Below are positions 1 through 64,000 of a DNA stretch of 64,000 nucleotides, in pieces; position 1 is the stretch's first letter, and the number at the start of each line of letters is the position of its first letter. The position numbers and the translations under genes are program-made. Source of the stretch: Paenibacillus sp. FSL R7-0204 (GTDB taxonomy: Bacteria; Bacillota; Bacilli; Paenibacillales; Paenibacillaceae). The notes below the pieces were generated by a model. That model was not told the origin of the DNA. It searched no databases and saw nothing but the letters and a program-made list of their open reading frames with translations. The stretch spans positions 2,914,001 to 2,978,000 of the forward strand of contig NZ_JBBOCA010000001.1 in the NCBI RefSeq assembly GCF_038002225.1. Direction: 5' to 3'.

Positions 1-252
1 GGCGTCAAATCCGAACGGGCCATCCACACGCTGGGCAACAAGGATCTGATCCATGAAGTGGGCCGGGCGGAGGCTGTCGGGCGTCCGATTCTGTACGGCA
101 CGACCAAGTCCTTCCTGGACAGCTTCGGGCTGGCCAGCCTGAAGGAGCTGCCGGAGCCGTCGAGCTTCGATACCTCCGAGGGCCTGGAAGAGGAGACCCA
201 GCTGCTGTTCAGCAAGCTGGACAGCCAGATGACTTTTGATGAGCCGGAATAA
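1..252 (+). CDS. scpB: Segregation and condensation protein B (C-terminal part)
   Basis: The gene is cut by the window start; about 83 C-terminal codons are visible in frame from base 1. ScpB is the winged-helix kleisin partner that works with ScpA and Smc in chromosome condensation and segregation. The visible part carries family-typical text ([18 protein letters not shown], then LKELP), which is the second winged-helix domain, and an acidic tail. A strong terminator follows within 25 bases, so the scp operon probably ends here. In Bacillus the dacB-spm genes also lie just downstream of scpB, which supports the call. Confidence 0.93.
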
Positions 253-276
253 TGCAGCGGGCTGCCGCTGTGACAG

Positions 277-313
277 AAATGCCGTTGTCCCTTCGGGGGC
301 AGCGGCATTTTTT
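277..313 (+). terminator. Rho-independent terminator after scpB
   Basis: A 15-bp stem runs from AAATGCCGTTGTCCC to GGGGCAGCGGCATTT, with two or three G-T pairs and a TTC loop, and it ends in a run of T. It lies 25 bases past the scpB stop codon. The 101-nt repeat starts immediately behind it. Confidence 0.9.
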
Positions 314-314
314 C

Positions 315-415
315 AAAATATAAGATTTTATATGTTGCACACGATAAAGTATCCTTCTATTTCTCGCTGAAGCGGTACCGTCCTTTAAAAGGACGGCAAA
401 TCCGTTTCCACTTGT
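315..415 (+). repeat. 101-nt dispersed repeat with nested hairpins, copy 1
   Basis: This stretch matches 62744-62844 at 95 of 101 positions without gaps. The 5' part holds a short A/T palindrome (TATAAG...TTTATA). The 3' part folds into a nested hairpin: outer arms GAAGCGG and CCGTTTC, inner arms CCGTCCTTT and AAAGGACGG. In this copy the outer stem contains a G-T pair that is A-T in the other copy. It sits between the scpB terminator and ytfI and has no open reading frame of interest. Confidence 0.88.
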
Positions 416-524
416 GAAAAATGGAGAAGTTAACGAAATCACCGAATGTTATCCAGCCGTAATTGCCATACTAATCCAGAGGCTACATGTTTATTATTCT
501 AAAGTCTGCTTGGAGGTTAACCGT

Positions 525-1223
525 GTGACGTTATGGCTGGCAATACCCTTAATCCTGCTGCTGCTCGTAGTTCTGCTGTTCCTGCTGGTTCTGGCGTCAT
601 CGATTCATTTTCACTTGCGTGTCCGCAGGCTCGGTAAGGATGACCGCATCGAATTCGACATCAAAGCTGTATATGGCTTCGTTAAATTTCATTATGAGGT
701 GCCTGCGCTGGTCTTCCAGAGCCTCGAACAGGGAATTAAGCTCAAGGTGGAGACAAGCGGAATCGCACCGGTGAAGCTGGATAGCGAGAAGGAAGGGCAG
801 GTCGATAAGGAGTCTGTGACGCAATGGCTAAAGAATGTACGCACTGCGTTACATGCCACCCGCGGTCTGAAAAAATGGCTGCAAGACACCCTCGCTCATA
901 TTCAGATCACCAAGCTGGACTGGTCCACAGACTTCTCTCTGGGGGAGGCTGCAACGACCGCCACGGCGGTAGGGGCCTTATGGGGCCTGAAATGGACGAT
1001 GATCGGCGTGCTCTCCCGGATGGTCAGACTGGTGCATAAGCCGGGAATATTTGTGGCGCCTGTCTTCCGGGATCAGCCGTCTTTTGCAACGGAAGCCGTC
1101 TGCAGCGGCAAGCTGTCCGCCGGATATGCGCTCTATGCGGGTCTTCTGCTGCTGCGGCGTGTGTCGAAGGTGGAAGGCGGTCTGGGCCGGTGGAAGAAAT
1201 TGCTCAGCCGTGAACGCTCCTAA
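525..1223 (+). CDS. ytfI: DUF2953 protein YtfI
   Basis: A 232-residue protein starting at GTG 525, which has a GGAGG site 8 bases upstream (an open frame continues further 5' but without a start signal). The N-terminus is a very hydrophobic membrane segment (LAIPLILLLLVVLLFLLV), followed by a soluble region. The sequence matches the DUF2953 family, whose Bacillus member YtfI lies next to ytfJ as here. The molecular role is unknown; the pairing with ytfJ suggests a forespore membrane function during sporulation, which is inference from context. Confidence 0.8.
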   Translation: MTLWLAIPLILLLLVVLLFLLVLASSIHFHLRVRRLGKDDRIEFDIKAVYGFVKFHYEVPALVFQSLEQGIKLKVETSGIAPVKLDSEKEGQVDKESVTQWLKNVRTALHATRGLKKWLQDTLAHIQITKLDWSTDFSLGEAATTATAVGALWGLKWTMIGVLSRMVRLVHKPGIFVAPVFRDQPSFATEAVCSGKLSAGYALYAGLLLLRRVSKVEGGLGRWKKLLSRERS

Positions 1224-1303
1224 ATAATCTACATACTCCAATCTATAGTGGGCAAGATAAATACTGCAGGTACATTTATATACACACGAGGAGGAGACAA
1301 ACA

Positions 1304-1798
1304 ATGTCAGATCATCCGATTCAAGGTCTCATGCAGACCGCAATGGAGAATATTAAAGGCATGGTTGATGTAAATACAATTGTTGGAGATCCGGTTGAAA
1401 CGCCCGATGGTACCGTCATTCTGCCAATTAGCAAGGTGACGTTCGGTTTCGCAGCAGGCGGCAGTGACTTTAGAGTCGAGGATGAGGGTCCGGGCGTGAA
1501 CAGCAGCGGGTCCGGTGTCAAAATGCTTCCTTTCGGGGGCGGCAGCGGGGGCGGTGTGTCCATTCGTCCGATCGCTTTTCTGGTCGTTGGCAGGGAAGGG
1601 GTACATATTGTGCCGCTGGATAATCAGACCCATCTGTTCGAGAAAATTATTGATGCCACGCCTAACCTGCTCGACAAAATTCAGAATATGTTCCAGCCCG
1701 GCATGGTTCCCGAAGCTTCAGATATTCCCGGCTCCAAGGTAACCAAAACCGTTGTGGAGACCGGGTCCGGCTCGCCTGACCATTCGTCAACACATTAG
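1304..1798 (+). CDS. ytfJ: GerW-family sporulation protein YtfJ
   Basis: A 164-residue protein with a good GAGGAGGAGA site before ATG 1304. The start HPIQGLMQTAMENIKGMVDVNTIVG and the block VILPISKVTFGFAAGGSDF are typical of the YtfJ/GerW family. A glycine-rich stretch (FGGGSGGGVS) precedes the conserved IAFLVV segment. Family members are made in the forespore; one is reported to be needed for normal germination. It follows ytfI by 80 bases, probably co-transcribed. The C-terminal tail is rich in Ser/Thr and not conserved. Confidence 0.88.
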   Translation: MSDHPIQGLMQTAMENIKGMVDVNTIVGDPVETPDGTVILPISKVTFGFAAGGSDFRVEDEGPGVNSSGSGVKMLPFGGGSGGGVSIRPIAFLVVGREGVHIVPLDNQTHLFEKIIDATPNLLDKIQNMFQPGMVPEASDIPGSKVTKTVVETGSGSPDHSSTH

Positions 1799-1989
1799 GA
1801 TACAGCGAGGATACAGCGAACTCAAGAAAAGTATGGAATACGGGGATATCACCTTAGAAGGTGGTATCCCTTTTTTGCCGGATGATGGAGGATAGGACAT
1901 ACCTGCCCCATGCCCCGCATACACTTGTACAACCAGGCAAGACTGATGAACCGTTGCGTAAGGAACGGATAAGAAGCCGGAGGATGAAC

Positions 1990-3267
1990 ATGAAGACATT
2001 AACCCGAAAATCTATGCTGTCCTTACTGTTGTGTGCGCTGCTGCTTGCGCTGGTGCCTGTGTCTGCCGTTAGTGCAGAGAACCGTTCGATCTCTACCCAT
2101 GCCAGGGCAGCGGCGCTGATTGATGTGACTTCCGGAAGAATTCTGTACAGCAGCCGCGGGGATGAACCGATGCTGATTGCCAGTCTGACCAAAATTATGA
2201 CCGCCCTTGTGGCGATAGAGAACAGCGATATTACGTCGAAGGTCAAGGTTGGTAAAAATGCTTTTGCCAAGGAGGGCTCCTCCCTGTACCTGAAGCTGGG
2301 TGAAGAAATGACGCTGAAGGATATGCTGTACGGGCTGATGCTACGCTCCGGCAACGATGCAGCAACGGCAATCGCCGAGCATGTCGGCGGCTCGGAGCAG
2401 GGGTTTGTCTACCTGATGAATGCTAAGGCGCAGGAGCTGGATTTGAAAAATACGCATTTTGCCAATCCGCACGGGTTAGATGCAGAAGGCCACTTTTCCA
2501 GCGCGAATGATTTGGCCGTATTGACTGCTTATGCGATGCATAATCCGGTGTTCAAGGAGATCGTAGCCACCAAAGAGAAGACAGCGGACAATCCCTATGA
2601 GAAGTGGGACTATAAATGGAGCAACAAGAATAAGATGCTGCGCCTCTACGAAGGAGCGGATGGGGTCAAGACGGGGTATACCAAAAAAGCGCTGCGCTGC
2701 CTGGTCAGCTCCGCTACAAGGGACGGGCAGCAGCTCGTGGCGGTTACGCTGAATGACGGTAATGACTGGAACGACCATTCCTCGCTGCTGGACTTCGGCT
2801 TTAACCACTATCCGCTGAAGACGCTGGTCGAGCGGGGCGAGGCCGTCAAAGGCTACAGTCTGGTTACCGGCAAGGCCTTCGCCTATCCGCTTGGTCAGGG
2901 GGAGGAAGCAAGGCTCGTCAACAAGCTGGTGCTTAAGTCAGGTCCGCAGGCTGCTGCGGGGGGGAATGCTGCGGGTACGAGGAGTGCAGGTGCAGGCTCC
3001 AGTGTAAGTGCAGGTGCGGGCAGGGCAGGTACAAATGCCAACGGTAGTGAGGGCGATGTTAACTTCGGGCTCAGAGGTGTGATTATTTTGCAGCTGGGAG
3101 ATAAAGAGATCGGGCGGGTTCCGGTGTACACTCCGGGCCAGCTCCCGCCGGAGACATCACCATATGAGAAAAGGTACAACGCTGCGAGTGCCTCCGCCTA
3201 CCCGGCGGGCAACTGGCTGCAGGCCTTCGGCAGTGCGCTGCGGGCGTTGTTCCGCACAGGGGAATAG
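1990..3267 (+). CDS. dacB: D-alanyl-D-alanine carboxypeptidase (sporulation PBP5*-like)
   Basis: A 425-residue penicillin-binding protein that trims the terminal D-Ala from peptidoglycan stem peptides. ATG 1990 is chosen because GGAGG lies 6 bases upstream; in-frame codons reach back to 1861 without a ribosome site. A signal peptide spans residues 1-29 (cleavage after VSA). The three active-site motifs are visible: SLTK (Ser65, Lys68), SGN and KTG. After the catalytic domain a 45-residue Gly/Ala/Ser-rich stretch is inserted before the final beta-domain. The spmA-spmB genes follow directly, as in the Bacillus dacB operon that sets spore cortex cross-linking. Confidence 0.92.
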   Translation: MKTLTRKSMLSLLLCALLLALVPVSAVSAENRSISTHARAAALIDVTSGRILYSSRGDEPMLIASLTKIMTALVAIENSDITSKVKVGKNAFAKEGSSLYLKLGEEMTLKDMLYGLMLRSGNDAATAIAEHVGGSEQGFVYLMNAKAQELDLKNTHFANPHGLDAEGHFSSANDLAVLTAYAMHNPVFKEIVATKEKTADNPYEKWDYKWSNKNKMLRLYEGADGVKTGYTKKALRCLVSSATRDGQQLVAVTLNDGNDWNDHSSLLDFGFNHYPLKTLVERGEAVKGYSLVTGKAFAYPLGQGEEARLVNKLVLKSGPQAAAGGNAAGTRSAGAGSSVSAGAGRAGTNANGSEGDVNFGLRGVIILQLGDKEIGRVPVYTPGQLPPETSPYEKRYNAASASAYPAGNWLQAFGSALRALFRTGE

Positions 3268-3320
3268 TGAGACCATGCTTTAAGACAGAGTATAAAGAAT
3301 GATCCGGGGGAGGGATACCG

Positions 3321-3992
3321 ATGTTAAATGCAATCTGGCTGGGGATGATTCTGATCGGGTTTGCCTTTGCAGCAGTTAACGGACGGATGAACGAGTTCAC
3401 GGCCGCCGTATTCGATGGTGCGAAGAGCGGGGTGACCGTCAGCTTCGGGCTGATCAGCGTGCTGGTGTTCTGGCTGGGCATTATGCGGATAGCGGAGGAT
3501 GCCGATCTGCTGAAGAAAATCTCCAGAGTGCTGGGTCCGGTAGTCTCCTTTCTGTTCCCGGATGTGCCCAAAGGGCACCCCGCCATCGGCTACATTCTCT
3601 CCAATATGAGCGCCAACCTGCTGGGGCTGGGGAATGCGGCCACTCCAATGGGCATTAAGGCGATGCAGGAGCTGCAGACGCTGAACCCGGATAAGGAGAC
3701 AGCAACGCCAGCCATGTGTACCCTGCTTGCGCTGAATACCGCCAGCATCACCCTGATTCCGGCGACTCTGATTGCGATCCGGCTGAATTACGGATCAGCG
3801 GACCCGGCGGCCATCGTCGGGACCACCCTGGCGGCGACGGCAGTGGCTACCCTGGCCGCGATTGCTGCGGACAGGCTGTTCCGCCGCCTGACCCTGCTCC
3901 GCAGGCCGCCCGGACCGCCGCCGGTCCTGAAGGCCGGTACCGGCCCGGCAAACGGGAGCGGGGCGCTCCCACATTCTTCGGTGAAAGGATGA
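3321..3992 (+). CDS. spmA: Spore maturation protein A
   Basis: A 223-residue integral membrane protein with a GGGGGAGGG ribosome site. It has several hydrophobic helices, the nucleoside-transporter-like 'gate' family block (SNMSANLLGLGNAATPMGIK) and the MCTLLALNTAS segment. SpmA acts with SpmB and DacB in forespore dehydration and cortex maturation. The last 35 residues form a Pro/Gly-rich cytoplasmic tail that looks like a lineage-specific extension. spmB begins 6 bases after the stop, so the two are translationally close. Confidence 0.93.
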   Translation: MLNAIWLGMILIGFAFAAVNGRMNEFTAAVFDGAKSGVTVSFGLISVLVFWLGIMRIAEDADLLKKISRVLGPVVSFLFPDVPKGHPAIGYILSNMSANLLGLGNAATPMGIKAMQELQTLNPDKETATPAMCTLLALNTASITLIPATLIAIRLNYGSADPAAIVGTTLAATAVATLAAIAADRLFRRLTLLRRPPGPPPVLKAGTGPANGSGALPHSSVKG

Positions 3993-3998
3993 CCGTCC

Positions 3999-4532
3999 AT
4001 GTTACAACTGATCAGTCTGATCTCTGCCTGGGCGATTCCGGTCATGGTTACCTTTATTCCGCTGTATGCCTTCATGCGCAAGGTTCCGGTCTATGAATCT
4101 TTCGTGGAGGGGGCGAAGGATGGCTTCGGTACCGCTATCGCGATTATCCCCCATCTGGTCGGCATGCTGGTGGCGATCAGTGTGTTCCGCGCGTCCGGTG
4201 CGCTGGACTTCCTGATGGGCTTTGTAAGCCCTCTGATGGAGGGAATGGGTATTCCGTCAGAGGTGCTTCCGCTCGGTCTCCTGCGCCCGCTGACGGGCAC
4301 TGGATCACTTGCCTATACTACAGACCTGATCCGCATCCACGGCCCGGACTCTCTCATCGGTATGATTGCTTCTACTATACAGGGGAGCACAGACACCACC
4401 CTGTATGTGCTGACTGTGTATTTCGGCGCTGTAGGCATCCGCAACGGCCGCTATGCCTTGAAGGTAGGCCTGTTCTCGGACGTCGTCGGCTTTATTGCTG
4501 CGATTGCTGTTTGTCTGCTTGTGTTCGGGTAG
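3999..4532 (+). CDS. spmB: Spore maturation protein B
   Basis: A 177-residue membrane protein, last gene of dacB-spmA-spmB. Visible family features are the FIPLYAFMRKVPVYESFVEG start region, the gate-type block PLTGTGSLAYTTDLIR and IQGSTDTTLYVLTVYFG. It shares the fold of SpmA, and the pair is needed for spore core dehydration and heat resistance in Bacillus. Start ATG 3999 follows AAAGGA by about 10 bases. No convincing T-run terminator is seen directly behind it; the next 600 bases have no gene. Confidence 0.94.
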   Translation: MLQLISLISAWAIPVMVTFIPLYAFMRKVPVYESFVEGAKDGFGTAIAIIPHLVGMLVAISVFRASGALDFLMGFVSPLMEGMGIPSEVLPLGLLRPLTGTGSLAYTTDLIRIHGPDSLIGMIASTIQGSTDTTLYVLTVYFGAVGIRNGRYALKVGLFSDVVGFIAAIAVCLLVFG

Positions 4533-4875
4533 GGAGTAGATTGTAGGAGGTAGGTTAATAGATGGATTTCCTCCACCTGCTGCTAGACGAATGAACGTTG
4601 TGAAGACAACAGTTGGAAAAATGCCGCTTAATTATAAGTATTCTCGCCAAAGTATTGAAATTAAACAAATTAAATGCCCTATTTCCACCTGCTTCAGCTA
4701 ACTTCCCCAAATCCCATGAATTAGGATACATTTATCCAATTATTTGCCTCCAGGAGAGAGCAAATGAAGGGTATTAGTGCACCTGATCACTTCCCTGGCA
4801 ACCTGCCGCCAGTGGTTGTGGTTCCCAAGCGCTGCCCAGCAGCCGCTCGCCCTACAGTCCTCACCCCTTCTGGGA
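4533..4875 (+). other. Gene-free stretch after spmB
   Basis: No reading frame with a ribosome site is seen. Near its end ACAGTCCTCACC (4854-4865) forms a perfect 12-bp hairpin with GGTGAGGACTGT (4876-4887); the second arm is also the left end of the inverted-repeat element described next. The tract lacks a long T-run, so a terminator function for spmB is possible but weak. Confidence 0.5.
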
Positions 4876-5094
4876 GGTGAGGACTGTTTGTTATTAGGTT
4901 TGCCCGTGCGTAGACGGAGTAACGGAGAGGAATTTTGGAACTGGAGGAGCGCCAGCGTCCGCCTTTAAAGTTGGATTTCTACTGCTGCAGGGCAGTCTGA
5001 TCAAGGAAATCCAACTTTAACAGCGGCCGGAAGTCCAAACATTCCCCGGAGTTACGATTAGTCAACGCTTTTTAATTAACAAACAGTCCTCACC
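4876..5094. repeat. 219-bp element with 18-bp terminal inverted repeats
   Basis: The ends GGTGAGGACTGTTTGTTA (4876-4893) and TAACAAACAGTCCTCACC (5077-5094) are perfect 18-bp inverted repeats. Inside is a second perfect inverted repeat of 15 bp, TTAAAGTTGGATTTC (4965-4979) and GAAATCCAACTTTAA (5006-5020), separated by 26 bases. No ORF is present. The architecture resembles a miniature inverted-repeat transposable element or a long-stem structured RNA. No clear target-site duplication is visible at the ends, and the left arm also pairs with 4854-4865, so the true boundary is uncertain. Confidence 0.6.
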
Positions 5095-5149
5095 GCCCGC
5101 CCCCCCACTTCATATGCTATTTCAGCAATACGGAGGGAGGACGACAAGG

Positions 5150-5494
5150 GTGGAATACAAAGGCTTTATTCTGCATCATTCCCGCTGTCCGTCTATTAAC
5201 GGCAAAGGCTTCGACTTCTGGGTCGGGCTGAACGGCTCGGTCTATGCGGCGCCGCTGCTGACAGACCCGGAGCATATTCATATTTGCCTCGAAGGCAACT
5301 ACGGGGAGGCGGAGCAGCTGCCCAAGCTTCCGGAGCGCCAGCAGCAGCTGTTTGCAGCGGGGAAGCTTATACTGGAGCTGTCCGGGCGCTATCAAATGTC
5401 GCCGCTTACGGTGGAGCCGCATAGTGAAACTTGCCCCGGAGCATTTTTTCCGTGGAATGATCTTGTGATTTATGCCTCCGATGGTTATCATTAA
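5150..5494 (+). CDS. Small N-acetylmuramoyl-L-alanine amidase-like protein (Amidase_2/PGRP fold)
   Basis: A 114-residue protein; GTG 5150 is chosen for the GGAGGGAGG site 9 bases upstream (an ATG at 5114 is an alternative). The text shows the Amidase_2 landmarks: FILHHS near the N-terminus, then GLNGSVY, a HIHICLEGNYG block and the PHSETCPG segment. The His in HHS, the His in PHSE and the Cys in TCPG would be the three zinc ligands. It is shorter than usual family members and has no signal peptide. It sits 20 bases before rluB, probably in one transcript. Function on cell-wall material is inferred only from the fold. Confidence 0.65.
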   Translation: MEYKGFILHHSRCPSINGKGFDFWVGLNGSVYAAPLLTDPEHIHICLEGNYGEAEQLPKLPERQQQLFAAGKLILELSGRYQMSPLTVEPHSETCPGAFFPWNDLVIYASDGYH

Positions 5495-5514
5495 CCTGAG
5501 GTGAGTAGTCGAAA

Positions 5515-6273
5515 ATGGAAAGATTACAGAAAATATTGGCGCAAGCAGGTGTTGCGTCCAGACGCAAATGTGAAGAAATGATTTTGGCCGGTAAAGTGGA
5601 AGTCAACGGGGAACTCGTAACTACGCTTGGCACGAAGGCGGACCCCGCAACCGATATTATTAAAGTCTCGGGCAGACTGATCCGGGGCGAGAATAAAATC
5701 TATATTATGTTCAACAAGCCCAAAGGTGTAATTACAAGCGCCTCGGATGACAAGGGCCGCAAGGTAGTAACGGATTACCTGAAAGGAATCACAGAGCGCG
5801 TATACCCTGTAGGCCGCTTGGACTACGATACGGAAGGGCTGCTGCTGCTGACGAATGACGGTGAGTTTGCCAACCTGCTCACGCATCCGAAGCATCATGT
5901 GCCGAAGACGTATCTGGCCACGGTCAAGGGTGTGCCGCACGGCACAGCGCTGGACAAGCTGAAGGCCGGCATTAAGCTGGAGGACGGCATGACCGCTCCG
6001 GCGGAAGTCGAATACAAGGATATCGATGAAGCCAATAAGGAAGCGGTAATCAGCATCACCATCCATGAAGGCCGCAACCGTCAGGTCCGGCGGATGTTCG
6101 AGGCCGTGTCGCATCCGGTTATCCGCCTGAAGCGGATTTCCTTCGGGGATATTCTGCTTCAGAATCTCAAGCGCGGCTCCTACCGCCATTTGACCAAGGA
6201 TGAGATCAATCATCTGCAGCAAATTGCCAAAGCGGGAATGCTTCGGGACAATCAGACACGCAAAGACACATAA
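5515..6273 (+). CDS. rluB: 23S rRNA pseudouridine(2605) synthase RluB-type
   Basis: A 252-residue enzyme of the RsuA/RluB family. Residues 1-60 are an S4 RNA-binding domain (MERLQKILAQAGVASRRKCEEMI). The catalytic motif GRLDYDTEGLLLLTNDG holds the nucleophilic Asp, and GRNRQVRRMFEA is the conserved C-terminal motif. Start ATG 5515 follows an AGGTGA site. In Bacillus rluB likewise lies between the spm genes and resA, so the order supports the assignment. It isomerises a uridine in the peptidyl-transferase region of 23S rRNA. Confidence 0.94.
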   Translation: MERLQKILAQAGVASRRKCEEMILAGKVEVNGELVTTLGTKADPATDIIKVSGRLIRGENKIYIMFNKPKGVITSASDDKGRKVVTDYLKGITERVYPVGRLDYDTEGLLLLTNDGEFANLLTHPKHHVPKTYLATVKGVPHGTALDKLKAGIKLEDGMTAPAEVEYKDIDEANKEAVISITIHEGRNRQVRRMFEAVSHPVIRLKRISFGDILLQNLKRGSYRHLTKDEINHLQQIAKAGMLRDNQTRKDT

Positions 6274-6385
6274 AGTTCACAATTCCCCCTCCTAAAACTG
6301 TGACAATATTCGTTATAATGTTCATAGGATGTTCACACCTTACAACTAAAGTAATGAGTTGCGTCACAGAAGGGGGTACCCCTGT

Positions 6386-6910
6386 ATGGGCAAAGCCAGG
6401 AAGCCAATCCAAATCGTGATACTATTTCTAATCGTTCTGCTTGGGGGTTATGCCATCAGCTCCTCTGTGTTCGGGGGAGACGGCAAGCCGCAAGAAGGCG
6501 GGAAAGCGCCTAATTTTGAATTGCTTGGGCTGGACGGTGCGACCCATACGCTGGAGGAATTCAGAGGGAAGTCAGTTGTACTGAACTTCTGGGGCTCCTG
6601 GTGCGCACCATGCGTGAAGGAAATGCCTGCCTTGCAGGCGCAGTGGGAGAAATGGAAGGATCAGGGTGTTGTAGTCTTGGGCGTGAATGTGGGCGAGGAT
6701 CAGATGACGGTGGACAATTTCGTGAAGCTCGTGGATATTGATTTTCCGGTTGTGATGGATAAGGGACGCGATGCGGTCCGCAGCTATGGGGTCTCCCCGC
6801 TGCCCACTACCTTCTTCATTAATACGAAGGGCAGGGTGGACAGCATTCATATCGGCCAGCTGGATCTGAGCTCGCTTGACGAGCAAATCGGGAAGCTGGT
6901 GGGACCATGA
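6386..6910 (+). CDS. resA: Thiol-disulfide oxidoreductase ResA
   Basis: A 174-residue membrane-anchored thioredoxin-fold protein that reduces the haem-binding CXXC cysteines of apocytochrome c outside the membrane. ATG 6386 is chosen over the longer frame because of AGAAGGGGG about 10 bases before it. Residues 8-28 form the signal anchor, the redox motif is WCAPC (Cys73, Cys76), and the cis-Pro loop GVSPLPTTFFI is present. resB overlaps its stop codon by four bases (ATGA), showing translational coupling within resABC. Confidence 0.94.
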   Translation: MGKARKPIQIVILFLIVLLGGYAISSSVFGGDGKPQEGGKAPNFELLGLDGATHTLEEFRGKSVVLNFWGSWCAPCVKEMPALQAQWEKWKDQGVVVLGVNVGEDQMTVDNFVKLVDIDFPVVMDKGRDAVRSYGVSPLPTTFFINTKGRVDSIHIGQLDLSSLDEQIGKLVGP

Positions 6911-8595
6911 GTAAGCATGAGCCGCTGATCAGCAACACCAAATGTGAATGCGGTCACCAGAATCCGGTAGGAACGGTTCTCTGTGAAGCCTGCGGCAAGC
7001 CGCTGGATGAGAAGGAAGAGCACGCCTCGGGGAATCTGGAGATGCGCTACGATGGGGTGGCCCGCCGTTCACAACGGGTAAGTCCGGGAGTGATCGATAA
7101 GGTCTGGAACTTTTTTTCCTCAGTCAAAATTGCCATCTACCTGATTGTATTGACGCTGCTGGGTGCGATGCTCGGTACGATTTTTCCGCAAGAAAGCACC
7201 TTTCTGAATATTGACGCTTCAACCTATTATGAACAAACGTATGGAACAGCCGGGAATATATATTATAGACTCGGCCTTTCGCATACCTATGAATCCTGGT
7301 GGTTCGTGACGCTGCTGGTCATGATCGGAGCTTCTCTGGTCATCTGCAGTCTGGACCGCGTGCTTCCGCTCTACAAGGCGCTAACCCGGCAGAAGGTCCG
7401 CAAGCACCGCCAGTTCCTTACCCGTCAAAAGCTTACGCTGATTACAGAGGTGGAGGGGGAGCCGGAGGAATGGGTGGCACGGATCGTTCAGCCGCTTAAG
7501 AAGAAAGGATACCGCGTGCGGACGGAGGGAGGCGCATTACTGGCCGAGAAACACCGTTTCAGCCGCTGGGGACCTTATGTAATACATATTGGCCTGATTA
7601 TATTTTTGCTTGCTGTGCTTGCCAGGGGATTGCCGGGTCTGAATATGGATCAGCATCTTGCCTTCCCGCAGGGAGAGGCAGTACGGATACCGGACACCAG
7701 CATGTACCTGAAGAATGAGAAGTTCACAGTAGAATTCTATAGTGAAGAAGAGATGCCCGAGGAATTCCGGGGCAAGAAGGTCCTCCCTAAGCTCTACGAG
7801 ACCAAGGCGGTTCTATATGAATGTACGGCGGACTGCAGCGATCCTTCCAAGGAGCCTCAGCTTGCGGAAGTTGCCCGGCACGACATTCAGGTGAATTCTC
7901 CGCTGAGCTACCAAGGAATGAAAGCGTATCAGTTCGACTATGATCTTACGCCTGTGCTGCGTTCCGTGCAGCCTGATCTCGTCAATGCTTCAACCGGTGA
8001 GAGTTACGGCAAGTTCAGACTGGATATGAAGAATCCGCAGCGCAGCTTCAAGGCGGGACCGTACACACTTGAGCTCAAGGAGAAGTATATGGATTTCGGA
8101 TTGAATGAGGAAGGCCGTCCGGTCTCTACCTCCCCTTATCCGAACGCTCCGGCGTTTCTCTTCCTGATCCGTGGTCCGGATCTGCCGGCACAGGGGCAGC
8201 AATATTTCTATTTCCCGAAGCAGGTGGACAAGGAGCGCTTCCAACAGGAGGCCATCAACGACAAGCTTGGAGGCGGCACACGGTTTCTGGAGCTTGAGGT
8301 GGGCAGTATGACGGATGTGGATTTCTCGGAATCCACCAGCTATCTCAATATTCGTGTGGACCGGGCAATGCCGTTTGTCTGGATTGGTGCGGGTATTGTC
8401 ATGCTGGGGCTGATTCTCGGCTTCTATTGGCAGCACAGACGCATCTGGCTGATCGTTGAGGGCGGACAGCTGGTGCTTGGAGGACATACGAACAAGAACT
8501 GGTTCGGCTTCCGCCGTGAGCTTGTTTCTATTCTGGCGCAGATAGACATGACAGTCGATGACAAATCATTGGACAACGGAGGAGGCATGGCATGA
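6907..8595 (+). CDS. resB: Cytochrome c biogenesis protein ResB with N-terminal zinc ribbon
   Basis: A 562-residue membrane protein of system II cytochrome c maturation, partner of ResC in haem delivery and attachment. Core features are the KIAIYLIVLTLLGAMLGTIFP helix, a second helix after YESWWFVTLL, HRFSRWGPYVIHIG, a large external domain, and the C-terminal FVWIGAGIVMLGLILGF helix. Unusually, residues about 9-33 contain a CxC-x12-CxxC zinc ribbon (KCECG...CEACG) ahead of the first helix, facing the cytoplasm. It overlaps resA and resC by four bases each. Confidence 0.93.
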   Translation: MSKHEPLISNTKCECGHQNPVGTVLCEACGKPLDEKEEHASGNLEMRYDGVARRSQRVSPGVIDKVWNFFSSVKIAIYLIVLTLLGAMLGTIFPQESTFLNIDASTYYEQTYGTAGNIYYRLGLSHTYESWWFVTLLVMIGASLVICSLDRVLPLYKALTRQKVRKHRQFLTRQKLTLITEVEGEPEEWVARIVQPLKKKGYRVRTEGGALLAEKHRFSRWGPYVIHIGLIIFLLAVLARGLPGLNMDQHLAFPQGEAVRIPDTSMYLKNEKFTVEFYSEEEMPEEFRGKKVLPKLYETKAVLYECTADCSDPSKEPQLAEVARHDIQVNSPLSYQGMKAYQFDYDLTPVLRSVQPDLVNASTGESYGKFRLDMKNPQRSFKAGPYTLELKEKYMDFGLNEEGRPVSTSPYPNAPAFLFLIRGPDLPAQGQQYFYFPKQVDKERFQQEAINDKLGGGTRFLELEVGSMTDVDFSESTSYLNIRVDRAMPFVWIGAGIVMLGLILGFYWQHRRIWLIVEGGQLVLGGHTNKNWFGFRRELVSILAQIDMTVDDKSLDNGGGMA

Positions 8596-9854
8596 GCTTG
8601 CTCGATTTCAGCAGTGACGTCTTTATAGCCGCATTTTTCTTGTACAGCGGTGCCTTCATGTTGTTCACCATTGCCATTATGGGCCGCAAATGGTCGGGCA
8701 GGAAGCCGGAGGAGCATACGGCACGGTGGGGCCGGATTGCTTTTATCACCTCCTCACTCGGGCTGATCTGCCATCTGGCCTACTTCATTACCCGCTGGAT
8801 GGGGGCCGGTCATATTCCGGTCAGCAATATGTATGAGTTCATGACCTTCCTATCGATGATGGTGATGGTTGCCTTTACGGTGATCTTCGCCATCTACCGC
8901 AAGATGATTCTCGGGGTATTCGCGGTTCCGATCTCCATTGTTGTGATGGCCTATGCAGCAGTATTTCCGCAGGAAGTGCAGCCGCTCATTCCTTCGCTCA
9001 AATCGATCTATCTGAATATTCATGTCACGCTCGCCGCCCTCGGAGAGTCCTTCTTCGCGGTGGGCTTTGCTGCCGGACTTATGTATCTGCTGCGGACAGT
9101 GAAGTTTGAGAGCAAGGAACGCAGTGACCGCAAGCAGCAGCGGCTGGTCGAATTTACTCTGTTCTCGATCATTGTTATAATTGGGTTTCTTGGATCTGTA
9201 TTTGCCTTCCGCGGCGCGGGCTATGAATCTGTTTTTGTCCGTTCGAACGTTACGATTGACAGCCCCGGGCAGGAAGATAGTACAATAGAGAAAGTGAGTT
9301 ATAAAATGCCGCCGATTGTGGCACCGTACCATAGCGAAATTGAGAGCTTCCAGCCGTTTCTTGGGCTTCAGAAGCCTTTGTTTCATGCACCTTCCTGGAT
9401 GAATGGTGTCAATGCAGGGCGCAAGTTCAACACTGTGATCTGGTCACTGCTGTCCGGACTGCTGCTGTATGGCATTCTTCGGCTGGCCGTGCGTAAGCCG
9501 CTTGGGAAGGCCCTTCATCCGGTGCTTGATGGAATCGACGAGAATGACCTGGATGAGATTACCTACAGGGCAATCGCCATCGGGTTCCCGATTTTCACAC
9601 TGGGGGCTTTGATTTTTGCAATGATATGGGCCGAGGTGGCTTGGGGCAGATTCTGGGGATGGGACCCCAAGGAAGTCTGGGCACTCGTCACTTGGCTGTT
9701 CTACAGTGCGTATCTCCATTTGCGGCTGGCCCGCGGATGGCAGGGACGCAAATCCGCTTGGCTCGCTGTACTCGGCTTTCTAATCGTAATGTTTACCCTG
9801 GTCGGCGTTAACCTGGTTATAGCCGGACTTCATTCATATGCGGGAACGGACTGA
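8592..9854 (+). CDS. resC: Cytochrome c biogenesis protein ResC (CcsA type)
   Basis: A 420-residue polytopic membrane protein that forms the haem-handling half of the ResBC synthetase. The tryptophan-rich haem motif WGRFWGWDPKEVWALVTW is present near the C-terminus, with flanking conserved histidines (GAGHIPVSNMYEF region and LHSYAGTD end). It starts with an ATGA overlap with resB and is followed after 78 bases by resD, so the cytochrome biogenesis genes and their regulator appear to be one operon as in Bacillus. Confidence 0.94.
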   Translation: MSLLDFSSDVFIAAFFLYSGAFMLFTIAIMGRKWSGRKPEEHTARWGRIAFITSSLGLICHLAYFITRWMGAGHIPVSNMYEFMTFLSMMVMVAFTVIFAIYRKMILGVFAVPISIVVMAYAAVFPQEVQPLIPSLKSIYLNIHVTLAALGESFFAVGFAAGLMYLLRTVKFESKERSDRKQQRLVEFTLFSIIVIIGFLGSVFAFRGAGYESVFVRSNVTIDSPGQEDSTIEKVSYKMPPIVAPYHSEIESFQPFLGLQKPLFHAPSWMNGVNAGRKFNTVIWSLLSGLLLYGILRLAVRKPLGKALHPVLDGIDENDLDEITYRAIAIGFPIFTLGALIFAMIWAEVAWGRFWGWDPKEVWALVTWLFYSAYLHLRLARGWQGRKSAWLAVLGFLIVMFTLVGVNLVIAGLHSYAGTD

Positions 9855-9932
9855 TAAGCTCAGACTTCTTTCGGGCATGCGTATGATCCAGGGTGACGTT
9901 CTACTGTAATTGATGAAGGGGTTGTTGTGTAA

Positions 9933-10649
9933 ATGGCTGAGCACTTGAATAGAATTCTGGTAGTGGATGACGAAGAACGCATCCGCCGCCTGCTCAAAAT
10001 GTATCTTGAAAAAGAAGGCTACGAGATTGATGAGGCGGAGGACGGAGAAATCGCCCTGCGCAAAGCAACTGCCAATGACTACGGTCTGATCCTGCTGGAT
10101 GTGATGCTGCCGGGTATTGACGGGATTGAAGTGCTGACCCGGCTCAGAGGTGTGAAATCCACGCCGGTCCTGATGCTTACCGCTAAGGGTGAGGAGATCA
10201 ACCGGGTGCAGGGCTTTGAGATGGGGGCAGACGATTATGTCGTCAAGCCGTTCAGTCCGCGCGAAGTGATCTACCGGGTCAAGGCGATTATGCGCCGTTC
10301 TTCCGCAACAGCATTTTTGTCCAAAGAGAGTAATTCAAGCAACAATATCGTGTTCCCGTTCCTGATTATTGAGCATGATGCTCACCGCGTAAGCGCAGGA
10401 GGGCAAGAGGTAAGTCTGACGCCCAAGGAATACGAGCTGCTGCATTATCTGGCTATCTCACCGGACAAGGTATTCTCGCGTGAGGAGCTGCTGAAGGATG
10501 TATGGAATTACGAGTTCTTCGGAGATCTGCGCACCGTGGATACCCATGTCAAGCGTCTGCGTGAAAAACTGAATAAGGTATCCCCGGAATCGGCAGCGAT
10601 GATTACAACGGTATGGGGAGTAGGCTATAAGCTTGAGGTGCCTAAATAA
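9933..10649 (+). CDS. resD: Response regulator ResD
   Basis: A 238-residue OmpR/PhoB-type regulator: receiver domain residues 6-120 with phosphoacceptor Asp56 (LLDVMLPG) and conserved Lys (VVKPFSPRE), then a winged-helix DNA-binding domain ending in TTVWGVGYKLE. In Bacillus ResD controls genes for respiration under oxygen limitation, including the resA promoter. The next gene resE starts on the base after the stop codon. Confidence 0.94.
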   Translation: MAEHLNRILVVDDEERIRRLLKMYLEKEGYEIDEAEDGEIALRKATANDYGLILLDVMLPGIDGIEVLTRLRGVKSTPVLMLTAKGEEINRVQGFEMGADDYVVKPFSPREVIYRVKAIMRRSSATAFLSKESNSSNNIVFPFLIIEHDAHRVSAGGQEVSLTPKEYELLHYLAISPDKVFSREELLKDVWNYEFFGDLRTVDTHVKRLREKLNKVSPESAAMITTVWGVGYKLEVPK

Positions 10650-12089
10650 GTGAACTTCTGGAGAAGCCTTGTCGGTAAGCTGTGGATCACGATCATCTTT
10701 CTGGTTGCTGTCGTGCTCATTACACTCGGGCTGTTCCTGCTGCCATACATCGACAGTAATTTCACCAATTCCGGGGCAATCAAGCGCTTGTTCATGTATA
10801 CGTGCATGATCGGGTTCTCTCTGACCACATTCTTTGCCCTGTTCCTGTTCACGAAGATCACTCAGCCGATGCAGCAGGTTATTGAAGCAGCGAATGATAT
10901 CCGCCGCGGCGAATATGGAACAAGACTGACCCTGGTCACGAGCGATGAGATCGGCCAGCTCGCCACATCGTTTAACCACATGGCGGAAGAGCTGGAAGAG
11001 AATATACGCAGTCTGAATAATGAAAAAGGGCATTTATCCAGTGTCCTGCGCAGCATGAGCGATGCGGTGATTACCTTCGATATCGAAGGCCGGATCATCC
11101 TCACCAATCCGCATGGCCAGACCCTCCTCGAAACGTGGAGTGATCTTACCTGGGAGGAGGAAGAGGATAACGGGCCTGTTCCGAAGGCCTCTGCTTCCAG
11201 TGAGGTCCCGCCGCCGCTGCGTCCACTATTCCTCAGAACCCTTGAGAACGGGGGCGATCAGCGCTCCAATGTCCATGTCCGGCAAGGGGTATGGTCGGTG
11301 CACATGGCACCGCTCTATTCCGAAGATCATCTGCGCGGAGCCGTTGCTGTTCTGCGTGATGTGACGGAAGAGGTGCGCCTGGAGAAGATGCGGCGTGATT
11401 TCGTGGCGAATGTATCCCATGAGATCCGCACCCCGCTCTCGATGATGCAGGGCTATAGTGAAGCGCTGCTGGACGGAATGGCCTCCTCACCAGAGGAGAG
11501 CAGTGAGCTGATTCAGGTTATTCATGATGAATCCTTGCGTATGGGCCGTCTGGTGAAGGATCTGCTGGACCTGGCACGTATGGAAGCAGGACATACGGAT
11601 ATGCTTAAGGCTCAGGTCGATGTGGGAGAATTGCTGGAGCGGGTATACCGCAAATTCTCCGTCAGAGCCAAAGAGCGTGATATTATGCTTGAACTGAAGC
11701 GGCCAGAGCAGGAGCTGCTGCTGGGGGCTGCCGATGAAGATAAGCTGGAGCAGGTGCTGACCAATCTGCTGGATAATGCCTTCCGCCACACCCCGGCTGA
11801 CCGGAAAATCTCCATTCTGGCAGGCACAGTAGTGCTGGAAGGCAGAAGTCTGGTGGAGATAGCGATCAGAGACCAGGGAGCCGGAATCAATCCTGAGGAT
11901 CTGCCGTTTATCTTCGAACGCTTCTACAAAGCCGATAAAGCTCGCCTGCGCGGAGAATCGGGCGGTACGGGGCTGGGGCTGGCGATCGTGAAGAATATCG
12001 TCGAATCGCATCACGGCAGTATTTATGCCTCCAGCAAGCTGGGAGAAGGTACCACATTTACCCTGCGGCTTCCTGTCGAAAAACAGTAA
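10650..12089 (+). CDS. resE: Sensor histidine kinase ResE (short-loop form)
   Basis: A 479-residue kinase beginning with GTG directly after resD; GAGGTG lies 9 bases upstream. Order of parts: helix 11-33, an outside loop of only about 14 residues, helix 48-69, HAMP about 70-122, PAS about 128-240, HisKA with His257 (NVSHEIRTPL), and the ATPase domain with DQGAGI and GGTGLGLAI. Bacillus subtilis ResE is about 110 residues longer, mainly because of a large extracytoplasmic domain. The missing loop implies signalling through HAMP/PAS. A terminator follows. Confidence 0.93.
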   Translation: MNFWRSLVGKLWITIIFLVAVVLITLGLFLLPYIDSNFTNSGAIKRLFMYTCMIGFSLTTFFALFLFTKITQPMQQVIEAANDIRRGEYGTRLTLVTSDEIGQLATSFNHMAEELEENIRSLNNEKGHLSSVLRSMSDAVITFDIEGRIILTNPHGQTLLETWSDLTWEEEEDNGPVPKASASSEVPPPLRPLFLRTLENGGDQRSNVHVRQGVWSVHMAPLYSEDHLRGAVAVLRDVTEEVRLEKMRRDFVANVSHEIRTPLSMMQGYSEALLDGMASSPEESSELIQVIHDESLRMGRLVKDLLDLARMEAGHTDMLKAQVDVGELLERVYRKFSVRAKERDIMLELKRPEQELLLGAADEDKLEQVLTNLLDNAFRHTPADRKISILAGTVVLEGRSLVEIAIRDQGAGINPEDLPFIFERFYKADKARLRGESGGTGLGLAIVKNIVESHHGSIYASSKLGEGTTFTLRLPVEKQ

Positions 12090-12107
12090 ACCAAGACCAT
12101 GCATGAC

Positions 12108-12136
12108 AGCGCCTCTGAGAGCAGAGGTGCTTTTTG
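12108..12136 (+). terminator. Terminator of the resABCDE operon
   Basis: AGCGCCTCTG pairs with CAGAGGTGCT (10 bp, one G-T pair) around a GAGAG-type loop and is followed by TTTTTG. It starts 19 bases after the resE stop and separates the operon from glpK. Confidence 0.85.
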
Positions 12137-12209
12137 TTGAAATCACCACATTAATATTGTTCATCGTGAAACATATTTTCAAGCTAAGGCTTGCAGGAGG
12201 CTGGGCATT

Positions 12210-13715
12210 ATGATCTTATCCTTGGACCAAGGTACTACCAGCTCACGGGCAATTCTCTTTGATGCAGAGGCGGAAGTGATCTCGCAGGGGCAATATGAGA
12301 TCAAGCAATCCTTTCCCCGCCCGGGCTGGGTTGAGCATGACCCGGAGCAGATCTGGGAGAGTCAGCTTGCAGCGGCCAGAGATGCCATTGCAGCAAGCTC
12401 CGAACCGGCTGATCACATAACGGCTATCGGCATTACCAACCAGCGGGAGACGGCGCTCATCTGGGATAAAAGTACAGGTAAGCCGATTTATCCGGCAATT
12501 GTCTGGCAGGACCGGCGGACAGCAGATCAATGTGAGGAGCTGAAGTCACGCGGGATGGCCGGAATCATTGCGGACAAGACGGGGCTGGTCATCGACGCCT
12601 ATTTCTCGGCGACTAAGCTGGCGTGGATTCTGGATCATGTACCGGGAGCAAGAGACAGGGCAGCCAAGGGAGAGCTCCTGGCAGGGACGATAGACACCTG
12701 GCTGATCTGGAAGCTGACCGGAGGCGCCGTACACGCTACAGACGTTACTAATGCTTCAAGAACGATGATGTATAACCTGCATGAGCGTCAGTGGGATGAA
12801 GAGCTGATGGATACGCTGCGCATTCCGCCGTCTATTCTGCCGGAGGTGAGGATGTCGGGCGGAGATTTCGGTATCTGTGACCAGCAGTGGTTCGGTCTGG
12901 AGATTCCTATCCGGTCGGTGCTGGGGGATCAGCAGGCAGCACTCTTTGGCCATACCTGCCTGGAAGCCGGCAGTGCCAAGAATACCTATGGAACTGGCTG
13001 CTTCATCCTCATGAATACAGGCACTGAAGCTGTGGCCTCCAGTCACGGCCTGTTGACCACGGTAGCCTGGGGCATGGGCGATGAGCTCTATTATGCGCTG
13101 GAGGGCAGTGTGTTTGTAGCTGGAGCGGCTGTGCAGTGGCTGCAAGAGGGACTGGGGTTAATTGTCGCGCCTGCTGACTCGGAAGAGAAGGCCAGTGAAG
13201 TGGATGAGAGTGAAGGGGTTGTGGTGGTTCCTGCCTTTACCGGACTGGGTGCGCCTTACTGGGATATGTATGCGCGGGGCGCCATATTCGGCTTGACGCG
13301 GGGGACCACCTCCGCACATCTGGTGCGGGCGACGCTGGAATCCCTGGCCTTCCAGTCCCGCGATGTCATCGACGCGATGCAGAAGGATGCCGGTATGCCG
13401 CTCACCGGACTGAGAGTGGACGGCGGGGCGGTACGCAACAATCTGCTGATGCAGTTCCAGGCTGATATCCTGGGCAGCGAGGTGACACGTACAACCTATG
13501 CGGAGACTACAGCACTTGGCGCTGCACTGCTCGCCGGGCTCACCTCCGGGGTATGGACCCGTGAGCAACTGGAGAGCTTCAACACCGCTGAGAAGGTCTT
13601 CTCCCCGCAGATGGAGCCGGAAGAGAGGGAACGCAGATATGGCGCCTGGCAGGATGCTGTGTCGCGCACGATGGGCTGGGAGAAGCATGAGGGCCAGCAC
13701 GAAGGCAGACTTTAG
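12210..13715 (+). CDS. glpK: Glycerol kinase
   Basis: A 501-residue FGGY kinase that makes sn-glycerol 3-phosphate. The N-terminal ATP-binding motif LSLDQGTTSSRAI begins almost at the first residue, so the protein has a slightly shorter N-terminus than most homologues; GCAGGAGG lies 9 bases before ATG 12210. Further motifs: ITNQRETALIWD, the YFSATKLAWILDHVPG substrate region, GDQQAALFGH and LRVDGGAVRNNLLMQFQ. No glpF or glpD is adjacent. It stands alone between two terminators. Confidence 0.95.
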   Translation: MILSLDQGTTSSRAILFDAEAEVISQGQYEIKQSFPRPGWVEHDPEQIWESQLAAARDAIAASSEPADHITAIGITNQRETALIWDKSTGKPIYPAIVWQDRRTADQCEELKSRGMAGIIADKTGLVIDAYFSATKLAWILDHVPGARDRAAKGELLAGTIDTWLIWKLTGGAVHATDVTNASRTMMYNLHERQWDEELMDTLRIPPSILPEVRMSGGDFGICDQQWFGLEIPIRSVLGDQQAALFGHTCLEAGSAKNTYGTGCFILMNTGTEAVASSHGLLTTVAWGMGDELYYALEGSVFVAGAAVQWLQEGLGLIVAPADSEEKASEVDESEGVVVVPAFTGLGAPYWDMYARGAIFGLTRGTTSAHLVRATLESLAFQSRDVIDAMQKDAGMPLTGLRVDGGAVRNNLLMQFQADILGSEVTRTTYAETTALGAALLAGLTSGVWTREQLESFNTAEKVFSPQMEPEERERRYGAWQDAVSRTMGWEKHEGQHEGRL

Positions 13716-13727
13716 ATGTAAGAACAG

Positions 13728-13768
13728 AAACGGCCCGCAGGCAGAAACTCTGCTGCGGGCCGTTTTTT
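13728..13768 (+). terminator. Terminator of glpK
   Basis: AAACGGCCCGCAG pairs with CTGCGGGCCGTTT and runs into TTTTTT. The converging minus-strand gene ends 27 bases further on; the reverse reading lacks a good T-run, so it mainly serves glpK. Confidence 0.9.
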
Positions 13769-13794
13769 ACTCTGGAACAGAATGATCAGTATGA

Positions 13795-14787
13795 TTAGTA
13801 CTCCATTACAAATGCGACATTCTGCCATCCGGCGCCAACGGTCCAGAACAGGACCTTGTCTCCGCGTTCAAGCTGCCCGGTAGTGACGGCTTTGTGAAGG
13901 GCGATGAACGGGCTGCTGGTCGAGGTATAGCCGAACTCATCGCCTATGTAGACTGCGGCCTCAGGGTGAATGCCGGTTTTGCCGGAGACAGCCTGGATGT
14001 TCGGAAGAGACAGCTGTGAGAAGCAGGCGGCCTTAACCGATTCAGGGGCAATCCCGTTGTTGCTCAGCAGAGTGTTGATCGATTCGGAAGCGGCATCCAC
14101 ACAGATGGAATCATCGAACGGAATGAACTTCACATTGAACTCTCCTGCGGCAACACCGGTGCGTCCGAGCTTAGCCAGGCCTTCTGCCGGAAACAGAGAG
14201 TTGCCGTACACGCATGTGTCTGTCTGGTAGATAGAATCAATGAAACCGACCGAATGCTCGTCGCGCTCCAGAATGACAGCGGCAGCGGCATCACCGAAGT
14301 TCGCGTAATACACCGGATCATTCTTGTCCGCATGCGGTGCCACGTAATCTGAGCCGATGACCAGGGCGCGGCGGATTCTCGGGTTCGCCATCATCTGGCG
14401 GCTGACCTGCTCAACCGAGGCGGTCATTCCGGCACAGTTGGCATTGCTGTCAATACAGATGGTATGCGAAGCTCCGTTAATCAGGCGGTGAATCATCAAT
14501 GAGTTCGTAGGAAATATATATTCAGGGGTCTGGCTTGCATAAGCGATCAGGTCAATGTCAGGGCCGGTAAGACCGGTCTTCTCCAGAACATTACTTGCGG
14601 CTTCAAAAGCCATTGTCAGGGAGTTCTCGTCCGGGCTGTCGATGCTGTAGCGGTTTTCACGGCCCAGAGTAGCCAGCAGTCCACGGATATCAATACCTTT
14701 GTCATCAAAATGCTGAATGAAAAAGTCATTGCCGATTTTTTTGTCTGGATGGTAGATATCAATGTCCTTAATGCGAATCCCCGCCAT
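13795..14787 (-). CDS. Ketoacyl-ACP synthase III homologue with degenerate catalytic triad
   Basis: A 330-residue thiolase-fold protein of the FabH/KASIII superfamily, start ATG with AGGAGGT upstream. The nucleophile is kept (SNANCAGM, Cys118). At the place of FabH's HQAN motif the protein reads SQLSLPN, so the His appears to be Gln258; at the GNTSAAS motif it reads GYTSTSS, so the Asn is Tyr287. His and Asn are needed for malonyl-ACP decarboxylation, so a role as acyltransferase or hydrolase is more likely than chain elongation. It is the last gene of a minus-strand set with a ThDP enzyme, a CMD-like and a STAS-like protein. The product is unknown. Confidence 0.8.
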   Translation of the reverse strand: MAGIRIKDIDIYHPDKKIGNDFFIQHFDDKGIDIRGLLATLGRENRYSIDSPDENSLTMAFEAASNVLEKTGLTGPDIDLIAYASQTPEYIFPTNSLMIHRLINGASHTICIDSNANCAGMTASVEQVSRQMMANPRIRRALVIGSDYVAPHADKNDPVYYANFGDAAAAVILERDEHSVGFIDSIYQTDTCVYGNSLFPAEGLAKLGRTGVAAGEFNVKFIPFDDSICVDAASESINTLLSNNGIAPESVKAACFSQLSLPNIQAVSGKTGIHPEAAVYIGDEFGYTSTSSPFIALHKAVTTGQLERGDKVLFWTVGAGWQNVAFVMEY

Positions 14788-14926
14788 AGTACAGACCTCC
14801 TAAAGTTTTGTTAGCTATACCTCTCACAAATCTGCTTCTTACAAAACTCTCTTCCAGCCTTAGCAGCCTGTTCAATGAATGAACATGTGCGTTTCATGCG
14901 GCTGATTTTGGTTTAAATTGTATTAA

Positions 14927-15277
14927 TTAAGCTTGTACGGTTGAAGTGATCTCCAGGTTCTCAAGTCCGGCTTTGCGGCCCAGGCGTGCAAGCTGCATTT
15001 TGAGGATCGGGTTATTTTCCAGGGTCAGACTCACTTTCTGGAAGCCGTCAGCCTTGAACATGATAAAGCAGCCTTCAAGCAGCGGTACAACATCAGGGGC
15101 CGTTACATTCAATTTGCGGCAGTCGATCTCTAATGCATATTCAGCAGGGCTAATCGGGTTAATGGTCTGCTGGTAAGCCTGAATAGATTTGAGTCCGTCC
15201 TCGTTAGAAAAGGTTCCCTCCAGCTCAATATTGATTACTTTCTTCGCATTGTCTGTCTTCAAAATAAATTGTCCCAT
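14927..15277 (-). CDS. Small STAS-like protein
   Basis: A 116-residue soluble protein, ATG preceded by GGGAGAG. Alternating strands and helices (VINIELEGTFSNEDGLKSI, YALEIDCRKLNV, FQKVSLTLENNPILKMQLARLGRKAGL) resemble a STAS/SpoIIAA-type alpha-beta fold, but there is no obvious phosphorylatable Ser motif. It lies 139 bases upstream of the KASIII-like gene on the same strand. It may be a scaffold or regulator of the pathway; this is inference from position only. Confidence 0.55.
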   Translation of the reverse strand: MGQFILKTDNAKKVINIELEGTFSNEDGLKSIQAYQQTINPISPAEYALEIDCRKLNVTAPDVVPLLEGCFIMFKADGFQKVSLTLENNPILKMQLARLGRKAGLENLEITSTVQA

Positions 15278-15428
15278 GTTGATCTCTCCCTAAATGTAAA
15301 TTGTAATACCTCCAAAACATCATTCCAACGACTCCATTCGACAAAATCGCAATTTGATTTGGGATATTTTGCCTTCATTATAACCAGATCCTGCTGAAAT
15401 GTGCAATCAAAAGTCGAAAATTGTAGAT

Positions 15429-15809
15429 TTATGAAGATTTTTCTTTGATCTCCTCCAGGGTATCCAGCAGCACATTAAAAGCCGAAATCACCCGGGGGGC
15501 ACCGACGCAAGGGGTCAGATGCAGCAGCACACCCTTGATCTGCTCGACGGTCATGCCAACGCGGAGCGCCATTACATAATGAACCCCCAGCTGTTCATAT
15601 TGTCCCATCGTAATCAGAGACGAGATCACCGCGATCTCCTTCCAGTCAGAGCCAATCGTGGTCCGCTGAAAAATATCGCCATAGGCATTGCCCATGATAT
15701 ATTCGGCTAATTCCGGAAAATGCTCTTTGATCGGATCCAGGGCCTTGGCCCCATAATCTCCTGAGAGATCAGTGAAATGATCGAGACCGCTATTCATGTT
15801 CTTGTTCAC
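15429..15809 (-). CDS. Carboxymuconolactone decarboxylase (CMD) family protein
   Basis: A 126-residue all-helical protein beginning with GTG behind an AGGAGG site. The family block WKEIAVISSLITMGQYEQL followed by GVHYVMALRVGMTVEQIKGVLLH matches gamma-carboxymuconolactone decarboxylase-type CMD proteins. It has the conserved His but not the CxxC pair of the AhpD peroxidase branch. No aromatic degradation genes are nearby. It is 50 bases downstream of the ThDP enzyme and likely co-transcribed. Confidence 0.82.
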   Translation of the reverse strand: MNKNMNSGLDHFTDLSGDYGAKALDPIKEHFPELAEYIMGNAYGDIFQRTTIGSDWKEIAVISSLITMGQYEQLGVHYVMALRVGMTVEQIKGVLLHLTPCVGAPRVISAFNVLLDTLEEIKEKSS

Positions 15810-15859
15810 GTTATGTCCTCCTGATAGTAGGTTAGAAAAAGTCTGTGAATACGGCTTCC

Positions 15860-17503
15860 TTACGTAAGATCTAGCGTGCGGTGAGCCGTGGGAGGCATCT
15901 CATCACGGTCAGTCAGCAGCTCAATGACAGAGGTCTTGTTAAGCGCGATAGCCTCGCGGATTGCGGCGGCGAACTCCTCCTGCGTCTCGCAGCGGAAGCC
16001 GGCTGCACCCAGCGATTCGGCGAATTTCACGGCATCCATCGGAACCTCGAAGATCGTCCCGTCAATCCGGCCGGTCGTTTTCTCCATACCCTTAAGTGCC
16101 ATATCCAGCTGCATATTGTTCACCACGATGAAAATCACCGGAATATCCTTGCAAACGGCCGTGTTTATTTCAGCTCCGAGCATCATAAAACAGCCGTCAC
16201 CGGTTATACAGAAGACGGTCTCCCCGGGAGAGGCAGCCTTGGCGCCGATGGCCATGCCAATTGAATTGCCCATGCAGGCAAAGTAGGCATCAAATATGAA
16301 GCTGCCGGGCCTGCGGACATTGAACCATTTCACCGCATTGAACCCATGGCTGCCGTCATCTACGAACACGCTGCTGTTGTAGGGGATTAGTTCGCTCATC
16401 GTGCTCATTACCGAAGCCAGAGATAGTCCCGCCAGCACGGGCAGCTCGTCATTGTAATCATTGGAAATTGTAATTTCATGCTTGGTGACCGTAGAGGGGT
16501 CCAGCTTCTGAAGATACAGTGCCAGGTTGTCCCTTAAGTCTCCGCCGACAGCTATGGTGGATGAGGACAGTATTTTGCCGACAAAGGTTGGATCTACATC
16601 GAACTGGATCAGCTGCTGCGGATGATTCTCCGGCTTCAGGTTACAGATGGTCATATCGCTGAGACGGGAGCCCAGAACAATGAACAGGTCGCTGTTGTTC
16701 AGCAATTCATCGCCGTGCGAGGAGCCGCCGACACCGACAGGGCCGTGATAGAGCGGATGATCATAAGCTATGGCGCCTTTGCCGCCTGGAGAGGTGACTA
16801 CAGGAATGTTGAAGGTTTCGGCCAGCTGCACCAGTTCCTGATGGGCCCCGGAGCGGTTGACGCCTTTACCGGCAATGATTAGAGGGCTGGCGGATTGATT
16901 AATCTCTGAGATGACCCGGTCATAATTCTGATAGCTGACTAGTCCCTCGCGTTCCGGCAGAACGATCCGGCATTCCGTGAGCCGCTCTGTCTGCACATCA
17001 AACGGAATGCAGAGATGAACCGGACCTTTCCGGTCAGCGAGGGCGATGGATAGGGCATGGTTGAAAATCGTGCTGAAGTGATCGCCGCGTTCAACGAGCT
17101 TGCTGAAGAGGGTGGCCGGCCGGAACATATCCGCCAAATCAGCCAGATAAGAAGTGGAATCCTGGCATTGGGGAATGCCCAGCTCCTTGATGGACTGATG
17201 GCCGGTGATGAAGAGGACGGGAAGATTATTGGCCTTGGCATGCGCTGCTGCGGTGAGCAGATTCGTTCCGCCCGGACCGGAGGTGCCGAAGGCTACCCCG
17301 AGACTGCCGGTCTTCAGAGCATAACCGCCAGCGGCGAAGCCGGAGCTGGATTCGTGCCGGCCGGGGATGAACTCTATGCCGTAGTCAACCATTTTCAAAG
17401 CGATGGGGCAAATAGATTTGCCTATGATTCCAAAAGAATGAGTGACTCCCAGATTGTGTAATGCTTCCGCCATATAATCTGCAACTGTCTTCAGAACATC
17501 CAC
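15860..17503 (-). CDS. Thiamine-diphosphate-dependent acetolactate-synthase-like enzyme
   Basis: A 547-residue protein with the three-domain layout of the IlvB/benzaldehyde lyase superfamily: pyrimidine domain with catalytic Glu51 (GRHESSSGFAAGGYA), central domain (PLIIAGKGVNRSGA), and pyrophosphate domain with the GDG...NN motif (TGDGCFMMLGAE to VVNNMQLDM). Start is GTG 17503; the ribosome site (GCGGGG) is poor. It lacks a small regulatory subunit or ilvC partner next to it, so branched-chain amino acid synthesis is unlikely. As first gene of a set with a KASIII-like enzyme, it may form a C-C bond of an acyloin-type metabolite (inference). Confidence 0.82.
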   Translation of the reverse strand: MDVLKTVADYMAEALHNLGVTHSFGIIGKSICPIALKMVDYGIEFIPGRHESSSGFAAGGYALKTGSLGVAFGTSGPGGTNLLTAAAHAKANNLPVLFITGHQSIKELGIPQCQDSTSYLADLADMFRPATLFSKLVERGDHFSTIFNHALSIALADRKGPVHLCIPFDVQTERLTECRIVLPEREGLVSYQNYDRVISEINQSASPLIIAGKGVNRSGAHQELVQLAETFNIPVVTSPGGKGAIAYDHPLYHGPVGVGGSSHGDELLNNSDLFIVLGSRLSDMTICNLKPENHPQQLIQFDVDPTFVGKILSSSTIAVGGDLRDNLALYLQKLDPSTVTKHEITISNDYNDELPVLAGLSLASVMSTMSELIPYNSSVFVDDGSHGFNAVKWFNVRRPGSFIFDAYFACMGNSIGMAIGAKAASPGETVFCITGDGCFMMLGAEINTAVCKDIPVIFIVVNNMQLDMALKGMEKTTGRIDGTIFEVPMDAVKFAESLGAAGFRCETQEEFAAAIREAIALNKTSVIELLTDRDEMPPTAHRTLDLT

Positions 17504-18162
17504 CCCGCATGTTGTTATTTGTATAAGTCAGCAATAGAAAACCTGTACTCAACATTGGAGCACAGGTCTGTTGCACGAATCACCATAATCAAACGCGAAA
17601 ACTCAAGGCGTTCACAGTATTTCAGCAACCTGGCTGTCATGATCCCACTTCAGAAATGAGACTGTAGATCCATGGCTTTGCGTCATTCCCTTTCGGAGAA
17701 TTTTGCCGGTATGTGGTTATAAATGAATCTGTGGAGAATTTTCCTTTACAATATATTCCTTGCTCCTCTTTTGTCAATAACCCCTGTGAGAAGAAACTCG
17801 GAATTTGGCGAATATTCAGGAGTGAAAATGGCTGAATATTTGGAATTTCAAACTTTTGAAAATGGTTGTCCCTGGAAGACTAAAGTCTTAAAATGCAAAT
17901 GGAAATTTCGGGCTATTATTATGAGGAGTAAGCACAAAGACTCATTACAATCCTGAGTTACTGCAAAATGTTAAGAATTCACTAGATATACAGCATTGCA
18001 AAATTCAATGATAGGACTTAAGTAGCGGTCATGTGAGAAGTTGGCTTATAGATAAGCTATGACAATAGAACGACTATAGTAAAGAAGTGCAAAGCACGTT
18101 TTTTACCCTTATGCACAATTTCAACAATTTGTGAATATTACATAACAATCTTAGTTTGGCAG
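17504..18162. other. Gene-free, A/T-rich stretch upstream of the ThDP gene set
   Basis: About 660 bases without a convincing gene. Between 17551 and 17577 ACCTGT and ACAGGT form a hairpin with a short CTC/GAG inner pair; read on the minus strand it is followed by TTTTCT, which could act as a weak leader terminator for the cluster. A 77-codon frame at 17723-17956 has no ribosome site and was not accepted. Confidence 0.5.
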
Positions 18163-18210
18163 AGAAAAAGAGACACCACCCGCAGAAAATTCCGCAGGCG
18201 TGTCTCTTTG
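18163..18210 (-). terminator. Terminator of the chemoreceptor gene
   Basis: Read on the minus strand, AAAGAGACAC pairs with GTGTCTCTTT over a loop of about 23 bases and ends in TTTTTC. It begins right behind the stop codon of the gene at 18219-19469. Confidence 0.8.
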
Positions 18211-18218
18211 TGCCGAAG

Positions 18219-19469
18219 CTAGAATTTGAAAATATGAATTGTTTTTTGCAGATTAAAGACAGCGGAGGTCATCTTCTCTGTCTCCTCAGCCACGGATTGC
18301 AGAGCGTGAATCTGTTCGTTCATTGCGGCGGATACCTCTTCGGTCCCTGCGGCGGTCTCCTGGGTGATGGCTGAGATATTCTCGATCGCCCCGGAGATCT
18401 TGAGCGCACTCTCCAGCATAAGGTCACTCTCTGCGGAGAAGGAAGCGATCTGCTCGGTTATGTATTGGACACTATGCACAATTTGAGCAAAGATGTTAGC
18501 CGTTTCCGTTATCATCTCATTCTGTACCTGAACTACCTCTTCGTTAATGGCGATATTATCGATGGCCTGCCTGATATCCGCTTCAATGCTGCGGACCAGT
18601 CCGAACACCTCTTTGGTGGAAGCGGTGGATTCCTCGGCCAGCTTGCGGACCTCTTGGGCAACAACTGCGAACCCGCGGCCATGCTCGCCTGCGCGGGCAG
18701 CTTCAATAGAGGCATTGAGCGACAGCAGATTGGTCTGTTCGGCAATTTCGGTAATCGTCTTGGTTATCATCGTAATGCCGCGAGCGTTCTGTGATAGGGC
18801 TTCGATCGTATCCGCCACTTTTTGGGTAGCCTGGATGTTCTTGCGCATGCCTTCGGCTTGGGTATCCACCGATTGCCGTCCCTGTTCTACCAATTCCAGC
18901 GTATGTACAGATCTTCTATTCATTTCCTTGGTGGAATTCGTATAATTGGAGACTTTGATTTCGATATCCTTGATCGATTCGGTCATATCAGCGATATCCA
19001 CCGAGATTTCGTTAGCACCGAGAGCCAGTTCATTGGAGGAGGAGGCGACCTGCGCCATTACAAACTTCAGGTTCTGATTCTTGTCTTCAATCCCTCGGCT
19101 GGCGTCCATAACCTGACGGGTAATCTGTGAGGCATCGGTGAGGATTTTTTTGAGCTTGTCAATCATGGTGTTGAAGGAGCGGCTAATGTCGCCCATGGAG
19201 CCATTCTCGTCGGCACGGCTGGTGAAGTCGCCTTTGGCAATCGTGTGCGTCACATTGGAGATATCCTCAAATGAAGATGTAAGCGTTCTCTCAATGAAGC
19301 GCGAAAGCGGGTAAGTCAGTGCTGCCAGGACGGCGACAAGAATAATGCCGATGATCAGCCTGTCCATCAGGATTAGCGTGATTAAGACAGGGACAGCGAA
19401 TAACGCGGCAACCAGGTAACATCCGGTGACGATTTTTTGTTTCAACGGCAGCTTGTTCATCCAGTCCAT
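18219..19469 (-). CDS. Methyl-accepting chemotaxis protein without a sensor domain
   Basis: A 416-residue chemoreceptor. Two helices lie at about 13-35 and 38-57 with virtually no outside loop, followed by HAMP ([16 protein letters not shown]) and the long coiled signalling domain whose hairpin tip reads [21 protein letters not shown]. The C-terminal half has Glu/Gln-rich methylation-type helices. With no ligand-binding domain it probably senses membrane state or an internal signal. Start ATG follows AGGGGGAAC. A single-gene unit with its own promoter and terminator. Confidence 0.92.
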
Positions 19470-19510
19470 AATGTAAAGTTCCCCCTATAAATAATAATGT
19501 GTATTGTAAT

Positions 19511-19540
19511 ATTATAGGGGATACTAGTGCATTTGGTCTA
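19511..19540 (-). promoter_or_regulatory. Candidate promoter of the chemoreceptor gene with palindrome over the -10 box
   Basis: On the minus strand TAGACC (19535-19540) and TATAAT (19511-19516) are 18 bases apart. The -10 box lies in one arm of a perfect 9-bp inverted repeat, CCCCTATAA (19482-19490) and TTATAGGGG (19512-19520), whose other arm contains the ribosome site. This could be an operator. Confidence 0.45.
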
Positions 19541-19543
19541 TTA

Positions 19544-20497
19544 TTAAAAATCGTATAATGCTGCCGCTTCACGCAGAGCCGAAGCAACTGTATCCGCAAG
19601 CTCAAGCGGTGCGGTCACCTTGATGCCCTGACCCAGGGAAAGGATGATCCGGCATGCAGACTCTGGCGTGTTGAATTCAGCCTTGGCTCTGATCCAGCCT
19701 GGGGCCTCAGAAGGCTCCTGGTGCAACAGGGCAACGTATCGGTCCTTCTGCAGCTCCTTCATCGTATTCTCTCTTAGAAGCAGGCTGGCGGGGTACCGGG
19801 GCAAGGCAGACTTGAACGCAGCGGTGGAGGCTTCCCAGTACTCAGACAGGACGAAATCCTCCGGCTGCTCAAAAGACTCATCTGTGACTTTGGCCTCAGT
19901 GATTCTGGAGACCCGGTAGGTCCGCAGCTCACCGTCATGCCCCGCGACCAAGTACCAGACACCGCGCTTGACTACCAGCCCCAACGGTGCAACCAGCCGC
20001 TCGGCAGCGTCCTCTCCGCGCAGATAGGTGATGCTCACCTTGCGGTTCTCCCATAAGGCTCCCTGCAGAGCGGCTAGGCAGGGATAGGTCTCCCCGGAGG
20101 GATGCCATCCGGCTCCATCGATGTGAATCCGCTCGCTGAGGAAGCTGAAAGGAGAGATGGGCTGCCTGGTAGCGGCAGCCTGCAGCTTGCGGGCGGCCGA
20201 GGAGAACTCCTCCTGAATGCCCAGAGCGTGCAGGATCGCCGGATCAGCGGGCACCAGCAGCGCGGCAATCTCCTTAGTGTTCATCCCGCTCAGGGAATTC
20301 CGGTAGCCATCAGCCAGCTTCCAGCCGCCTTCCCGGCCGCGCTCCGCCAGCACGGGGATGCCGGAGAAGCTAAGTGCCTCCATATCCCGGAAGATTGTAC
20401 GTTCGGATACCTCAAGCGTTTGCGCCAGTTCTTTGGAGCTGATTTTGCCGCGGCTCTGTAAGAGTTGAACGATAGTGATCAGACGATCCGCTCTCAT
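19544..20497 (-). CDS. WYL-domain transcriptional regulator (YafY type)
   Basis: A 317-residue DeoR-like regulator. Residues 1-60 are a winged helix (ADRLITIVQLLQSRGKISSKEL, then SERTIFRDMEAL); the middle and C-terminal parts form the WYL ligand-sensing domain with the characteristic VAPLGLVVKRGVWYLVAGH segment and a WCX-type tail. It is transcribed divergently from the short-chain dehydrogenase at 20631, its probable target. The 133-base space between them contains TGTCA twice (20530-20544), a possible binding site. Confidence 0.88.
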   Translation of the reverse strand: MRADRLITIVQLLQSRGKISSKELAQTLEVSERTIFRDMEALSFSGIPVLAERGREGGWKLADGYRNSLSGMNTKEIAALLVPADPAILHALGIQEEFSSAARKLQAAATRQPISPFSFLSERIHIDGAGWHPSGETYPCLAALQGALWENRKVSITYLRGEDAAERLVAPLGLVVKRGVWYLVAGHDGELRTYRVSRITEAKVTDESFEQPEDFVLSEYWEASTAAFKSALPRYPASLLLRENTMKELQKDRYVALLHQEPSEAPGWIRAKAEFNTPESACRIILSLGQGIKVTAPLELADTVASALREAAALYDF

Positions 20498-20630
20498 TCT
20501 GCTGCCTCCCTAGATGTATTATTTATATATGTCAATGGTTGTCATGTATAAGGTATATATTAGACAAGAGTACGGATTAGCGCAAATGATCTTCTAATCC
20601 GGGCATGATAGATGAAAGGGAGCGGATCAA

Positions 20631-21473
20631 ATGACAAGTCTGCAAGGGAAAGTGGCATTGGTAACAGGAGGGAGCAGGGGAGCGGGCAGGGGCATAGCGC
20701 TGGAGCTGGCGAAGGCAGGTGCTTATGTCTACATTACAGGCAGGAATGCAGGTACACCGCAGGAGGCACAGGCGAGAACGCTTGAAGGGGTGTTGGCTGA
20801 GATTCGCCGCTCAGGCGGGGACGGTGCCGTGATCCGCTGTGATCATACCAATGACAGCGAGACAGAAGCTGCAATCCGGCAGATTAGCGCAGAGCAGGGC
20901 AGGCTGGATATCTTGATTAACAATGTCTGGGGAGGCAACAATTTGCCGATCTGGAATAATCCTTTTTGGGAGCTGCCTACGGAGCATTGGGACAATATGT
21001 TCAATTCAGGTGTAAGGGCACAGCTGATGACCAATTATTATGCAATTCCGCTGATGCGCAGCGAAGGTGCGGGGAAAGGGAAATTAATCGTTCATACGAC
21101 CTTCTGGGATGAGTATAAATACACCGGAAACTTCTATTATGATCTGTCCAAAAATGCGCTGGTGCGCATGGCCTACGGATTATCCCTTGAACTGGCTGTA
21201 GATGGCATCGCGGTCATACCACTCTCTCCGGGCTGGATGCGGACCGAAGTGGTTCTGGATGATTTCCATACCGATGAAGAGCACTGGCAGGAGGTCACGG
21301 AGCTGCAGACTACCGAATCGACAGCATATGTCGGCCGCGCGGTTGCAGCGCTTGCTGCTGATCCTGAAGTGATCTCCATGACTGGTACTCCCCAGAAGGT
21401 AGGAGAGCTGGCACGGAAATATGGCTTTACGGATATCGATGGCCGGCAGGTGCCAGCATTCCGGATTTCATAG
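20631..21473 (+). CDS. Short-chain dehydrogenase/reductase
   Basis: A 280-residue NAD(P)-dependent oxidoreductase of the classical SDR family. Motifs: cofactor loop TGGSRGAGRG, NNVWGG in place of NNAG, and the catalytic YxxxK (YYDLSKNA). PGWMRTE follows, typical of SDRs. GAAAGGGAGCGG precedes ATG 20631. The substrate cannot be read from the sequence. Divergent from a WYL regulator and followed by a two-way terminator. Confidence 0.9.
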   Translation: MTSLQGKVALVTGGSRGAGRGIALELAKAGAYVYITGRNAGTPQEAQARTLEGVLAEIRRSGGDGAVIRCDHTNDSETEAAIRQISAEQGRLDILINNVWGGNNLPIWNNPFWELPTEHWDNMFNSGVRAQLMTNYYAIPLMRSEGAGKGKLIVHTTFWDEYKYTGNFYYDLSKNALVRMAYGLSLELAVDGIAVIPLSPGWMRTEVVLDDFHTDEEHWQEVTELQTTESTAYVGRAVAALAADPEVISMTGTPQKVGELARKYGFTDIDGRQVPAFRIS

Positions 21474-21481
21474 TAAAACGC

Positions 21482-21537
21482 AAAAAACACTCTTTGGAAG
21501 TGCGCAGCCTGGGGCTGCACTCCCGAAGAGTGTTTTA
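21482..21537. terminator. Two-way terminator between the SDR gene and serA
   Basis: AAAACACTCTT (21484-21494) pairs with AAGAGTGTTTT (21526-21536), with an inner GCAGCC/GGCTGC stem. T-runs are present in both reading directions, fitting the converging genes. Confidence 0.85.
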
Positions 21538-21554
21538 TTGTGAAGAAATAAGAA

Positions 21555-23147
21555 TTAGAGCAGAATGATCTCCTCAGCGGTGTTGATCTCCGGCAGTCCG
21601 GCCAGCTTCACCAGGACCTCCTTCGGCACACCCTTATCAACGGTCAGGAGCATAATGGCGGCTCCGCCGATGATAGTGCGGCCAACCTGCATGGATGCGA
21701 TATTGACGCCGTTCTCGCCAAGCAGGGTGCCGACGAGTCCGATGATACCCGGCTTATCGTTATGCGAGATGACCAGCTGGTGGCCTTCCGGAGCAATATC
21801 GACCGGGAACTTGTTGACCTTAACGATACGTTCGCCGTAGCCCTGCAGCAGGGTACCGGCAACCAGACGCTCTTCATCATGCTCAGCCTTGAGTGTTACC
21901 GTGATGAGGTTGGTGAAGCCTTTGGTTTTGGAAGCTTTGGTCACCACTACGTTCACGTCGCGGGTCTTGGCCAGATGCATCGAGTTGACGATGTTCACAT
22001 CTCCGGCGAAGTGGCGGGTGAGCACGCCCTTAACGACATAGCGGGTAAGCGGCTGGGTATCCACATCCGAGAGATCACCGGCATACTCCACATGGATCTC
22101 GCGGATCGCCCCGTCCGTAATCTGAGTAGCGAAGCTGCCCAGCTTCTCGCCGAGGGTGAAGTACGGCTGCAGCTTGTTCATTACGCTAGGTGCAACCGGC
22201 GGAATGTTCACCGCGTTGATGAACGGTTCGTTGCGCAGGATATGGAGGACCTGCTCCGATACATCGATGGCCACGTTCTCCTGGGCTTCAATTGTCGAAG
22301 CACCCAGATGCGGAGTCACGATAATCTTCGGATGCGTAAGGAACGGATGGTCTGCTTCAGGCGGCTCCTTCTCGAAGACGTCGAACGCAGCACCGGCTAC
22401 AATGCCGCTGTCAATCGCTTCTACGAGCGCCATTTCATCGATGACACCGCCGCGGGCACAGTTGATGATACGCATGCCTTTTTTCATGACTTCGAATTGC
22501 GGACGGGAGATCATGTGACGGGTCTCCGGGGTAAGTGGCGTGTGAACAGTGATGAAGTCTGCACCGCGCACAATGTCGTCTACCGAAGCCAGCTTCACTT
22601 CCATTTTCTCTGCACGGTCAGCCGTCAGGAACGGGTCATAGGCCAGGATGCTCATGCCGAAGGCTTTGGCGCGCTTGGCAACCTCGCTGCCGATCCGGCC
22701 CATACCGAGTACGCCCAGTGTCTTGCCGCGCAGCTCTACGCCGAGGAAGGTCTTTCTGTCCCATACGCCGGAAATTGTCTTCGCATAGGCTTGAGGAATA
22801 TGACGGGCCAAGGCCATCATCATGGCAAAAGCATGTTCACAGGTCGTAATGGTGTTGCCGTCCGGAGCGTTGATAACGACTACTCCGCGCTGCGTGGCGG
22901 ACTCCAGCTTGATGTTGTCCACGCCGACTCCGGCCCGGCCGATAACCTTGAGATTAGTACCGGCTGCGATAATTTTGTCCGTCACGGTAGTCTGGCTGCG
23001 AACGAGTAAGCCGTCATATTCGCCAATGATTGCAACTAGCTCATCTTCACTTAGTCCTGTTTTCTTGTCTACAGTCACATCGCTTGCGTCCATCAATTGC
23101 TGAATGCCCAAATCGCTGATCGGGTCCGATACTAATACTTTAAACAT
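21555..23147 (-). CDS. serA: D-3-phosphoglycerate dehydrogenase
   Basis: A 530-residue enzyme for the first step of serine synthesis. N-terminal substrate domain, the NAD-binding Rossmann motif VLGMGRIGSEVAKR, catalytic Arg (NCARGGVIDE) and His (VTPHLGAST) signatures, an intervening ASB domain and a C-terminal ACT domain (HNDKPGIIGLVGTLLGENG) that senses serine in this form. ATG 23147 follows AAGGAGGA. The leader holds a T-box, so charging of a tRNA, presumably tRNA-Ser, controls expression. Confidence 0.96.
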   Translation of the reverse strand: MFKVLVSDPISDLGIQQLMDASDVTVDKKTGLSEDELVAIIGEYDGLLVRSQTTVTDKIIAAGTNLKVIGRAGVGVDNIKLESATQRGVVVINAPDGNTITTCEHAFAMMMALARHIPQAYAKTISGVWDRKTFLGVELRGKTLGVLGMGRIGSEVAKRAKAFGMSILAYDPFLTADRAEKMEVKLASVDDIVRGADFITVHTPLTPETRHMISRPQFEVMKKGMRIINCARGGVIDEMALVEAIDSGIVAGAAFDVFEKEPPEADHPFLTHPKIIVTPHLGASTIEAQENVAIDVSEQVLHILRNEPFINAVNIPPVAPSVMNKLQPYFTLGEKLGSFATQITDGAIREIHVEYAGDLSDVDTQPLTRYVVKGVLTRHFAGDVNIVNSMHLAKTRDVNVVVTKASKTKGFTNLITVTLKAEHDEERLVAGTLLQGYGERIVKVNKFPVDIAPEGHQLVISHNDKPGIIGLVGTLLGENGVNIASMQVGRTIIGGAAIMLLTVDKGVPKEVLVKLAGLPEINTAEEIILL

Positions 23148-23324
23148 GGTCTCTTGTCCTCCTTCAAATGGGAAAGCTTATTGTATATGCCAAGGATCGC
23201 CGGGTTAGGCAATCCGCAGTACCAGAACTTACAAGAGCATAATGAACACGTTGACACCGGGGTAACGCGCTGCCGCGCAAAAGAAACAGCATGCAGAGGT
23301 ACCAGATTCATAGGAATATGGCAA

Positions 23325-23595
23325 TAAAAAAACTCCCAACCCCATACTACTGCCGTAGTAAGGGACGAGAGTTGTCGTGGTACCACCCTAATTCACTGCG
23401 ACGGTTAAGAAGCAGCCTCATTGGCCTGCAAAGGCCACACTGGTAACGGAGTGATCCGATTGTATCTACTCTAGTGTTCAATACAATATCTCAGGAGCGC
23501 TAAAGATTAATGTCCGCCACCGGTTCTCACCACCCACCGGCTCTCTGAAGACTGCTAGTAATCTTTGTTCCATCATCGGTTTTGCTTGATTAATT
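23325..23595 (-). promoter_or_regulatory. T-box riboswitch leader of serA
   Basis: The minus strand has the T-box core AGGGTGGTACCACG at 23376-23389, an AGAGAG/GGTGG-type Stem I apex (about 23525-23550), and a terminator formed by ACTCTCGTCCC...GGGGTTGGGAGT (23331-23373) followed by seven T. The arm AAAGATTA/TAATCTTT belongs to Stem I. An AGC serine codon at 23499-23501 (minus) lies at its base and is a candidate specifier, but I could not prove the specifier loop by hand. Uncharged tRNA would stabilise the antiterminator and allow serA transcription. Confidence 0.9.
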
Positions 23596-23601
23596 TGTCA
23601 T

Positions 23602-23631
23602 AATGTAACATGGTGATGCCAAGTGTGTCAA
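23602..23631 (-). promoter_or_regulatory. Promoter of the serA T-box transcript
   Basis: Minus-strand TTGACA (23626-23631), an 18-base spacer and TACATT (23602-23607), placed just upstream of the T-box leader. Confidence 0.55.
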
Positions 23632-23698
23632 TAGGATTCTTCTGAGCGGGTCCGCCTTGAAGTGGACCGTAATTTTCGTTATGATGCAATAACTGGTC

Positions 23699-24604
23699 CT
23701 ACTCGTAGAAGAAAGGGAGCTGCGGCATGATTTCCTTGCCGTAATATTGTTCCCGCCACTTGATGAAGTCCTGCTCCTGCACCGCACCGGTGGAGATGAG
23801 CAGAGTGACGGAAGACTGAATATTATTCAGCTTCAGCGAGCTGGCGGTCCCGGAGTAGATCATATCATCAATCTTGGCAGTGATATCCTGCGGATCATAT
23901 CCGACATAGATGCCGCGGTTCAGCATCATATCGGCGATGGAAGCATTCTTGAGCAAGAGCGGCATTTTTTTCCACTGAATGAAAGAGATTGTCTTCAGCT
24001 CACCAGACTGCTGCGGAATGGACGAATGAGTCTTCGACCCCCATTTGAGCATGGAATCATAAAAGTTCTTCTGGGCCAGCAGCCCGAATCTCACGGCACT
24101 GGTTGTGAAGTTGTCGCTTCTCAGCACTTTGGCGGCTTCGGCGCCGGAAGCACCCGCAGTCACCTTGCCGGAGGCTTGGGAGAAGAGTGTGAGACTCTTA
24201 AGAATATTGAGCTGAGATTCATAGAGCATCGGTGAATTAGTAAAGAGCGAATCCTGAGTAACCTTATCATACTGCTTGTCCGCCAGAATACTCAGATTCT
24301 TCAGCGTTGCCGCGTTCTGGCGAGCGTCCGTGCTGCGGGCAAGACCGTCCAGCTGCTGGTTCCAATTGCGCTTGAATTCCCGGTAGGGCAAAAATACGTT
24401 ATGATAAAAGGTGACAAGATCCTGCTGCTGGTAGGAGCCGGAGAATTCCTGGGCGCTTGGGTGGTCCTTCAGCTGTGAATACTTGGCCTCTGTCTTGTCA
24501 GCTCCAACCTTGACTCCCGTGAAAAATGAAGCGAATGCGGATATTAGAAAAAACAAAAAACCTAGTGTGTACATCATTTGAGTGCGGGAGGTACGGCTGT
24601 TCAT
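23699..24604 (-). CDS. Membrane-anchored protein of unknown function
   Basis: A 301-residue protein that I do not recognise. Residues about 11-31 form one hydrophobic anchor (MYTLGFLFFLISAFASFFTG); the rest is polar, mostly helical, and would lie outside the cell. Repeated aromatic and Gln-rich helices (SYQQQDLVTFYHNVFLPYREFKRNW) are present; no catalytic motif is visible. It lies between the serA leader and a divergent CPBP-protease gene. Confidence 0.72.
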   Translation of the reverse strand: MNSRTSRTQMMYTLGFLFFLISAFASFFTGVKVGADKTEAKYSQLKDHPSAQEFSGSYQQQDLVTFYHNVFLPYREFKRNWNQQLDGLARSTDARQNAATLKNLSILADKQYDKVTQDSLFTNSPMLYESQLNILKSLTLFSQASGKVTAGASGAEAAKVLRSDNFTTSAVRFGLLAQKNFYDSMLKWGSKTHSSIPQQSGELKTISFIQWKKMPLLLKNASIADMMLNRGIYVGYDPQDITAKIDDMIYSGTASSLKLNNIQSSVTLLISTGAVQEQDFIKWREQYYGKEIMPQLPFFYE

Positions 24605-24671
24605 GATTAGGTGCTCCTTCGTATAGGTAAATTAACTTATGTAAAAACATTTATAGAACAGGCAGGTTATA

Positions 24672-25265
24672 ATGAAAAAATTCAAATTGGGTGATATCAA
24701 AATTAAAAAGGCCGATCCACAGCAGTTAACAGACAAGCTGTTACTCATTAATCTGTATATTACTCAGGGCCTTACCTTATTTATCGGTTTGATATGGATA
24801 TTATTGCAGAAAAGAAATCCTATTCACATATTAAATTTTCCGGATAGTGTACATTTCGTGTACTGGGGACTTGGCCTAGCCGTTATTATGCTCGCTGTGG
24901 ACTTCCTGCTGACCCATATTGTTCCTGAAGACAGCATGGATGACGGGGGGATCAACGAGCTGCTGTTCGGCAAACGGCCGCTGTGGCATATTGTGGTTAT
25001 TTCGGCGGTGGTTGCGGTGTGTGAGGAGCTGCTCTTCCGCGGAGCGATCCAGCATTCTCTTGGACCGTACTGGACGAGTATACTGTTTGCCGTTATTCAT
25101 GTCCGTTATCTGCGGCACTGGATTCCAACGGGCTGGGTCTTCCTCAGCAGCTATGGTCTTGGGCTTATCTACATCCATTCGGGCAGTCTGTGGGCACCTA
25201 TATTGTGCCATTTCCTTATAGATTTGTTCTCCGGTATGGTTATTCGTTACAGGAGGGTATCATGA
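24672..25265 (+). CDS. CPBP-family intramembrane metalloprotease
   Basis: A 197-residue membrane protein with four or five helices. The CPBP/Abi motifs are visible: CEELLFRGAIQ (EExxxR), AVIHVRY (motif with conserved His) and HFLIDLFSG (HxxxD/N). Family members resemble the Rce1 CAAX protease or act in bacteriocin self-protection. Its stop overlaps the next start by four bases, so it heads a three-gene unit with a small membrane protein and a phosphoesterase. Confidence 0.88.
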   Translation: MKKFKLGDIKIKKADPQQLTDKLLLINLYITQGLTLFIGLIWILLQKRNPIHILNFPDSVHFVYWGLGLAVIMLAVDFLLTHIVPEDSMDDGGINELLFGKRPLWHIVVISAVVAVCEELLFRGAIQHSLGPYWTSILFAVIHVRYLRHWIPTGWVFLSSYGLGLIYIHSGSLWAPILCHFLIDLFSGMVIRYRRVS

Positions 25266-25639
25266 CAGAACAATTAAGCCGGGTAAGGTCCCGCCAGAAA
25301 CAGCAGAAGAGAGAACAACAGCCTCCGGCCAGAGCAGGCAAGCGTCAGCCGGCTTCCGGGGCAGCAGAAGAGCGTACAGGAAGTCAGGTGCCGGTGGCAG
25401 GGACCCTGTCCAGAAAGGAACGCTTATCTGGGCGCAGGGCCGCCGCGAGGCCGGAACGTGAGGCGGCACAGCAGGAAGGGGAGCAGACACCGTCGCGTGC
25501 AGACAGTTATCCGTCAGAACGAATCCGGTTCAGCAAAATGTTCATCAATTCGCTGATTGTTTTATTTCTGATGCTGCTGGGCTTCCTCCTGTGGTGGGGA
25601 ATTAACGGGGCACCGGATCTGGGCAGCCTATGGGGTTGA
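25262..25639 (+). CDS. Small basic single-pass membrane protein
   Basis: A 125-residue protein. The first 90 residues are rich in Arg, Gln, Ala and Glu with no clear fold (QQKREQQPPARAGKRQ); a single helix (FINSLIVLFLMLLGFLLWWG) lies near the C-terminus. ATG 25262 overlaps the CPBP gene (ATGA) and its own end overlaps the next gene by 10 bases, which argues for real translation. I do not recognise a family. Confidence 0.65.
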   Translation: MTEQLSRVRSRQKQQKREQQPPARAGKRQPASGAAEERTGSQVPVAGTLSRKERLSGRRAAARPEREAAQQEGEQTPSRADSYPSERIRFSKMFINSLIVLFLMLLGFLLWWGINGAPDLGSLWG

Positions 25640-26484
25640 CTGCGGTGCTCCTGATTCTATTTGGGGTGTGTCTTGGGGGAGCAGGGGTCATGGGTCTCCT
25701 GATGGTTGCTGCTGCCTTCAAGAAACGGTTGAATAATCAGGATATTGTACTGGAGCGGCTTCCTGCCGTGTTCGAAGGCTACCGGATACTGCTCATTACG
25801 GATATTCACCGCCGCCGTCTGCCGGAGGAGATGCTGACGCCGCTGCGGGGGAAGGTGGACGCTGTCTTCCTGGGCGGTGATATGACGGAGAAGGGCGCTT
25901 CCATAGAACGCCTGCTGGAAAATATGACTCTGGCAGCCTCGATTGCGCCTGTGTATGCCGTTCATGGGAATCATGATTACCGGGCGAATATTACGCTGGT
26001 GGATAATATCATCCGGGGAAGCGGAGCCAGGCTACTGGTGGATGAGAACTGTGTCATTGAGCGGGACGGTGCGCAGTTAATTCTGACCGGGGTGGATTTC
26101 CCGCGGCAAGGCGGCAAGAAGGCCTATGGGCCTCTGCCTGCCGTGGCTGAAGCGGATGCGGAAGCCTTCCGGATCATCCTCGTTCATGATCCGCTCTGGC
26201 TGTCCCGGCAGCAGCAGGTCCCGGCTGACCTGATTCTGGCCGGGCATACCCATGGCGGCCAGGTTGTGCTGCCCTTGATCGGGAACCGGCATACCGATGA
26301 GTTCTACCGCAGGTATAATGCGGGGATGTATGAGATCCCCCGGAGCTATAATACGGCTCTCCCGCCGCTGAAGATGCTGATCAGCCGGGGGTTCGGTACG
26401 GCGCATCTGCCGCTGCGCTGGCGCAGTCCGGCCGAGATGCATGTGCTGACCCTGCGCTGCGGACGGCAGCATTCCGGTTCTTAG
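25630..26484 (+). CDS. Membrane-anchored metallophosphoesterase
   Basis: A 284-residue calcineurin-like phosphoesterase. Residues 5-28 form an N-terminal membrane helix. Metal-binding motifs appear in order: LLITDIH (DxH), FLGGDMTEKG (GGD), VHGNHDYR (GNHD), ILVHDPLW and LAGHTHGGQV (GHTHGGQ). This matches the YkuE/YaeI-type group that acts on lipid or cell-envelope phosphoesters. It is translationally coupled to the preceding small membrane protein; a two-way terminator follows. Confidence 0.92.
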   Translation: MGLTAVLLILFGVCLGGAGVMGLLMVAAAFKKRLNNQDIVLERLPAVFEGYRILLITDIHRRRLPEEMLTPLRGKVDAVFLGGDMTEKGASIERLLENMTLAASIAPVYAVHGNHDYRANITLVDNIIRGSGARLLVDENCVIERDGAQLILTGVDFPRQGGKKAYGPLPAVAEADAEAFRIILVHDPLWLSRQQQVPADLILAGHTHGGQVVLPLIGNRHTDEFYRRYNAGMYEIPRSYNTALPPLKMLISRGFGTAHLPLRWRSPAEMHVLTLRCGRQHSGS

Positions 26485-26511
26485 AGAATTAGGATAGATA
26501 CTTAACACAAC

Positions 26512-26553
26512 AAAAAGCGGCTGCCCACATTTGCGGGACAGCCGTTGTTTTGT
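26512..26553. terminator. Two-way terminator
   Basis: CGGCTGCCC pairs with GGGACAGCCG (one bulged A) between AAAAA and TTGTTTT. It serves the phosphoesterase gene on the plus strand and the deacetylase gene on the minus strand. Confidence 0.85.
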
Positions 26554-26576
26554 TTGTCTGCGGACGAATTCAGTGC

Positions 26577-27443
26577 TTAGCGCATCTTCAGCTCAATGCT
26601 GCGCGGGTCTACAAAGCTGTAGCCCTTGCCCTCAAGCGTAGTGAGCAGAGTGTCAAGCGCCTCTACCGTCCAAGGCAGCTCATGCATCAGAATATTGCTC
26701 CCGGAATGCAGCTGACCGGTGACATTGCTGATCAGCTTGCTGGTCTTATCCGTATCCTTGGCCTTCATCTCCCAGTCGAGGGAGCCATTGGACCAGGTCA
26801 TGTAGAGCATACCGTTTGCCGCGGCGATTTTTTTGCCTACGTCACCGCCTGCGCCATGCGGCGGACGGAAGAAGTGAGGGGTCTCACCCGTAATTTCCTT
26901 GACGATATTCTGAACATCTTCAATCTGCTTCTTCACTTCGGCTTCCGGCTTATCCTTCAGTACAATGTGATCCCAGCTATGATTGCCGAGCACGCCGCCC
27001 CGTTTGTGGATCAGCTCCAGCAGCTCGGGATGCTCCTTCACACGGTAGCCGTTGACGAAGAAGATCGCCTTGGCCTTGTGCTTGTCCAGCGTATCCATCA
27101 GCGGATTGATTAATTCCGCTTCCTTGGGCCCGTCGTCGAAGGTCAGCAGGACTACCTTCTTGTTCGTTGCCGGATCGTTCGGGACAATATCATAATTCTT
27201 GTTCATATGGTACAGCAGCGGCACCTGCGCATCGCTGGCTGCCGCAGGCGTGGCCAAGGGCGATGCAGTTGCCTCAGGTGCAGCTGATGCTGTTACCTCA
27301 GGTGAAGGAGATGCGGCTGTTGCTGCCGCAGGCTGCGGCGTCTTCTCCGCTGCCTGACTGCCTTTATTCCCGCTGTTGCTGCAAGCTGACAGCAGACAAG
27401 CCGCCAGGAGCAGCGTTATTGTTGTTTTACCCACTTTTTTCAT
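26577..27443 (-). CDS. Polysaccharide deacetylase lipoprotein
   Basis: A 288-residue NodB-domain protein. The start at 27443 gives a clean lipoprotein signal ending in the lipobox LSAC; the frame extends upstream but without one. An Ala/Pro/Thr-rich spacer follows, then the deacetylase domain: TFDDGP (catalytic Asp and metal Asp), NHSWDH (HxxxH-type), FRPPHG and a TWSNGSLDW segment. Family enzymes remove acetyl groups from peptidoglycan or other wall glycans. It is divergent from the gene at 27529. Confidence 0.93.
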   Translation of the reverse strand: MKKVGKTTITLLLAACLLSACSNSGNKGSQAAEKTPQPAAATAASPSPEVTASAAPEATASPLATPAAASDAQVPLLYHMNKNYDIVPNDPATNKKVVLLTFDDGPKEAELINPLMDTLDKHKAKAIFFVNGYRVKEHPELLELIHKRGGVLGNHSWDHIVLKDKPEAEVKKQIEDVQNIVKEITGETPHFFRPPHGAGGDVGKKIAAANGMLYMTWSNGSLDWEMKAKDTDKTSKLISNVTGQLHSGSNILMHELPWTVEALDTLLTTLEGKGYSFVDPRSIELKMR

Positions 27444-27528
27444 CTCGCTTTCTTGTTGTTTGGCTGTATGAGCGGCTACCTTTCCGCGAACACTAAGCAT
27501 GATTTTACCATACAAGGAGGTTGGAGAT

Positions 27529-27900
27529 ATGAATACTTCGTCATTTCTGTGCGGGGTGCTGATTGGTGCAGCCGCCAGTATGATTATGTCCAAAAAACGC
27601 AGCGCCATGATGTCTGCCTTACTGCACTCGAATGGTTCTTCCTACAATGCGGGTGACAAGGCCAAGGACAAAATTATGGGGATGGCCATGACCGGCTTCG
27701 GCAGCACGGCAGCGGGCAGCAGCCACGAACATTCAGGCTCTCATGTATCCGGCGGTGGCGATCATAAAGAGGACTCCCCGTTAAAGTCCAAAGAATCAAA
27801 TCTGAACATGCTGAAGGATTTCATCCGCAGCAACCCTGACGTGAAACATGAAGTTGAGCAGATTCTCAAAGATACTCATACTGCCATACCGGGTTTGTAA
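27529..27900 (+). CDS. Small membrane-associated protein (YtxH-like start)
   Basis: A 123-residue protein with an excellent AAGGAGGT site. Residues 3-20 form a short hydrophobic helix (SSFLCGVLIGAAASMIM) followed by basic residues, as in YtxH-type proteins; the middle is Ser/His/Gly-rich and the end (NLNMLKDFIRSNPDVKHEVEQIL) is a predicted amphipathic helix. No function can be assigned. A strong terminator follows. Confidence 0.7.
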   Translation: MNTSSFLCGVLIGAAASMIMSKKRSAMMSALLHSNGSSYNAGDKAKDKIMGMAMTGFGSTAAGSSHEHSGSHVSGGGDHKEDSPLKSKESNLNMLKDFIRSNPDVKHEVEQILKDTHTAIPGL

Positions 27901-27917
27901 CCGGATTTAACCGCTGC

Positions 27918-27962
27918 AGAATCATTTTGGCGATGCCGGCATCGCTGAAGTGATTCTTTTTT
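27918..27962 (+). terminator. Rho-independent terminator
   Basis: AGAATCA pairs with TGATTCT and, inside, GCGATGCC with GGCATCGC; six T follow. It ends the transcript of the gene at 27529-27900. Confidence 0.9.
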
Positions 27963-28131
27963 AATATGGCTTTACATATAATGGGCAGCAAAATGGGCTG
28001 AATCTATATTTATTTACGTGCATTTGTAGCTTCAAAATGATAACATACACATATAGTAACCATTTTTGGCTCATTACTCGGGACTCATCATACATTAATA
28101 TTAAATGAGCTTGCAAAAGGAGGATCCTGTC

Positions 28132-28746
28132 ATGAGAATAGAGCGATTAAGTCAAGATAAGATACGGATTTTCCTCACTTTTGACGACCTGAGCGAGCGG
28201 GGCATCCAGAAGGAAGATATGTGGCAGGAGGTTCCCAAGGTGCACGACCTTTTTACGGAAATGATGGATCAGGCGTACAGCGAGCTTGGTTTTGACGCTA
28301 CGGGTCCGCTTGCCGTGGAAGTGTTCGCATTGCCCGCGCAAGGCATGGTCGTTATTGTGACCCGGGGGAAATATGATCACCATCAGTACGGTGGGGCCGG
28401 GGAAGATGAATTGCCTGAAGAGATTTACGAAATGGAAGTTACTCTTGAACAAAGCGACTCCATTGTATATGCGTTCCGCGATTTCGAGGTTCTGGTAGAA
28501 GCGGCTCATGTGCTCATCGGCAATATTACTTCTCAAGGACAACTGTATTCTTATAATGATAAATGGTACCTCTACTTCGATCCGAAGGAGTTTGAAGAGG
28601 CTGCACTGTCAGGGCTGGTAGGTGTGCTCGCTGAATTCGGAGATTCCTCTCCGGTCACTCAGGCTGTTCTGGCTGAATACGGCAAGACCGTTATGGCGGA
28701 GAATGCGATTCAGACGCTGTGCAATCATTTTAAACGCCAGGAATAA
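28132..28746 (+). CDS. mecA: Adaptor protein MecA
   Basis: A 204-residue adaptor that hands substrates such as ComK to the ClpC/ClpP protease. ATG 28132 is chosen for the AAAGGAGG site 8 bases upstream. The conserved start MRIERLSQDKIRIFLTFDDL and the C-terminal ClpC-binding domain (ITSQGQLYSYNDKWYLYF) are typical. An acidic linker (GAGEDELPEE) separates the two domains. The gene stands alone, 85 bases before prsW. Confidence 0.95.
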   Translation: MRIERLSQDKIRIFLTFDDLSERGIQKEDMWQEVPKVHDLFTEMMDQAYSELGFDATGPLAVEVFALPAQGMVVIVTRGKYDHHQYGGAGEDELPEEIYEMEVTLEQSDSIVYAFRDFEVLVEAAHVLIGNITSQGQLYSYNDKWYLYFDPKEFEEAALSGLVGVLAEFGDSSPVTQAVLAEYGKTVMAENAIQTLCNHFKRQE

Positions 28747-28822
28747 GAGAATATGGTAAGGTACGGGTCCTGCCATAACATCTTCAGCAGGAATTAGGTT
28801 TTAGCGCAAGGGAGGCTATTCG

Positions 28823-29518
28823 GTGCTTTTGTTATCGGTCATTTCGTCAGCAGTTGCACCGGGACTTGCGCTGCTGACTTTTTTCTATCTGAAAGACAAG
28901 TATGATCAGGAACCGCTCCATATGGTGCTTAAGGTGTTCCTGCTGGGCCTGTTGATCGTGCTGCCGGTGATGATTATCCAGAGGGGGCTTGTGCTGGGGC
29001 TGGGCGGTGGTCCTTATGTGGATTCCTTTCTGATCTCAGCCGGGGTGGAAGAGGCCCTGAAGTGGTTTGTGCTGTACCATATGATTTACAATCATACCGA
29101 ATTTGACGAGCCCTATGATGGAATACTATACGCCGTAGCGATTTCGCTCGGCTTCGCAACAATAGAGAATGTAATGTATGCGTGGTACAGCAATGCTTCA
29201 TTCGGCACCATGATTCTAAGGGCGCTGCTTCCAGTCTCCGGACATGCCATGTTCGGCGTAATTATGGGCTACCATATGGGCAGAGCCAAGTTCTCCGGCG
29301 GGGTCAAGACCCGGAAGATTCTGCTGATTTCATTGCTCCTGCCCTGGCTGTGGCATGGAATTTATGATTTTCTGATCGCCACGACAGCTAACTACTGGAT
29401 CTGGTTTATCGTGCCCCTGATGGCAGTTTTATGGTATAGAGGCATGGGGAAGGTAGCGCGGGCCAACAGCCGTTCCCCGTTTCGCTTTTTGAAGCGTGAG
29501 GAAGAGGTTAACCTATAA
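28823..29518 (+). CDS. prsW: Intramembrane metalloprotease PrsW
   Basis: A 231-residue polytopic protease; GTG start behind AAGGGAGG. Motifs of the PrsW family: FFYLKDKYDQEPLH, the EEALKW metal-site helix, FDEPYDGILYAVAISLGFATIENVMY and SGHAMFG. In Bacillus PrsW cleaves anti-sigma factor RsiW, releasing SigW. In Bacillus prsW is followed by sleB-ypeB; here ypeB is kept but sleB is absent. Confidence 0.94.
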   Translation: MLLLSVISSAVAPGLALLTFFYLKDKYDQEPLHMVLKVFLLGLLIVLPVMIIQRGLVLGLGGGPYVDSFLISAGVEEALKWFVLYHMIYNHTEFDEPYDGILYAVAISLGFATIENVMYAWYSNASFGTMILRALLPVSGHAMFGVIMGYHMGRAKFSGGVKTRKILLISLLLPWLWHGIYDFLIATTANYWIWFIVPLMAVLWYRGMGKVARANSRSPFRFLKREEEVNL

Positions 29519-29596
29519 ACGAGATGGACACACTTAATCCTACAGGGCAGTTCCTTAAGGCAAGGAATTCCAGAAAGGAGAGAGAGGTGTCTTTTT

Positions 29597-29743
29597 TTGC
29601 GAGTAAAAGTTCGGATTGTCTGCAAGCAGTGCGGTGAAACCTACATATTAAGAGGGAACAAGGAGCAGGGGGTTGTCCAGACCGGCTTCAAGCAATGTCT
29701 GTGCAGCTGTGTAAGCGGCTTTGAGATTGAAGAACGGGCCTGA
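29597..29743 (+). CDS. 48-residue cysteine-rich protein (possible zinc ribbon)
   Basis: A short frame starting with TTG 29597, about 9 bases behind GGAGAGAGAGG. It reads MRVKVRIVCKQCG at the start and has five further features: a second cysteine cluster (CLCSC) near residues 34-38 and an acidic end. The CxxC plus CxCxxx-type spacing suggests a small metal-binding protein. It lies between prsW and ypeB, in the place of sleB in Bacillus. It is below usual gene-calling cutoffs; reality is supported by the ribosome site and position. Confidence 0.6.
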   Translation: MRVKVRIVCKQCGETYILRGNKEQGVVQTGFKQCLCSCVSGFEIEERA

Positions 29744-29830
29744 AGACCGGATTCTTGAAACAGTGCATAAGACTTCTCAGTTATTGTCAAACTAACGGCA
29801 ATAAGCTACTGAAAGGAGCTATGCGGACCT

Positions 29831-31189
29831 ATGTACAAAAGATTAAGTGCCATAATGTTCCCGCTTACCGCACTCTTGCTGCTTGGAGCGCTCGTCTGGG
29901 GGTATCAGGAGAATCAGGAGAAGAATTCGATTCTGATCAAGGCGGAGAATCAGTATCAGCGCGCATTCCATGATCTCTCCTTCCATGTGGAGCGGCTACA
30001 CGGTGAGCTGGGCAATACGCTTGCGGTGAACACAACCTCTAACGGAATGCACCGCAAGGGACTGGTCAATGTATGGCGGATTACCAGCGAGGCGCAGAAC
30101 GAGATTAACCAGCTGCCGTTGACGCTGCTGCCGTTCAGTGAGACGGAGGAGTTCCTCTCCAAAATCGCTAACTTCTCCTACAAGGCTGCGGTGCGTGACT
30201 TCACCAAGAAGCCGCTGACTGAGGGGGAGATGGCGAATCTGAAGACGCTCTACCAGAATTCGTCTGAAATCTCCAGGGACCTGCAGAAGGTTCAGGACAA
30301 GGTCATCGGCAAAAAGCTGCGCTGGATGGATGTAGAGACTGCACTGGCTACAGAGCAGAAGGCCGAAGACAACACGATTATCGACGGGTTCAAAACCGTG
30401 GATAAACGCGTAGCGGCATACCCGGAGCTGGACTACGGCCCTTCAGTAGCAAGCATCTATGATAAGCGGTCGGTGAAAAAGCTGGGCGGCAAGCCGGTTA
30501 CCGCTGAGCAGATCAAGGGCAAGGCGATGAAGTTCGCCGAGCTGGGCGGTAAGGCACAGGTGAAGATTCAGGAGAACGGGAAGGGAACCGAGTGGGCCTC
30601 TTATACAGCTACTGTGACTTCCGCAGAGCATAAAGAGCCGGTCTCGATGGACTTCACGGCGGAAGGCGGACTGCTGATCTCTTACAATGATAACCGCGGG
30701 GTTGGACCGGCCAAAGTATCCATGAAACAAGCTGTGGAGAAGGCGGGTAAGTTCCTGGAGAAGAAGGGATATCACGGCATGACCGCAGTCAGTGCGGACC
30801 GGTATGATAATCTGGGTAATCTGACGTTCGTCAGCAGCCAGGACGGCGTGCTCATCTATCCCGAGAAAATGACGGTTCGTGTCGGGCTGGATACGGGGGA
30901 AGCGGTAGGGTTTCAGGCAAGCGACTATGTGAATGAGCATAAGGAGAAGCGCGTGCTGCCGAAGCCGAAGCTGTCCCTGGCTGAAGCCAGAGCGATGCTT
31001 AACCCGGAGTTCAAGGAGCTGTATAACCGGCTGGCCTGGATCGAGAATGAGGATGCGGTGGAGCTGCTGACCTATGAATTCGGCGGTAAAATCAACGGCT
31101 CACAGTTCAGAATTTATCTGAATGCCGCTGACGGCAATGAGGAAGCGGTGGAACAGATCCGCACCTCCTCAGGTGCACAGGACAAATAG
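29831..31189 (+). CDS. ypeB: Germination protein YpeB
   Basis: A 452-residue protein with an N-terminal membrane anchor (residues about 8-25), a helical domain (ENQYQRAFHDLSFHVERLHGELG) and C-terminal PepSY-type repeats (KVSMKQAVEKAGKFLEKKGY; LSLAEARAMLNPEF). YpeB protects and localises the cortex-lytic enzyme SleB in spores. Its usual partner gene sleB is not next to it. AAAGGAG precedes ATG 29831. A terminator follows 40 bases after the stop. Confidence 0.94.
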   Translation: MYKRLSAIMFPLTALLLLGALVWGYQENQEKNSILIKAENQYQRAFHDLSFHVERLHGELGNTLAVNTTSNGMHRKGLVNVWRITSEAQNEINQLPLTLLPFSETEEFLSKIANFSYKAAVRDFTKKPLTEGEMANLKTLYQNSSEISRDLQKVQDKVIGKKLRWMDVETALATEQKAEDNTIIDGFKTVDKRVAAYPELDYGPSVASIYDKRSVKKLGGKPVTAEQIKGKAMKFAELGGKAQVKIQENGKGTEWASYTATVTSAEHKEPVSMDFTAEGGLLISYNDNRGVGPAKVSMKQAVEKAGKFLEKKGYHGMTAVSADRYDNLGNLTFVSSQDGVLIYPEKMTVRVGLDTGEAVGFQASDYVNEHKEKRVLPKPKLSLAEARAMLNPEFKELYNRLAWIENEDAVELLTYEFGGKINGSQFRIYLNAADGNEEAVEQIRTSSGAQDK

Positions 31190-31230
31190 CTTGACTTCCC
31201 AAGTGGGACGGATAAGCCTGGTTATAATAG

Positions 31231-31268
31231 AAAAGACGCATTTCCGGAAACGGAGGGCGTCTTTTTTT
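31231..31268 (+). terminator. Terminator of ypeB
   Basis: AAAAGACGC pairs with GCGTCTTTT; an inner TTTCCG/CGGA part extends the stem; seven T follow. Confidence 0.88.
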
Positions 31269-31301
31269 GTTATTCAGGAAATTCAACGCCTAATAATAAT
31301 T

Positions 31302-31331
31302 CTGACCGGCTATGAAGGGGCGTGCTATAAT
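31302..31331 (+). promoter_or_regulatory. Promoter of ypfA
   Basis: CTGACC, an 18-base spacer and an extended -10 box TGCTATAAT (31323-31331). It lies about 35 bases before the ypfA start. Confidence 0.55.
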
Positions 31332-31363
31332 CGGTTTAGCATTTATTACTAACTCAAGCGGCG

Positions 31364-32026
31364 GTGACATGTTTGTATCCCAAAATCAATGAATATCTAT
31401 ACCTCCAGGTAGCAACCAGCGATGCGGCAGAGTCTGAGATCCAGTACCGGGCAAGGATTGCTGATATGGAGGACGAGAGCATCCTGATAGAAATCCCCAT
31501 GCAGGAGAGCAACGGCCGGCTTAAGAAGCTGTTCGTCGGTGACGAGCTGTCGGTCTATTTTCTCACAGAGGGCGGTATCAAGAATTACTTCAATACTCAT
31601 GTGCTCGGCTTCAAGGAAGATGTCATCCGGATGGTCCGGCTGCGCAAGCCTGAGGCAGAATCCATCTTCAAAATTCAGCGCCGCAGCTTCTTCCGCGTCA
31701 ATGCCGAGCTGGAGCTGGCCGTTAAGGATGCCTTGGGCAGCCGGTTTCTGGTGCGCACCGAGGATATCGGCGGCGGCGGAACGTCATTCTTAAGCGATGC
31801 CAAAATTACATTAGAGGTGGCCGACAAGCTGGCCTGCTGGCTGCTCGTCTCCTACCGCAACGGAAGCACAGAGCATGTTAATTTCGAAGGCGAGATTGTA
31901 CGGATCAAACCGCTGGAGACCGGGCGGAATCTGGTCATGGTTAAATTCTCGGCCATTTCCGATTCGGAGCGGCAAAAAATTATCCGGTACTGCTTTGAAC
32001 GCCAATTCGATTTCCGCAACCGCTGA
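31364..32026 (+). CDS. ypfA: c-di-GMP-binding PilZ protein YpfA (flagellar brake family)
   Basis: A 220-residue protein with an N-terminal YcgR-type domain and a C-terminal PilZ domain. The c-di-GMP motif RRSFFR (RxxxR) is present near residue 108; the second motif reads DIGGGG where most have DxSxxG, so the Ser is Gly. Start GTG 31364 is given; TTG 31373 is equally possible because the ribosome site (GGCGG) is weak. In Bacillus ypfA also sits between ypeB and cmk. It likely slows motility in response to c-di-GMP. Confidence 0.88.
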   Translation: MTCLYPKINEYLYLQVATSDAAESEIQYRARIADMEDESILIEIPMQESNGRLKKLFVGDELSVYFLTEGGIKNYFNTHVLGFKEDVIRMVRLRKPEAESIFKIQRRSFFRVNAELELAVKDALGSRFLVRTEDIGGGGTSFLSDAKITLEVADKLACWLLVSYRNGSTEHVNFEGEIVRIKPLETGRNLVMVKFSAISDSERQKIIRYCFERQFDFRNR

Positions 32027-32096
32027 TTCCTTGAGCAGGAATCTTCAAAAGGGCCCTAAATCAGCTTTTTTCTCCCTAAAAAACCTCAATGTCATT

Positions 32097-32125
32097 TTGC
32101 ACTGGGGTTCAAACTGTGGTATAAT
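32097..32125 (+). promoter_or_regulatory. Promoter of cmk
   Basis: TTGCAC (32097-32102), exactly 17 bases, then TATAAT (32120-32125) with an extended TG element. A start around 32132 is expected. Confidence 0.75.
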
Positions 32126-32135
32126 TTTATAAGTC

Positions 32136-32156
32136 GCAGGCAATGCCTGCTTTTTT
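32136..32156 (+). terminator. Terminator-like hairpin in the cmk leader
   Basis: GCAGGC, loop AAT, GCCTGC, then six T, located about 5 bases past the predicted transcription start of cmk. It would release a transcript of only about 25 bases or act as a 5' stability hairpin. The stem is short (6 bp). Confidence 0.5.
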
Positions 32157-32237
32157 CTTGAGAATATCAGCAAGTTCCTAGAGAGATATGTCAATAGGCG
32201 TATTTCTGCGGAAGAGTGTTTGAGGAGGAATGCCCCG

Positions 32238-32948
32238 TTGGACAGGCAGGATACACATACTAACGACCGAATTAACGTCGCCATCGACGGACCTGCCGGG
32301 GCAGGCAAGAGCACTGTAGCCCGATTGGTAGCACGGGAGCTGTCTTACATCTATGTGGACACGGGTGCCATGTACCGGGCAATCACCTGGTATATGCTTC
32401 GTGCAGGCATAGCTGCAGAGGATCATGAGCTGGTGGACCGTAAGGTCCAGAATATGGCGATTGAGCTTCTGCCGGAGAAAGATGTGCAGAAAGTGCTGAT
32501 TAACGGGGAAGACATGACCCCGCATATCCGCAGTCTTCAGGTCAGCGGCCAGGTGTCGCAGTATTCGAAGATTGAGGGTGTTAGATCCAGATTGAGTCAC
32601 TTGCAGCGTCAAATGGCGCTCCGTAAGGGAGTCGTAATGGATGGCCGGGATATCGGTACAACCGTACTGCCGGATGCCGAAGTGAAGATTTTCATGACGG
32701 CAAGTGTGGAGGAGCGTGCTCTCCGTCGTTACAAGGAACTGAAGGATACGGAAACAGTGACTCTCCAGCAGCTTGAACATGATATTGCAGCGCGGGACCG
32801 GCTTGATGAAGGCCGGGAGATTTCACCGCTGCGCCGTGCCGAGGATGCAATTCTACTCGATACGACGCATATGGATATCCTTCAGGCCGTGGAAGCCATC
32901 GTCTCCCACTGCAGAACCTATGTTAACGGGGAGAGAAATCATCTATGA
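32238..32948 (+). CDS. cmk: Cytidylate kinase
   Basis: A 236-residue CMP/dCMP kinase. TTG 32238 is chosen because GAGGAGG lies 9 bases upstream; a further TTG at 32220 would put the ribosome site inside the gene. P-loop GPAGAGKST, the YVDTGAMYRAITW substrate motif, MDGRDIGTTVLPDAEVK and the RRAEDAILLDTTHM C-terminal part are all present. plsC overlaps the stop by four bases. Confidence 0.94.
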   Translation: MDRQDTHTNDRINVAIDGPAGAGKSTVARLVARELSYIYVDTGAMYRAITWYMLRAGIAAEDHELVDRKVQNMAIELLPEKDVQKVLINGEDMTPHIRSLQVSGQVSQYSKIEGVRSRLSHLQRQMALRKGVVMDGRDIGTTVLPDAEVKIFMTASVEERALRRYKELKDTETVTLQQLEHDIAARDRLDEGREISPLRRAEDAILLDTTHMDILQAVEAIVSHCRTYVNGERNHL

Positions 32949-33532
32949 TTTATGCATTTTGCGTGGCCTTGCTTCGTGTGATTTATGCCATACTGTTCCC
33001 GCTCAAGATTGTGGGAAGAGAGAATGTGCCGAAGGAGGGTGGAGTCCTGCTCTGCGCGAATCACATCAGTCTGCTTGATCCTATGACGATCGGCATTAAG
33101 CTGAAGCGACAGGTAAGATATATGGCCAAGGCGGAATTATTCAATGTTCCGGTGCTGGGCTGGCTCATTAAGCAATTGGGCGCATTTCCTGTCAAGCGTG
33201 GCGGCGTAAGCAAAGAATCCATTAAGACGTCCCTCAATACGCTTCGCAGCGGACATGTGATGGGCATCTTCCCGGAAGGAACGCGGAACTCCGATTCCGG
33301 TTCAGCCAAGAAGGGTGCGGCAAGCTTCGCGCTCCGCAGCGGCGCAGCCGTTGTACCGGCAGCTATTATCGGGTCCTACAAGCCGTTCCGCCGGATGACT
33401 GTTGTATATGGGGCACCCATAGACCTCAGCGCATTCGAAGGTGCGGGAAGTGATTCTCTGGAAGCTGTAACCGATGTTATTATGGGACGCATCCATGAAA
33501 TGATCAGTACCGGTAAGCCCAGTTCGCGGTAA
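32945..33532 (+). CDS. plsC: 1-acyl-sn-glycerol-3-phosphate acyltransferase
   Basis: A 195-residue membrane-associated acyltransferase that makes phosphatidic acid from lysophosphatidate. Motif I NHISLLDP (HxxxxD), motif III FPEGTRN and the AAIIGS segment are clear, and an N-terminal hydrophobic stretch (FCVALLRVIYAILFP) anchors it. It overlaps cmk (ATGA). plsY, the preceding enzyme of the pathway, lies 3 kb downstream. Confidence 0.94.
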   Translation: MIYAFCVALLRVIYAILFPLKIVGRENVPKEGGVLLCANHISLLDPMTIGIKLKRQVRYMAKAELFNVPVLGWLIKQLGAFPVKRGGVSKESIKTSLNTLRSGHVMGIFPEGTRNSDSGSAKKGAASFALRSGAAVVPAAIIGSYKPFRRMTVVYGAPIDLSAFEGAGSDSLEAVTDVIMGRIHEMISTGKPSSR

Positions 33533-33707
33533 GTCCGGGAGTCAAATCTCCTGCTTCCGTGAATAGCTTATAAATTACAGCATAACCGCTATTTTTTGGA
33601 ACATACTAATCAGCAAAGTGAAATGGTTTAACGAAGCAATGATTGTTTTGAACTCTGCTCTACGCGGGTTTAAATAAATGGGGTTTTGAATCGAGGAGGG
33701 TAATCAC

Positions 33708-35036
33708 ATGTCTGAAGAAATCAAGAATCAAGAAGCTGCGGATAACGTTGAGAATAACGAGACCGTAGAAGGGGCAGAAGCTGTGGAATCCGCTGTAACC
33801 GAATCTGCAGAAGTTGTTGCCAGCAATGAAGAAGAAGTGACAAGCCAGGAAGGTCTGGAAATCATTTCTCTGAAAAAAGGCGATACCGTGAAAGGAACAA
33901 TCGTCAAAATCGAAGATAACCAAGCTTATGTAAGCATTGGATATAAATACGACGGCGTTATTCCTATTCGCGAATTGTCTTCCGTTCAGCTGGACAATGC
34001 TGCAGCAGCAGTAGAAGTTGGCCAGGAAGTGGAATGCAAGGTTGTCAGCATCAACGACAACAAGGAGAGCCTGGTGCTGTCCAAGCGTGCCATCGACAGC
34101 GAGAAATCATGGGAAGATCTGGAGAAGTATTTCGCTTCCCAGGAATCCTTCGAAGTTACTGTAGCTGATGTTGTCAAAGGCGGCCTTGTGGCTGATGTTG
34201 GCGCACGCGGCTTCATCCCGGCTTCCATGGTTGAGCGTCACTTCGTTGAAGATTTCAGCGACTACAAGGGCCGCACACTGCGTGTCAAAGTGAAAGAACT
34301 TGACCGTGAGAACAGCAAGGTTATTCTCTCCGCCAAAGAAGTTCTGGAGGAAGAATTCGAAGCTAACAAGCAGAAGATTATGGCTGAGCTATCCGAAGGT
34401 CAAATCATCGAAGGTACTGTTCAACGTCTGACTCAATTCGGCGCATTCGTTGATGTTGGCGGCGTAGACGGACTGGTTCACGTATCTGAGATCGCTTGGA
34501 ACCACGTAGAGAAGCCATCTGATGTAGTATCCGAAGGCGACAAGGTTCGTGTTAAAGTACTTAAGGTTGATCCTGAGAAGGGCAAAATCAGCCTCAGCAT
34601 CAAAGCAGCTGCTCCGGGTCCTTGGGATTCCGCAGCTGGCCAGATCAACATCGGCGATGTGGTTACAGGCGAAGTTAAGCGCCTTGTAAACTTCGGCGCA
34701 TTCGTTGAACTGCTGCCAGGCGTTGAAGGCCTTGTGCATATCTCCCAGATCTCCCACAAGCACATTGGTACTCCGCATGAAGTGCTCAAGGAAGGACAGG
34801 AAGTACAAGTGAAAGTGCTTGACTTCAACCCATCCGAGAAGCGCGTCAGCCTGAGCATCAAGGAAACTGAAGAAGCTCCGGCTCCTTCGGCCAGACCAGA
34901 ACGCAGCAACAGCAGAGACAGAGCGCCTAAAGAAGTGCTGAACAATCCTAACGTATCGCTCAGCAACGAAGGCCTCAGCTTCACACTTGCTGAACGTTTC
35001 GGCGACAAGCTGGACAAATTCAAGGGTAACAACTAA
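33708..35036 (+). CDS. rpsA: S1 RNA-binding domain protein (ribosomal protein S1 homologue)
   Basis: A 442-residue protein with four S1 domains starting near residues 60, 145, 225 and 315; the last two show the classic signatures GTVQRLTQFGAFVDVGGVDGLVHVSE and GEVKRLVNFGAFVELLPGVEGLVHIS in part. The first 55 residues are acidic (many Glu, Asn, Val). Bacillus YpfD is the counterpart; such four-domain proteins are not necessarily equal to the six-domain S1 of E. coli. GAGGAGGG precedes ATG 33708 and a strong terminator follows. Confidence 0.9.
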   Translation: MSEEIKNQEAADNVENNETVEGAEAVESAVTESAEVVASNEEEVTSQEGLEIISLKKGDTVKGTIVKIEDNQAYVSIGYKYDGVIPIRELSSVQLDNAAAAVEVGQEVECKVVSINDNKESLVLSKRAIDSEKSWEDLEKYFASQESFEVTVADVVKGGLVADVGARGFIPASMVERHFVEDFSDYKGRTLRVKVKELDRENSKVILSAKEVLEEEFEANKQKIMAELSEGQIIEGTVQRLTQFGAFVDVGGVDGLVHVSEIAWNHVEKPSDVVSEGDKVRVKVLKVDPEKGKISLSIKAAAPGPWDSAAGQINIGDVVTGEVKRLVNFGAFVELLPGVEGLVHISQISHKHIGTPHEVLKEGQEVQVKVLDFNPSEKRVSLSIKETEEAPAPSARPERSNSRDRAPKEVLNNPNVSLSNEGLSFTLAERFGDKLDKFKGNN

Positions 35037-35068
35037 TCCCTTTGTTATCTCATCATAACGGGTAAAGT

Positions 35069-35110
35069 AATCGGCGAGCCCTCGATCAGAGGGTTCGCCG
35101 ATTGTCTTTT
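35069..35110 (+). terminator. Terminator of the S1-protein gene
   Basis: AATCGGCGAGCCCTC pairs with GAGGGTTCGCCGATT (15 bp, one G-T) around GATCA, followed by a T-rich tract. Confidence 0.9.
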
Positions 35111-35211
35111 CCGGGGCATACAGGATAGCGGCAATACATCGGTAAGACGGTTAGCCAATTGGAATGTTTTTTGCTATGATGAGTAACGTAAGGAAGACAG
35201 GAGGAATGAAT

Positions 35212-36537
35212 ATGGCAAGACCCGTAGTGGCCATTGTCGGCAGGCCTAACGTCGGAAAGTCGACGATCTTTAACCGGCTGATTGGCGATAGACTGGCCAT
35301 CGTAGAAGATAAACCGGGGATTACACGTGACCGGATATATGGAGTCTCCGACTGGAACGGCAAATCCTTCAGTGTCATTGATACTGGCGGGATTGAGATT
35401 GACGGAGAAGACGCTATTCTGAAATCCATCCGTGTTCAGGCGGAGCTGGCGATTGAGGAAGCAGATGTGATCGTCTTCATGTGTGAGGCGAAGAGCGGTC
35501 TCACGAGTTCGGATGAGGAAGTGGCGCAGATTCTGTTCCGTTCCGGCAAGCCGATTGTTCTGGCTATCAATAAAGTGGATAACATGAAGCGCACCGAAGA
35601 TATTTATGAATTTTACACCCTTGGAATTGGTGATCCGATCGGCATTTCAGGAAGCCACGGAACCGGAATCGGCGATCTGCTGGATGCGGTTGTTGAACGT
35701 CTGCCCGATAAGGTAGATGAGGAATATGATGAAGATGTCATCCGTGTGGCCTTGATCGGACGTCCGAATGTGGGTAAATCTTCACTGGTCAATGCGATTC
35801 TGGGTGAAGAACGCGTTATTGTCAGTGATGTTGCAGGGACTACACGCGATGCGATTGATACGCCGTTCGAACGGGATGGCCAGCGTTATGTGCTGATCGA
35901 TACAGCGGGCATGCGCAAACGCGGCAAGGTCTATGAGAACACGGAAAAATACAGTGTCATGAGAGCGATGAAGGCGATTGAGCGCGCTGATGTTGTACTC
36001 GTTGTAATCAACGGCGAAGAAGGTATCATCGACCAGGACAAGCACATTGCCGGGTATGCCCATGATGCAGGTAAGGCTTCGGTCTTTGTCGTCAACAAAT
36101 GGGATGCCATTGAGAAAGACGATAAAACGATGCAGAATTTCGAACGCACCATCCGCGATCACTTCCTGTTCATGAGCTATGCTCCGGTGGTATTCCTGTC
36201 TGCACTTACCAAACAGCGTCTGCAGAAGCTGCTGCCTGTCGTACAGCATGTGGCCCAACAGCACGCCCTGCGGATAACTACCCATCTGGTGAATGATGTG
36301 GTGTCGGATGCCGTAGCGATCAATCCTCCGCCTACGGACAAAGGCCGCCGCCTGCGCATTAACTATGTAACCCAGGTTGCTGTAAAGCCGCCGACCATCG
36401 TGGTATTCGTCAATGATCCTTCGCTGATGCACTTCTCCTATGAGCGTTATCTGGAGAACAAGATCCGCGCAGCGTTCAATTTCGAGGGTACACCGATCCG
36501 CCTCTTTACGCGGCGCAAATCCGAGAACGAAGGTTAG
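35212..36537 (+). CDS. der: Ribosome assembly GTPase Der
   Basis: A 441-residue double-GTPase (EngA) needed for 50S maturation. ATG 35212 has AGGAGG 7 bases upstream. Two G1 loops GRPNVGKS (residues about 9 and 185) and two NKxD motifs (INKVDN, VNKWDA) are visible, with DTGG and DTAG G3 motifs; the C-terminal KH-like domain ends in RLFTRRK. plsY starts 12 bases after the stop. Confidence 0.96.
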
Positions 36538-36549
36538 GGGAGAAGAGTA

Positions 36550-37167
36550 GTGGCGTTTGAACTTCTGGTTATCGTTATAAGCTATCTGCTTGGCTCCATC
36601 AGCTTCAGTGTACTGCTCGCCCGGCTGCTTAAGGGGATTGATATCCGCCAATATGGAAGCGGCAATGCGGGGGCGACCAATACACTGCGTGTGATGGGGA
36701 AGGGACCGGCCATACTGGTGCTGTTTCTGGACGTACTGAAGGGAATTGCCGCAGTCTGGCTTGGCACATGGGCCGGGGGATGGGGAAGCTGGGTTGCAGT
36801 GGTCTGCGGGCTCGCTGCCATCATCGGGCATAACTGGCCGGTCTATTTTCACTTTCGCGGGGGGAAAGGGATTGCAACGACGATTGGCGTGATGGCTACG
36901 CTGGTATTCTGGCCTGCACTGGTTGCCGGTGTGATTGCTATTCTCGCTATTGTACTTACACGGTATGTCTCGCTGGGCTCGCTGATTTTTGTGGCGCTTA
37001 CTCCAGTATTCCTATTGTTCACGGAGCATACAACCCCGGAGCTATGGGGAAGTCTGATTATTGTAGTGTTCGCCTTCTGGCGTCACCGCAGCAATATCGT
37101 GAAGATCTCGCAGGGCCGTGAGAACAAAATCGGCTCCAAAGCCAAGGAGGGGAATCGCGTTGTCTGA
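36550..37167 (+). CDS. plsY: Acyl-phosphate:glycerol-3-phosphate acyltransferase
   Basis: A 205-residue membrane protein with GTG start behind GGGGAGAAG. The three PlsY motifs are visible: LLGSISFSVLLARLLKG with YGSGNAGATNTLR, GHNWPVYFHFRGGKGIATT, and SLGSL. It makes lysophosphatidate from acyl-phosphate and glycerol 3-phosphate, the product of the next gene's enzyme GpsA. The two genes overlap by eight bases. Confidence 0.95.
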   Translation: MAFELLVIVISYLLGSISFSVLLARLLKGIDIRQYGSGNAGATNTLRVMGKGPAILVLFLDVLKGIAAVWLGTWAGGWGSWVAVVCGLAAIIGHNWPVYFHFRGGKGIATTIGVMATLVFWPALVAGVIAILAIVLTRYVSLGSLIFVALTPVFLLFTEHTTPELWGSLIIVVFAFWRHRSNIVKISQGRENKIGSKAKEGNRVV

Positions 37168-38200
37168 TAAAGTAACCGTGCTGGTCGCGGGCAGTTGGGG
37201 AACTGCGCTGGCTACTGTGCTGGCGGCTAACCACTCGGAGGTTTATCTGTGGACGCGAAAGCCTGAGCAGGCTGCCGAGATTAACGAAGCACATACGAAT
37301 CATCATTTCCTGCCGGGGATCAAGCTCCCCGGGAATATTATTGCCACCACGGACATGGAGACTGCCGTCTCCGGTTCGAAGGCGGTAGTTATTGTGGCGC
37401 CTTCTTCCGGAATGCGCCAGGTGGCGCACAGCCTTAAGCCATTCTGGAAGGACGATATGCTCTGTATTCACGCCACGAAGGGATTCGAGACCGAGACGAT
37501 GAAGCGGATGTCCACAGTGATCTCGGAAGAGCTGGGCTGCGGTGAGGGCGATATTGTGGTGCTCTCCGGGCCGAGCCACGCTGAAGAAGTGGTACGCCTC
37601 TGTCCGACCACGGTCGTAGTGGCTTCGCCGGATGAGAGCCGTGCCAAAGCAGCGCAGGGACTGTTCATTAACAATGACTTCCGCGTGTACACCAACAGGG
37701 ATCAGCTAGGGGTAGAGCTGGCTGGTGCACTGAAGAATATTATCGCGCTGGGTGCAGGGCTGTCCGACGGACTAGGCTTCGGGGACAACGCGAAGGCGGC
37801 GCTGCTTACCCGCGGCCTGGCCGAGATCTCCCGGGTCGGTGTGGAGATGGGAGCGAATCCCTTAACCTTCTCCGGCCTTGCCGGACTCGGTGACCTGGTC
37901 GTAACGGCAACGAGCCAGCACAGCCGGAACTGGCGCGCAGGCTCCATGCTGGGCCAGGGCCAGCCGCTGAATGAGGTGCTGGACTCGATGGGCATGGTTG
38001 TCGAAGGCATCCGGACGACGGAGGTTGCATATGCGATCTCGCTGAAGCTGGGCGTACAGATGCCGATTACCGACCAAATTTATCATGTGCTGTTCAAGGG
38101 CAGAACACCGCGTAATGCTGTGGAAGCTCTGATGGGCCGTGACCGCAAGACGGAGATGGAGGCCATTTCCCAGGAGACCTGGGAGCAGTGGCATTCCTGA
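37160..38200 (+). CDS. gpsA: Glycerol-3-phosphate dehydrogenase [NAD(P)+]
   Basis: A 346-residue enzyme that reduces dihydroxyacetone phosphate for phospholipid synthesis. TTG 37160 is chosen for AAGGAGG 9 bases upstream. The nucleotide motif reads VAGSWGTALA, so the first Gly of GxGxxG is Val. Other blocks are intact: LSGPSHAEEV, GALKNIIALGAGLSDG with the catalytic Lys, and FSGLAGLGDL. It overlaps plsY, giving a der-plsY-gpsA unit. Confidence 0.95.
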   Translation: MSDKVTVLVAGSWGTALATVLAANHSEVYLWTRKPEQAAEINEAHTNHHFLPGIKLPGNIIATTDMETAVSGSKAVVIVAPSSGMRQVAHSLKPFWKDDMLCIHATKGFETETMKRMSTVISEELGCGEGDIVVLSGPSHAEEVVRLCPTTVVVASPDESRAKAAQGLFINNDFRVYTNRDQLGVELAGALKNIIALGAGLSDGLGFGDNAKAALLTRGLAEISRVGVEMGANPLTFSGLAGLGDLVVTATSQHSRNWRAGSMLGQGQPLNEVLDSMGMVVEGIRTTEVAYAISLKLGVQMPITDQIYHVLFKGRTPRNAVEALMGRDRKTEMEAISQETWEQWHS

Positions 38201-38267
38201 TCACGTTCACCTTTTGCCGGAATATCTCATATGTTGTTAATGGGGATTGACGGAGGAGGGATGAACA

Positions 38268-38543
38268 GTGAGCAGAGATTTTTCCAAGGATGCTTTGAAC
38301 GCCATCAACAAGAAGACGGGCAAAAACATTTCGGAAGGTGCCATCAAAAAGCTGGCCGGTACGGTTAAGCCGGGCACCACACAGAATGAAGCCCAGCTCC
38401 GCCAGTTAATTAAGCAGGTATCAGCTATGGCTAAAGTGCCGGTCAGCGAGGCTACCGTGCAGGAGATCGTCAATGCTGTTAAAAAAGGCGGCGCCGGTTC
38501 CGGTACGATGGAGTCTTTAATGAAAATGATGCTGAAAAAATAG
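38268..38543 (+). CDS. spoVIF: Stage VI sporulation protein F
   Basis: A 91-residue protein starting with GTG, 7 bases behind GGAGGAGGG. The sequence (SRDFSKDALNAINKKTGKNI; AKVPVSEATVQEIVNAVKKG) matches the SpoVIF/YjcC family of spore coat assembly factors. It lies between gpsA and the yphE-spoIVA group, fitting a mother-cell sporulation cluster. Confidence 0.85.
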   Translation: MSRDFSKDALNAINKKTGKNISEGAIKKLAGTVKPGTTQNEAQLRQLIKQVSAMAKVPVSEATVQEIVNAVKKGGAGSGTMESLMKMMLKK

Positions 38544-38559
38544 CATATCCGTGAAGTAA

Positions 38560-38590
38560 AGCCATTCCTGCCGGGATGGCTCCTTTTCAG
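38560..38590 (+). terminator. Weak terminator after spoVIF
   Basis: GCCATTCC and GGGATGGC form an imperfect stem followed by TCCTTTTC. Weaker than others in the window. Confidence 0.45.
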
Positions 38591-38744
38591 ACTGGGCATA
38601 ACTCCGGAAGGTAAGCAGATTCCGCGATTTATGCCTTTTTTTACCATACGAAGGGGCTAATCTGTAATTTAATACTTAAAAAATGGCGCATTTCACGCTA
38701 TAATAGTCGCAATCCGGAAAAAGTGAAATGGAGGCGCATGACCT

Positions 38745-38924
38745 ATGGACCCGATGACAAAAATGTGGCTGTCTCTGATTGCGGTACTGATTATGGGCTT
38801 ATCCGTTTTTCTGATTACTTTTGCACGCAGTAAGACGAAGGGCCTGCTTAGAGCAGTTTTATCGGTCATTGCTTTTGTCATCCTGCTGATCGGAGTTTTG
38901 GGCGGGGCTGCTTCAATTATGTAA
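38745..38924 (+). CDS. yphE: DUF2768 membrane protein (YphE-like)
   Basis: A 59-residue protein starting at ATG 38745, 10 bases behind GGAGG. It has two hydrophobic helices (WLSLIAVLIMGLSVFLITF and AVLSVIAFVILLIGVLG) joined by a basic turn (ARSKTKG). This is the DUF2768 family; Bacillus yphE lies between gpsA and spoIVA, the same neighbourhood. Role unknown, probably sporulation. Confidence 0.75.
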   Translation: MDPMTKMWLSLIAVLIMGLSVFLITFARSKTKGLLRAVLSVIAFVILLIGVLGGAASIM

Positions 38925-39005
38925 GCATTTACATTATACTCAGGCAGACGTATTTCTGACAGAATCGTTAGTTGATTTTTACAGGAATGGGGCGTGTGTA
39001 GATTG

Positions 39006-39629
39006 ATGGCTGGTTCAGGAATTCCCTATGTGCTGGAGACGGCACTGGGCAGCATTGCGGAGGAGCTGGATGGTATCGGGCCGGGTAAGCCGCCGGTGTG
39101 GCTGCTGGGGGGAAGCTGCGGTCTGCTGCTGCACGGGGTTCAGCTGAGTGCTGCTCCGCGCGATATTGACCTCTACTGTGATCTGGAGGATACCGCACAG
39201 CTTCATCAGGCACTGCTGAGATACACGGTCTGCGCGCCGGAAGAGGATTATAGCGGAGGCTGTTACTCTCTGCGCGGGCTCTACTTCATCGGGGAGGTGA
39301 AGGTTGAGCTGGTGGGGGGATTCAGGATCGGCGGCGGCGGCTCCGGGCAATATTCAGTGGATATCAGCAAGCTGCAGCCCTATGCTCCGAAATATGCGTT
39401 CGAAAGGAGTGGACGGCTGGCCCTGATGCCGCTTGTCCATGAGCTTATCTTCAATCTGCTGCGCGGCAGGGAAGAACGCTGCCGGGCTATTGCGGAGCTG
39501 ATTAAGCGTGATATAGCCGGTCATTTGCCGCTTTTGGAGCAACTCGTTGAGGAGAATCATCTGAAAGCTGCTGGCCTGCAGCCAAGGCTGGACGAGCTGC
39601 TGGGGATCACTGAATCTATGCGTATATAA
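39006..39629 (+). CDS. Nucleotidyltransferase-fold protein
   Basis: About 207 residues; start uncertain (TTG 39003 or GTG 38994 are alternatives). The N-terminal part shows the minimal nucleotidyltransferase signature: LLGGSCGLLLHG followed by PRDIDLYCDLED, where the two Asp of DxD would bind metal. The rest is helical (LVHELIFNLLRGREERCRAI). It resembles hypothetical nucleotidyltransferases of the AbiEii/MNT type, but no antitoxin partner is seen. It inserts with the next two genes between yphE and spoIVA. Confidence 0.65.
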   Translation: MAGSGIPYVLETALGSIAEELDGIGPGKPPVWLLGGSCGLLLHGVQLSAAPRDIDLYCDLEDTAQLHQALLRYTVCAPEEDYSGGCYSLRGLYFIGEVKVELVGGFRIGGGGSGQYSVDISKLQPYAPKYAFERSGRLALMPLVHELIFNLLRGREERCRAIAELIKRDIAGHLPLLEQLVEENHLKAAGLQPRLDELLGITESMRI

Positions 39630-39656
39630 CCTGAACGCAGGGAAGGAGGCTGTAAG

Positions 39657-40025
39657 ATGAATGCGAAATCACAAATAACGGTCACTTTTCTTCCGGAACA
39701 CCGCACTGCTTCTGTCAAGCACGGGATATCGCTGCTGGAAGCTGTGCGCAAAGCCGGAATTGTCCTGCCTACCCGCTGCGGGGGGAAGGCGGGATGCATG
39801 ATGTGCAAAGTGTCCGTAGAGCATGCGGAAGCCGGGGCACTCAGACCTCCTGCTGAGGCGGAGAAGCGCAAGCTTGGCAGCCTGCTGGATGAAGGCGTCC
39901 GCCTGGCCTGTCAGGCCGCTGTATGGGGCGATGTCCATGTGCATATTCCCGAGGACCCGCTGAAGGCGGCTGTACGCCGCAGACTGGAAGCGGCGCGCCG
40001 TGGCGAAACGGAGGACTTATGGTGA
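39657..40025 (+). CDS. 2Fe-2S ferredoxin
   Basis: A 122-residue plant-type ferredoxin, GGAAGGAGG before ATG 39657. The cluster cysteines are in RCGGKAGCMMCKV and RLACQA (C-x5-C-x2-C...C). The fold starts like adrenodoxin/plant ferredoxins (SLLEAVRKAGIVLPT). A 20-residue basic tail follows. Electron partner unknown. Confidence 0.9.
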   Translation: MNAKSQITVTFLPEHRTASVKHGISLLEAVRKAGIVLPTRCGGKAGCMMCKVSVEHAEAGALRPPAEAEKRKLGSLLDEGVRLACQAAVWGDVHVHIPEDPLKAAVRRRLEAARRGETEDLW

Positions 40026-40078
40026 AGGTTATTCCCGGCGTATATGCAACTCTGAGTGAACAGAGAGAAGACCTGCAG

Positions 40079-40837
40079 ATGGACTCCATGCATCTGGTGA
40101 AGCTCCGTCAGAGGCGGAATAGGTCTGCTATTCTGCTGCCTTTGCTTGCCCTGCTGCTCTTGTCTCTAAGCGGCTGCATGTATCCCCGGGAGCAGCAGCA
40201 GCCCGGCAGCAGTTACAGGGAGAGTGTGAAGCGGGTGCAGGCGGCGGTCGATGATTATCAGGAGCAGAAAGGGCTGCTGCCGATCTTGACCAGCGATCAG
40301 GCCACGCCCAGATACGAGAAATTCGTAATTGACCTGAATAAGCTGCAGCAGGAAGGGTACCTGGATGAGATCCCGGCGGCAGCGTTCGAGAAGGGCGGGA
40401 GTGCCCATTTTCTGGTGCTGGATGAGGAGACAGACCCTCAGGTCAAACTGATGGACCTGGTGACCGTGCAGAAGGTTAACGATATCCAGCGTAAGGTGAA
40501 CCTCTATAAGTCTGCGCACGGCGGGAAGCTTCCGGCAGGAGAGGAGCTGTATCCGGGCCTTGTGTCCATTGACGCCAAAAGGGCAGGGACCGGGACAATC
40601 AAGCTTAGCAGCGTATATTCGGGCCAGCCGCTAGAATTCCTAATGGATAGCAGCGGGACGGTCTATGTGGATTACAGCGGGGATATCTCCTCGGCCATCG
40701 ATAAGAACGGCAGTGCACCTGCGGCAGAGCGTGACCTGCGTCTGGAGCTGGAGCAGGCTTCTTATTATGTTCCCGTCAAGTCAATCCCTTATCTGTGGGT
40801 TGACGGCCGTCCGGTCCCGCAGGCTCCGCAGGAATAA
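40079..40837 (+). CDS. Lipoprotein of unknown function
   Basis: A 252-residue protein. ATG 40079 gives a compact basic-hydrophobic signal ending in the lipobox LSGC; GTG 40022, with GGAGG 7 bases upstream and overlapping the ferredoxin gene, is a real alternative that would give a long N-region. The mature part has two similar helical stretches (VQAAVDDYQEQKGLLP; IQRKVNLYKSAHGGKLP), suggesting an internal duplication. No enzyme motif is seen. A small terminator follows. Confidence 0.75.
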   Translation: MDSMHLVKLRQRRNRSAILLPLLALLLLSLSGCMYPREQQQPGSSYRESVKRVQAAVDDYQEQKGLLPILTSDQATPRYEKFVIDLNKLQQEGYLDEIPAAAFEKGGSAHFLVLDEETDPQVKLMDLVTVQKVNDIQRKVNLYKSAHGGKLPAGEELYPGLVSIDAKRAGTGTIKLSSVYSGQPLEFLMDSSGTVYVDYSGDISSAIDKNGSAPAAERDLRLELEQASYYVPVKSIPYLWVDGRPVPQAPQE

Positions 40838-40866
40838 CAATACTACCTGAGTCATCATCGAAGCTA

Positions 40867-40891
40867 AAGCCCCACTTTGTGGGGTTATTTT
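40867..40891 (+). terminator. Short terminator after the lipoprotein gene
   Basis: CCCCAC, loop TTT, GTGGGG, then TTATTTTG. Confidence 0.7.
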
Positions 40892-41264
40892 GCTATGGAG
40901 AGTCTCAGAACGGATAGTAGTTCTAGGCCGCAGGCCGCCCTCATAGACTTGATGAGAAGACTTCCGGGTGTCTTGACGCAGTGGCGAGCCAGATGGGGTA
41001 TACGAAATTTCAGATGCAAAAATGCGCGGACGCTGGTCATAAATCCGTTACGGATACATATGATGATACTAGTCCAAATGCATGTCCGAGCATTCGGAGT
41101 TTAGCGCGGGGCAACCTTGCTTCGCCTCAGGCAAGTAAGCTAGGCTTCGGGCGGGCAAAGCTTAGTCCGGTGGTTGTCCTGCAAGGGTCAGTTTGCCGGC
41201 GGAACGCGAAGTCGATGCTCTTCAGGCATTTTTTCTTCGGAGTAATATGAGGAGGGGATCTCTT
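40892..41264 (+). other. Gene-free stretch upstream of spoIVA
   Basis: About 370 bases without a credible gene. Frames at 40877-41104 and 40981-41250 lack ribosome sites. The part 41110-41200 has several short stem arms (CTTGC/GCAAG; AAGCT/AGCTT) and low similarity to coding sequence. A mother-cell promoter for spoIVA is expected here but no clear sigma-E or sigma-K box was identified by eye. Confidence 0.45.
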
Positions 41265-42743
41265 TTGGAAAAAGTGGATATTTTCAAGGACATTGCCGAG
41301 CGTACCGGCGGAGACATTTATCTTGGCGTCGTCGGCGCGGTTCGCACGGGGAAATCGACATTCATCAAGCGCTTCATGGAAACGATTGTTCTGCCGAACA
41401 TCACTAGTGAAGCAGACCGCGTAAGAGCGGTAGATGAGCTGCCGCAAAGTGCGGCAGGCAAAACTATTATGACTACCGAGCCTAAATTCGTACCCAACAA
41501 TGCGGTGCAGATTAAGGTGGCCGAAGGCCTGGAGGTTAACGTCCGGCTGGTCGATTGTGTAGGCTATGCAGTGGAAGGCGCAAAAGGGTATGAGGATGAG
41601 AATGGTCCGCGCATGATCTCGACTCCTTGGTTCGAGGAACCGATTCCTTTCCAGGAAGCGGCTGAAATCGGGACACGCAAGGTCATTCAGGAGCACTCGA
41701 CTTTGGGTGTGGTAGTCACTACGGATGGTACGATTGCCGAGATTCCGCGGAGCTCGTATGTCGATTCCGAAGAACGCGTGATCGCAGAGCTGAAGGAGGT
41801 CGGCAAGCCGTTCGTGCTGGTCATCAACTCCACCCGGCCGCGCAGTGAGGAAGTCCAGCAGCTCCGCAGTGAGCTTGCCCTCAAATATGATATTCCGGTG
41901 ATGACGCTCAGCGCTGCGAATATGACCGAGGACGATGTAACCGGCGTGCTGCGCGAAGTGCTGTATGAATTCCCTGTACATGAAGTCAATGTTAACCTGC
42001 CGAGCTGGGTTATGGTGCTGGGCGAGAATCACTGGCTGCGCAGCAGCTATGAGAATTCTGTCCGCGATACCGTGAAGGATATCCGCCGTCTCCGTGATGT
42101 GGACCGCCTGGTCTCCCAGTTTACCGAATATGATTTCATCGACCGGGCAGGCCTCAGCGGTATGAACATGGGCCAAGGGGTAGCCGAGATCGACCTTTAT
42201 GCTCCCGAAGAGCTGTATGATCAGGTGCTGATGGAGGTAGTCGGGGTCGAGATTCGCGGCAAGGATCACCTGCTCCAGCTAATGCAGGACTTCTCCCACG
42301 CCAAGCGCGAATATGACCGCTTCTCGGAAGCGCTGGAAATGGTTAAGACCACGGGGTATGGCATCGCCGCACCTTCCCTGGCTGAGATGGCGCTGGATGA
42401 GCCTGAGCTGATCCGTCAAGGCTCCCGCTTCGGAGTCCGGCTGAAGGCTACGGCACCGTCGATCCACATGATCCGGGTGGATGTCGAGTCGGAGTTCTCG
42501 CCGATCATCGGTACGGAGAAGCAGAGTGAAGAACTGGTGCGTTATCTGATGCAGGACTTTGAGAATGACCCGATCAAAATCTGGGAATCCGATATCTTCG
42601 GCCGGTCCCTGCATTCCATAGTCCGCGAGGGCATCCAGGGCAAGATCGCGATGATGCCGGACAATGCCCGCTACAAGCTGCAGGAAACGCTGGGCCGGAT
42701 TATCAACGAGGGCTCGGGCGGACTGATTGCCATCATCCTTTAA
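41265..42743 (+). CDS. spoIVA: Stage IV sporulation protein A (coat morphogenetic ATPase)
   Basis: A 492-residue protein that polymerises on the forespore surface as basement layer of the spore coat. TTG 41265 has AGGAGGGG 7 bases upstream; this gives the usual start EKVDIFKDIAERTGGDIYLG. The Walker A motif is GAVRTGKST, Walker B-like LVDCVGY follows, and the conserved C-terminal end GRIINEGSGGLIAIIL is intact. Terminator 22 bases after the stop. Confidence 0.96.
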   Translation: MEKVDIFKDIAERTGGDIYLGVVGAVRTGKSTFIKRFMETIVLPNITSEADRVRAVDELPQSAAGKTIMTTEPKFVPNNAVQIKVAEGLEVNVRLVDCVGYAVEGAKGYEDENGPRMISTPWFEEPIPFQEAAEIGTRKVIQEHSTLGVVVTTDGTIAEIPRSSYVDSEERVIAELKEVGKPFVLVINSTRPRSEEVQQLRSELALKYDIPVMTLSAANMTEDDVTGVLREVLYEFPVHEVNVNLPSWVMVLGENHWLRSSYENSVRDTVKDIRRLRDVDRLVSQFTEYDFIDRAGLSGMNMGQGVAEIDLYAPEELYDQVLMEVVGVEIRGKDHLLQLMQDFSHAKREYDRFSEALEMVKTTGYGIAAPSLAEMALDEPELIRQGSRFGVRLKATAPSIHMIRVDVESEFSPIIGTEKQSEELVRYLMQDFENDPIKIWESDIFGRSLHSIVREGIQGKIAMMPDNARYKLQETLGRIINEGSGGLIAIIL

Positions 42744-42764
42744 ATGAAATAAGCTTGTCCTTTG

Positions 42765-42790
42765 GAGCGGGAGCATTTCCCGCTCTTTTG
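42765..42790 (+). terminator. Terminator of spoIVA
   Basis: GAGCGGGA pairs with TCCCGCTC around GCATT, followed by TTTTG. Confidence 0.85.
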
Positions 42791-43036
42791 CTATTTCCAG
42801 GCGCTTTCGCTGCTAGAGTGGAAAAGGGGAATTCTCCCTGGAAAGCTTCCGTTTTTACGGCATAACTGGTAGTTATAGACTGCGAAATTGCAGCGGAATG
42901 AAGGGAAACCTGCTACTTTCTGCTCCTTTTTTGAGGAACGCCTTGATATTATGGTTTGGCTGTATTACTATAAGTTTGTTGCGCTTCTAGAAGAGAGGTG
43001 CCAGTATCTAGTAATAAACGGGATTATCACGTATAT

Positions 43037-43065
43037 TTTACGTTTAAACGGAAACAGTGTATGAT
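43037..43065 (+). promoter_or_regulatory. Promoter of hup
   Basis: TTTACG, 17 bases, TATGAT, placed 33 bases before the hup start. The preceding 240 bases after the spoIVA terminator hold no gene. Confidence 0.55.
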
Positions 43066-43097
43066 ACCGGAACTTTTAACCAGGGAGGTGAGAAGAC

Positions 43098-43370
43098 ATG
43101 AATAAATCAGATTTGATCAACGTAGTTACAGAAGCAACTGAACTTCCCAAAAAAGACGCTACGAAAGCGGTAGATGCCGTTTTTGAAGCAATTACAGGTG
43201 CACTGCAAAGCGGCGATAAGGTTCAGCTGGTTGGCTTCGGAAACTTTGAAGTGCGCGAACGTTCCGCACGTAAAGGCCGCAACCCGCAGACTGGTGAAGA
43301 AATCGAAATTCCTTCAAGCAAAGTACCGGCTTTCAAACCCGGTAAAGCGCTGAAAGACGGAATCAAATAA
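43098..43370 (+). CDS. hup: DNA-binding protein HU
   Basis: A 90-residue nucleoid protein, GGGAGGTGAG before ATG 43098. It is nearly canonical: [12 protein letters not shown] start, the [20 protein letters not shown] beta-arm and [14 protein letters not shown] end. In Bacillus the gene (hbs) also lies between spoIVA and mtrB; there folE separates them, here it does not. A terminator follows. Confidence 0.97.
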
Positions 43371-43411
43371 AGATTTCTACATATCTGCCCCATAGTCCTT
43401 GAATACCAACG

Positions 43412-43442
43412 ATGCCGCCTTCCAGGGCGGCATTTGTTTTTG
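43412..43442 (+). terminator. Terminator of hup
   Basis: ATGCCGCC pairs with GGCGGCAT around TTCCAG, followed by TTGTTTTT. Confidence 0.9.
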
Positions 43443-43474
43443 AGAGAGGCTCATAAACTTTGAGGAGGATTACA

Positions 43475-43723
43475 ATGACTGAGAAGAAGAATGAAGTGAA
43501 TCCTGCACCGTCCGGCAGCGACTATATCGTAGTCAAGGCCAAGGAGAACGGTGTTCAGGTCATCGGGCTGACCAGAGGGCTGGACACACGGTTTCACCAT
43601 ACGGAGAAGCTGGACAAAGGCGAGGTGCTCATTGCCCAATTCACCGATCACACCTCAGCAATGAAAATCCGCGGCAAGGCTGAAATCTGGAGCAAACACG
43701 GACAATTAGAAAGTGAAAGCTGA
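43475..43723 (+). CDS. mtrB: trp RNA-binding attenuation protein (TRAP)
   Basis: An 82-residue protein that forms an 11-subunit ring and, with tryptophan, binds (G/U)AG triplets. ATG 43475 follows GAGGAGG. Core residues match Bacillus [24 protein letters not shown], then [20 protein letters not shown] and [12 protein letters not shown], including the Lys/Arg residues of the RNA-binding KKR face and the Thr/Gly/His around the tryptophan pocket. A matching triplet array occurs before trpE at 53951-54023. A terminator follows, so it is expressed apart from hepS. Confidence 0.97.
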
Positions 43724-43748
43724 AAAGCAGGCATAGCCTGCTTTTTTT
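43724..43748 (+). terminator. Terminator of mtrB
   Basis: AAAGCAGGC, loop ATA, GCCTGCTTT and a seven-T run, starting on the base after the mtrB stop. Confidence 0.9.
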
Positions 43749-43830
43749 CAAAATATAACTAGATATGGGTCGCTCTGCGGTGCCGTATAATCCTGCATAG
43801 CAGCGGAAACTATGAGTAGGGAGGCTTGTT

Positions 43831-44370
43831 ATGAAACGGAGCTGGCTGATCGGAACGGCGTTGCTGCTTAGCGCAGCTGTTACCCTGCTGCTGCCGCAAC
43901 TGGCCGGCAACGTTATAACTGCCCAGAGTAAGTATAGCGCAGTACAGACGATAGGCCCGGATGGCCTGGTACTGGAGAATGACAATCTGGTAGATGCGCT
44001 CAGTGAGATTCCCTTCAGTCTGATGATTGACAAGGCAGGCTGGGAGAACGGGGTATTGTCCCTGGATCTCAAGGTGAACGGTGATGCCCACGAACCGCAG
44101 GAGCTGTACCGCAACATGGCTCTGGCTATCGGGTTCGCGATTCAGGAGAGCTCGAACGTAGACCAACTGCTGCTGCGTGTGGTGGCAGAGGATAGGTGGC
44201 TGGATACCCGCCGCCTGCTCCTTGCCGGGGATATCCGCCGCAGCGAGTGGAGCCCCCTGCTGCAGGAGGCGCTGGAGAACGCAGGCAATTCACCTCTTCC
44301 CGATTCGCTGAAGAACGGCTTCCGCATCAGCGAAAGCGAGCTGTGGAAAAAACAGTTCATTTATCCCTGA
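43831..44370 (+). CDS. Secreted or anchored protein of unknown function
   Basis: A 179-residue protein, GGGAGG before ATG 43831. Residues 5-25 are a signal peptide or anchor (WLIGTALLLSAAVTLLLP). The remainder (SLDLKVNGDAHEPQELYRNM; AIGFAIQESSNVDQLLLRVVAEDRW) looks like a small alpha-beta domain. I do not recognise it. It sits between mtrB and hepS where Bacillus has no gene. A TATAAT at 43786-43791 may be its -10 box. Confidence 0.72.
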   Translation: MKRSWLIGTALLLSAAVTLLLPQLAGNVITAQSKYSAVQTIGPDGLVLENDNLVDALSEIPFSLMIDKAGWENGVLSLDLKVNGDAHEPQELYRNMALAIGFAIQESSNVDQLLLRVVAEDRWLDTRRLLLAGDIRRSEWSPLLQEALENAGNSPLPDSLKNGFRISESELWKKQFIYP

Positions 44371-44421
44371 ACCGGGTAATTGAAACTAGAAGGCTTCACC
44401 CGTGCGTGACAAAAAAACATG

Positions 44422-44430
44422 TGATATAAT
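44422..44430 (+). promoter_or_regulatory. Extended -10 promoter upstream of hepS
   Basis: TGATATAAT, an extended -10 element, 55 bases before the hepS start. No good -35 box is seen. Confidence 0.5.
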
Positions 44431-44484
44431 AGACAAGATTGTGAACAATGAGTTTGACAAACGTCAATGGCTTCGGAGGCTAAA

Positions 44485-45354
44485 ATGAAACCGTACCGCA
44501 TACCGCAACTGGCTAAACCTTACACCGACTACGATATGATTCAGCGGCATACGGAACTGCCGCCGTTCTCAGACGGGCGGGGTCATTTGTTATATATTTT
44601 TCTCGGCAGAGGCCGGGGGGCAGACTTCCAGCAGGGAGAGCTGTTCACCCTGGTGACCGGACTCGTCCAGCTTGGACTGGATACCCATGAGAGCATTGAC
44701 CGGAATCATGAAGAGCCCGGCGGTGATATTATGCGCACCCGTCAGCTGAAGGTTCTGGCCGGTGATTATTTCAGCAGCTGGTTCTACCATCTGCTCGCGA
44801 AGCACGGTCAGATTGAAATGGTGGGCCTGTTGAGCGCGGCTATCGCTGATTTCAATGTGATGAAGGCCAATCTTTACGGCAAGATGAGCGGAACGCTTGT
44901 CCCGGCCGAACAATACTTGAAGCACACGGTACAGCTCAATATGCGGCTGTTTCTTTCTTTTACACCGATGATTGAAGAGTCCCTTAGAGACATCTGGCAG
45001 AAGCTGCTCGCCGAATTCAGCCAGTGTGAGACTGCAGCCCAGGAATTGCGCCGGGGGGCAGCTCCGGCAAGTGCGCTGGAGGGTTATACTTACTGGAAGG
45101 TGATGGAGTCGGCGACCGAAGAGGAGCGTCAGCAGCTTAAGGGGCAGACTCTGGACCCCAAGGACTGGCAGAAGCTGAAGCTGAGGTGCAAATGTGATAC
45201 ACTGCTGACGGACAAGCTGCATAGTTCGCTTGCGTCCATTCAGTCGTTATTGCAGAGCATCAGGGACGAGGAACTGGCGGGTCAACTTAGATCAGCACTG
45301 GACCGCCTGCTTCTGCAAATGAAAATTTCCGGACAAGCTGCCGTGGAGGGTTAG
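44485..45354 (+). CDS. hepS: Heptaprenyl diphosphate synthase component I
   Basis: A 289-residue small, non-catalytic subunit that sets chain length together with HepT. ATG 44485 follows CGGAGG. It lacks the DDxxD motifs, as expected for this subunit, and shows the family block LVTGLVQLGLDTHESIDRN and RQLKVLAGDYFSSWFYHLLA. menG starts three bases after its stop; HepT is encoded 3 kb downstream, separated by three menaquinone genes. Confidence 0.92.
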   Translation: MKPYRIPQLAKPYTDYDMIQRHTELPPFSDGRGHLLYIFLGRGRGADFQQGELFTLVTGLVQLGLDTHESIDRNHEEPGGDIMRTRQLKVLAGDYFSSWFYHLLAKHGQIEMVGLLSAAIADFNVMKANLYGKMSGTLVPAEQYLKHTVQLNMRLFLSFTPMIEESLRDIWQKLLAEFSQCETAAQELRRGAAPASALEGYTYWKVMESATEEERQQLKGQTLDPKDWQKLKLRCKCDTLLTDKLHSSLASIQSLLQSIRDEELAGQLRSALDRLLLQMKISGQAAVEG

Positions 45355-45357
45355 AGA

Positions 45358-46110
45358 ATGACAGTAGATAAAGCTACCGTAACAGGTGGGCAAGGCGAGA
45401 AGCCGAAAGAGCAATTTGTCCATTCGGTATTTGAGAGCATTGCCGGCAAGTATGATTTGATGAATGATATTCTGAGCTTCCGTCGCCATAAGGCCTGGCG
45501 GAAGTTCACCATGCGCAAGATGGGCATGAAACGCGGGGACTCGGCAGTGGACCTGTGCTGCGGTACCTGCGACTGGAGCATTGCCCTCGCTGATGCCAGC
45601 GAGACCGGAAATGTTATGGGACTGGACTTCAGCGCAGGCATGCTGGAGGTGGGACGGCGTAAGGTGGAAGCGCGCGGATTGCAGGACCGCATCTCCCTGA
45701 TTCAGGGGAATGCGATGGAGCTGCCGTTCGGTGATAATTCCTTCGATTACGCCACGATTGGCTTTGGACTTCGTAATGTGCCTGATCCCGTACAGGTGCT
45801 GAGTGAGATGAAGCGCGTGGTGAAGCCCGGCGGTATGGTGGTCTGCCTGGAGCTGTCGAAGCCGATGAAGCAGCCGTTCAAAGGTATTTATTATTTTTAT
45901 TTCCAGCGTGTGCTTCCGCTGCTTGGCAGGCTGTTCGCCAAGCGGTATGAGCAATATAAATGGCTTCCTGAATCACTGGCACTCTTCCCGGACAGGAAGC
46001 AATTAGAGGAGATCTTCCGGGATACCGGACTTACAAAAGTGGAATCGTTCCCCTTGAACGGTGGCATCGCGGCGTTACATCTTGGACTCAAGGAGAACTG
46101 TAATGTTTAA
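45358..46110 (+). CDS. menG: Demethylmenaquinone methyltransferase
   Basis: A 250-residue SAM-dependent methyltransferase (UbiE/MenG) for the last step of menaquinone synthesis. Motifs: FVHSVFESIAGKYDLMNDILSF, VDLCCGTCDWSIALA (SAM loop), ATIGFGLRNVPDPVQVLSEM and PGGMVVCLELSKP. It is coupled to hepS and overlaps the next gene by eight bases. Confidence 0.95.
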   Translation: MTVDKATVTGGQGEKPKEQFVHSVFESIAGKYDLMNDILSFRRHKAWRKFTMRKMGMKRGDSAVDLCCGTCDWSIALADASETGNVMGLDFSAGMLEVGRRKVEARGLQDRISLIQGNAMELPFGDNSFDYATIGFGLRNVPDPVQVLSEMKRVVKPGGMVVCLELSKPMKQPFKGIYYFYFQRVLPLLGRLFAKRYEQYKWLPESLALFPDRKQLEEIFRDTGLTKVESFPLNGGIAALHLGLKENCNV

Positions 46111-46978
46111 GAAAATCGGTATTTTTCTACAAATGATTAAATTCGAACACACGGTTTTTGCTTTACCTTTTGCCTTTATGGGGGCCTTGCTGGGTTCAGT
46201 AGTTATGTTTGGGGAACTGCCCTCCTGGAGCCAGATCGGATGGGTGGTTGTTGCTATGTTCGGCGCACGCAGCGCGGCTATGGGGCTTAACCGGCTGATC
46301 GACCGGATCAGTGATGCGAAGAATCCGCGGACAGCGGGCAGAGCCATTCCGGCAGGACTACTGAAGGTTGGAGAGGTAACGCTGTTCATCGCGTTCTCGT
46401 TCTTTTTGCTGTTCTGGGCAGCCTTCAAGCTTAATCCGCTGTCAGCGAAGCTGCTGCCGATTGCTGTTTTTCTGCTGGTCCTCTATTCCTTCACCAAACG
46501 CTTCACCTGGGCCTGTCACCTGATTCTCGGGCTTACGATTGCCCTTGCACCTCTCGGCGGCTGGGTTGCGGTTACAGGAACAGTGGACTCGACTGCTATG
46601 ATCTTCTATTTCACGATCGTATTCTGGACAGCAGGCTTTGATATCATCTACTCCTGCCAGGATGTGGACTTCGACCGCAAGGAAGGGTTGTATTCGATTC
46701 CGGTGCGCTTCGGGGTGGCTCGTGCGCTGGGGATTGCCAAGGTCTTTCATCTGCTTACTGCCCTGGGCTTCATCTCTCTGTTGTTCATCACAGATCTGAG
46801 CTGGTGGTATGTGGCCGGCATGGTGATTGCTTACATTATACTGTTCTATGAGCACTACATTGTGTCTCCGGGTGATCTAAGCAAGCTGCAGACCGCCTTC
46901 TTTACCATGAATGGTGTACTTAGCATTGTGGTCTTTTCCTTTACTCTGATTGACCTGGTGGTGCAGTTCTACAAATGA
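46103..46978 (+). CDS. mqnP: UbiA-family prenyltransferase (menaquinone, MqnP-like)
   Basis: A 291-residue polytopic membrane enzyme. ATG 46103 follows AAGGAG within the end of menG. The two Asp-rich motifs are NRLIDRISDAKNPRTAGRA and DIIYSCQDVDFDRKEGLYS. It resembles 4-hydroxybenzoate prenyltransferases; because mqnA lies in the same operon and no ubiquinone is expected, it most likely prenylates the futalosine-route intermediate (MqnP). That assignment rests on context. Confidence 0.82.
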   Translation: MFKKIGIFLQMIKFEHTVFALPFAFMGALLGSVVMFGELPSWSQIGWVVVAMFGARSAAMGLNRLIDRISDAKNPRTAGRAIPAGLLKVGEVTLFIAFSFFLLFWAAFKLNPLSAKLLPIAVFLLVLYSFTKRFTWACHLILGLTIALAPLGGWVAVTGTVDSTAMIFYFTIVFWTAGFDIIYSCQDVDFDRKEGLYSIPVRFGVARALGIAKVFHLLTALGFISLLFITDLSWWYVAGMVIAYIILFYEHYIVSPGDLSKLQTAFFTMNGVLSIVVFSFTLIDLVVQFYK

Positions 46979-47577
46979 CCGAACTTAAGCCAAAGAACTT
47001 CGTGGTTGGCATTACTGGTGCGAGCGGTGCGATCTACGGCATCCGGCTGACAGAGACCCTGCTGTCCCTCGGTTATACAGTACATCTGGTTGTCAGTAAT
47101 GCAGGCTGGCGTGTCTTCAAGGAGGAGCTGGGTTATGCCATAACTGACAGGGAAGGACTGCTTAACCAGCAGTTCGGCAGTTATCCCGGTTCTCTTGTGT
47201 ACCACCCGGTACAGGATATCGGTGCTTCGATTGCCAGCGGCTCCTTCCGGACAGAGGGGATGATTATTATGCCCTGCTCGATGGGAACACTGTCTGCTGT
47301 AGCACATGGCAGCTCGGACAATCTGATGACGCGGGCTGCGGATGTCATGCTGAAGGAAGGGCGTCCGCTCGTTCTGGTGCCCCGGGAGACACCGCTGCAT
47401 GCGATTCACCTGGAGAATATGCTGAAGCTGTCACGAATGGGCGTTAAGCTGATTCCGGCAATGCCGGCGTTCTATTATGGTCCTGCAACTATGGATGATC
47501 TGATCAATTTCATGGTGGGCAAGGTGCTCGACAGCTTCGGGATGGAGCATACTTTATTTCGCAGATGGGGGGAATGA
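46975..47577 (+). CDS. ubiX: Flavin prenyltransferase UbiX
   Basis: A 200-residue FMN prenyltransferase that makes the prenyl-FMN cofactor for UbiD-type decarboxylases. Motifs: VGITGASGAIYGIRL at the start, MPCSMGTLSAVAHGSSDNLMTRAADV, and LVPRETPLHAIHLENML. It overlaps the UbiA-type gene by four bases. A UbiD homologue is not in the window. Confidence 0.95.
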   Translation: MTELKPKNFVVGITGASGAIYGIRLTETLLSLGYTVHLVVSNAGWRVFKEELGYAITDREGLLNQQFGSYPGSLVYHPVQDIGASIASGSFRTEGMIIMPCSMGTLSAVAHGSSDNLMTRAADVMLKEGRPLVLVPRETPLHAIHLENMLKLSRMGVKLIPAMPAFYYGPATMDDLINFMVGKVLDSFGMEHTLFRRWGE

Positions 47578-47580
47578 AGG

Positions 47581-48441
47581 ATGACAGACCTTGAACATAC
47601 CGTCATCGGCAAAATCAGCTATACCAATTCATGGCCGGTCTATCATCATTTCCATCCTTCTTCATTAAGTTTTCCTGCAGAAATGGTGAGTGAGGTGCCT
47701 GCTGTGCTTAACCGGGGCATGGCAGCAGGAGATATTCATGTTGGGGCTTTATCCTCCTTTGCTTACGCAGCGGCCAGCGACCGGCTGCTGCTGCTGCCCG
47801 GCCTGTCCGTCAGCGCGGACGGTCCGGTGCGGTCGATATTTCTTTTCTCCAAAAAGCCGCTACAGCAGATTGGCAGCGGAACGATAGCTGTGACGAACAC
47901 CTCGGCTACCTCGGTCAATCTGCTAAAGATCCTGATGCACAAGGCCTTAGGGGCCAGCCCGGAGTACATTAGTAGCGATCCCGATTTGAACACCATGATG
48001 CAGCAGGCGGATGCCGGGCTCTTGATTGGTGACCATGCTATCCGCGCCTCCTGGCAGGATCAAGGCTATGAAGTGACGGATCTGGGCGAGCTGTGGAAGG
48101 AATGGACCGGTCACAGTATGACCTTTGCTGTATGGGCGGTCAACCGGAAGGCTGCAGCCCGGAATCCTAAGGCCATTGCCGAGATTGCCGAAGCCTTCGA
48201 GCGGAGCAAGAGACGCGGCCTGAATGATCTGGGTCCGGTAATTCACGAAGCCTGCTGCACGATCGGGGGCACGGCCTCCTATTGGAGAGATTACTTCCGT
48301 AATTTATGTTATGACTTTGGGGAAAGGCAGCAGGAAGGTCTGAACCTCTATTTCCGCTATGCCTATGAAATGGGCCTGCTGCCGCAGGAAGTGAAGATGG
48401 AGCTTTGGAGCCACAATCTGCTGACACGGGTGAAAGAATGA
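47581..48441 (+). CDS. mqnA: Chorismate dehydratase
   Basis: A 286-residue enzyme converting chorismate to 3-enolpyruvylbenzoate, the first step of the futalosine menaquinone route. The family start IGKISYTNSWPVYHHF, the GALSSFAYA block and TNTSATSVNLLKILM are visible. Its start is three bases after ubiX and its end overlaps hepT. mqnB, C, D and E are not in the window. Confidence 0.93.
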   Translation: MTDLEHTVIGKISYTNSWPVYHHFHPSSLSFPAEMVSEVPAVLNRGMAAGDIHVGALSSFAYAAASDRLLLLPGLSVSADGPVRSIFLFSKKPLQQIGSGTIAVTNTSATSVNLLKILMHKALGASPEYISSDPDLNTMMQQADAGLLIGDHAIRASWQDQGYEVTDLGELWKEWTGHSMTFAVWAVNRKAAARNPKAIAEIAEAFERSKRRGLNDLGPVIHEACCTIGGTASYWRDYFRNLCYDFGERQQEGLNLYFRYAYEMGLLPQEVKMELWSHNLLTRVKE

Positions 48442-49406
48442 AGCGACTGCAAATATTCGGCTTGCTGAACAAAGATATGGATCAGATTGAGAAAGAGCTG
48501 TACCGCAGTGTCCAGGGGGATGATGACCTGCTGAGCGAGACTTCGCTGCATCTGCTGAGAGCAGGGGGCAAGCGGCTCCGGCCCGTGTTCGTTCTAATGG
48601 GGGGCAAATTCGGGACCTATGACCTCGATAAGCTGAAGCGTGTCGCGATTCCTTTGGAGCTGATTCACAGCGCCTCGCTAGTCCACGATGATGTCATTGA
48701 CGATGCGGAGCTCCGGCGGGGAGAGCCAACCGTCAAGGCGAAATGGGGCGACAAGATCGCCATGTACACTGGTGATTATATTTATGCCAAGGCACTGGTG
48801 ATGACTTCAGGGCTAAAGAATCCCCTGATTCATCAGATTCTCTCCAAAGCCATGGTAGAGATGTCCATCGGAGAGATGGAGCAGATCCGCGACTTCTTCA
48901 ACAGCGGACAGAGCGTGCGCCATTACCTGCGGAGAATCCGCCGGAAGACAGCGCTGCTGATTGCCGTCAGCTGTCAGCTTGGCGCTCTGGCTGCAGATGC
49001 GGAGCCGGGAACTGCCAGGCTCCTCTATAATTACGGATATAACGTTGGGATGGCGTTTCAAATCCGTGATGATCTGCTCGATCTCTCCGGAACGGAGAAG
49101 CAAATTGGCAAGCCGCCCGGAAGCGATATGCGGCAGGGGAATATCACGCTGCCTGTCATCTACAGTCTGCAGGATGAGCGGCTCCGCAGCCGCCTGCTGG
49201 AAGAGCTTGAAGCGATTCGTGAAGGGAACAGCGGGGTCGGCCGCGCGATCGATCTGATTCTCTCCGGCGACGGGATTTCACGTGCGGAGGAACTGGCTTC
49301 CCGTTATATTGCCAAGGCGCTGGATGCGCTGGAGCAGCTGCCCAGCAACCGGACGAAGCGCAATTTGCGCGATATCGCCTTTTTCGTGACCGGCCGGGCT
49401 TATTGA
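48438..49406 (+). CDS. hepT: Heptaprenyl diphosphate synthase component II
   Basis: A 322-residue trans-prenyltransferase, the catalytic subunit that makes the C35 side chain of menaquinone. Motifs: GGKRLRPVFVLMGG, first Asp motif LVHDDVIDDAELRRG (Asp84, Asp85, Asp88) and second FQIRDDLLDL. ATG 48438 overlaps the mqnA stop (ATGA). Confidence 0.95.
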   Translation: MKRLQIFGLLNKDMDQIEKELYRSVQGDDDLLSETSLHLLRAGGKRLRPVFVLMGGKFGTYDLDKLKRVAIPLELIHSASLVHDDVIDDAELRRGEPTVKAKWGDKIAMYTGDYIYAKALVMTSGLKNPLIHQILSKAMVEMSIGEMEQIRDFFNSGQSVRHYLRRIRRKTALLIAVSCQLGALAADAEPGTARLLYNYGYNVGMAFQIRDDLLDLSGTEKQIGKPPGSDMRQGNITLPVIYSLQDERLRSRLLEELEAIREGNSGVGRAIDLILSGDGISRAEELASRYIAKALDALEQLPSNRTKRNLRDIAFFVTGRAY

Positions 49407-49432
49407 AAGTATAACTCATCCGCAAATTTACG

Positions 49433-49461
49433 TTCACAGATGCCAGGGTTTCTGATAATAT
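49433..49461 (+). promoter_or_regulatory. Possible promoter of ndk
   Basis: TTCACA, 17 bases, TAATAT. The -10 box lies inside a small palindrome TCTGAT-AAT-ATCAGA (49451-49465). Confidence 0.35.
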
Positions 49462-49514
49462 CAGACCATAAACAGCCCATTCATTTAGAATAAGGGAAAT
49501 TGGAGAGTGACTCT

Positions 49515-49958
49515 ATGGAACAAACGTATCTGATGATCAAACCGGATGGTGTACAGCGCGGACTAATCGGACGCATCGTCGCCCGTCTGGAAGACAAGGG
49601 ATTCAAGCTGGTCGCTGCCAAGCTGATTACCGTTACTGAGGAGCAGGCCAAGAAGCATTATGCGGAGCATGACGGCAAGGATTTTTTCCCGGAGCTGGTA
49701 AGCTTCATTACTTCCGGACCTGTGTTCGCCATGGTATGGGAAGGCGATGATGTCATCGCATTATCGCGTCTCCTGATCGGCAAAACCAAAGTCGGTGAGG
49801 CCTTGCCGGGGACGATCCGCGGGGATTATGCCAGCCATACTCCGCTTAATCTGATCCACGGATCGGATTCACCGGACAGTGCAGCACGTGAGATCGCCAA
49901 TTTCTTCGCTCCGGATGAGCTGGCACATTATCATAAAGACATCGCGGCCTGGATGTAA
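49515..49958 (+). CDS. ndk: Nucleoside diphosphate kinase
   Basis: A 147-residue enzyme that balances nucleoside triphosphates. ATG 49515 follows GGAGAG. Catalytic His115 is in NLIHGSDSP, and the start [20 protein letters not shown] is canonical. cheR follows after 27 bases, as in Bacillus. Confidence 0.97.
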
Positions 49959-49985
49959 GATCCGGGCAGGAGACAGGAGATTATT

Positions 49986-50789
49986 ATGGCTGAACGTGAA
50001 GAATCCTCATTAACCCCGGACCCTGATTACACCGGATTTATTCATAATATCAAACAAAGCACCGGCATTGACCTTGCGCAGTATAAGGAAGCACAGATGA
50101 AGCGGCGGCTGACGACGCTCCGTATGAAGAACGGCTACAATACCTTTAACGAATTCTATGCGGCAATGATGAAGGACAAGGCTCTGTTCTATGAGTTTTT
50201 GGACCGCATGACGATCAATGTCTCCGAATTCTGGCGGAATCCGAACCGCTGGGAAGTGCTGCGGGATGTGATTCTGCCGGATCTTCAGCGTTCGGGCCGC
50301 AGACTGAAGCTATGGAGTGCCGCCTGTTCGACGGGGGAAGAGCCTTATACGCTGGCGATGATTCTCTCGGACAAGAATATTCTGGCCCAGACCGGAATTC
50401 TGGCTACAGATATTGATGACGGGGCGCTGGCCAAAGCCAAGCAGGGAATCTATCTGGAGCGCTCCCTGAAGGATGTGCCCAAAGATGTGTCAGACCGGTA
50501 TTTCACACCGGAAGGACCAGTCTTCAAGGTCAGTGAAGGACTGAAGAAGAATATCGATTTCCGCAAGCAGAATCTGCTGCTGGATAAATTCGATGAAGGC
50601 TTCGATCTGATTATCTGCCGCAATGTCATGATTTACTTCACTGAAGAAGCCAAGAATAAGTTATATCACAAATTCTCGGCCAGTCTGCGGCCCGGAGGCT
50701 ATCTGTTCGTGGGCAGTACGGAGCAGATCTTCACACCGGCGCAGTATGGCTTTGAATCGACCGAAACCTTCTTTTACCGCAAGAAATAG
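49986..50789 (+). CDS. cheR: Chemotaxis protein methyltransferase CheR
   Basis: A 267-residue SAM-dependent enzyme that methylates Glu residues of chemoreceptors. N-terminal helical domain (YKEAQMKRRLTTLRMKNGY), then the catalytic domain with LKLWSAACSTGEEPYTLAMIL (SAM loop) and DLIICRNVMIYF. A receptor gene is in this window at 18219-19469, but other che genes are not. Confidence 0.95.
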   Translation: MAEREESSLTPDPDYTGFIHNIKQSTGIDLAQYKEAQMKRRLTTLRMKNGYNTFNEFYAAMMKDKALFYEFLDRMTINVSEFWRNPNRWEVLRDVILPDLQRSGRRLKLWSAACSTGEEPYTLAMILSDKNILAQTGILATDIDDGALAKAKQGIYLERSLKDVPKDVSDRYFTPEGPVFKVSEGLKKNIDFRKQNLLLDKFDEGFDLIICRNVMIYFTEEAKNKLYHKFSASLRPGGYLFVGSTEQIFTPAQYGFESTETFFYRKK

Positions 50790-50808
50790 CATTACTCTGC
50801 TGGTGTCT

Positions 50809-50880
50809 CGCTTGGTGCAAGGTATACTTTAGGTGCTTTTCAGTGATACTGGAAAGTAGGAAGAAACCTAACGCCAAGTG
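50809..50880 (+). ncRNA. Candidate structured RNA element (three stacked helices)
   Basis: Helix 1 pairs CGCTTGGTG (50809-50817) with CGCCAAGTG (50872-50880), nine pairs with two G-T. Helix 2 pairs TAGGT (50830-50834) with ACCTA (50866-50870). Helix 3 pairs CTTTTCAGT (50836-50844) with ACTGGAAAG (50848-50856), nine pairs with one G-T and a GAT loop. Internal loops are asymmetric (12 bases 5', 9 bases 3'). No T-run follows, so it is not a terminator. I do not recognise the class. Confidence 0.5.
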
Positions 50881-50897
50881 AAAGGTCGTTAACCCAG

Positions 50898-51074
50898 ATG
50901 GACAAAAGTAAGGTCATCACCGCGTACCGGCGGGGGTTCCTCACTGTCCGCGAATGCGGGCAGATTCTCGGCATTGAGGAGCTGCAGCTTCAGAGCCTGC
51001 TTACTGCGGAAGAGGGCAGAACCGGCAGCCGTCTTCCGGCACCCGGCAGCGACAGTCTGGAGACAGGCTCCTAA
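50898..51074 (+). CDS. Possible 58-residue protein
   Basis: ATG 50898 opens a frame reading MDKSKVITAYRRGFLTVREC, then GQILGIEELQLQSLL and a Ser/Gly/Pro-rich tail. The first part could form a small helix-turn-helix (AYRRGFLTVRECGQILGI). The ribosome site is poor (AAAGG, 13 bases away). A terminator begins 15 bases after the stop, consistent with a real transcript. Uncertain. Confidence 0.45.
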   Translation: MDKSKVITAYRRGFLTVRECGQILGIEELQLQSLLTAEEGRTGSRLPAPGSDSLETGS

Positions 51075-51088
51075 ACGGGGAGCACAGC

Positions 51089-51131
51089 AGCGCCGCTTCT
51101 ACTCGAAAGAGCAGGAGCGGCGCTTGTTTTG
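51089..51131 (+). terminator. Terminator before aroC
   Basis: AGCGCCGCT pairs with AGCGGCGCT; an inner CTC-GAAA-GAG extends it; TTGTTTTG follows. It separates the ndk-cheR transcript from aroC. Confidence 0.88.
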
Positions 51132-51166
51132 TTCCGCGGGAAGCGCCGGTCCGGGAGATTGCTTTC

Positions 51167-51195
51167 TTGTCAAAGCGGAGAGCCTATACTATAAT
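51167..51195 (+). promoter_or_regulatory. Promoter of aroC-aroB-aroH
   Basis: TTGTCA (51167-51172), 17 bases, TATAAT (51190-51195); predicted start about 51202, 55 bases before aroC. Confidence 0.78.
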
Positions 51196-51256
51196 AAGCA
51201 AAGACATTTAACATTTTAGCGGTTTACAGTCCAAAAGTGTGAAGGGGGAACGCAGC

Positions 51257-52426
51257 ATGAGTTTGCGCTATTTAACAGCGGGGGAAACGCACGGCCCCCA
51301 GCTTACAGCCATTATTGAGGGATTGCCCAGTAATTTGACACTTGACTTTGAAGAGCTTAATTTCCAGCTGCACCGGAGACAGAAGGGCTACGGCCGCGGA
51401 CGCCGGATGCAGATTGAGAAGGATACTGCCCAGATTGCCGGCGGTGTACGCCACGGCTACACTACCGGAGCTCCTGTAGCGCTCATTGTGGAGAACAAGG
51501 ACTGGACACACTGGAAGAACATTATGAACATTGAGCCGATTCCGGGCAGTGACGAAGAGAAGCGCCGGGTGAACCGTCCGCGTCCCGGTCATGCGGACCT
51601 GAACGGAGGACTTAAGTATAATCATACCGATCTGCGGAACGTGCTGGAGCGCTCCAGCGCCCGTGAGACGGCCGCAAGAGTAGCCGTAGGCGGAGTAGCC
51701 CGTCAGCTGCTTGCAGCCTTCGGAGTGAAGATTGCCGGACAAGTCATCCGGATCGGAGAGATTGAAGCACCTGCTAACGATCTGCCTATCGATGAGCTGA
51801 TTGCCCGGACGGAAGAATCCTCTGTGCGGGTAGTGGACAAGGAGACAGAGCAGAAGATGGAGGCTTACATAGACAAGATCAAGGAAGAAGGCGACTCCAT
51901 CGGTGGGATTGTGGAATGTATTGTCGAAGGTCTGCCTATTGGCCTTGGCAGTTATGTACAGTCCGACCGCAAGCTGGACGGTGCCATTGCCGGAGCCGTG
52001 ATGTCGATTAATGCCTTCAAGGGCGTGGAGATCGGAATCGGCTTCGAAGCCGGAAAGCTGCGCGGCTCACAGGTCCATGACGAGATTATGTATGAAGCCT
52101 CGAAAGGGTACTACCGGGCGAGCAACCGGCTGGGCGGGTTCGAAGGCGGAATGACCAATGGAATGCCGGTGGTCGTCAGAGGGGTAATGAAGCCGATCCC
52201 GACGCTGTACAAACCGCTGCAGAGTGTGGATATTGACACGAAGGAGCCGTTCACAGCCCAGGTGGAGCGCTCAGACGCCTGTGCCGTTCCGGCAGCTTGT
52301 GTCGTACTGGAGAGTGTAGTAGCCTGGGAGATTGCCAAGGCGTTCCTCGATAAATTCGGCGGGGACTCTCTCGAAGAGATCCGCGCGAACTATAATAATT
52401 ACCTGGCTCAACTGGAGAGCTACTAA
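51257..52426 (+). CDS. aroC: Chorismate synthase
   Basis: A 389-residue FMN-dependent enzyme giving chorismate (the Bacillus name is aroF). ATG 51257 follows AAGGGGG. Signatures: [31 protein letters not shown], the [14 protein letters not shown] block, and [19 protein letters not shown]. aroB starts two bases after the stop. Confidence 0.96.
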
Positions 52427-52427
52427 G

Positions 52428-53531
52428 ATGCGCAGCATTACTGTTGACTTAGGGGAACGTTCTTATCCGATTTATATCGGCAGCGGTCTGCTGCAGAGTA
52501 TCGGCGAACGCTGCACCGAAGCCGGATTCGCGCAGCGCAGCCCGCTGCTGGTGGTCAGTGATACCGAAGTAGCGCCGCGTTATCTGGAGCAGGTGGAGAC
52601 TTCCCTCCGCAGCAGCGGATATACGGTGGTCAGCCATGTCATTCAGGCGGGTGAAGCTTCGAAGTCACTAGCCGTCTATGAAGAAGTCATTACCACAGCG
52701 ATTCAAGGCGGTCTGGACCGCAGCTCAGCCGTGCTGGCGCTTGGCGGGGGAGTCGTTGGCGATCTGGCCGGCTTCGTTGCTGCATCTTATATGCGGGGAA
52801 TCGGGTTCATGCAGATTCCAACGACCATTCTCGCCCATGACAGCAGCGTAGGCGGCAAGGTGGCCGTTAACCATCCGCTAGCCAAGAATATGCTGGGCGC
52901 CTTTTATCAGCCGTCTATGGTGGTATATGATCTGGACACCTTAACTACGCTTCCATCCCGGCAGGTCGCTTCAGGCCTGGCTGAGGTGGTCAAGCACGGG
53001 CTGATTCTGGACCGTGAGTTCGCTTACTGGTGCCGGGAGCATGCGGAGGAGTTGCTGGCACTGGACCCCGAGGCGCTGGGATATGCGCTGGAACGCGGTT
53101 GTGCCATCAAGGCGGATGTAATCGGCGGTGATGAACGCGAGCACGGACAGCGTGCAATTCTGAATCTGGGGCATACCATCGGACATGCCATCGAAGCTGT
53201 CGGCGGCTATGGAACCTTCCTGCATGGAGAGGCGATTGCCATCGGGATGGCCGGATCTGCTCTGCTCGCAGCGAAGCTGGGCCGGGACAGACAGATCTAT
53301 GAGGATACCGTATCCATGCTAACCGCCCTGTCGCTGCCCACCCGGCTTCCTTCGCAGTATGGCGGGGAAGAGCTGATGGAAGCGATGATGCATGACAAGA
53401 AATTCAAGGAAGGCCGAATGACTTTTATCGTGCCGGAGGCCATTGGTGAAGTTAGCATCATCAGTGATGTGCAGGCAAGTGATGTCTCAGAAGTCATAGC
53501 CCAGCTTAAGAAGGAGGGAAGCCCATGGTGA
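52428..53531 (+). CDS. aroB: 3-dehydroquinate synthase
   Basis: A 367-residue NAD- and metal-dependent enzyme for the second shikimate step. Motifs: ALGGGVVGDLAGFVAASYMRG, QIPTTILAHDSSVGGKVAVN and LNLGHTIGHAIEA with the zinc His residues. It overlaps aroH by seven bases. Confidence 0.96.
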   Translation: MRSITVDLGERSYPIYIGSGLLQSIGERCTEAGFAQRSPLLVVSDTEVAPRYLEQVETSLRSSGYTVVSHVIQAGEASKSLAVYEEVITTAIQGGLDRSSAVLALGGGVVGDLAGFVAASYMRGIGFMQIPTTILAHDSSVGGKVAVNHPLAKNMLGAFYQPSMVVYDLDTLTTLPSRQVASGLAEVVKHGLILDREFAYWCREHAEELLALDPEALGYALERGCAIKADVIGGDEREHGQRAILNLGHTIGHAIEAVGGYGTFLHGEAIAIGMAGSALLAAKLGRDRQIYEDTVSMLTALSLPTRLPSQYGGEELMEAMMHDKKFKEGRMTFIVPEAIGEVSIISDVQASDVSEVIAQLKKEGSPW

Positions 53532-53896
53532 ACCGGGGCATACGCGGTGCAACAACCGTAACCCAGAATGAAGAGACGGAAATTTTACGTGAAACGGTGA
53601 TCCTGCTGAGGGAAATTGTGGAGCGCAATGATGTGATCGCAGAGGATATCTGCAGTGTGTGGATTACGATGACTACGGATCTGGATGCGACCTTCCCGGC
53701 ACGGGCGATCCGTGAGATTGAAGGCTGGGAGATGGTTCCGCTGATGTGTTCCGTGGAGATCCCTGTGAAGGGCAGCCTGCCGAATTGCATCCGCCTGATG
53801 GTACAGGTGAACACCGACAAATCCCAGCGCGATATCCGGCATGTGTATCTGAATGAAGCCCAGCGGCTTCGCCCCGATCTCTCACAGAGCAAGTAA
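53525..53896 (+). CDS. aroH: Chorismate mutase AroH
   Basis: A 123-residue monofunctional, trimeric AroH-class mutase making prephenate. Start ATG 53525 follows AAGGAGGG within the end of aroB. Family start NRGIRGATTVTQNEETEI (Arg near residue 7), TMTTDLDATFPARAIR and the C-terminal RHVYLNEAQRLRPDL are typical. Confidence 0.95.
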   Translation: MVNRGIRGATTVTQNEETEILRETVILLREIVERNDVIAEDICSVWITMTTDLDATFPARAIREIEGWEMVPLMCSVEIPVKGSLPNCIRLMVQVNTDKSQRDIRHVYLNEAQRLRPDLSQSK

Positions 53897-53915
53897 TAAA
53901 TTATAGCCCGCGGGG

Positions 53916-53945
53916 TTGTCAATGACTACCGTCATCATGTATAGT
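53916..53945 (+). promoter_or_regulatory. trp promoter
   Basis: TTGTCA (53916-53921), 18 bases, TATAGT (53940-53945), just upstream of the TRAP target. Transcription would begin near 53952, so the first triplet may lie at the very 5' end. Confidence 0.55.
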
Positions 53946-53950
53946 GAAGT

Positions 53951-54023
53951 TAGCCGAGTAAAGCAGAGTTTAGAATGAGTTGAGTAGAGTATAGTTGAGC
54001 TGAGTGTAGGACCTATAGCAGAG
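53951..54023 (+). promoter_or_regulatory. TRAP-binding (G/U)AG triplet array in the trp leader
   Basis: From 53951 to 54009 there are 11 TAG or GAG triplets: 53951, 53956, 53966, 53971, 53977, 53982, 53987, 53992, 53997, 54002 and 54007, mostly separated by two bases; an AAG at 53961 fills the one gap in register. Two more occur at 54016 and 54021. Eleven triplets is the number expected for the 11-subunit TRAP ring, whose gene mtrB is at 43475-43723. Bases 53982-53989 (GAGTAGAG) can pair with the terminator's 5' arm, so bound TRAP would block antitermination. Confidence 0.88.
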
Positions 54024-54180
54024 CAGACCCTTGATTGTCAGTGTTCTTTTTTGGCATACCTGTATAGCCGTAACTTATGATGAGTTGCTTCTGCGCTATC
54101 CCTGTATCCATGGAGGAATCTCTTGCATTTGGCTTTGTTCATGCCGGTCCGAGGCGCTAATTCACATACTGACTATCAAC

Positions 54181-54206
54181 AAACCTCTACTCCGGTAGAG
54201 GTTTTT
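54181..54206 (+). terminator. trp attenuator (intrinsic terminator)
   Basis: AAACCTCTAC and GTAGAGGTTT form a perfect 10-bp stem with a TCCG loop, followed by T-rich sequence, 45 bases before trpE. The 54185-54192 octamer CTCTACTC is the perfect complement of the TRAP-site segment 53982-53989, giving mutually exclusive structures. Confidence 0.82.
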
Positions 54207-54250
54207 CTGTATTTCGGACCTTATCCGTTATCCCCTAGGAGGTTACCCAA

Positions 54251-55804
54251 GTGACGAATCCGAGCATTGAAGAAGTGGTGTCGCTGTCGCGCGAATACAA
54301 TCTGATCCCCGTTGTAACAAGATTGCTGGCTGATATGGAAACGCCGATCCGGCTGTTCCAGCGGTTTGCAGAGCAGGATCGCGCATTTTTGCTGGAGAGT
54401 GTAGAGGGCGGCATTCAGTGGGCGCGTTATTCTTTTATCGGCAGTGATCCGTTCCTGATGATCTCCGGCAAAAAGGGCCAGATTCAGGTGGAGGTCGGCG
54501 GCGAGAAAAAACAGCTGTCCGGCAAACCTGTCGAGGAGCTGAAAGCGCTGCTCCGTTCCTATCGCAGTCCCAAGCTGGACGGCATGCCGCCGTTCACGGG
54601 CGGAGCCATCGGATTCTTCGGTTATGATCTGCTGCAGTATTATGAGAAGCTGTCCGCACATGCGGTAGATGACCTGAATATGGATGATATCCGCTTTATG
54701 TTCTGTGACCGCATTATCGTCTTCGATCATGTGAAGCAGCAGATCCTGCTGGTGGGTAATCTTCATATTAAGGATGGCGATACGGATTCGGATATCCGGG
54801 CGGGCTACGAGGAACTGAGCAATCGCTTAGTGAATCTGGCAGAAGAGCTGCAAAAGGAAGGCCCGAAGGAGAACGTCAACCGCCGCAGCATTCCGCAGGA
54901 TATCGAGCTTGGAGAGATTCACTCGAATCTCACGAAGGAGCAGTATATAAGCAACGTAGAGAAGGCCAAGGAATACATTCGCGCCGGAGATATCTTCCAG
55001 GTGGTGCTGTCACAGCGGATGCATATTGAGACCGAGGTCTCTCCGCTGCATGTGTACCGGATGCTCCGCATTCTGAATCCTTCCCCCTACATGTATTATC
55101 TGAAAATGGATGAGGAAATCATTGTCGGCACCTCGCCGGAAGCACTGGTCAAGGTGGACGGCGGACGGGTGGAGACCCGGCCGATTGCCGGAACCCGGCC
55201 GCGCGGAGCGAGCGCGGCAGAAGATCATCAGCTCGCCGCAGAGCTGCTTGAGGACGAGAAGGAACGTGCGGAGCATCTGATGCTGGTCGACCTGGGCCGC
55301 AATGATCTGGGCCGGGTCTCGAAATTCGGCAGCGTGAAATGCAATACATTCATGGAGATCGAGAAATACTCGCATGTCATGCATCTGGTCTCGAATGTGA
55401 CCGGAACGCTGGCCGAGGATAAGGATTTCTTCGATGCCTTCCTCTCCTGTCTTCCGGCAGGTACGGTATCGGGAGCGCCGAAGCTGCGGGCGATGGAGAT
55501 TATTGCCGAGCTGGAGCGGGAGGCCCGCGGCGCTTATGCCGGAGCGATCGGATATCTCGGCTTCTCCGGGAACATGGATTCCTGCATCACCATCCGCACG
55601 ATTATCTTCCGCAAGGGCCGTGCTTACGTGCAGGCCGGGGCAGGAATCGTCTGGGATTCTGTGCCGGAGAAGGAATATGAGGAGACGGTGAACAAGGCCA
55701 AGGGGATGCTGAAGGCAATCCGTATGGCGGAAGCGATGTTCCCCGCCGAGGTGAAGGAGAAGCAGGTCATTAACCAGGATTATATGTACGAATATACCCC
55801 GTGA
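54251..55804 (+). CDS. trpE: Anthranilate synthase component I
   Basis: A 517-residue enzyme; GTG 54251 follows TAGGAGG. Feedback-inhibition motif LLES with ARYSFIG near the N-terminus, the chorismate-binding core PIAGTRPRGA, LMLVDLGRNDLGRV, FLSCLPAGTVSGAPKLRAMEI and GAIGYLGFSGNMDSCI. Its glutaminase partner trpG is not in this operon, as in Bacillus where pabA supplies it. Confidence 0.96.
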   Translation: MTNPSIEEVVSLSREYNLIPVVTRLLADMETPIRLFQRFAEQDRAFLLESVEGGIQWARYSFIGSDPFLMISGKKGQIQVEVGGEKKQLSGKPVEELKALLRSYRSPKLDGMPPFTGGAIGFFGYDLLQYYEKLSAHAVDDLNMDDIRFMFCDRIIVFDHVKQQILLVGNLHIKDGDTDSDIRAGYEELSNRLVNLAEELQKEGPKENVNRRSIPQDIELGEIHSNLTKEQYISNVEKAKEYIRAGDIFQVVLSQRMHIETEVSPLHVYRMLRILNPSPYMYYLKMDEEIIVGTSPEALVKVDGGRVETRPIAGTRPRGASAAEDHQLAAELLEDEKERAEHLMLVDLGRNDLGRVSKFGSVKCNTFMEIEKYSHVMHLVSNVTGTLAEDKDFFDAFLSCLPAGTVSGAPKLRAMEIIAELEREARGAYAGAIGYLGFSGNMDSCITIRTIIFRKGRAYVQAGAGIVWDSVPEKEYEETVNKAKGMLKAIRMAEAMFPAEVKEKQVINQDYMYEYTP

Positions 55805-55882
55805 ACCGGGAATTAGCAGAGACGAGATCAGAAGAGCAGAGAATGCTCCATAAAACTTAAAACTTTTAGGAGGACATCAACT

Positions 55883-56923
55883 ATGGATGCAAGCCAGTTA
55901 CTACAATCAGGAATTGCCGGTTTAATCGAGGGAGAGGATCTTACCCGTACGCAGGCCCGCGAGATTATGGGCACGATTATGGAAGGTGCAGCTTCACCGG
56001 CACAGATCGGAGCGCTGCTGACCGCGCTGCGGATTAAAGGGGAGACCGTTGAAGAAATCACCGGCTTCGCAGAGGCGATGCGCGGCTTCGGCACACAGGT
56101 GCTTACAGAACGGAGCCAGCTGCTGGATACTTGCGGCACGGGAGGCTCCGGCATTCATAAATTCAATATCTCCACAGCATCGGCAATCATCTCTTCCGCT
56201 GCTTCTGTAAGAGTTGCGAAGCATGGCAACCGTTCGGCGTCCGGCAGAGCGGGCAGCGCAGATGTGCTGGAAGCGCTTGGTGTTAATATTCATCTGAATG
56301 CGGAGCAGGCGCGGCAATGTCTGGACAGTATCGGCATCTGCTTCCTGTTCGCTCAAATCTATCATCCGTCCATGAAGCATGCCGCTGCTCCCCGCCGTGA
56401 GCTGGGTGTGCGGACAGTCTTCAATATGCTGGGTCCGCTGACCAATCCGGCCGGAGCAGACCGGCAGCTGATGGGCATCTACGACCGTAACAAGACAGAG
56501 ACGGTTGCCAAGGTCCTGGGTGAGCTCGGCTCCAAGCGGGCGATGATTGTCAGCAGCCTGGACGGCTTGGATGAGATCAGCATCTCGGCACCGACTCAGG
56601 TCTCCGAGCTGAAGCAGGGCCTAGTCACCACCTATGTAATTACACCGCAGGAGCTTGGCCTCAGCCAACATCCGCTGGAGGATGTCATGGGCGGTGATGC
56701 TGCAGAGAATGCGGCGATTATCACTACAGTGCTGGAGGGTAATATCAATCCGTACCGTGATATCGTACTCGCGAATGCCGGAGCTTGCATCTATGTCGCC
56801 GGTCTAGCGGATACACTTAAGGAAGGCGTGGACCGTGCCAGAGAGGTTGTGGATTCAGGGGCGGCCCTGCGCAAGCTGGAACAGTTAAAAGCGATGACAA
56901 AGGAGCTTGATTATGTATCTTGA
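55883..56923 (+). CDS. trpD: Anthranilate phosphoribosyltransferase
   Basis: A 346-residue enzyme, AGGAGGA before ATG 55883. Motifs: LDTCGTGGSGIHKFNIST (PRPP loop), KHGNRSASGRAGSADVLEALG, FLFAQIYHPSMKHAAAPRRE and RTVFNMLGPLTNPA. Overlaps trpC by 11 bases. Confidence 0.96.
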   Translation: MDASQLLQSGIAGLIEGEDLTRTQAREIMGTIMEGAASPAQIGALLTALRIKGETVEEITGFAEAMRGFGTQVLTERSQLLDTCGTGGSGIHKFNISTASAIISSAASVRVAKHGNRSASGRAGSADVLEALGVNIHLNAEQARQCLDSIGICFLFAQIYHPSMKHAAAPRRELGVRTVFNMLGPLTNPAGADRQLMGIYDRNKTETVAKVLGELGSKRAMIVSSLDGLDEISISAPTQVSELKQGLVTTYVITPQELGLSQHPLEDVMGGDAAENAAIITTVLEGNINPYRDIVLANAGACIYVAGLADTLKEGVDRAREVVDSGAALRKLEQLKAMTKELDYVS

Positions 56924-57743
56924 CCGGATTGTTGCCACGAAGGTGAAAGAGGTAGAAGCGTTAAGCCGGAAATTCTCGCTCGCTGCGGTTGAGCGCTCCA
57001 TTGCAGGTTTGCCTGCTACCAGAGGCTTCCGCAGCGCCTTGACTGAACGCCGGAACCGGGAGATGGGGCTGATCGCCGAAGTGAAGAAGGCCTCGCCGTC
57101 CAAGGGGCTGATCCGGGCCGATTTCGATCCGGTGTCGATTGCCCGGGGGTATGAAGCGGGAGGCGCCGATTGCCTGTCGGTGTTGACGGATCAGGAATAT
57201 TTTCAGGGCAGCGGCGTGTATCTCCAGCAGGTTAGAGAGGCTGTGCAGCTTCCGCTGCTGCGTAAGGACTTCATCATTGATGAGAAGCAGATCTATGAGG
57301 CCCGCCTGCTTGGCGCGGATGCGATTCTGCTGATTGCGGCCATTCTGACCCCGCAGCAGCTCGCCGGGTTCACTGACTCCGCTGCCGCGCTTGGACTCGA
57401 TATCCTGATTGAGGTCCATGACCGCACTGAACTGGAGACGGTATTGTCTACTGGCAAGGCTGAACATCCCGGGGTTCTGCTGGGCATCAATAACCGGAAT
57501 CTCAAGACGTTCGAAACCTCACTCTCCGCTACGGAGGAGCTGGCAGCCTTGCTGCCCGCCGGTCTTCCGGTAATCAGCGAGAGCGGAATTACCGGGCCGG
57601 AGGATATTGCGTATCTCCGCAAGACACGGGCAACCGGTGTGCTGGTCGGAGAATACCTGATGCGCCAGCCGGATGTAGAGCAGGCAATCCATCAGCTGCT
57701 CGGTCCGCTTCCAGCCGGGAAGGATCGTGTGCAGCGTGACTGA
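56913..57743 (+). CDS. trpC: Indole-3-glycerol phosphate synthase
   Basis: A 276-residue TIM-barrel enzyme. ATG 56913 has AAAGGAG 7 bases upstream. Motifs: AEVKKASPSKGLIRADFDP, LSVLTDQEYFQGS, LLRKDFIIDEKQIYEARLLGAD and GINNRNLKTFETSL. The start lies within trpD and the end within trpF. Confidence 0.96.
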   Translation: MYLDRIVATKVKEVEALSRKFSLAAVERSIAGLPATRGFRSALTERRNREMGLIAEVKKASPSKGLIRADFDPVSIARGYEAGGADCLSVLTDQEYFQGSGVYLQQVREAVQLPLLRKDFIIDEKQIYEARLLGADAILLIAAILTPQQLAGFTDSAAALGLDILIEVHDRTELETVLSTGKAEHPGVLLGINNRNLKTFETSLSATEELAALLPAGLPVISESGITGPEDIAYLRKTRATGVLVGEYLMRQPDVEQAIHQLLGPLPAGKDRVQRD

Positions 57744-58416
57744 ACCTCTCGTAAAAATCTGTGGACTTCAGGGCGTTGAAGTGCTAAAATCTATGAATAG
57801 TTTGCCGCTCGATTATGTGGGCCTGGTATTTGCACCCAGCCGCCGGAGGGTTACCGCGGGTGTGGCTGCGGAGCTGATTGCAGAGCTGGGCAACTGGAAG
57901 TCTGAGCCTGCGCCCCGACCTGTTGGCGTATTCGTCAACCCCGGCCTTTCTGAGCTGGCAGAGCTGCTGAGAACTGTACCGCTGGATGTTGTGCAGCTTC
58001 ATGGACAAGAGAGTCCGCAGTTCTGTGCGGAGGTCAAGGCTGCTTTTCCCCAGGTTAAGGTCTGGAAGGCTCTTTCGGTTGCCGGGCGCAGTCCTGATGC
58101 AGGGGATGAGGTTCAACCTCTTCTGGACAGCTATGCCGGTACCATTGATGCGCTGCTGCTGGATACCTATGATCCGCAGGAGCGCGGCGGTACGGGCCGT
58201 ACATTTGATTGGGAGCAGATTCCCTTATACCAGCAAGCGGCGGCGAAGCATGCGCTGCCTTTATTTATAGCCGGAGGCTTGCATCCGGACAATGTGAACG
58301 AGCTGCTGGACGGCTACGCCCCTTATGGCGTGGATGTCTCCAGCGGAGTTGAGAGTAACGGCAGTAAGGACATTGCCAAAATGACAGCTTTCGTAGAAAG
58401 GGTGAAGCAATCATGA
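57736..58416 (+). CDS. trpF: Phosphoribosylanthranilate isomerase
   Basis: A 226-residue TIM-barrel enzyme. GTG 57736 is chosen; GTG 57727 is in frame but too near the AAGGA site. The catalytic Cys is in VKICGLQ, followed by [25 protein letters not shown], the Asp in LLLDTYDP and [11 protein letters not shown]. trpB overlaps the stop (ATGA). Confidence 0.93.
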
Positions 58417-59612
58417 TACAAGTACCGGACAAAAATGGGCGTTTTGGTTCTTTTGGAGGCCGCTTCGTTCCTGAGACCTTGATGACTGCACTGATCGAGC
58501 TGGAAGAGGCTTACAATAAATTCTCGGCAGACCCGGCCTTTCAGAAGGAAATAGATTATCTGCTCAAGCAGTATTCGGGCCGCGAGACCCCGCTGTATTA
58601 TGCAGAGCGGCTAAGCAAGCAGCTTGGCGAGGCCAAGATCTATCTGAAGCGGGAGGACCTCAATCATACAGGCGCCCACAAGATTAACAATGCTATCGGA
58701 CAAGGCATCCTGGCCAAAATGATGGGTAAAACCAAGGTGATTGCCGAAACCGGCGCAGGCCAGCACGGAGTAGCGACCGCTACGGTAGCCGCCTTGCTCG
58801 GTATGGAATGCAAGGTGTTCATGGGTGAAGAGGATACCCGCCGCCAGGCGCTGAATGTCTTCCGCATGAAGCTGCTCGGGGCAGAAGTTATTCCGGTGAC
58901 CTCCGGCTCCAGAACGCTGAAGGATGCCGGGAATGAGGCGCTCCGCTACTGGGTGAGCAATGTGGAAGATACGTTCTATGTGCTTGGCTCTGCGGTTGGT
59001 CCCCATCCGTATCCGATGATGGTCCGCAACTTCCAGCGGATTATCGGTGATGAGACCCGCCGCCAGATTCTGGAGGCGGAAGGGCGTCTGCCGGATTTGC
59101 TGGTTGCCGCAGTAGGCGGAGGCAGCAATGCCATCGGCATGTTCTATCCGTTCATGGAGGATGAGCAGGTGGCGATGATTGGTGTTGAAGCTGCCGGTAA
59201 GGGCGTAGACACTCCCTTCCATGCAGCAACCATGAGCAAGGGAAGCCATGGCGTGTTCCAGGGCTCGCTGAGCTATCTGCTGCAGGATGAGCATGGACAA
59301 GTCATCGAGGCCCATTCCATATCAGCCGGACTGGATTATCCGGGCGTTGGGCCAGAGCATTCCTATCTCAAGGACATTCACCGTGCCCAGTATGTGCCGG
59401 TGACCGATGCGGAAGCGCTGGAAGCGCTGAAGCTGCTCTGCGTGACAGAAGGCATTATTCCCGCCCTGGAATCGGCTCATGCCATTGCCCATGTGGTGAA
59501 GCTCGGCAAGACGCTGACCAAGGATGATATTGTGGTGATCTGCCTATCGGGACGCGGCGACAAAGATGTCGAATCCATTATGGCTTATACGGAAGGGGCG
59601 GAGCAGCAATGA
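58413..59612 (+). CDS. trpB: Tryptophan synthase beta chain
   Basis: A 399-residue PLP enzyme. Start [14 protein letters not shown], the PLP lysine in [32 protein letters not shown], and the phosphate-binding [13 protein letters not shown] loop. Overlaps trpF and trpA by four bases each. Confidence 0.97.
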
Positions 59613-60433
59613 CAACTGAAACGACTAACCGGATGGACCTGACGTTTAACCGGCTGAAGGCGGAAGGCCGGACTGCCCTTATTCCGTTCCTTACCGTAGG
59701 CGATCCTGATCTCGAGACTACACTGGATATTATTGCTGAGCTGGAAGCAGCCGGAGCGGATATCCTGGAGCTTGGCGTTCCTTACTCCGATCCGCTTGCC
59801 GACGGTCCGGTCATCCAGCGGGCGTCTGCAAGAGCGCTGCGAAGCAAGGTTCATCTGCGTACCTGTATGGAGACGGCGCTGAAAGCACGGCAGGCAGGCA
59901 GCGGGCTGCCGTTCATCCTGTTCACGTATTATAATCCGGTGCTGCAGATGGGGCTGGATACGTTTTTTGCAGAGCTGAATACCCATGAGATCAGCGGGCT
60001 GATTATTCCAGACCTGCCGATTGAGGAATCAGAAGACATGCGTGCACGCAGCCGTGCCGCCGGAGTGAATCTCATTCCGCTCGTGGCCCCGACCTCCAGC
60101 GAACGGATTGCCCGGATCGTATCCGGCGCAAGCGGCTTTGTCTATTGTGTATCCTCACTCGGTGTAACCGGGGAACGCTCAAGCTTCCACAGCGGAGTAG
60201 ATGAATTCATAGCGTCCGTCCGCCGGTCTACGGATCTGCCGGTTGCTGTAGGATTCGGAATCTCCACTGGAGAACAGGTATCCCGTTTTGCCAAGATCTG
60301 TGATGGTGTAGTAGTAGGTAGCGCCATCGTCCGCAAGGTGGAGGAGGTTATTCCCCTGCTGTCCCAGCCGCAGACGAGAAGCGCCGGACTGTTGCAAATT
60401 CGTGAATTTGTGGCACAATTAAGACCTAATTAA
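59609..60433 (+). CDS. trpA: Tryptophan synthase alpha chain
   Basis: A 274-residue TIM-barrel subunit. Catalytic Glu in [20 protein letters not shown] and Asp in [20 protein letters not shown] and [11 protein letters not shown] are conserved loops. Coupled to trpB; hisC follows after 23 bases. Confidence 0.96.
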
Positions 60434-60456
60434 CTTTTGGAGAGCGAGGATCACCC

Positions 60457-61554
60457 ATGAATCCAAAACCGAATATTGTTGACCTTCCTGTCTACAAGCC
60501 CGGGAAACCAATTGAAGAAGTCAAGAAGGAGCTGGGCTTAAGCGAAGTCATTAAGCTGGCATCCAACGAGAACCCTTACGGGGCTGCACCAAGTGCAAAG
60601 GCCGCTATTGTAGCGGAGCTGGATAACCTCTTTTTATACCCGGACGGCTCTGCCGCTGAGCTGACGGCGACCCTGGCTAAGCACCTGGGCGTGGCGGGCG
60701 ACCGTATTATTTTCGGATGCGGATCGGATGAGATTATTGCTCTGATTGCCCGTGCCTTCTTCCTGCCCGGTGACGAGACGATTATGGCCGATCAGACCTT
60801 CTCTGTATATAAGAGCAATGCGGATATCGAAGGAGCTGTGACTATAGAAGTCCCGCTTAAGGACGGAACGCATGATCTGGATGCGATGCTGGCGAAGATT
60901 ACTGACCGGACCAAGATCATTTGGATCTGCAATCCGAACAATCCAACCGGTACCATTGTGCCCGAGGATGCTCTGATTTCGTTCCTGGATGCAGTACCTG
61001 CCGGCGTGATGGTAGTCCTGGATGAGGCCTATTACGAATATGTGACCGATCTCAGCTACACCGACGGTATTAAATTGATCGATAAATATCCTAATTTGGT
61101 AGTCCTTCGTACCTTCTCCAAAATCTATGGTCTTGCTGCGCTCCGTATCGGCTATGGTGTAGCCAGCCAGCAGGTGATTTCCTTGATTAACCAGGTGCGT
61201 GAGCCGTTCAATACGACCCGCCTGGCTCAGGTGGCAGCGGTGGCGGCACTTTCCGATCAGGAATATGTGCAGCAGTGCCGTACACTTAACAGTGCAGGGA
61301 TCGTGCAGCTTGAGGCGGAATTCGCGCGTCTCGGGCTTACGTCCTTCCCGGCTCACGGCAACTTCATTATGGTGGATGTACGTAAGCCTGCTGCTGAAGT
61401 CTTCGATACGCTGCTGCGTCAAGGAATCATCGTCAGAACAGGCTTCCACCGGTATCCGACCTATCTGCGGGTGACCATCGGCTCCGCCGAGCAGAACACA
61501 GCCTTCGTAGCTGCCCTGGAGCAAGCGCTGAAGGAGCAGGAAGTTCGCGCATAA
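60457..61554 (+). CDS. hisC: Histidinol-phosphate aminotransferase
   Basis: A 365-residue class I/II aminotransferase. Motifs: KLASNENPYG, CNPNNPTGT, LDEAYYEY and the PLP lysine in RTFSKIYGLAALRIGYG. In the aro-trp supraoperon of Bacillus this enzyme also makes phenylalanine and tyrosine from their keto acids, which explains its place before tyrA. Confidence 0.95.
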   Translation: MNPKPNIVDLPVYKPGKPIEEVKKELGLSEVIKLASNENPYGAAPSAKAAIVAELDNLFLYPDGSAAELTATLAKHLGVAGDRIIFGCGSDEIIALIARAFFLPGDETIMADQTFSVYKSNADIEGAVTIEVPLKDGTHDLDAMLAKITDRTKIIWICNPNNPTGTIVPEDALISFLDAVPAGVMVVLDEAYYEYVTDLSYTDGIKLIDKYPNLVVLRTFSKIYGLAALRIGYGVASQQVISLINQVREPFNTTRLAQVAAVAALSDQEYVQQCRTLNSAGIVQLEAEFARLGLTSFPAHGNFIMVDVRKPAAEVFDTLLRQGIIVRTGFHRYPTYLRVTIGSAEQNTAFVAALEQALKEQEVRA

Positions 61555-61612
61555 CCGTGAGGGCTCAGAAGCTGGATTGACGATACCACAGAAGGCAGGT
61601 AGTACTAAGAAC

Positions 61613-62707
61613 ATGACGACAAAAATAGCGATTTTCGGTGTCGGCCTGATCGGCGGCTCACTGGCCCTTTGCTTCAAAGGCAAGGAGGGTCTGACCGTTG
61701 TAGGCCATGCCCACCGCCCTGAATCTGCTGCCAAATATGTGAGCAGAGGTGTGGTTGATCAGGCTACATTATCACTTGAAGAAGCTGCACTGGATGCGGA
61801 TTATATTTTTCTGTGTGTTCCGGTTGGCATGCTTGAGGACTATCTTCAGCGGTTAAGCAAGCTGCCGCTGAAGCCGGGCTGCATCATTACAGATGTCGGC
61901 AGCACCAAGGCCAGCATCGCCGCGTGTGCCCTTGCACTGGATATTCCCGGTGTACATTTCATCGGAGGCCATCCCATGGCCGGATCGGAGCGTTCAGGCG
62001 TAGAGGCAGCCTCCTCCTTACTGTTCGAGAATGCGTATTACGTGCTCACGCCCCCGCCAGGCGTACCTGAAGCGGCATACCAGGCTCTGGAGTCGCTCCT
62101 GCTACATACGAGAGCACAGATTGTCCGGCTTGATCCGGAGCGCCACGATGAGATTGTTGGAGCGATCAGCCATCTGCCGCATATTATTGCGGTAGCCCTG
62201 GTGAATCAGATTCATGCATATGACCATTCGGACTCCTTATACAGCACGCTGGCTGCGGGGGGCTTCCGTGATATTACCCGCATTGCTTCGAGCGATCCGA
62301 TCATCTGGCGCGATATTCTGCTGAATAACCGCTCTGTGATGCTGCGGCTGCTGAAGGATTGGAACGATGAGGTGTCCTCGTTCATACATCTGCTGGAGAG
62401 CGGGGATGGTGCAGGGATCGAGTCGGCCTTCCAGGAGGCGAATCAATTCCGCAGCCAGCTTCCTGAGCGGCGTAAGGGAATGATCACTCCGCTGTTCGAT
62501 CTGCATATTGATGTTCCCGATCACCCCGGCATTATCGGCCGAATTGCTACGGAGCTGGGTGACCAGGGTATCAACCTTAGTAACGTGCAGATTATTGAGA
62601 GCCGCGAGGATGTCCCCGGGATCATGCGCTTATCCTTTCGCCAGGAGAATGACATGGAGCGGGCCAGAATTCTGCTGCAGGAGAATGATTATACCGTATA
62701 TATGTAA
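61613..62707 (+). CDS. tyrA: Prephenate dehydrogenase with ACT domain
   Basis: A 364-residue enzyme making 4-hydroxyphenylpyruvate. ATG 61613 gives the usual start TTKIAIFGVGLIGGSLAL with the NAD-binding motif; an in-frame TTG at 61577 is less likely. Further: GHPMAGSERSGVEAA (active-site His), the YVLTPPPG segment, and a C-terminal ACT domain (DVPDHPGIIGRIATELGDQG) for tyrosine feedback. The gene ends the supraoperon: a terminator follows, and no aroA-type EPSP synthase is next, unlike Bacillus. Confidence 0.95.
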   Translation: MTTKIAIFGVGLIGGSLALCFKGKEGLTVVGHAHRPESAAKYVSRGVVDQATLSLEEAALDADYIFLCVPVGMLEDYLQRLSKLPLKPGCIITDVGSTKASIAACALALDIPGVHFIGGHPMAGSERSGVEAASSLLFENAYYVLTPPPGVPEAAYQALESLLLHTRAQIVRLDPERHDEIVGAISHLPHIIAVALVNQIHAYDHSDSLYSTLAAGGFRDITRIASSDPIIWRDILLNNRSVMLRLLKDWNDEVSSFIHLLESGDGAGIESAFQEANQFRSQLPERRKGMITPLFDLHIDVPDHPGIIGRIATELGDQGINLSNVQIIESREDVPGIMRLSFRQENDMERARILLQENDYTVYM

Positions 62708-62711
62708 AAGT

Positions 62712-62743
62712 AGAGCCGGGGCTGTATGCCTCGGCTCTTATTT
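62712..62743 (+). terminator. Terminator of the aro-trp-hisC-tyrA operon
   Basis: AGAGCCG with GG pairs with CC and CGGCTCT around a 7-base loop, followed by TTATTT. The 101-nt repeat begins on the next base. Confidence 0.85.
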
Positions 62744-62844
62744 AAAATATAAGAATTTATATGTTGCACACGATACATTATCCTTCTATTTCTCGCTGAA
62801 ACGGTACCGTCCTTTAAAAGGACGGCAAAGCCGTTTCTACTTGT
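62744..62844 (+). repeat. 101-nt dispersed repeat with nested hairpins, copy 2
   Basis: Same length as copy 1 at 315-415, with six substitutions and no gap. In this copy the outer stem GAAACGG/CCGTTTC is perfect and the inner stem CCGTCCTTT/AAAGGACGG is unchanged. Like copy 1 it starts directly behind an operon terminator and is in the same orientation as the upstream operon. Confidence 0.88.
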
Positions 62845-62937
62845 TAAATAGAGGAAATCCAATTGCTATCAGATGATGCCCCGGCTCCCGCAAAAAACAA
62901 GCGCTCAGTAAACACCCAAATGTTCGTAAAAATGGGC

Positions 62938-63030
62938 AAAAAAAAGACCGCTTACATTATAAGCGGTTACAGTTCACAATCTCTTGGAACCGTGTAGTGT
63001 TTGGATAGGAGTGGAGAGAAACCATACTGT
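62938..63030 (-). ncRNA. Candidate small RNA, about 93 nt
   Basis: Bounded by a perfect consensus promoter (63037-63065) and an intrinsic terminator, both on the minus strand, with no gene between. The 5' end ACAGT can pair with ACTGT (62969-62973 on the plus strand reads ACAGT), closing a loop that contains the C-rich, SD-complementary stretch CTCTCCACTCC. The terminator stem ACCGCTTA/TAAGCGGT is perfect and followed by C and eight T. A 22-codon frame (ATG at 63025) exists but lacks a ribosome site. Confidence 0.72.
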
Positions 63031-63036
63031 ACTTTT

Positions 63037-63065
63037 ATTATATGTATCCGTTTACATTTTGTCAA
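63037..63065 (-). promoter_or_regulatory. Perfect consensus sigma-A promoter of the small RNA
   Basis: On the minus strand TTGACA (63060-63065), exactly 17 bases, TATAAT (63037-63042). All twelve consensus positions match, which is rare in this window. Confidence 0.85.
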
Positions 63066-63360
63066 TACTTTATTCAAAGAAAATAAGACCGCTTTCATCA
63101 GCCTGCCTGTGCTTCTCTCAAAGTCTATTAATTTCCTCCTGTTAGAAAATGTGCTATACTGAGTTAAGTATGTTTATAGATTCCTTCCAAGTATAGGTAA
63201 CCGCTTGCTGAAGAAGTGGAGACGGGCTGTGTTGTCCTTCAGGGAGAATGCTGCCATTCTTCTGTCTAGAAAAGGAATTGAAGGTTGGAAGCCTTAAATA
63301 ACGGTAAGTTGAATATACATAGGAAGATTGGATTTTTGTGCTGCAAATTTGAAGTAATGC
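63066..63360. other. Gene-free stretch between the small RNA and the sigma-factor gene
   Basis: No gene is seen. An extended -10 box TGCTATACT lies at 63152-63160 on the plus strand and could start a long leader for the sigma-factor gene. A small hairpin AGAATG/CATTCT is at about 63244-63260. Confidence 0.4.
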
Positions 63361-63386
63361 CGCAACTTTTTGTTACCTGCCCGGTA
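63361..63386 (+). promoter_or_regulatory. Possible ECF-type promoter of the sigma-factor gene
   Basis: CGCAAC, 16 bases, GGTA, to be compared with the SigW-type TGAAAC-N16-CGTA. The AAC core and the spacing fit; two flanking bases do not. It lies 58 bases before the gene and could mediate self-activation. Confidence 0.4.
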
Positions 63387-63444
63387 TAAGTAGATACGGA
63401 CCGGACGGGATTACACGTGCAAGGGCGAGGAGGGCCGACTCACC

Positions 63445-64000
63445 ATGACGGATTCCCAGTTGATCCAGCTAATCAAGCAAGGTGATACAGAATTATACTC
63501 GGAACTCATGCGACGATATCAACGCAAGATATTGGCGTTTGTGTACCACATGCTGAAGAACTCCCATATGGAGCTGATTGCCGAAGACCTCTGTTCAGAG
63601 ACCTTCTACAAAGCCTTCCGGAGTCTTCATTCCTTCCGGGAAGTGGATGCTTCTTTCTCCACATGGCTGTACACGATTGCCCGCAATACAGTGCTGAGCG
63701 AACTTCGTAAGAACCGTGCCGGGAATGTGTCGCTTGAAGAGAGCGGCTATACGCCTGTGGCACCGCTTGATGTTGCCCCGGAACAGGCAGCATTGCGTAA
63801 GGAACGGATGGAACTTGTCCGCGAAGCGATTAACAATCTCCCGGAGAAGCAGCGTTCCGCGCTGATTCTGCGTGAATATGATCAGATGGATTACCAGGAA
63901 ATTGCCGTGATTCTGGAGCAGAGCGTCAGCTCAGTGAAGTCACTGCTGTTCCGGGCTAGGAGCAGTGTGAAGCTGCAGCTCGAATCCTATTTCTATGAGC
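63445..64000 (+). CDS. ECF RNA polymerase sigma factor (cut at window end)
   Basis: At least 185 residues; the stop lies beyond the window. ATG 63445 follows AGGAGGG by 10 bases. Region 2 reads ELMRRYQRKILAFVYHML, then AEDLCSETFYKAFRSL and FSTWLYTIARNTVLSELRK (2.4 and the end of region 2); region 4 reads NNLPEKQRSALILREYDQM followed by YQEIAVILEQSVSSVKSLLF, the helix-turn-helix for the -35 element. It resembles the SigW/RpoE-like group. An anti-sigma factor gene would be expected just downstream. Confidence 0.92.
   Translation, partial: MTDSQLIQLIKQGDTELYSELMRRYQRKILAFVYHMLKNSHMELIAEDLCSETFYKAFRSLHSFREVDASFSTWLYTIARNTVLSELRKNRAGNVSLEESGYTPVAPLDVAPEQAALRKERMELVREAINNLPEKQRSALILREYDQMDYQEIAVILEQSVSSVKSLLFRARSSVKLQLESYFYE

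Follow-up and report, generated by a model that had tools for sequence, protein, structure and literature searches.

A predicted small RNA gene of Paenibacillus with a cre-like site and a near-invariant 5' seed recurs across the class Bacilli in genomes where RsaE/RoxS is not found

Genomes across the class Bacilli carry an apparently undescribed family of predicted small RNAs (sRNAs) that is absent from Rfam 15. The member studied here lies near one end of the window, the 64,000-nucleotide stretch of Paenibacillus sp. FSL R7-0204 DNA that was analysed. Judging from sequence, we propose with a probability of about 0.7 that this gene is autonomous, is repressed by CcpA and encodes a trans-acting sRNA, which uses a single-stranded seed at its 5' end to block ribosome-binding sites. 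CcpA together with a preferred sugar would repress the sRNA, which would accumulate once the preferred carbon source runs out. Its seed, UUUCUCUCCACUCCUAUCC, would pair with Shine-Dalgarno regions that are rich in purines and follow the form GATRGGAGUGGRGAG, and this pairing would block 30S binding and lower the translation of the target, its stability, or both. Because its many targets would pair with different stretches of the seed, the seed would have stayed constant even as the targets themselves turned over between genera. An earlier reading of this DNA, the first-pass annotation, had been silent on the cre operator, on the near-invariance of the seed across the class and on the mutual exclusion with RsaE/RoxS. 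The features on which our account draws are as follows.

63060 to 63065, minus strand: -35 element TTGACA, read directly from the sequence.
63037 to 63042, minus strand: -10 element TATAAT, behind a 17-nt spacer, AAATGTAAACGGATACA.
63043 to 63056, minus strand: cre-like CcpA operator TGTAAACGGATACA, within the promoter spacer; fits TGNAARCGNWWNCA.
63003 to 63030, minus strand: predicted single-stranded 5' segment ACAGUAUGGUUUCUCUCCACUCCUAUCC, the seed, from conservation and predicted accessibility.
62969 to 62993, minus strand: local hairpin ACGGUUC/GAACUGU, from pair counts and fold.
62938 to 62967, minus strand: intrinsic terminator ACCGCUUA-UAAUG-UAAGCGGU-C-U8, from sequence and pair counts.
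61577 to 62707, plus strand: tyrA, prephenate dehydrogenase (NF005107), converging on the sRNA gene.
63445 to 63999, plus strand: ECF-type RNA polymerase sigma factor (TIGR02937, over cut-off), continuing past the window edge.

The layout of these elements supports a free-standing sRNA gene with its own promoter and terminator and no credible open reading frame (ORF). The promoter, TTGACA-N17-TATAAT at 63065-63037, is the sole 12/12 sigma-A-type site within positions 58000-64000, and its letters are exactly those that the first-pass annotation had read on the minus strand. The same annotation had called a hairpin followed by eight T at 62938-62967, and the sequence bears this out: the hairpin arms, ACCGCTTA/TAAGCGGT as DNA, span 62967-62947 and are followed by a C and eight T (62945-62938). 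It had also seen no credible gene inside, and we agree, as the ORFs that overlap the sRNA stretch are 43-53 amino acids long, none has a conserved frame, and the ATG in the seed opens frames that differ between relatives. From the promoter spacing and the onset of conservation, we infer a 5' end near 63030, at the A of ACAGUAUGG. The predicted RNA is C-rich and 92-93 nt long, close to the first estimate of about 93 nt, and the 92-nt form has a fold energy 3.2 standard deviations under dinucleotide shuffles (z = -3.2; 0 of 200 shuffles equal it).

How widely is this gene conserved? At the level of the order, a DNA search matched the sRNA region in 98 of 100 genomes and found the seed in 97, both counts including the window's own genome; a weak match, L098, is without the seed. 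The -35 element reads TTGACA or TTGACT in 96 of the 97 order-level loci, the remaining locus being unreadable, and the -10 element is TATAAT in 83, TATACT in 11 and TACAAT in 2 of the 96 readable ones. The first-pass annotation had said that its reading would be refuted if close relatives kept promoter, loop and terminator poorly. The comparison does not refute it: all three are conserved there, well beyond what chance would give. A covariance model built from 71 order-level sequences matched 161 of 398 genomes sampled evenly over the class Bacilli (E <= 0.01). We inspected 40 of these matches (20, plus 20 weaker ones down to E 2.9e-4); none of the 40 is among the twelve of the 161 that have E of 3.9e-4 to 0.0068. 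The seed is present in each of the 40, differing at 0-3 of 19 nt, and by eye each also has a hairpin and a T-run. Most have a recognisable promoter, with none in L139 and a poor -10 element in L509 and L511.

Among 137 loci, 97 from the DNA search and 40 from the model search with L098 excluded, 13 of the 28 seed positions (7-8, 10-16, 22-24 and 26) are identical throughout and nine more are identical in at least 132, an invariance that is somewhat overstated since the searches favour seed-bearing loci and diverged members of the family would be missed. A scan of named genomes for the exact seed returned at least 118 stretches. Among the matches listed are Paenibacillus, Cohnella, Brevibacillus, Aneurinibacillus, Ammoniphilus, Melghirimyces, Thermoactinomyces and Caldalkalibacillus, as well as Shouchella, Halalkalibacter, Alkalihalobacillus, Pseudalkalibacillus, Fictibacillus, Alteribacillus and Marinococcus; a taxonomy look-up places Shouchella, Fictibacillus and Thermoactinomyces all in the class Bacilli. 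In a sample of the phylum, 9 of 398 genomes match the model, and seven of these belong to the window's own family. Two phylum matches (L505 and L506) show no promoter or terminator in 140 nt and were left out of the membership count. No sRNA match at E 1e-5 came from plasmid or phage records. Two genomes (G338 and G302) carry a second match to the model; of the two in G338, L137 and L138, the latter has kept the seed, with a different promoter and a single hairpin.

The promoter spacer of these genes holds a cre-like site. What we take to be the cre consensus, TGNAARCGNWWNCA, is found there in 94 of the 97 order-level loci, with variation confined to its degenerate positions; of the three exceptions, one is unreadable and two (L078 and L082) combine one mismatch with a further cre-like sequence upstream. 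We then counted cre sites from -80 to +130 of the seed in the 211 loci left after removal of duplicates and of those that were incomplete or unreadable, and in background windows of equal length. A perfect cre occurs in 163 of the 211 loci, which are related to each other and some of which were picked by their exact seed, vs 3 of 5031 background windows. Allowing one mismatch, the counts are 196 of 211 vs 130 of 5031 (2.6%). The site lies in the promoter in 169 loci, in the 3' hairpin region in 48, in both in 21 and nowhere in 15. That the cre is retained while its place shifts argues for selection on CcpA control; the 15 loci that have no cre-like site indicate that such control would not be universal. 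Since the cre lies between the -35 and -10 elements, CcpA would be expected to repress the gene rather than activate it. In several relatives (L189, with TTTGTAAACGCTTTCGTTTACAAA, and L182, L152, L196 and L172), the terminator or the 3' hairpin itself contains a cre palindrome, and one sequence may there double as DNA operator and RNA stem.

The first-pass annotation had placed the C-rich segment in an open loop. Folding predictions agree that it is exposed: over 208 loci the C-rich part, UCUCUCCACUCCUAU, has a mean unpaired probability of 0.83, and in 188 of the 208 at least two hairpins are predicted 3' of it. The closing stem that the same annotation had drawn between ACAGU and ACUGU fares less well. 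In the set of 25 close sequences, pairing holds in 100% of cells for both the local hairpin and the terminator, and one pair of the local hairpin changes on both sides, from G-C to A-U, in 5 of the 25. Five two-sided cells arose in 0 of 500 shuffles and some pair changed on both sides in 353 of 500, and the support from covariation at this one pair is modest. In other relatives the sequence of the hairpin is swapped (for example GCAC/GUGC) and the hairpin as such is retained. The ACAGU/ACUGU helix is compatible with the 25 close sequences and has zero two-sided changes. It competes with the better-supported local hairpin for a single 3' arm, ACUGU, and has no counterpart in distant relatives with GCAC/GUGC or other stems. 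Weak closure of the C-rich part by other stems is possible in some relatives and is not general. RNAalifold on the 71-sequence alignment was set aside: MAFFT misaligns those hairpins whose sequence has been swapped, so that just six pairs came out, and pairs were therefore counted on the 25-sequence close set.

Which mRNAs might the seed reach? In the window's own genome, near-perfect complements of the seed show no excess overall (27 vs 30 in the control). Several complement hits in this genome fall on ribosome sites. Predicted pairing with the seed reaches -32.9 kcal/mol at the ribosome site of a HesB-like protein (by eye), -29.5 kcal/mol for an NMT1-type lipoprotein (Pfam, first 70 residues), -26.1 kcal/mol for a carbohydrate ABC permease (by eye; its first 70 residues have no Pfam hit) and -25.6 kcal/mol for a nucleoside hydrolase (by eye). 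Across 25 genomes of the genus, the pattern GGAGNGGAGAGN{0,8}ATG occurs 89 times, and counted over all spacings the N of GGAGNGGAGAG shows no T excess (A 29, T 27, C 17, G 16). When GGAGNGGAGAG lies at most 2 bases from the ATG, its N is T in 15 of 27 cases; in the background, T follows GGAG in 66 of 566.

Two gene families stand out as the best target candidates, again on sequence grounds. In two genomes a 16-nt perfect complement of the seed, GGATAGGAGTGGAGAG, is the ribosome site of a membrane glycosyltransferase (Pfam PMT_2) that we presume to be of the GT39 type and YkcB-like. Orthologues occur in 43 of 61 genus genomes, and among the 30 loci analysed GATRGGAGTGGR is exact in 11, has one change in 7, two in 4 and three or more in 8. 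At these sites A and G alternate opposite U, and GATAGG and GATGGG both pair with the seed. The mean pairing energy with the seed is -23.6 kcal/mol for these 30 genes, a value weakened by at least two regions that are mis-started (L368 and L371), vs -15.2 for 200 background start regions; 0 of 300 permuted seeds match the former value. The window's own genome is a moderate case: its GT39 gene scores -19.4, and 129 of 747 background start regions are equal or better. None of the pattern hits inspected in order-level relatives outside the genus is GT39. The second candidate comes from another genus (G283; probably Brevibacillus, by likeness to named loci), in which 26 genomes gave 45 pattern hits; 11 of 30 loci taken from these, in 11 genomes, are one ABC ATPase (PF00005; presumably YlmA-like) with AGGAGTGGAGA ahead of its ATG. 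The scores for both families are partly circular, since GT39 was picked for its two perfect complements and the ATPase for its fit to the pattern, and the genomes are related rather than independent. Recurrence of complementarity at two gene families nevertheless makes the FsrA/RoxS-like action on GGAG ribosome sites that the first-pass annotation had envisaged appear likely. Glycerate kinase was considered as a common target and rejected, as only a few of 30 loci fit. In three genomes (L449, L450 and L465), GATGGGAGTGGR forms part of the ribosome site of a membrane protein of about 150 amino acids, which may be a further target; its first 75 residues have no Pfam hit.

Could the seed instead act as a sponge or decoy that titrates G-rich RNAs or mimics the 16S anti-Shine-Dalgarno, damping translation broadly? 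The lack of excess partners in the window's own genome would suit this, and the seed presumably resembles the 3' tail of 16S rRNA. RosA and RsaI are CcpA-regulated stand-alone sRNAs that act as sponges (PMC8216469, PMC8464778, PMC9217828). However, those two use G-rich segments and the new sRNA has no GGGG. Near-invariance over about 20 nt also seems beyond what a generic anti-Shine-Dalgarno needs, and the complementarity recurs at the same gene across many species. We consider broad titration unlikely. Less likely still is that a protein, such as an sRNA chaperone or a translation regulator, binds the 5' segment and that this contact explains the conservation. Bases outside the C-rich part, for example UAUGG, are near-invariant too, as protein contact would allow, but the strictest core is the part complementary to the Shine-Dalgarno, and the GATAGG and GATGGG that alternate on the target side both preserve pairing.

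Is the CcpA-repressed, ribosome-site-blocking sRNA that we favour a member of a named family? The first-pass annotation could not tie it to one. Rfam 15 gives no match above threshold at the site, whether for the whole window, the local region or 20 relative loci, and the chance-level overlaps at local E <= 10 (RF02063, E 6.4, on the other strand; RF01346, E 8.8) fall far below the gathering scores. Searches confined to open-licence PMC papers found no description of the sRNA in Paenibacillus and no occurrence of the letters of the seed. Its architecture of 5' seed, hairpin and terminator is that of the RybB/MicA-type enterobacterial sRNAs, in which an invariant single-stranded 5' multi-target seed is followed by a hairpin and a terminator. 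These are Hfq- and sigma-E-dependent, belong to another phylum and are unrelated to the new sRNA in sequence. FsrA of Bacillus subtilis is under iron (Fur) regulation rather than that of CcpA and is among the Rfam families, of which the new sRNA matches none above threshold. The likeness to FsrA lies in a C-rich single-stranded region that is proposed to bind ribosome-binding sites (PMC8216469, PMC8464778).

Other sRNAs of Bacilli share parts of this design. SR1 of B. subtilis is made under gluconeogenic and repressed under glycolytic conditions (PMC8216469, PMC8464778). Its repressor sites lie in the promoter spacer, where the new sRNA has its cre-like site, and beside the -35 element, and it is widely conserved in Bacillales; however, its main repressor is CcpN, CcpA acts from a distant cre, and SR1 encodes a peptide (PMC8216469, PMC8464778). 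We found no SR1P-type peptide in the new sRNA, whose short ORFs have no conserved frame, and the SR1 sequence was compared via Rfam only. RosA of B. subtilis, also stand-alone, is repressed by CcpA and has a cre close to where its transcription starts; it differs in being up to 225 nt long and a G-rich sponge of RoxS and FsrA, with no C-rich regions (PMC8216469, PMC8464778). The new sRNA does not have this combination of a G-rich sponge and a missing C-rich region. RsaI (RsaOG) of Staphylococcus aureus is also stand-alone, is regulated by CcpA and uses a C-rich region for its mRNA targets (PMC8216469, PMC8464778); at the sequence level, the new sRNA has a conserved cre-like operator that would allow the same control. 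Unlike the new sRNA, RsaI is described as restricted to Staphylococcus and as having two G-rich motifs that bind RsaE (PMC9217828). The 92-nt sRNA has no such motifs, containing no GGGG, and occurs where RsaE is not found.

The comparison with RoxS/RsaE itself has further consequences. RoxS/RsaE is a small autonomous RNA of Bacilli with C-rich single-stranded segments aimed at ribosome-binding sites, and at about 100-115 nt it is comparable in size (PMC8216469, PMC8464778, PMC9217828, PMC6435200). The new sRNA would share these traits. Unlike RsaE, which has UCCCC motifs (PMC9217828, PMC6435200), the new sRNA carries UUUCUCUCCACUCCUAUCC and gives no covariance match, and its 92 nt contain no CCCC. 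RoxS is controlled by ResD and Rex (PMC8216469, PMC8464778), whereas the new sRNA has a cre-like site in its promoter. RF01820 (RsaE/RoxS) has no hit in the window at the gathering threshold, nor at E <= 10 in positions 62600-63400, and the window's own genome has no RsaE at E <= 0.01.

How are the two sRNAs distributed? RF01820 matches 117 of the same 398 genomes at E <= 0.01, 82 of these matches being over the cut-off and the weakest of the remainder doubtful; among 14 control genomes, only B. subtilis matches. No genome has both the new sRNA (161 genomes) and RF01820 (117), with about 47 expected if they were independent, and 120 of the 398 have neither; both searches used strict filters, and weak matches are lost. 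By eye, the two lists have no family label in common. Genomes within families are not independent, so the exclusion may reflect one or a few historical switches. In the NCBI taxonomy, Shouchella (new sRNA) and B. subtilis (RoxS) are both Bacillaceae. We tentatively suggest, at somewhat less than even odds, that the new family is a class-wide counterpart of RoxS/RsaE, such that a genome has at most one of the two, and that they answer to different metabolic signals, cre/CcpA for the new sRNA and Rex/ResD for RoxS. If this is true, the B. subtilis and Staphylococcus lineages, which underlie nearly all work on Gram-positive sRNAs, swapped out a widespread carbon-control sRNA, and RosA and RsaI would be later devices that reconnect CcpA to the replacement. 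An sRNA so widespread and near-constant, yet absent from Rfam 15, would be the global regulator so far missing from the picture in Paenibacillus, Brevibacillus, Thermoactinomyces, Shouchella and further agricultural or industrial genera, in which it would supply a post-transcriptional arm of carbon catabolite control. The exclusion makes two matters directly testable questions: what takes the place of RoxS outside its own range, and how sRNA networks are rewired over deep time.

Finally, the surroundings of the gene bear on its autonomy. The tyrA gene scores E 2.5e-123 and 411.6 bits against NF005107, just under the cut-off of 414. In the window the nearest genes on either side of the sRNA gene are both on the opposite strand. 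An upstream tyrA (or, by eye, aroA) that shares the strand of the sRNA is the rule in most lineages; in the window's clade the sRNA gene is inverted relative to tyrA. Counted by single-linkage clusters, tyrA homologues stand upstream on the sRNA's own strand at 126 neighbour positions and downstream on the opposite strand at 44. The prevailing order might point to a riboswitch, leader or 3' UTR product of the adjacent gene, but the sRNA has a strong promoter and terminator of its own, and a leader or 3' UTR product would hardly be expected to survive inversion at the same locus; we regard this origin as very improbable. Least credible of all is a tiny peptide from the ATG at 63025-63023 (MVSLHSYP...), for although this ATG is kept in 128 of 137 loci, it lies about 5 nt from the predicted RNA start with no room for a Shine-Dalgarno, third codon positions are no more variable than the first and second, and depending on the species the frame closes after 8 to 78 codons or is still open past 80, with the ATG missing from 9 of 137 loci. 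A compound inverted repeat, CCGTCCTTT-A-AAAGGACGG inside AAACGG...CCGTTT, lies at 62799-62836, in the gap that separates tyrA from the terminator of the sRNA gene. Elsewhere in the window, both on the minus strand, are a T-box leader (23358-23585; RF00230, 106 bits) and a c-di-GMP-I riboswitch aptamer (17621-17717; RF01051, 63 bits).
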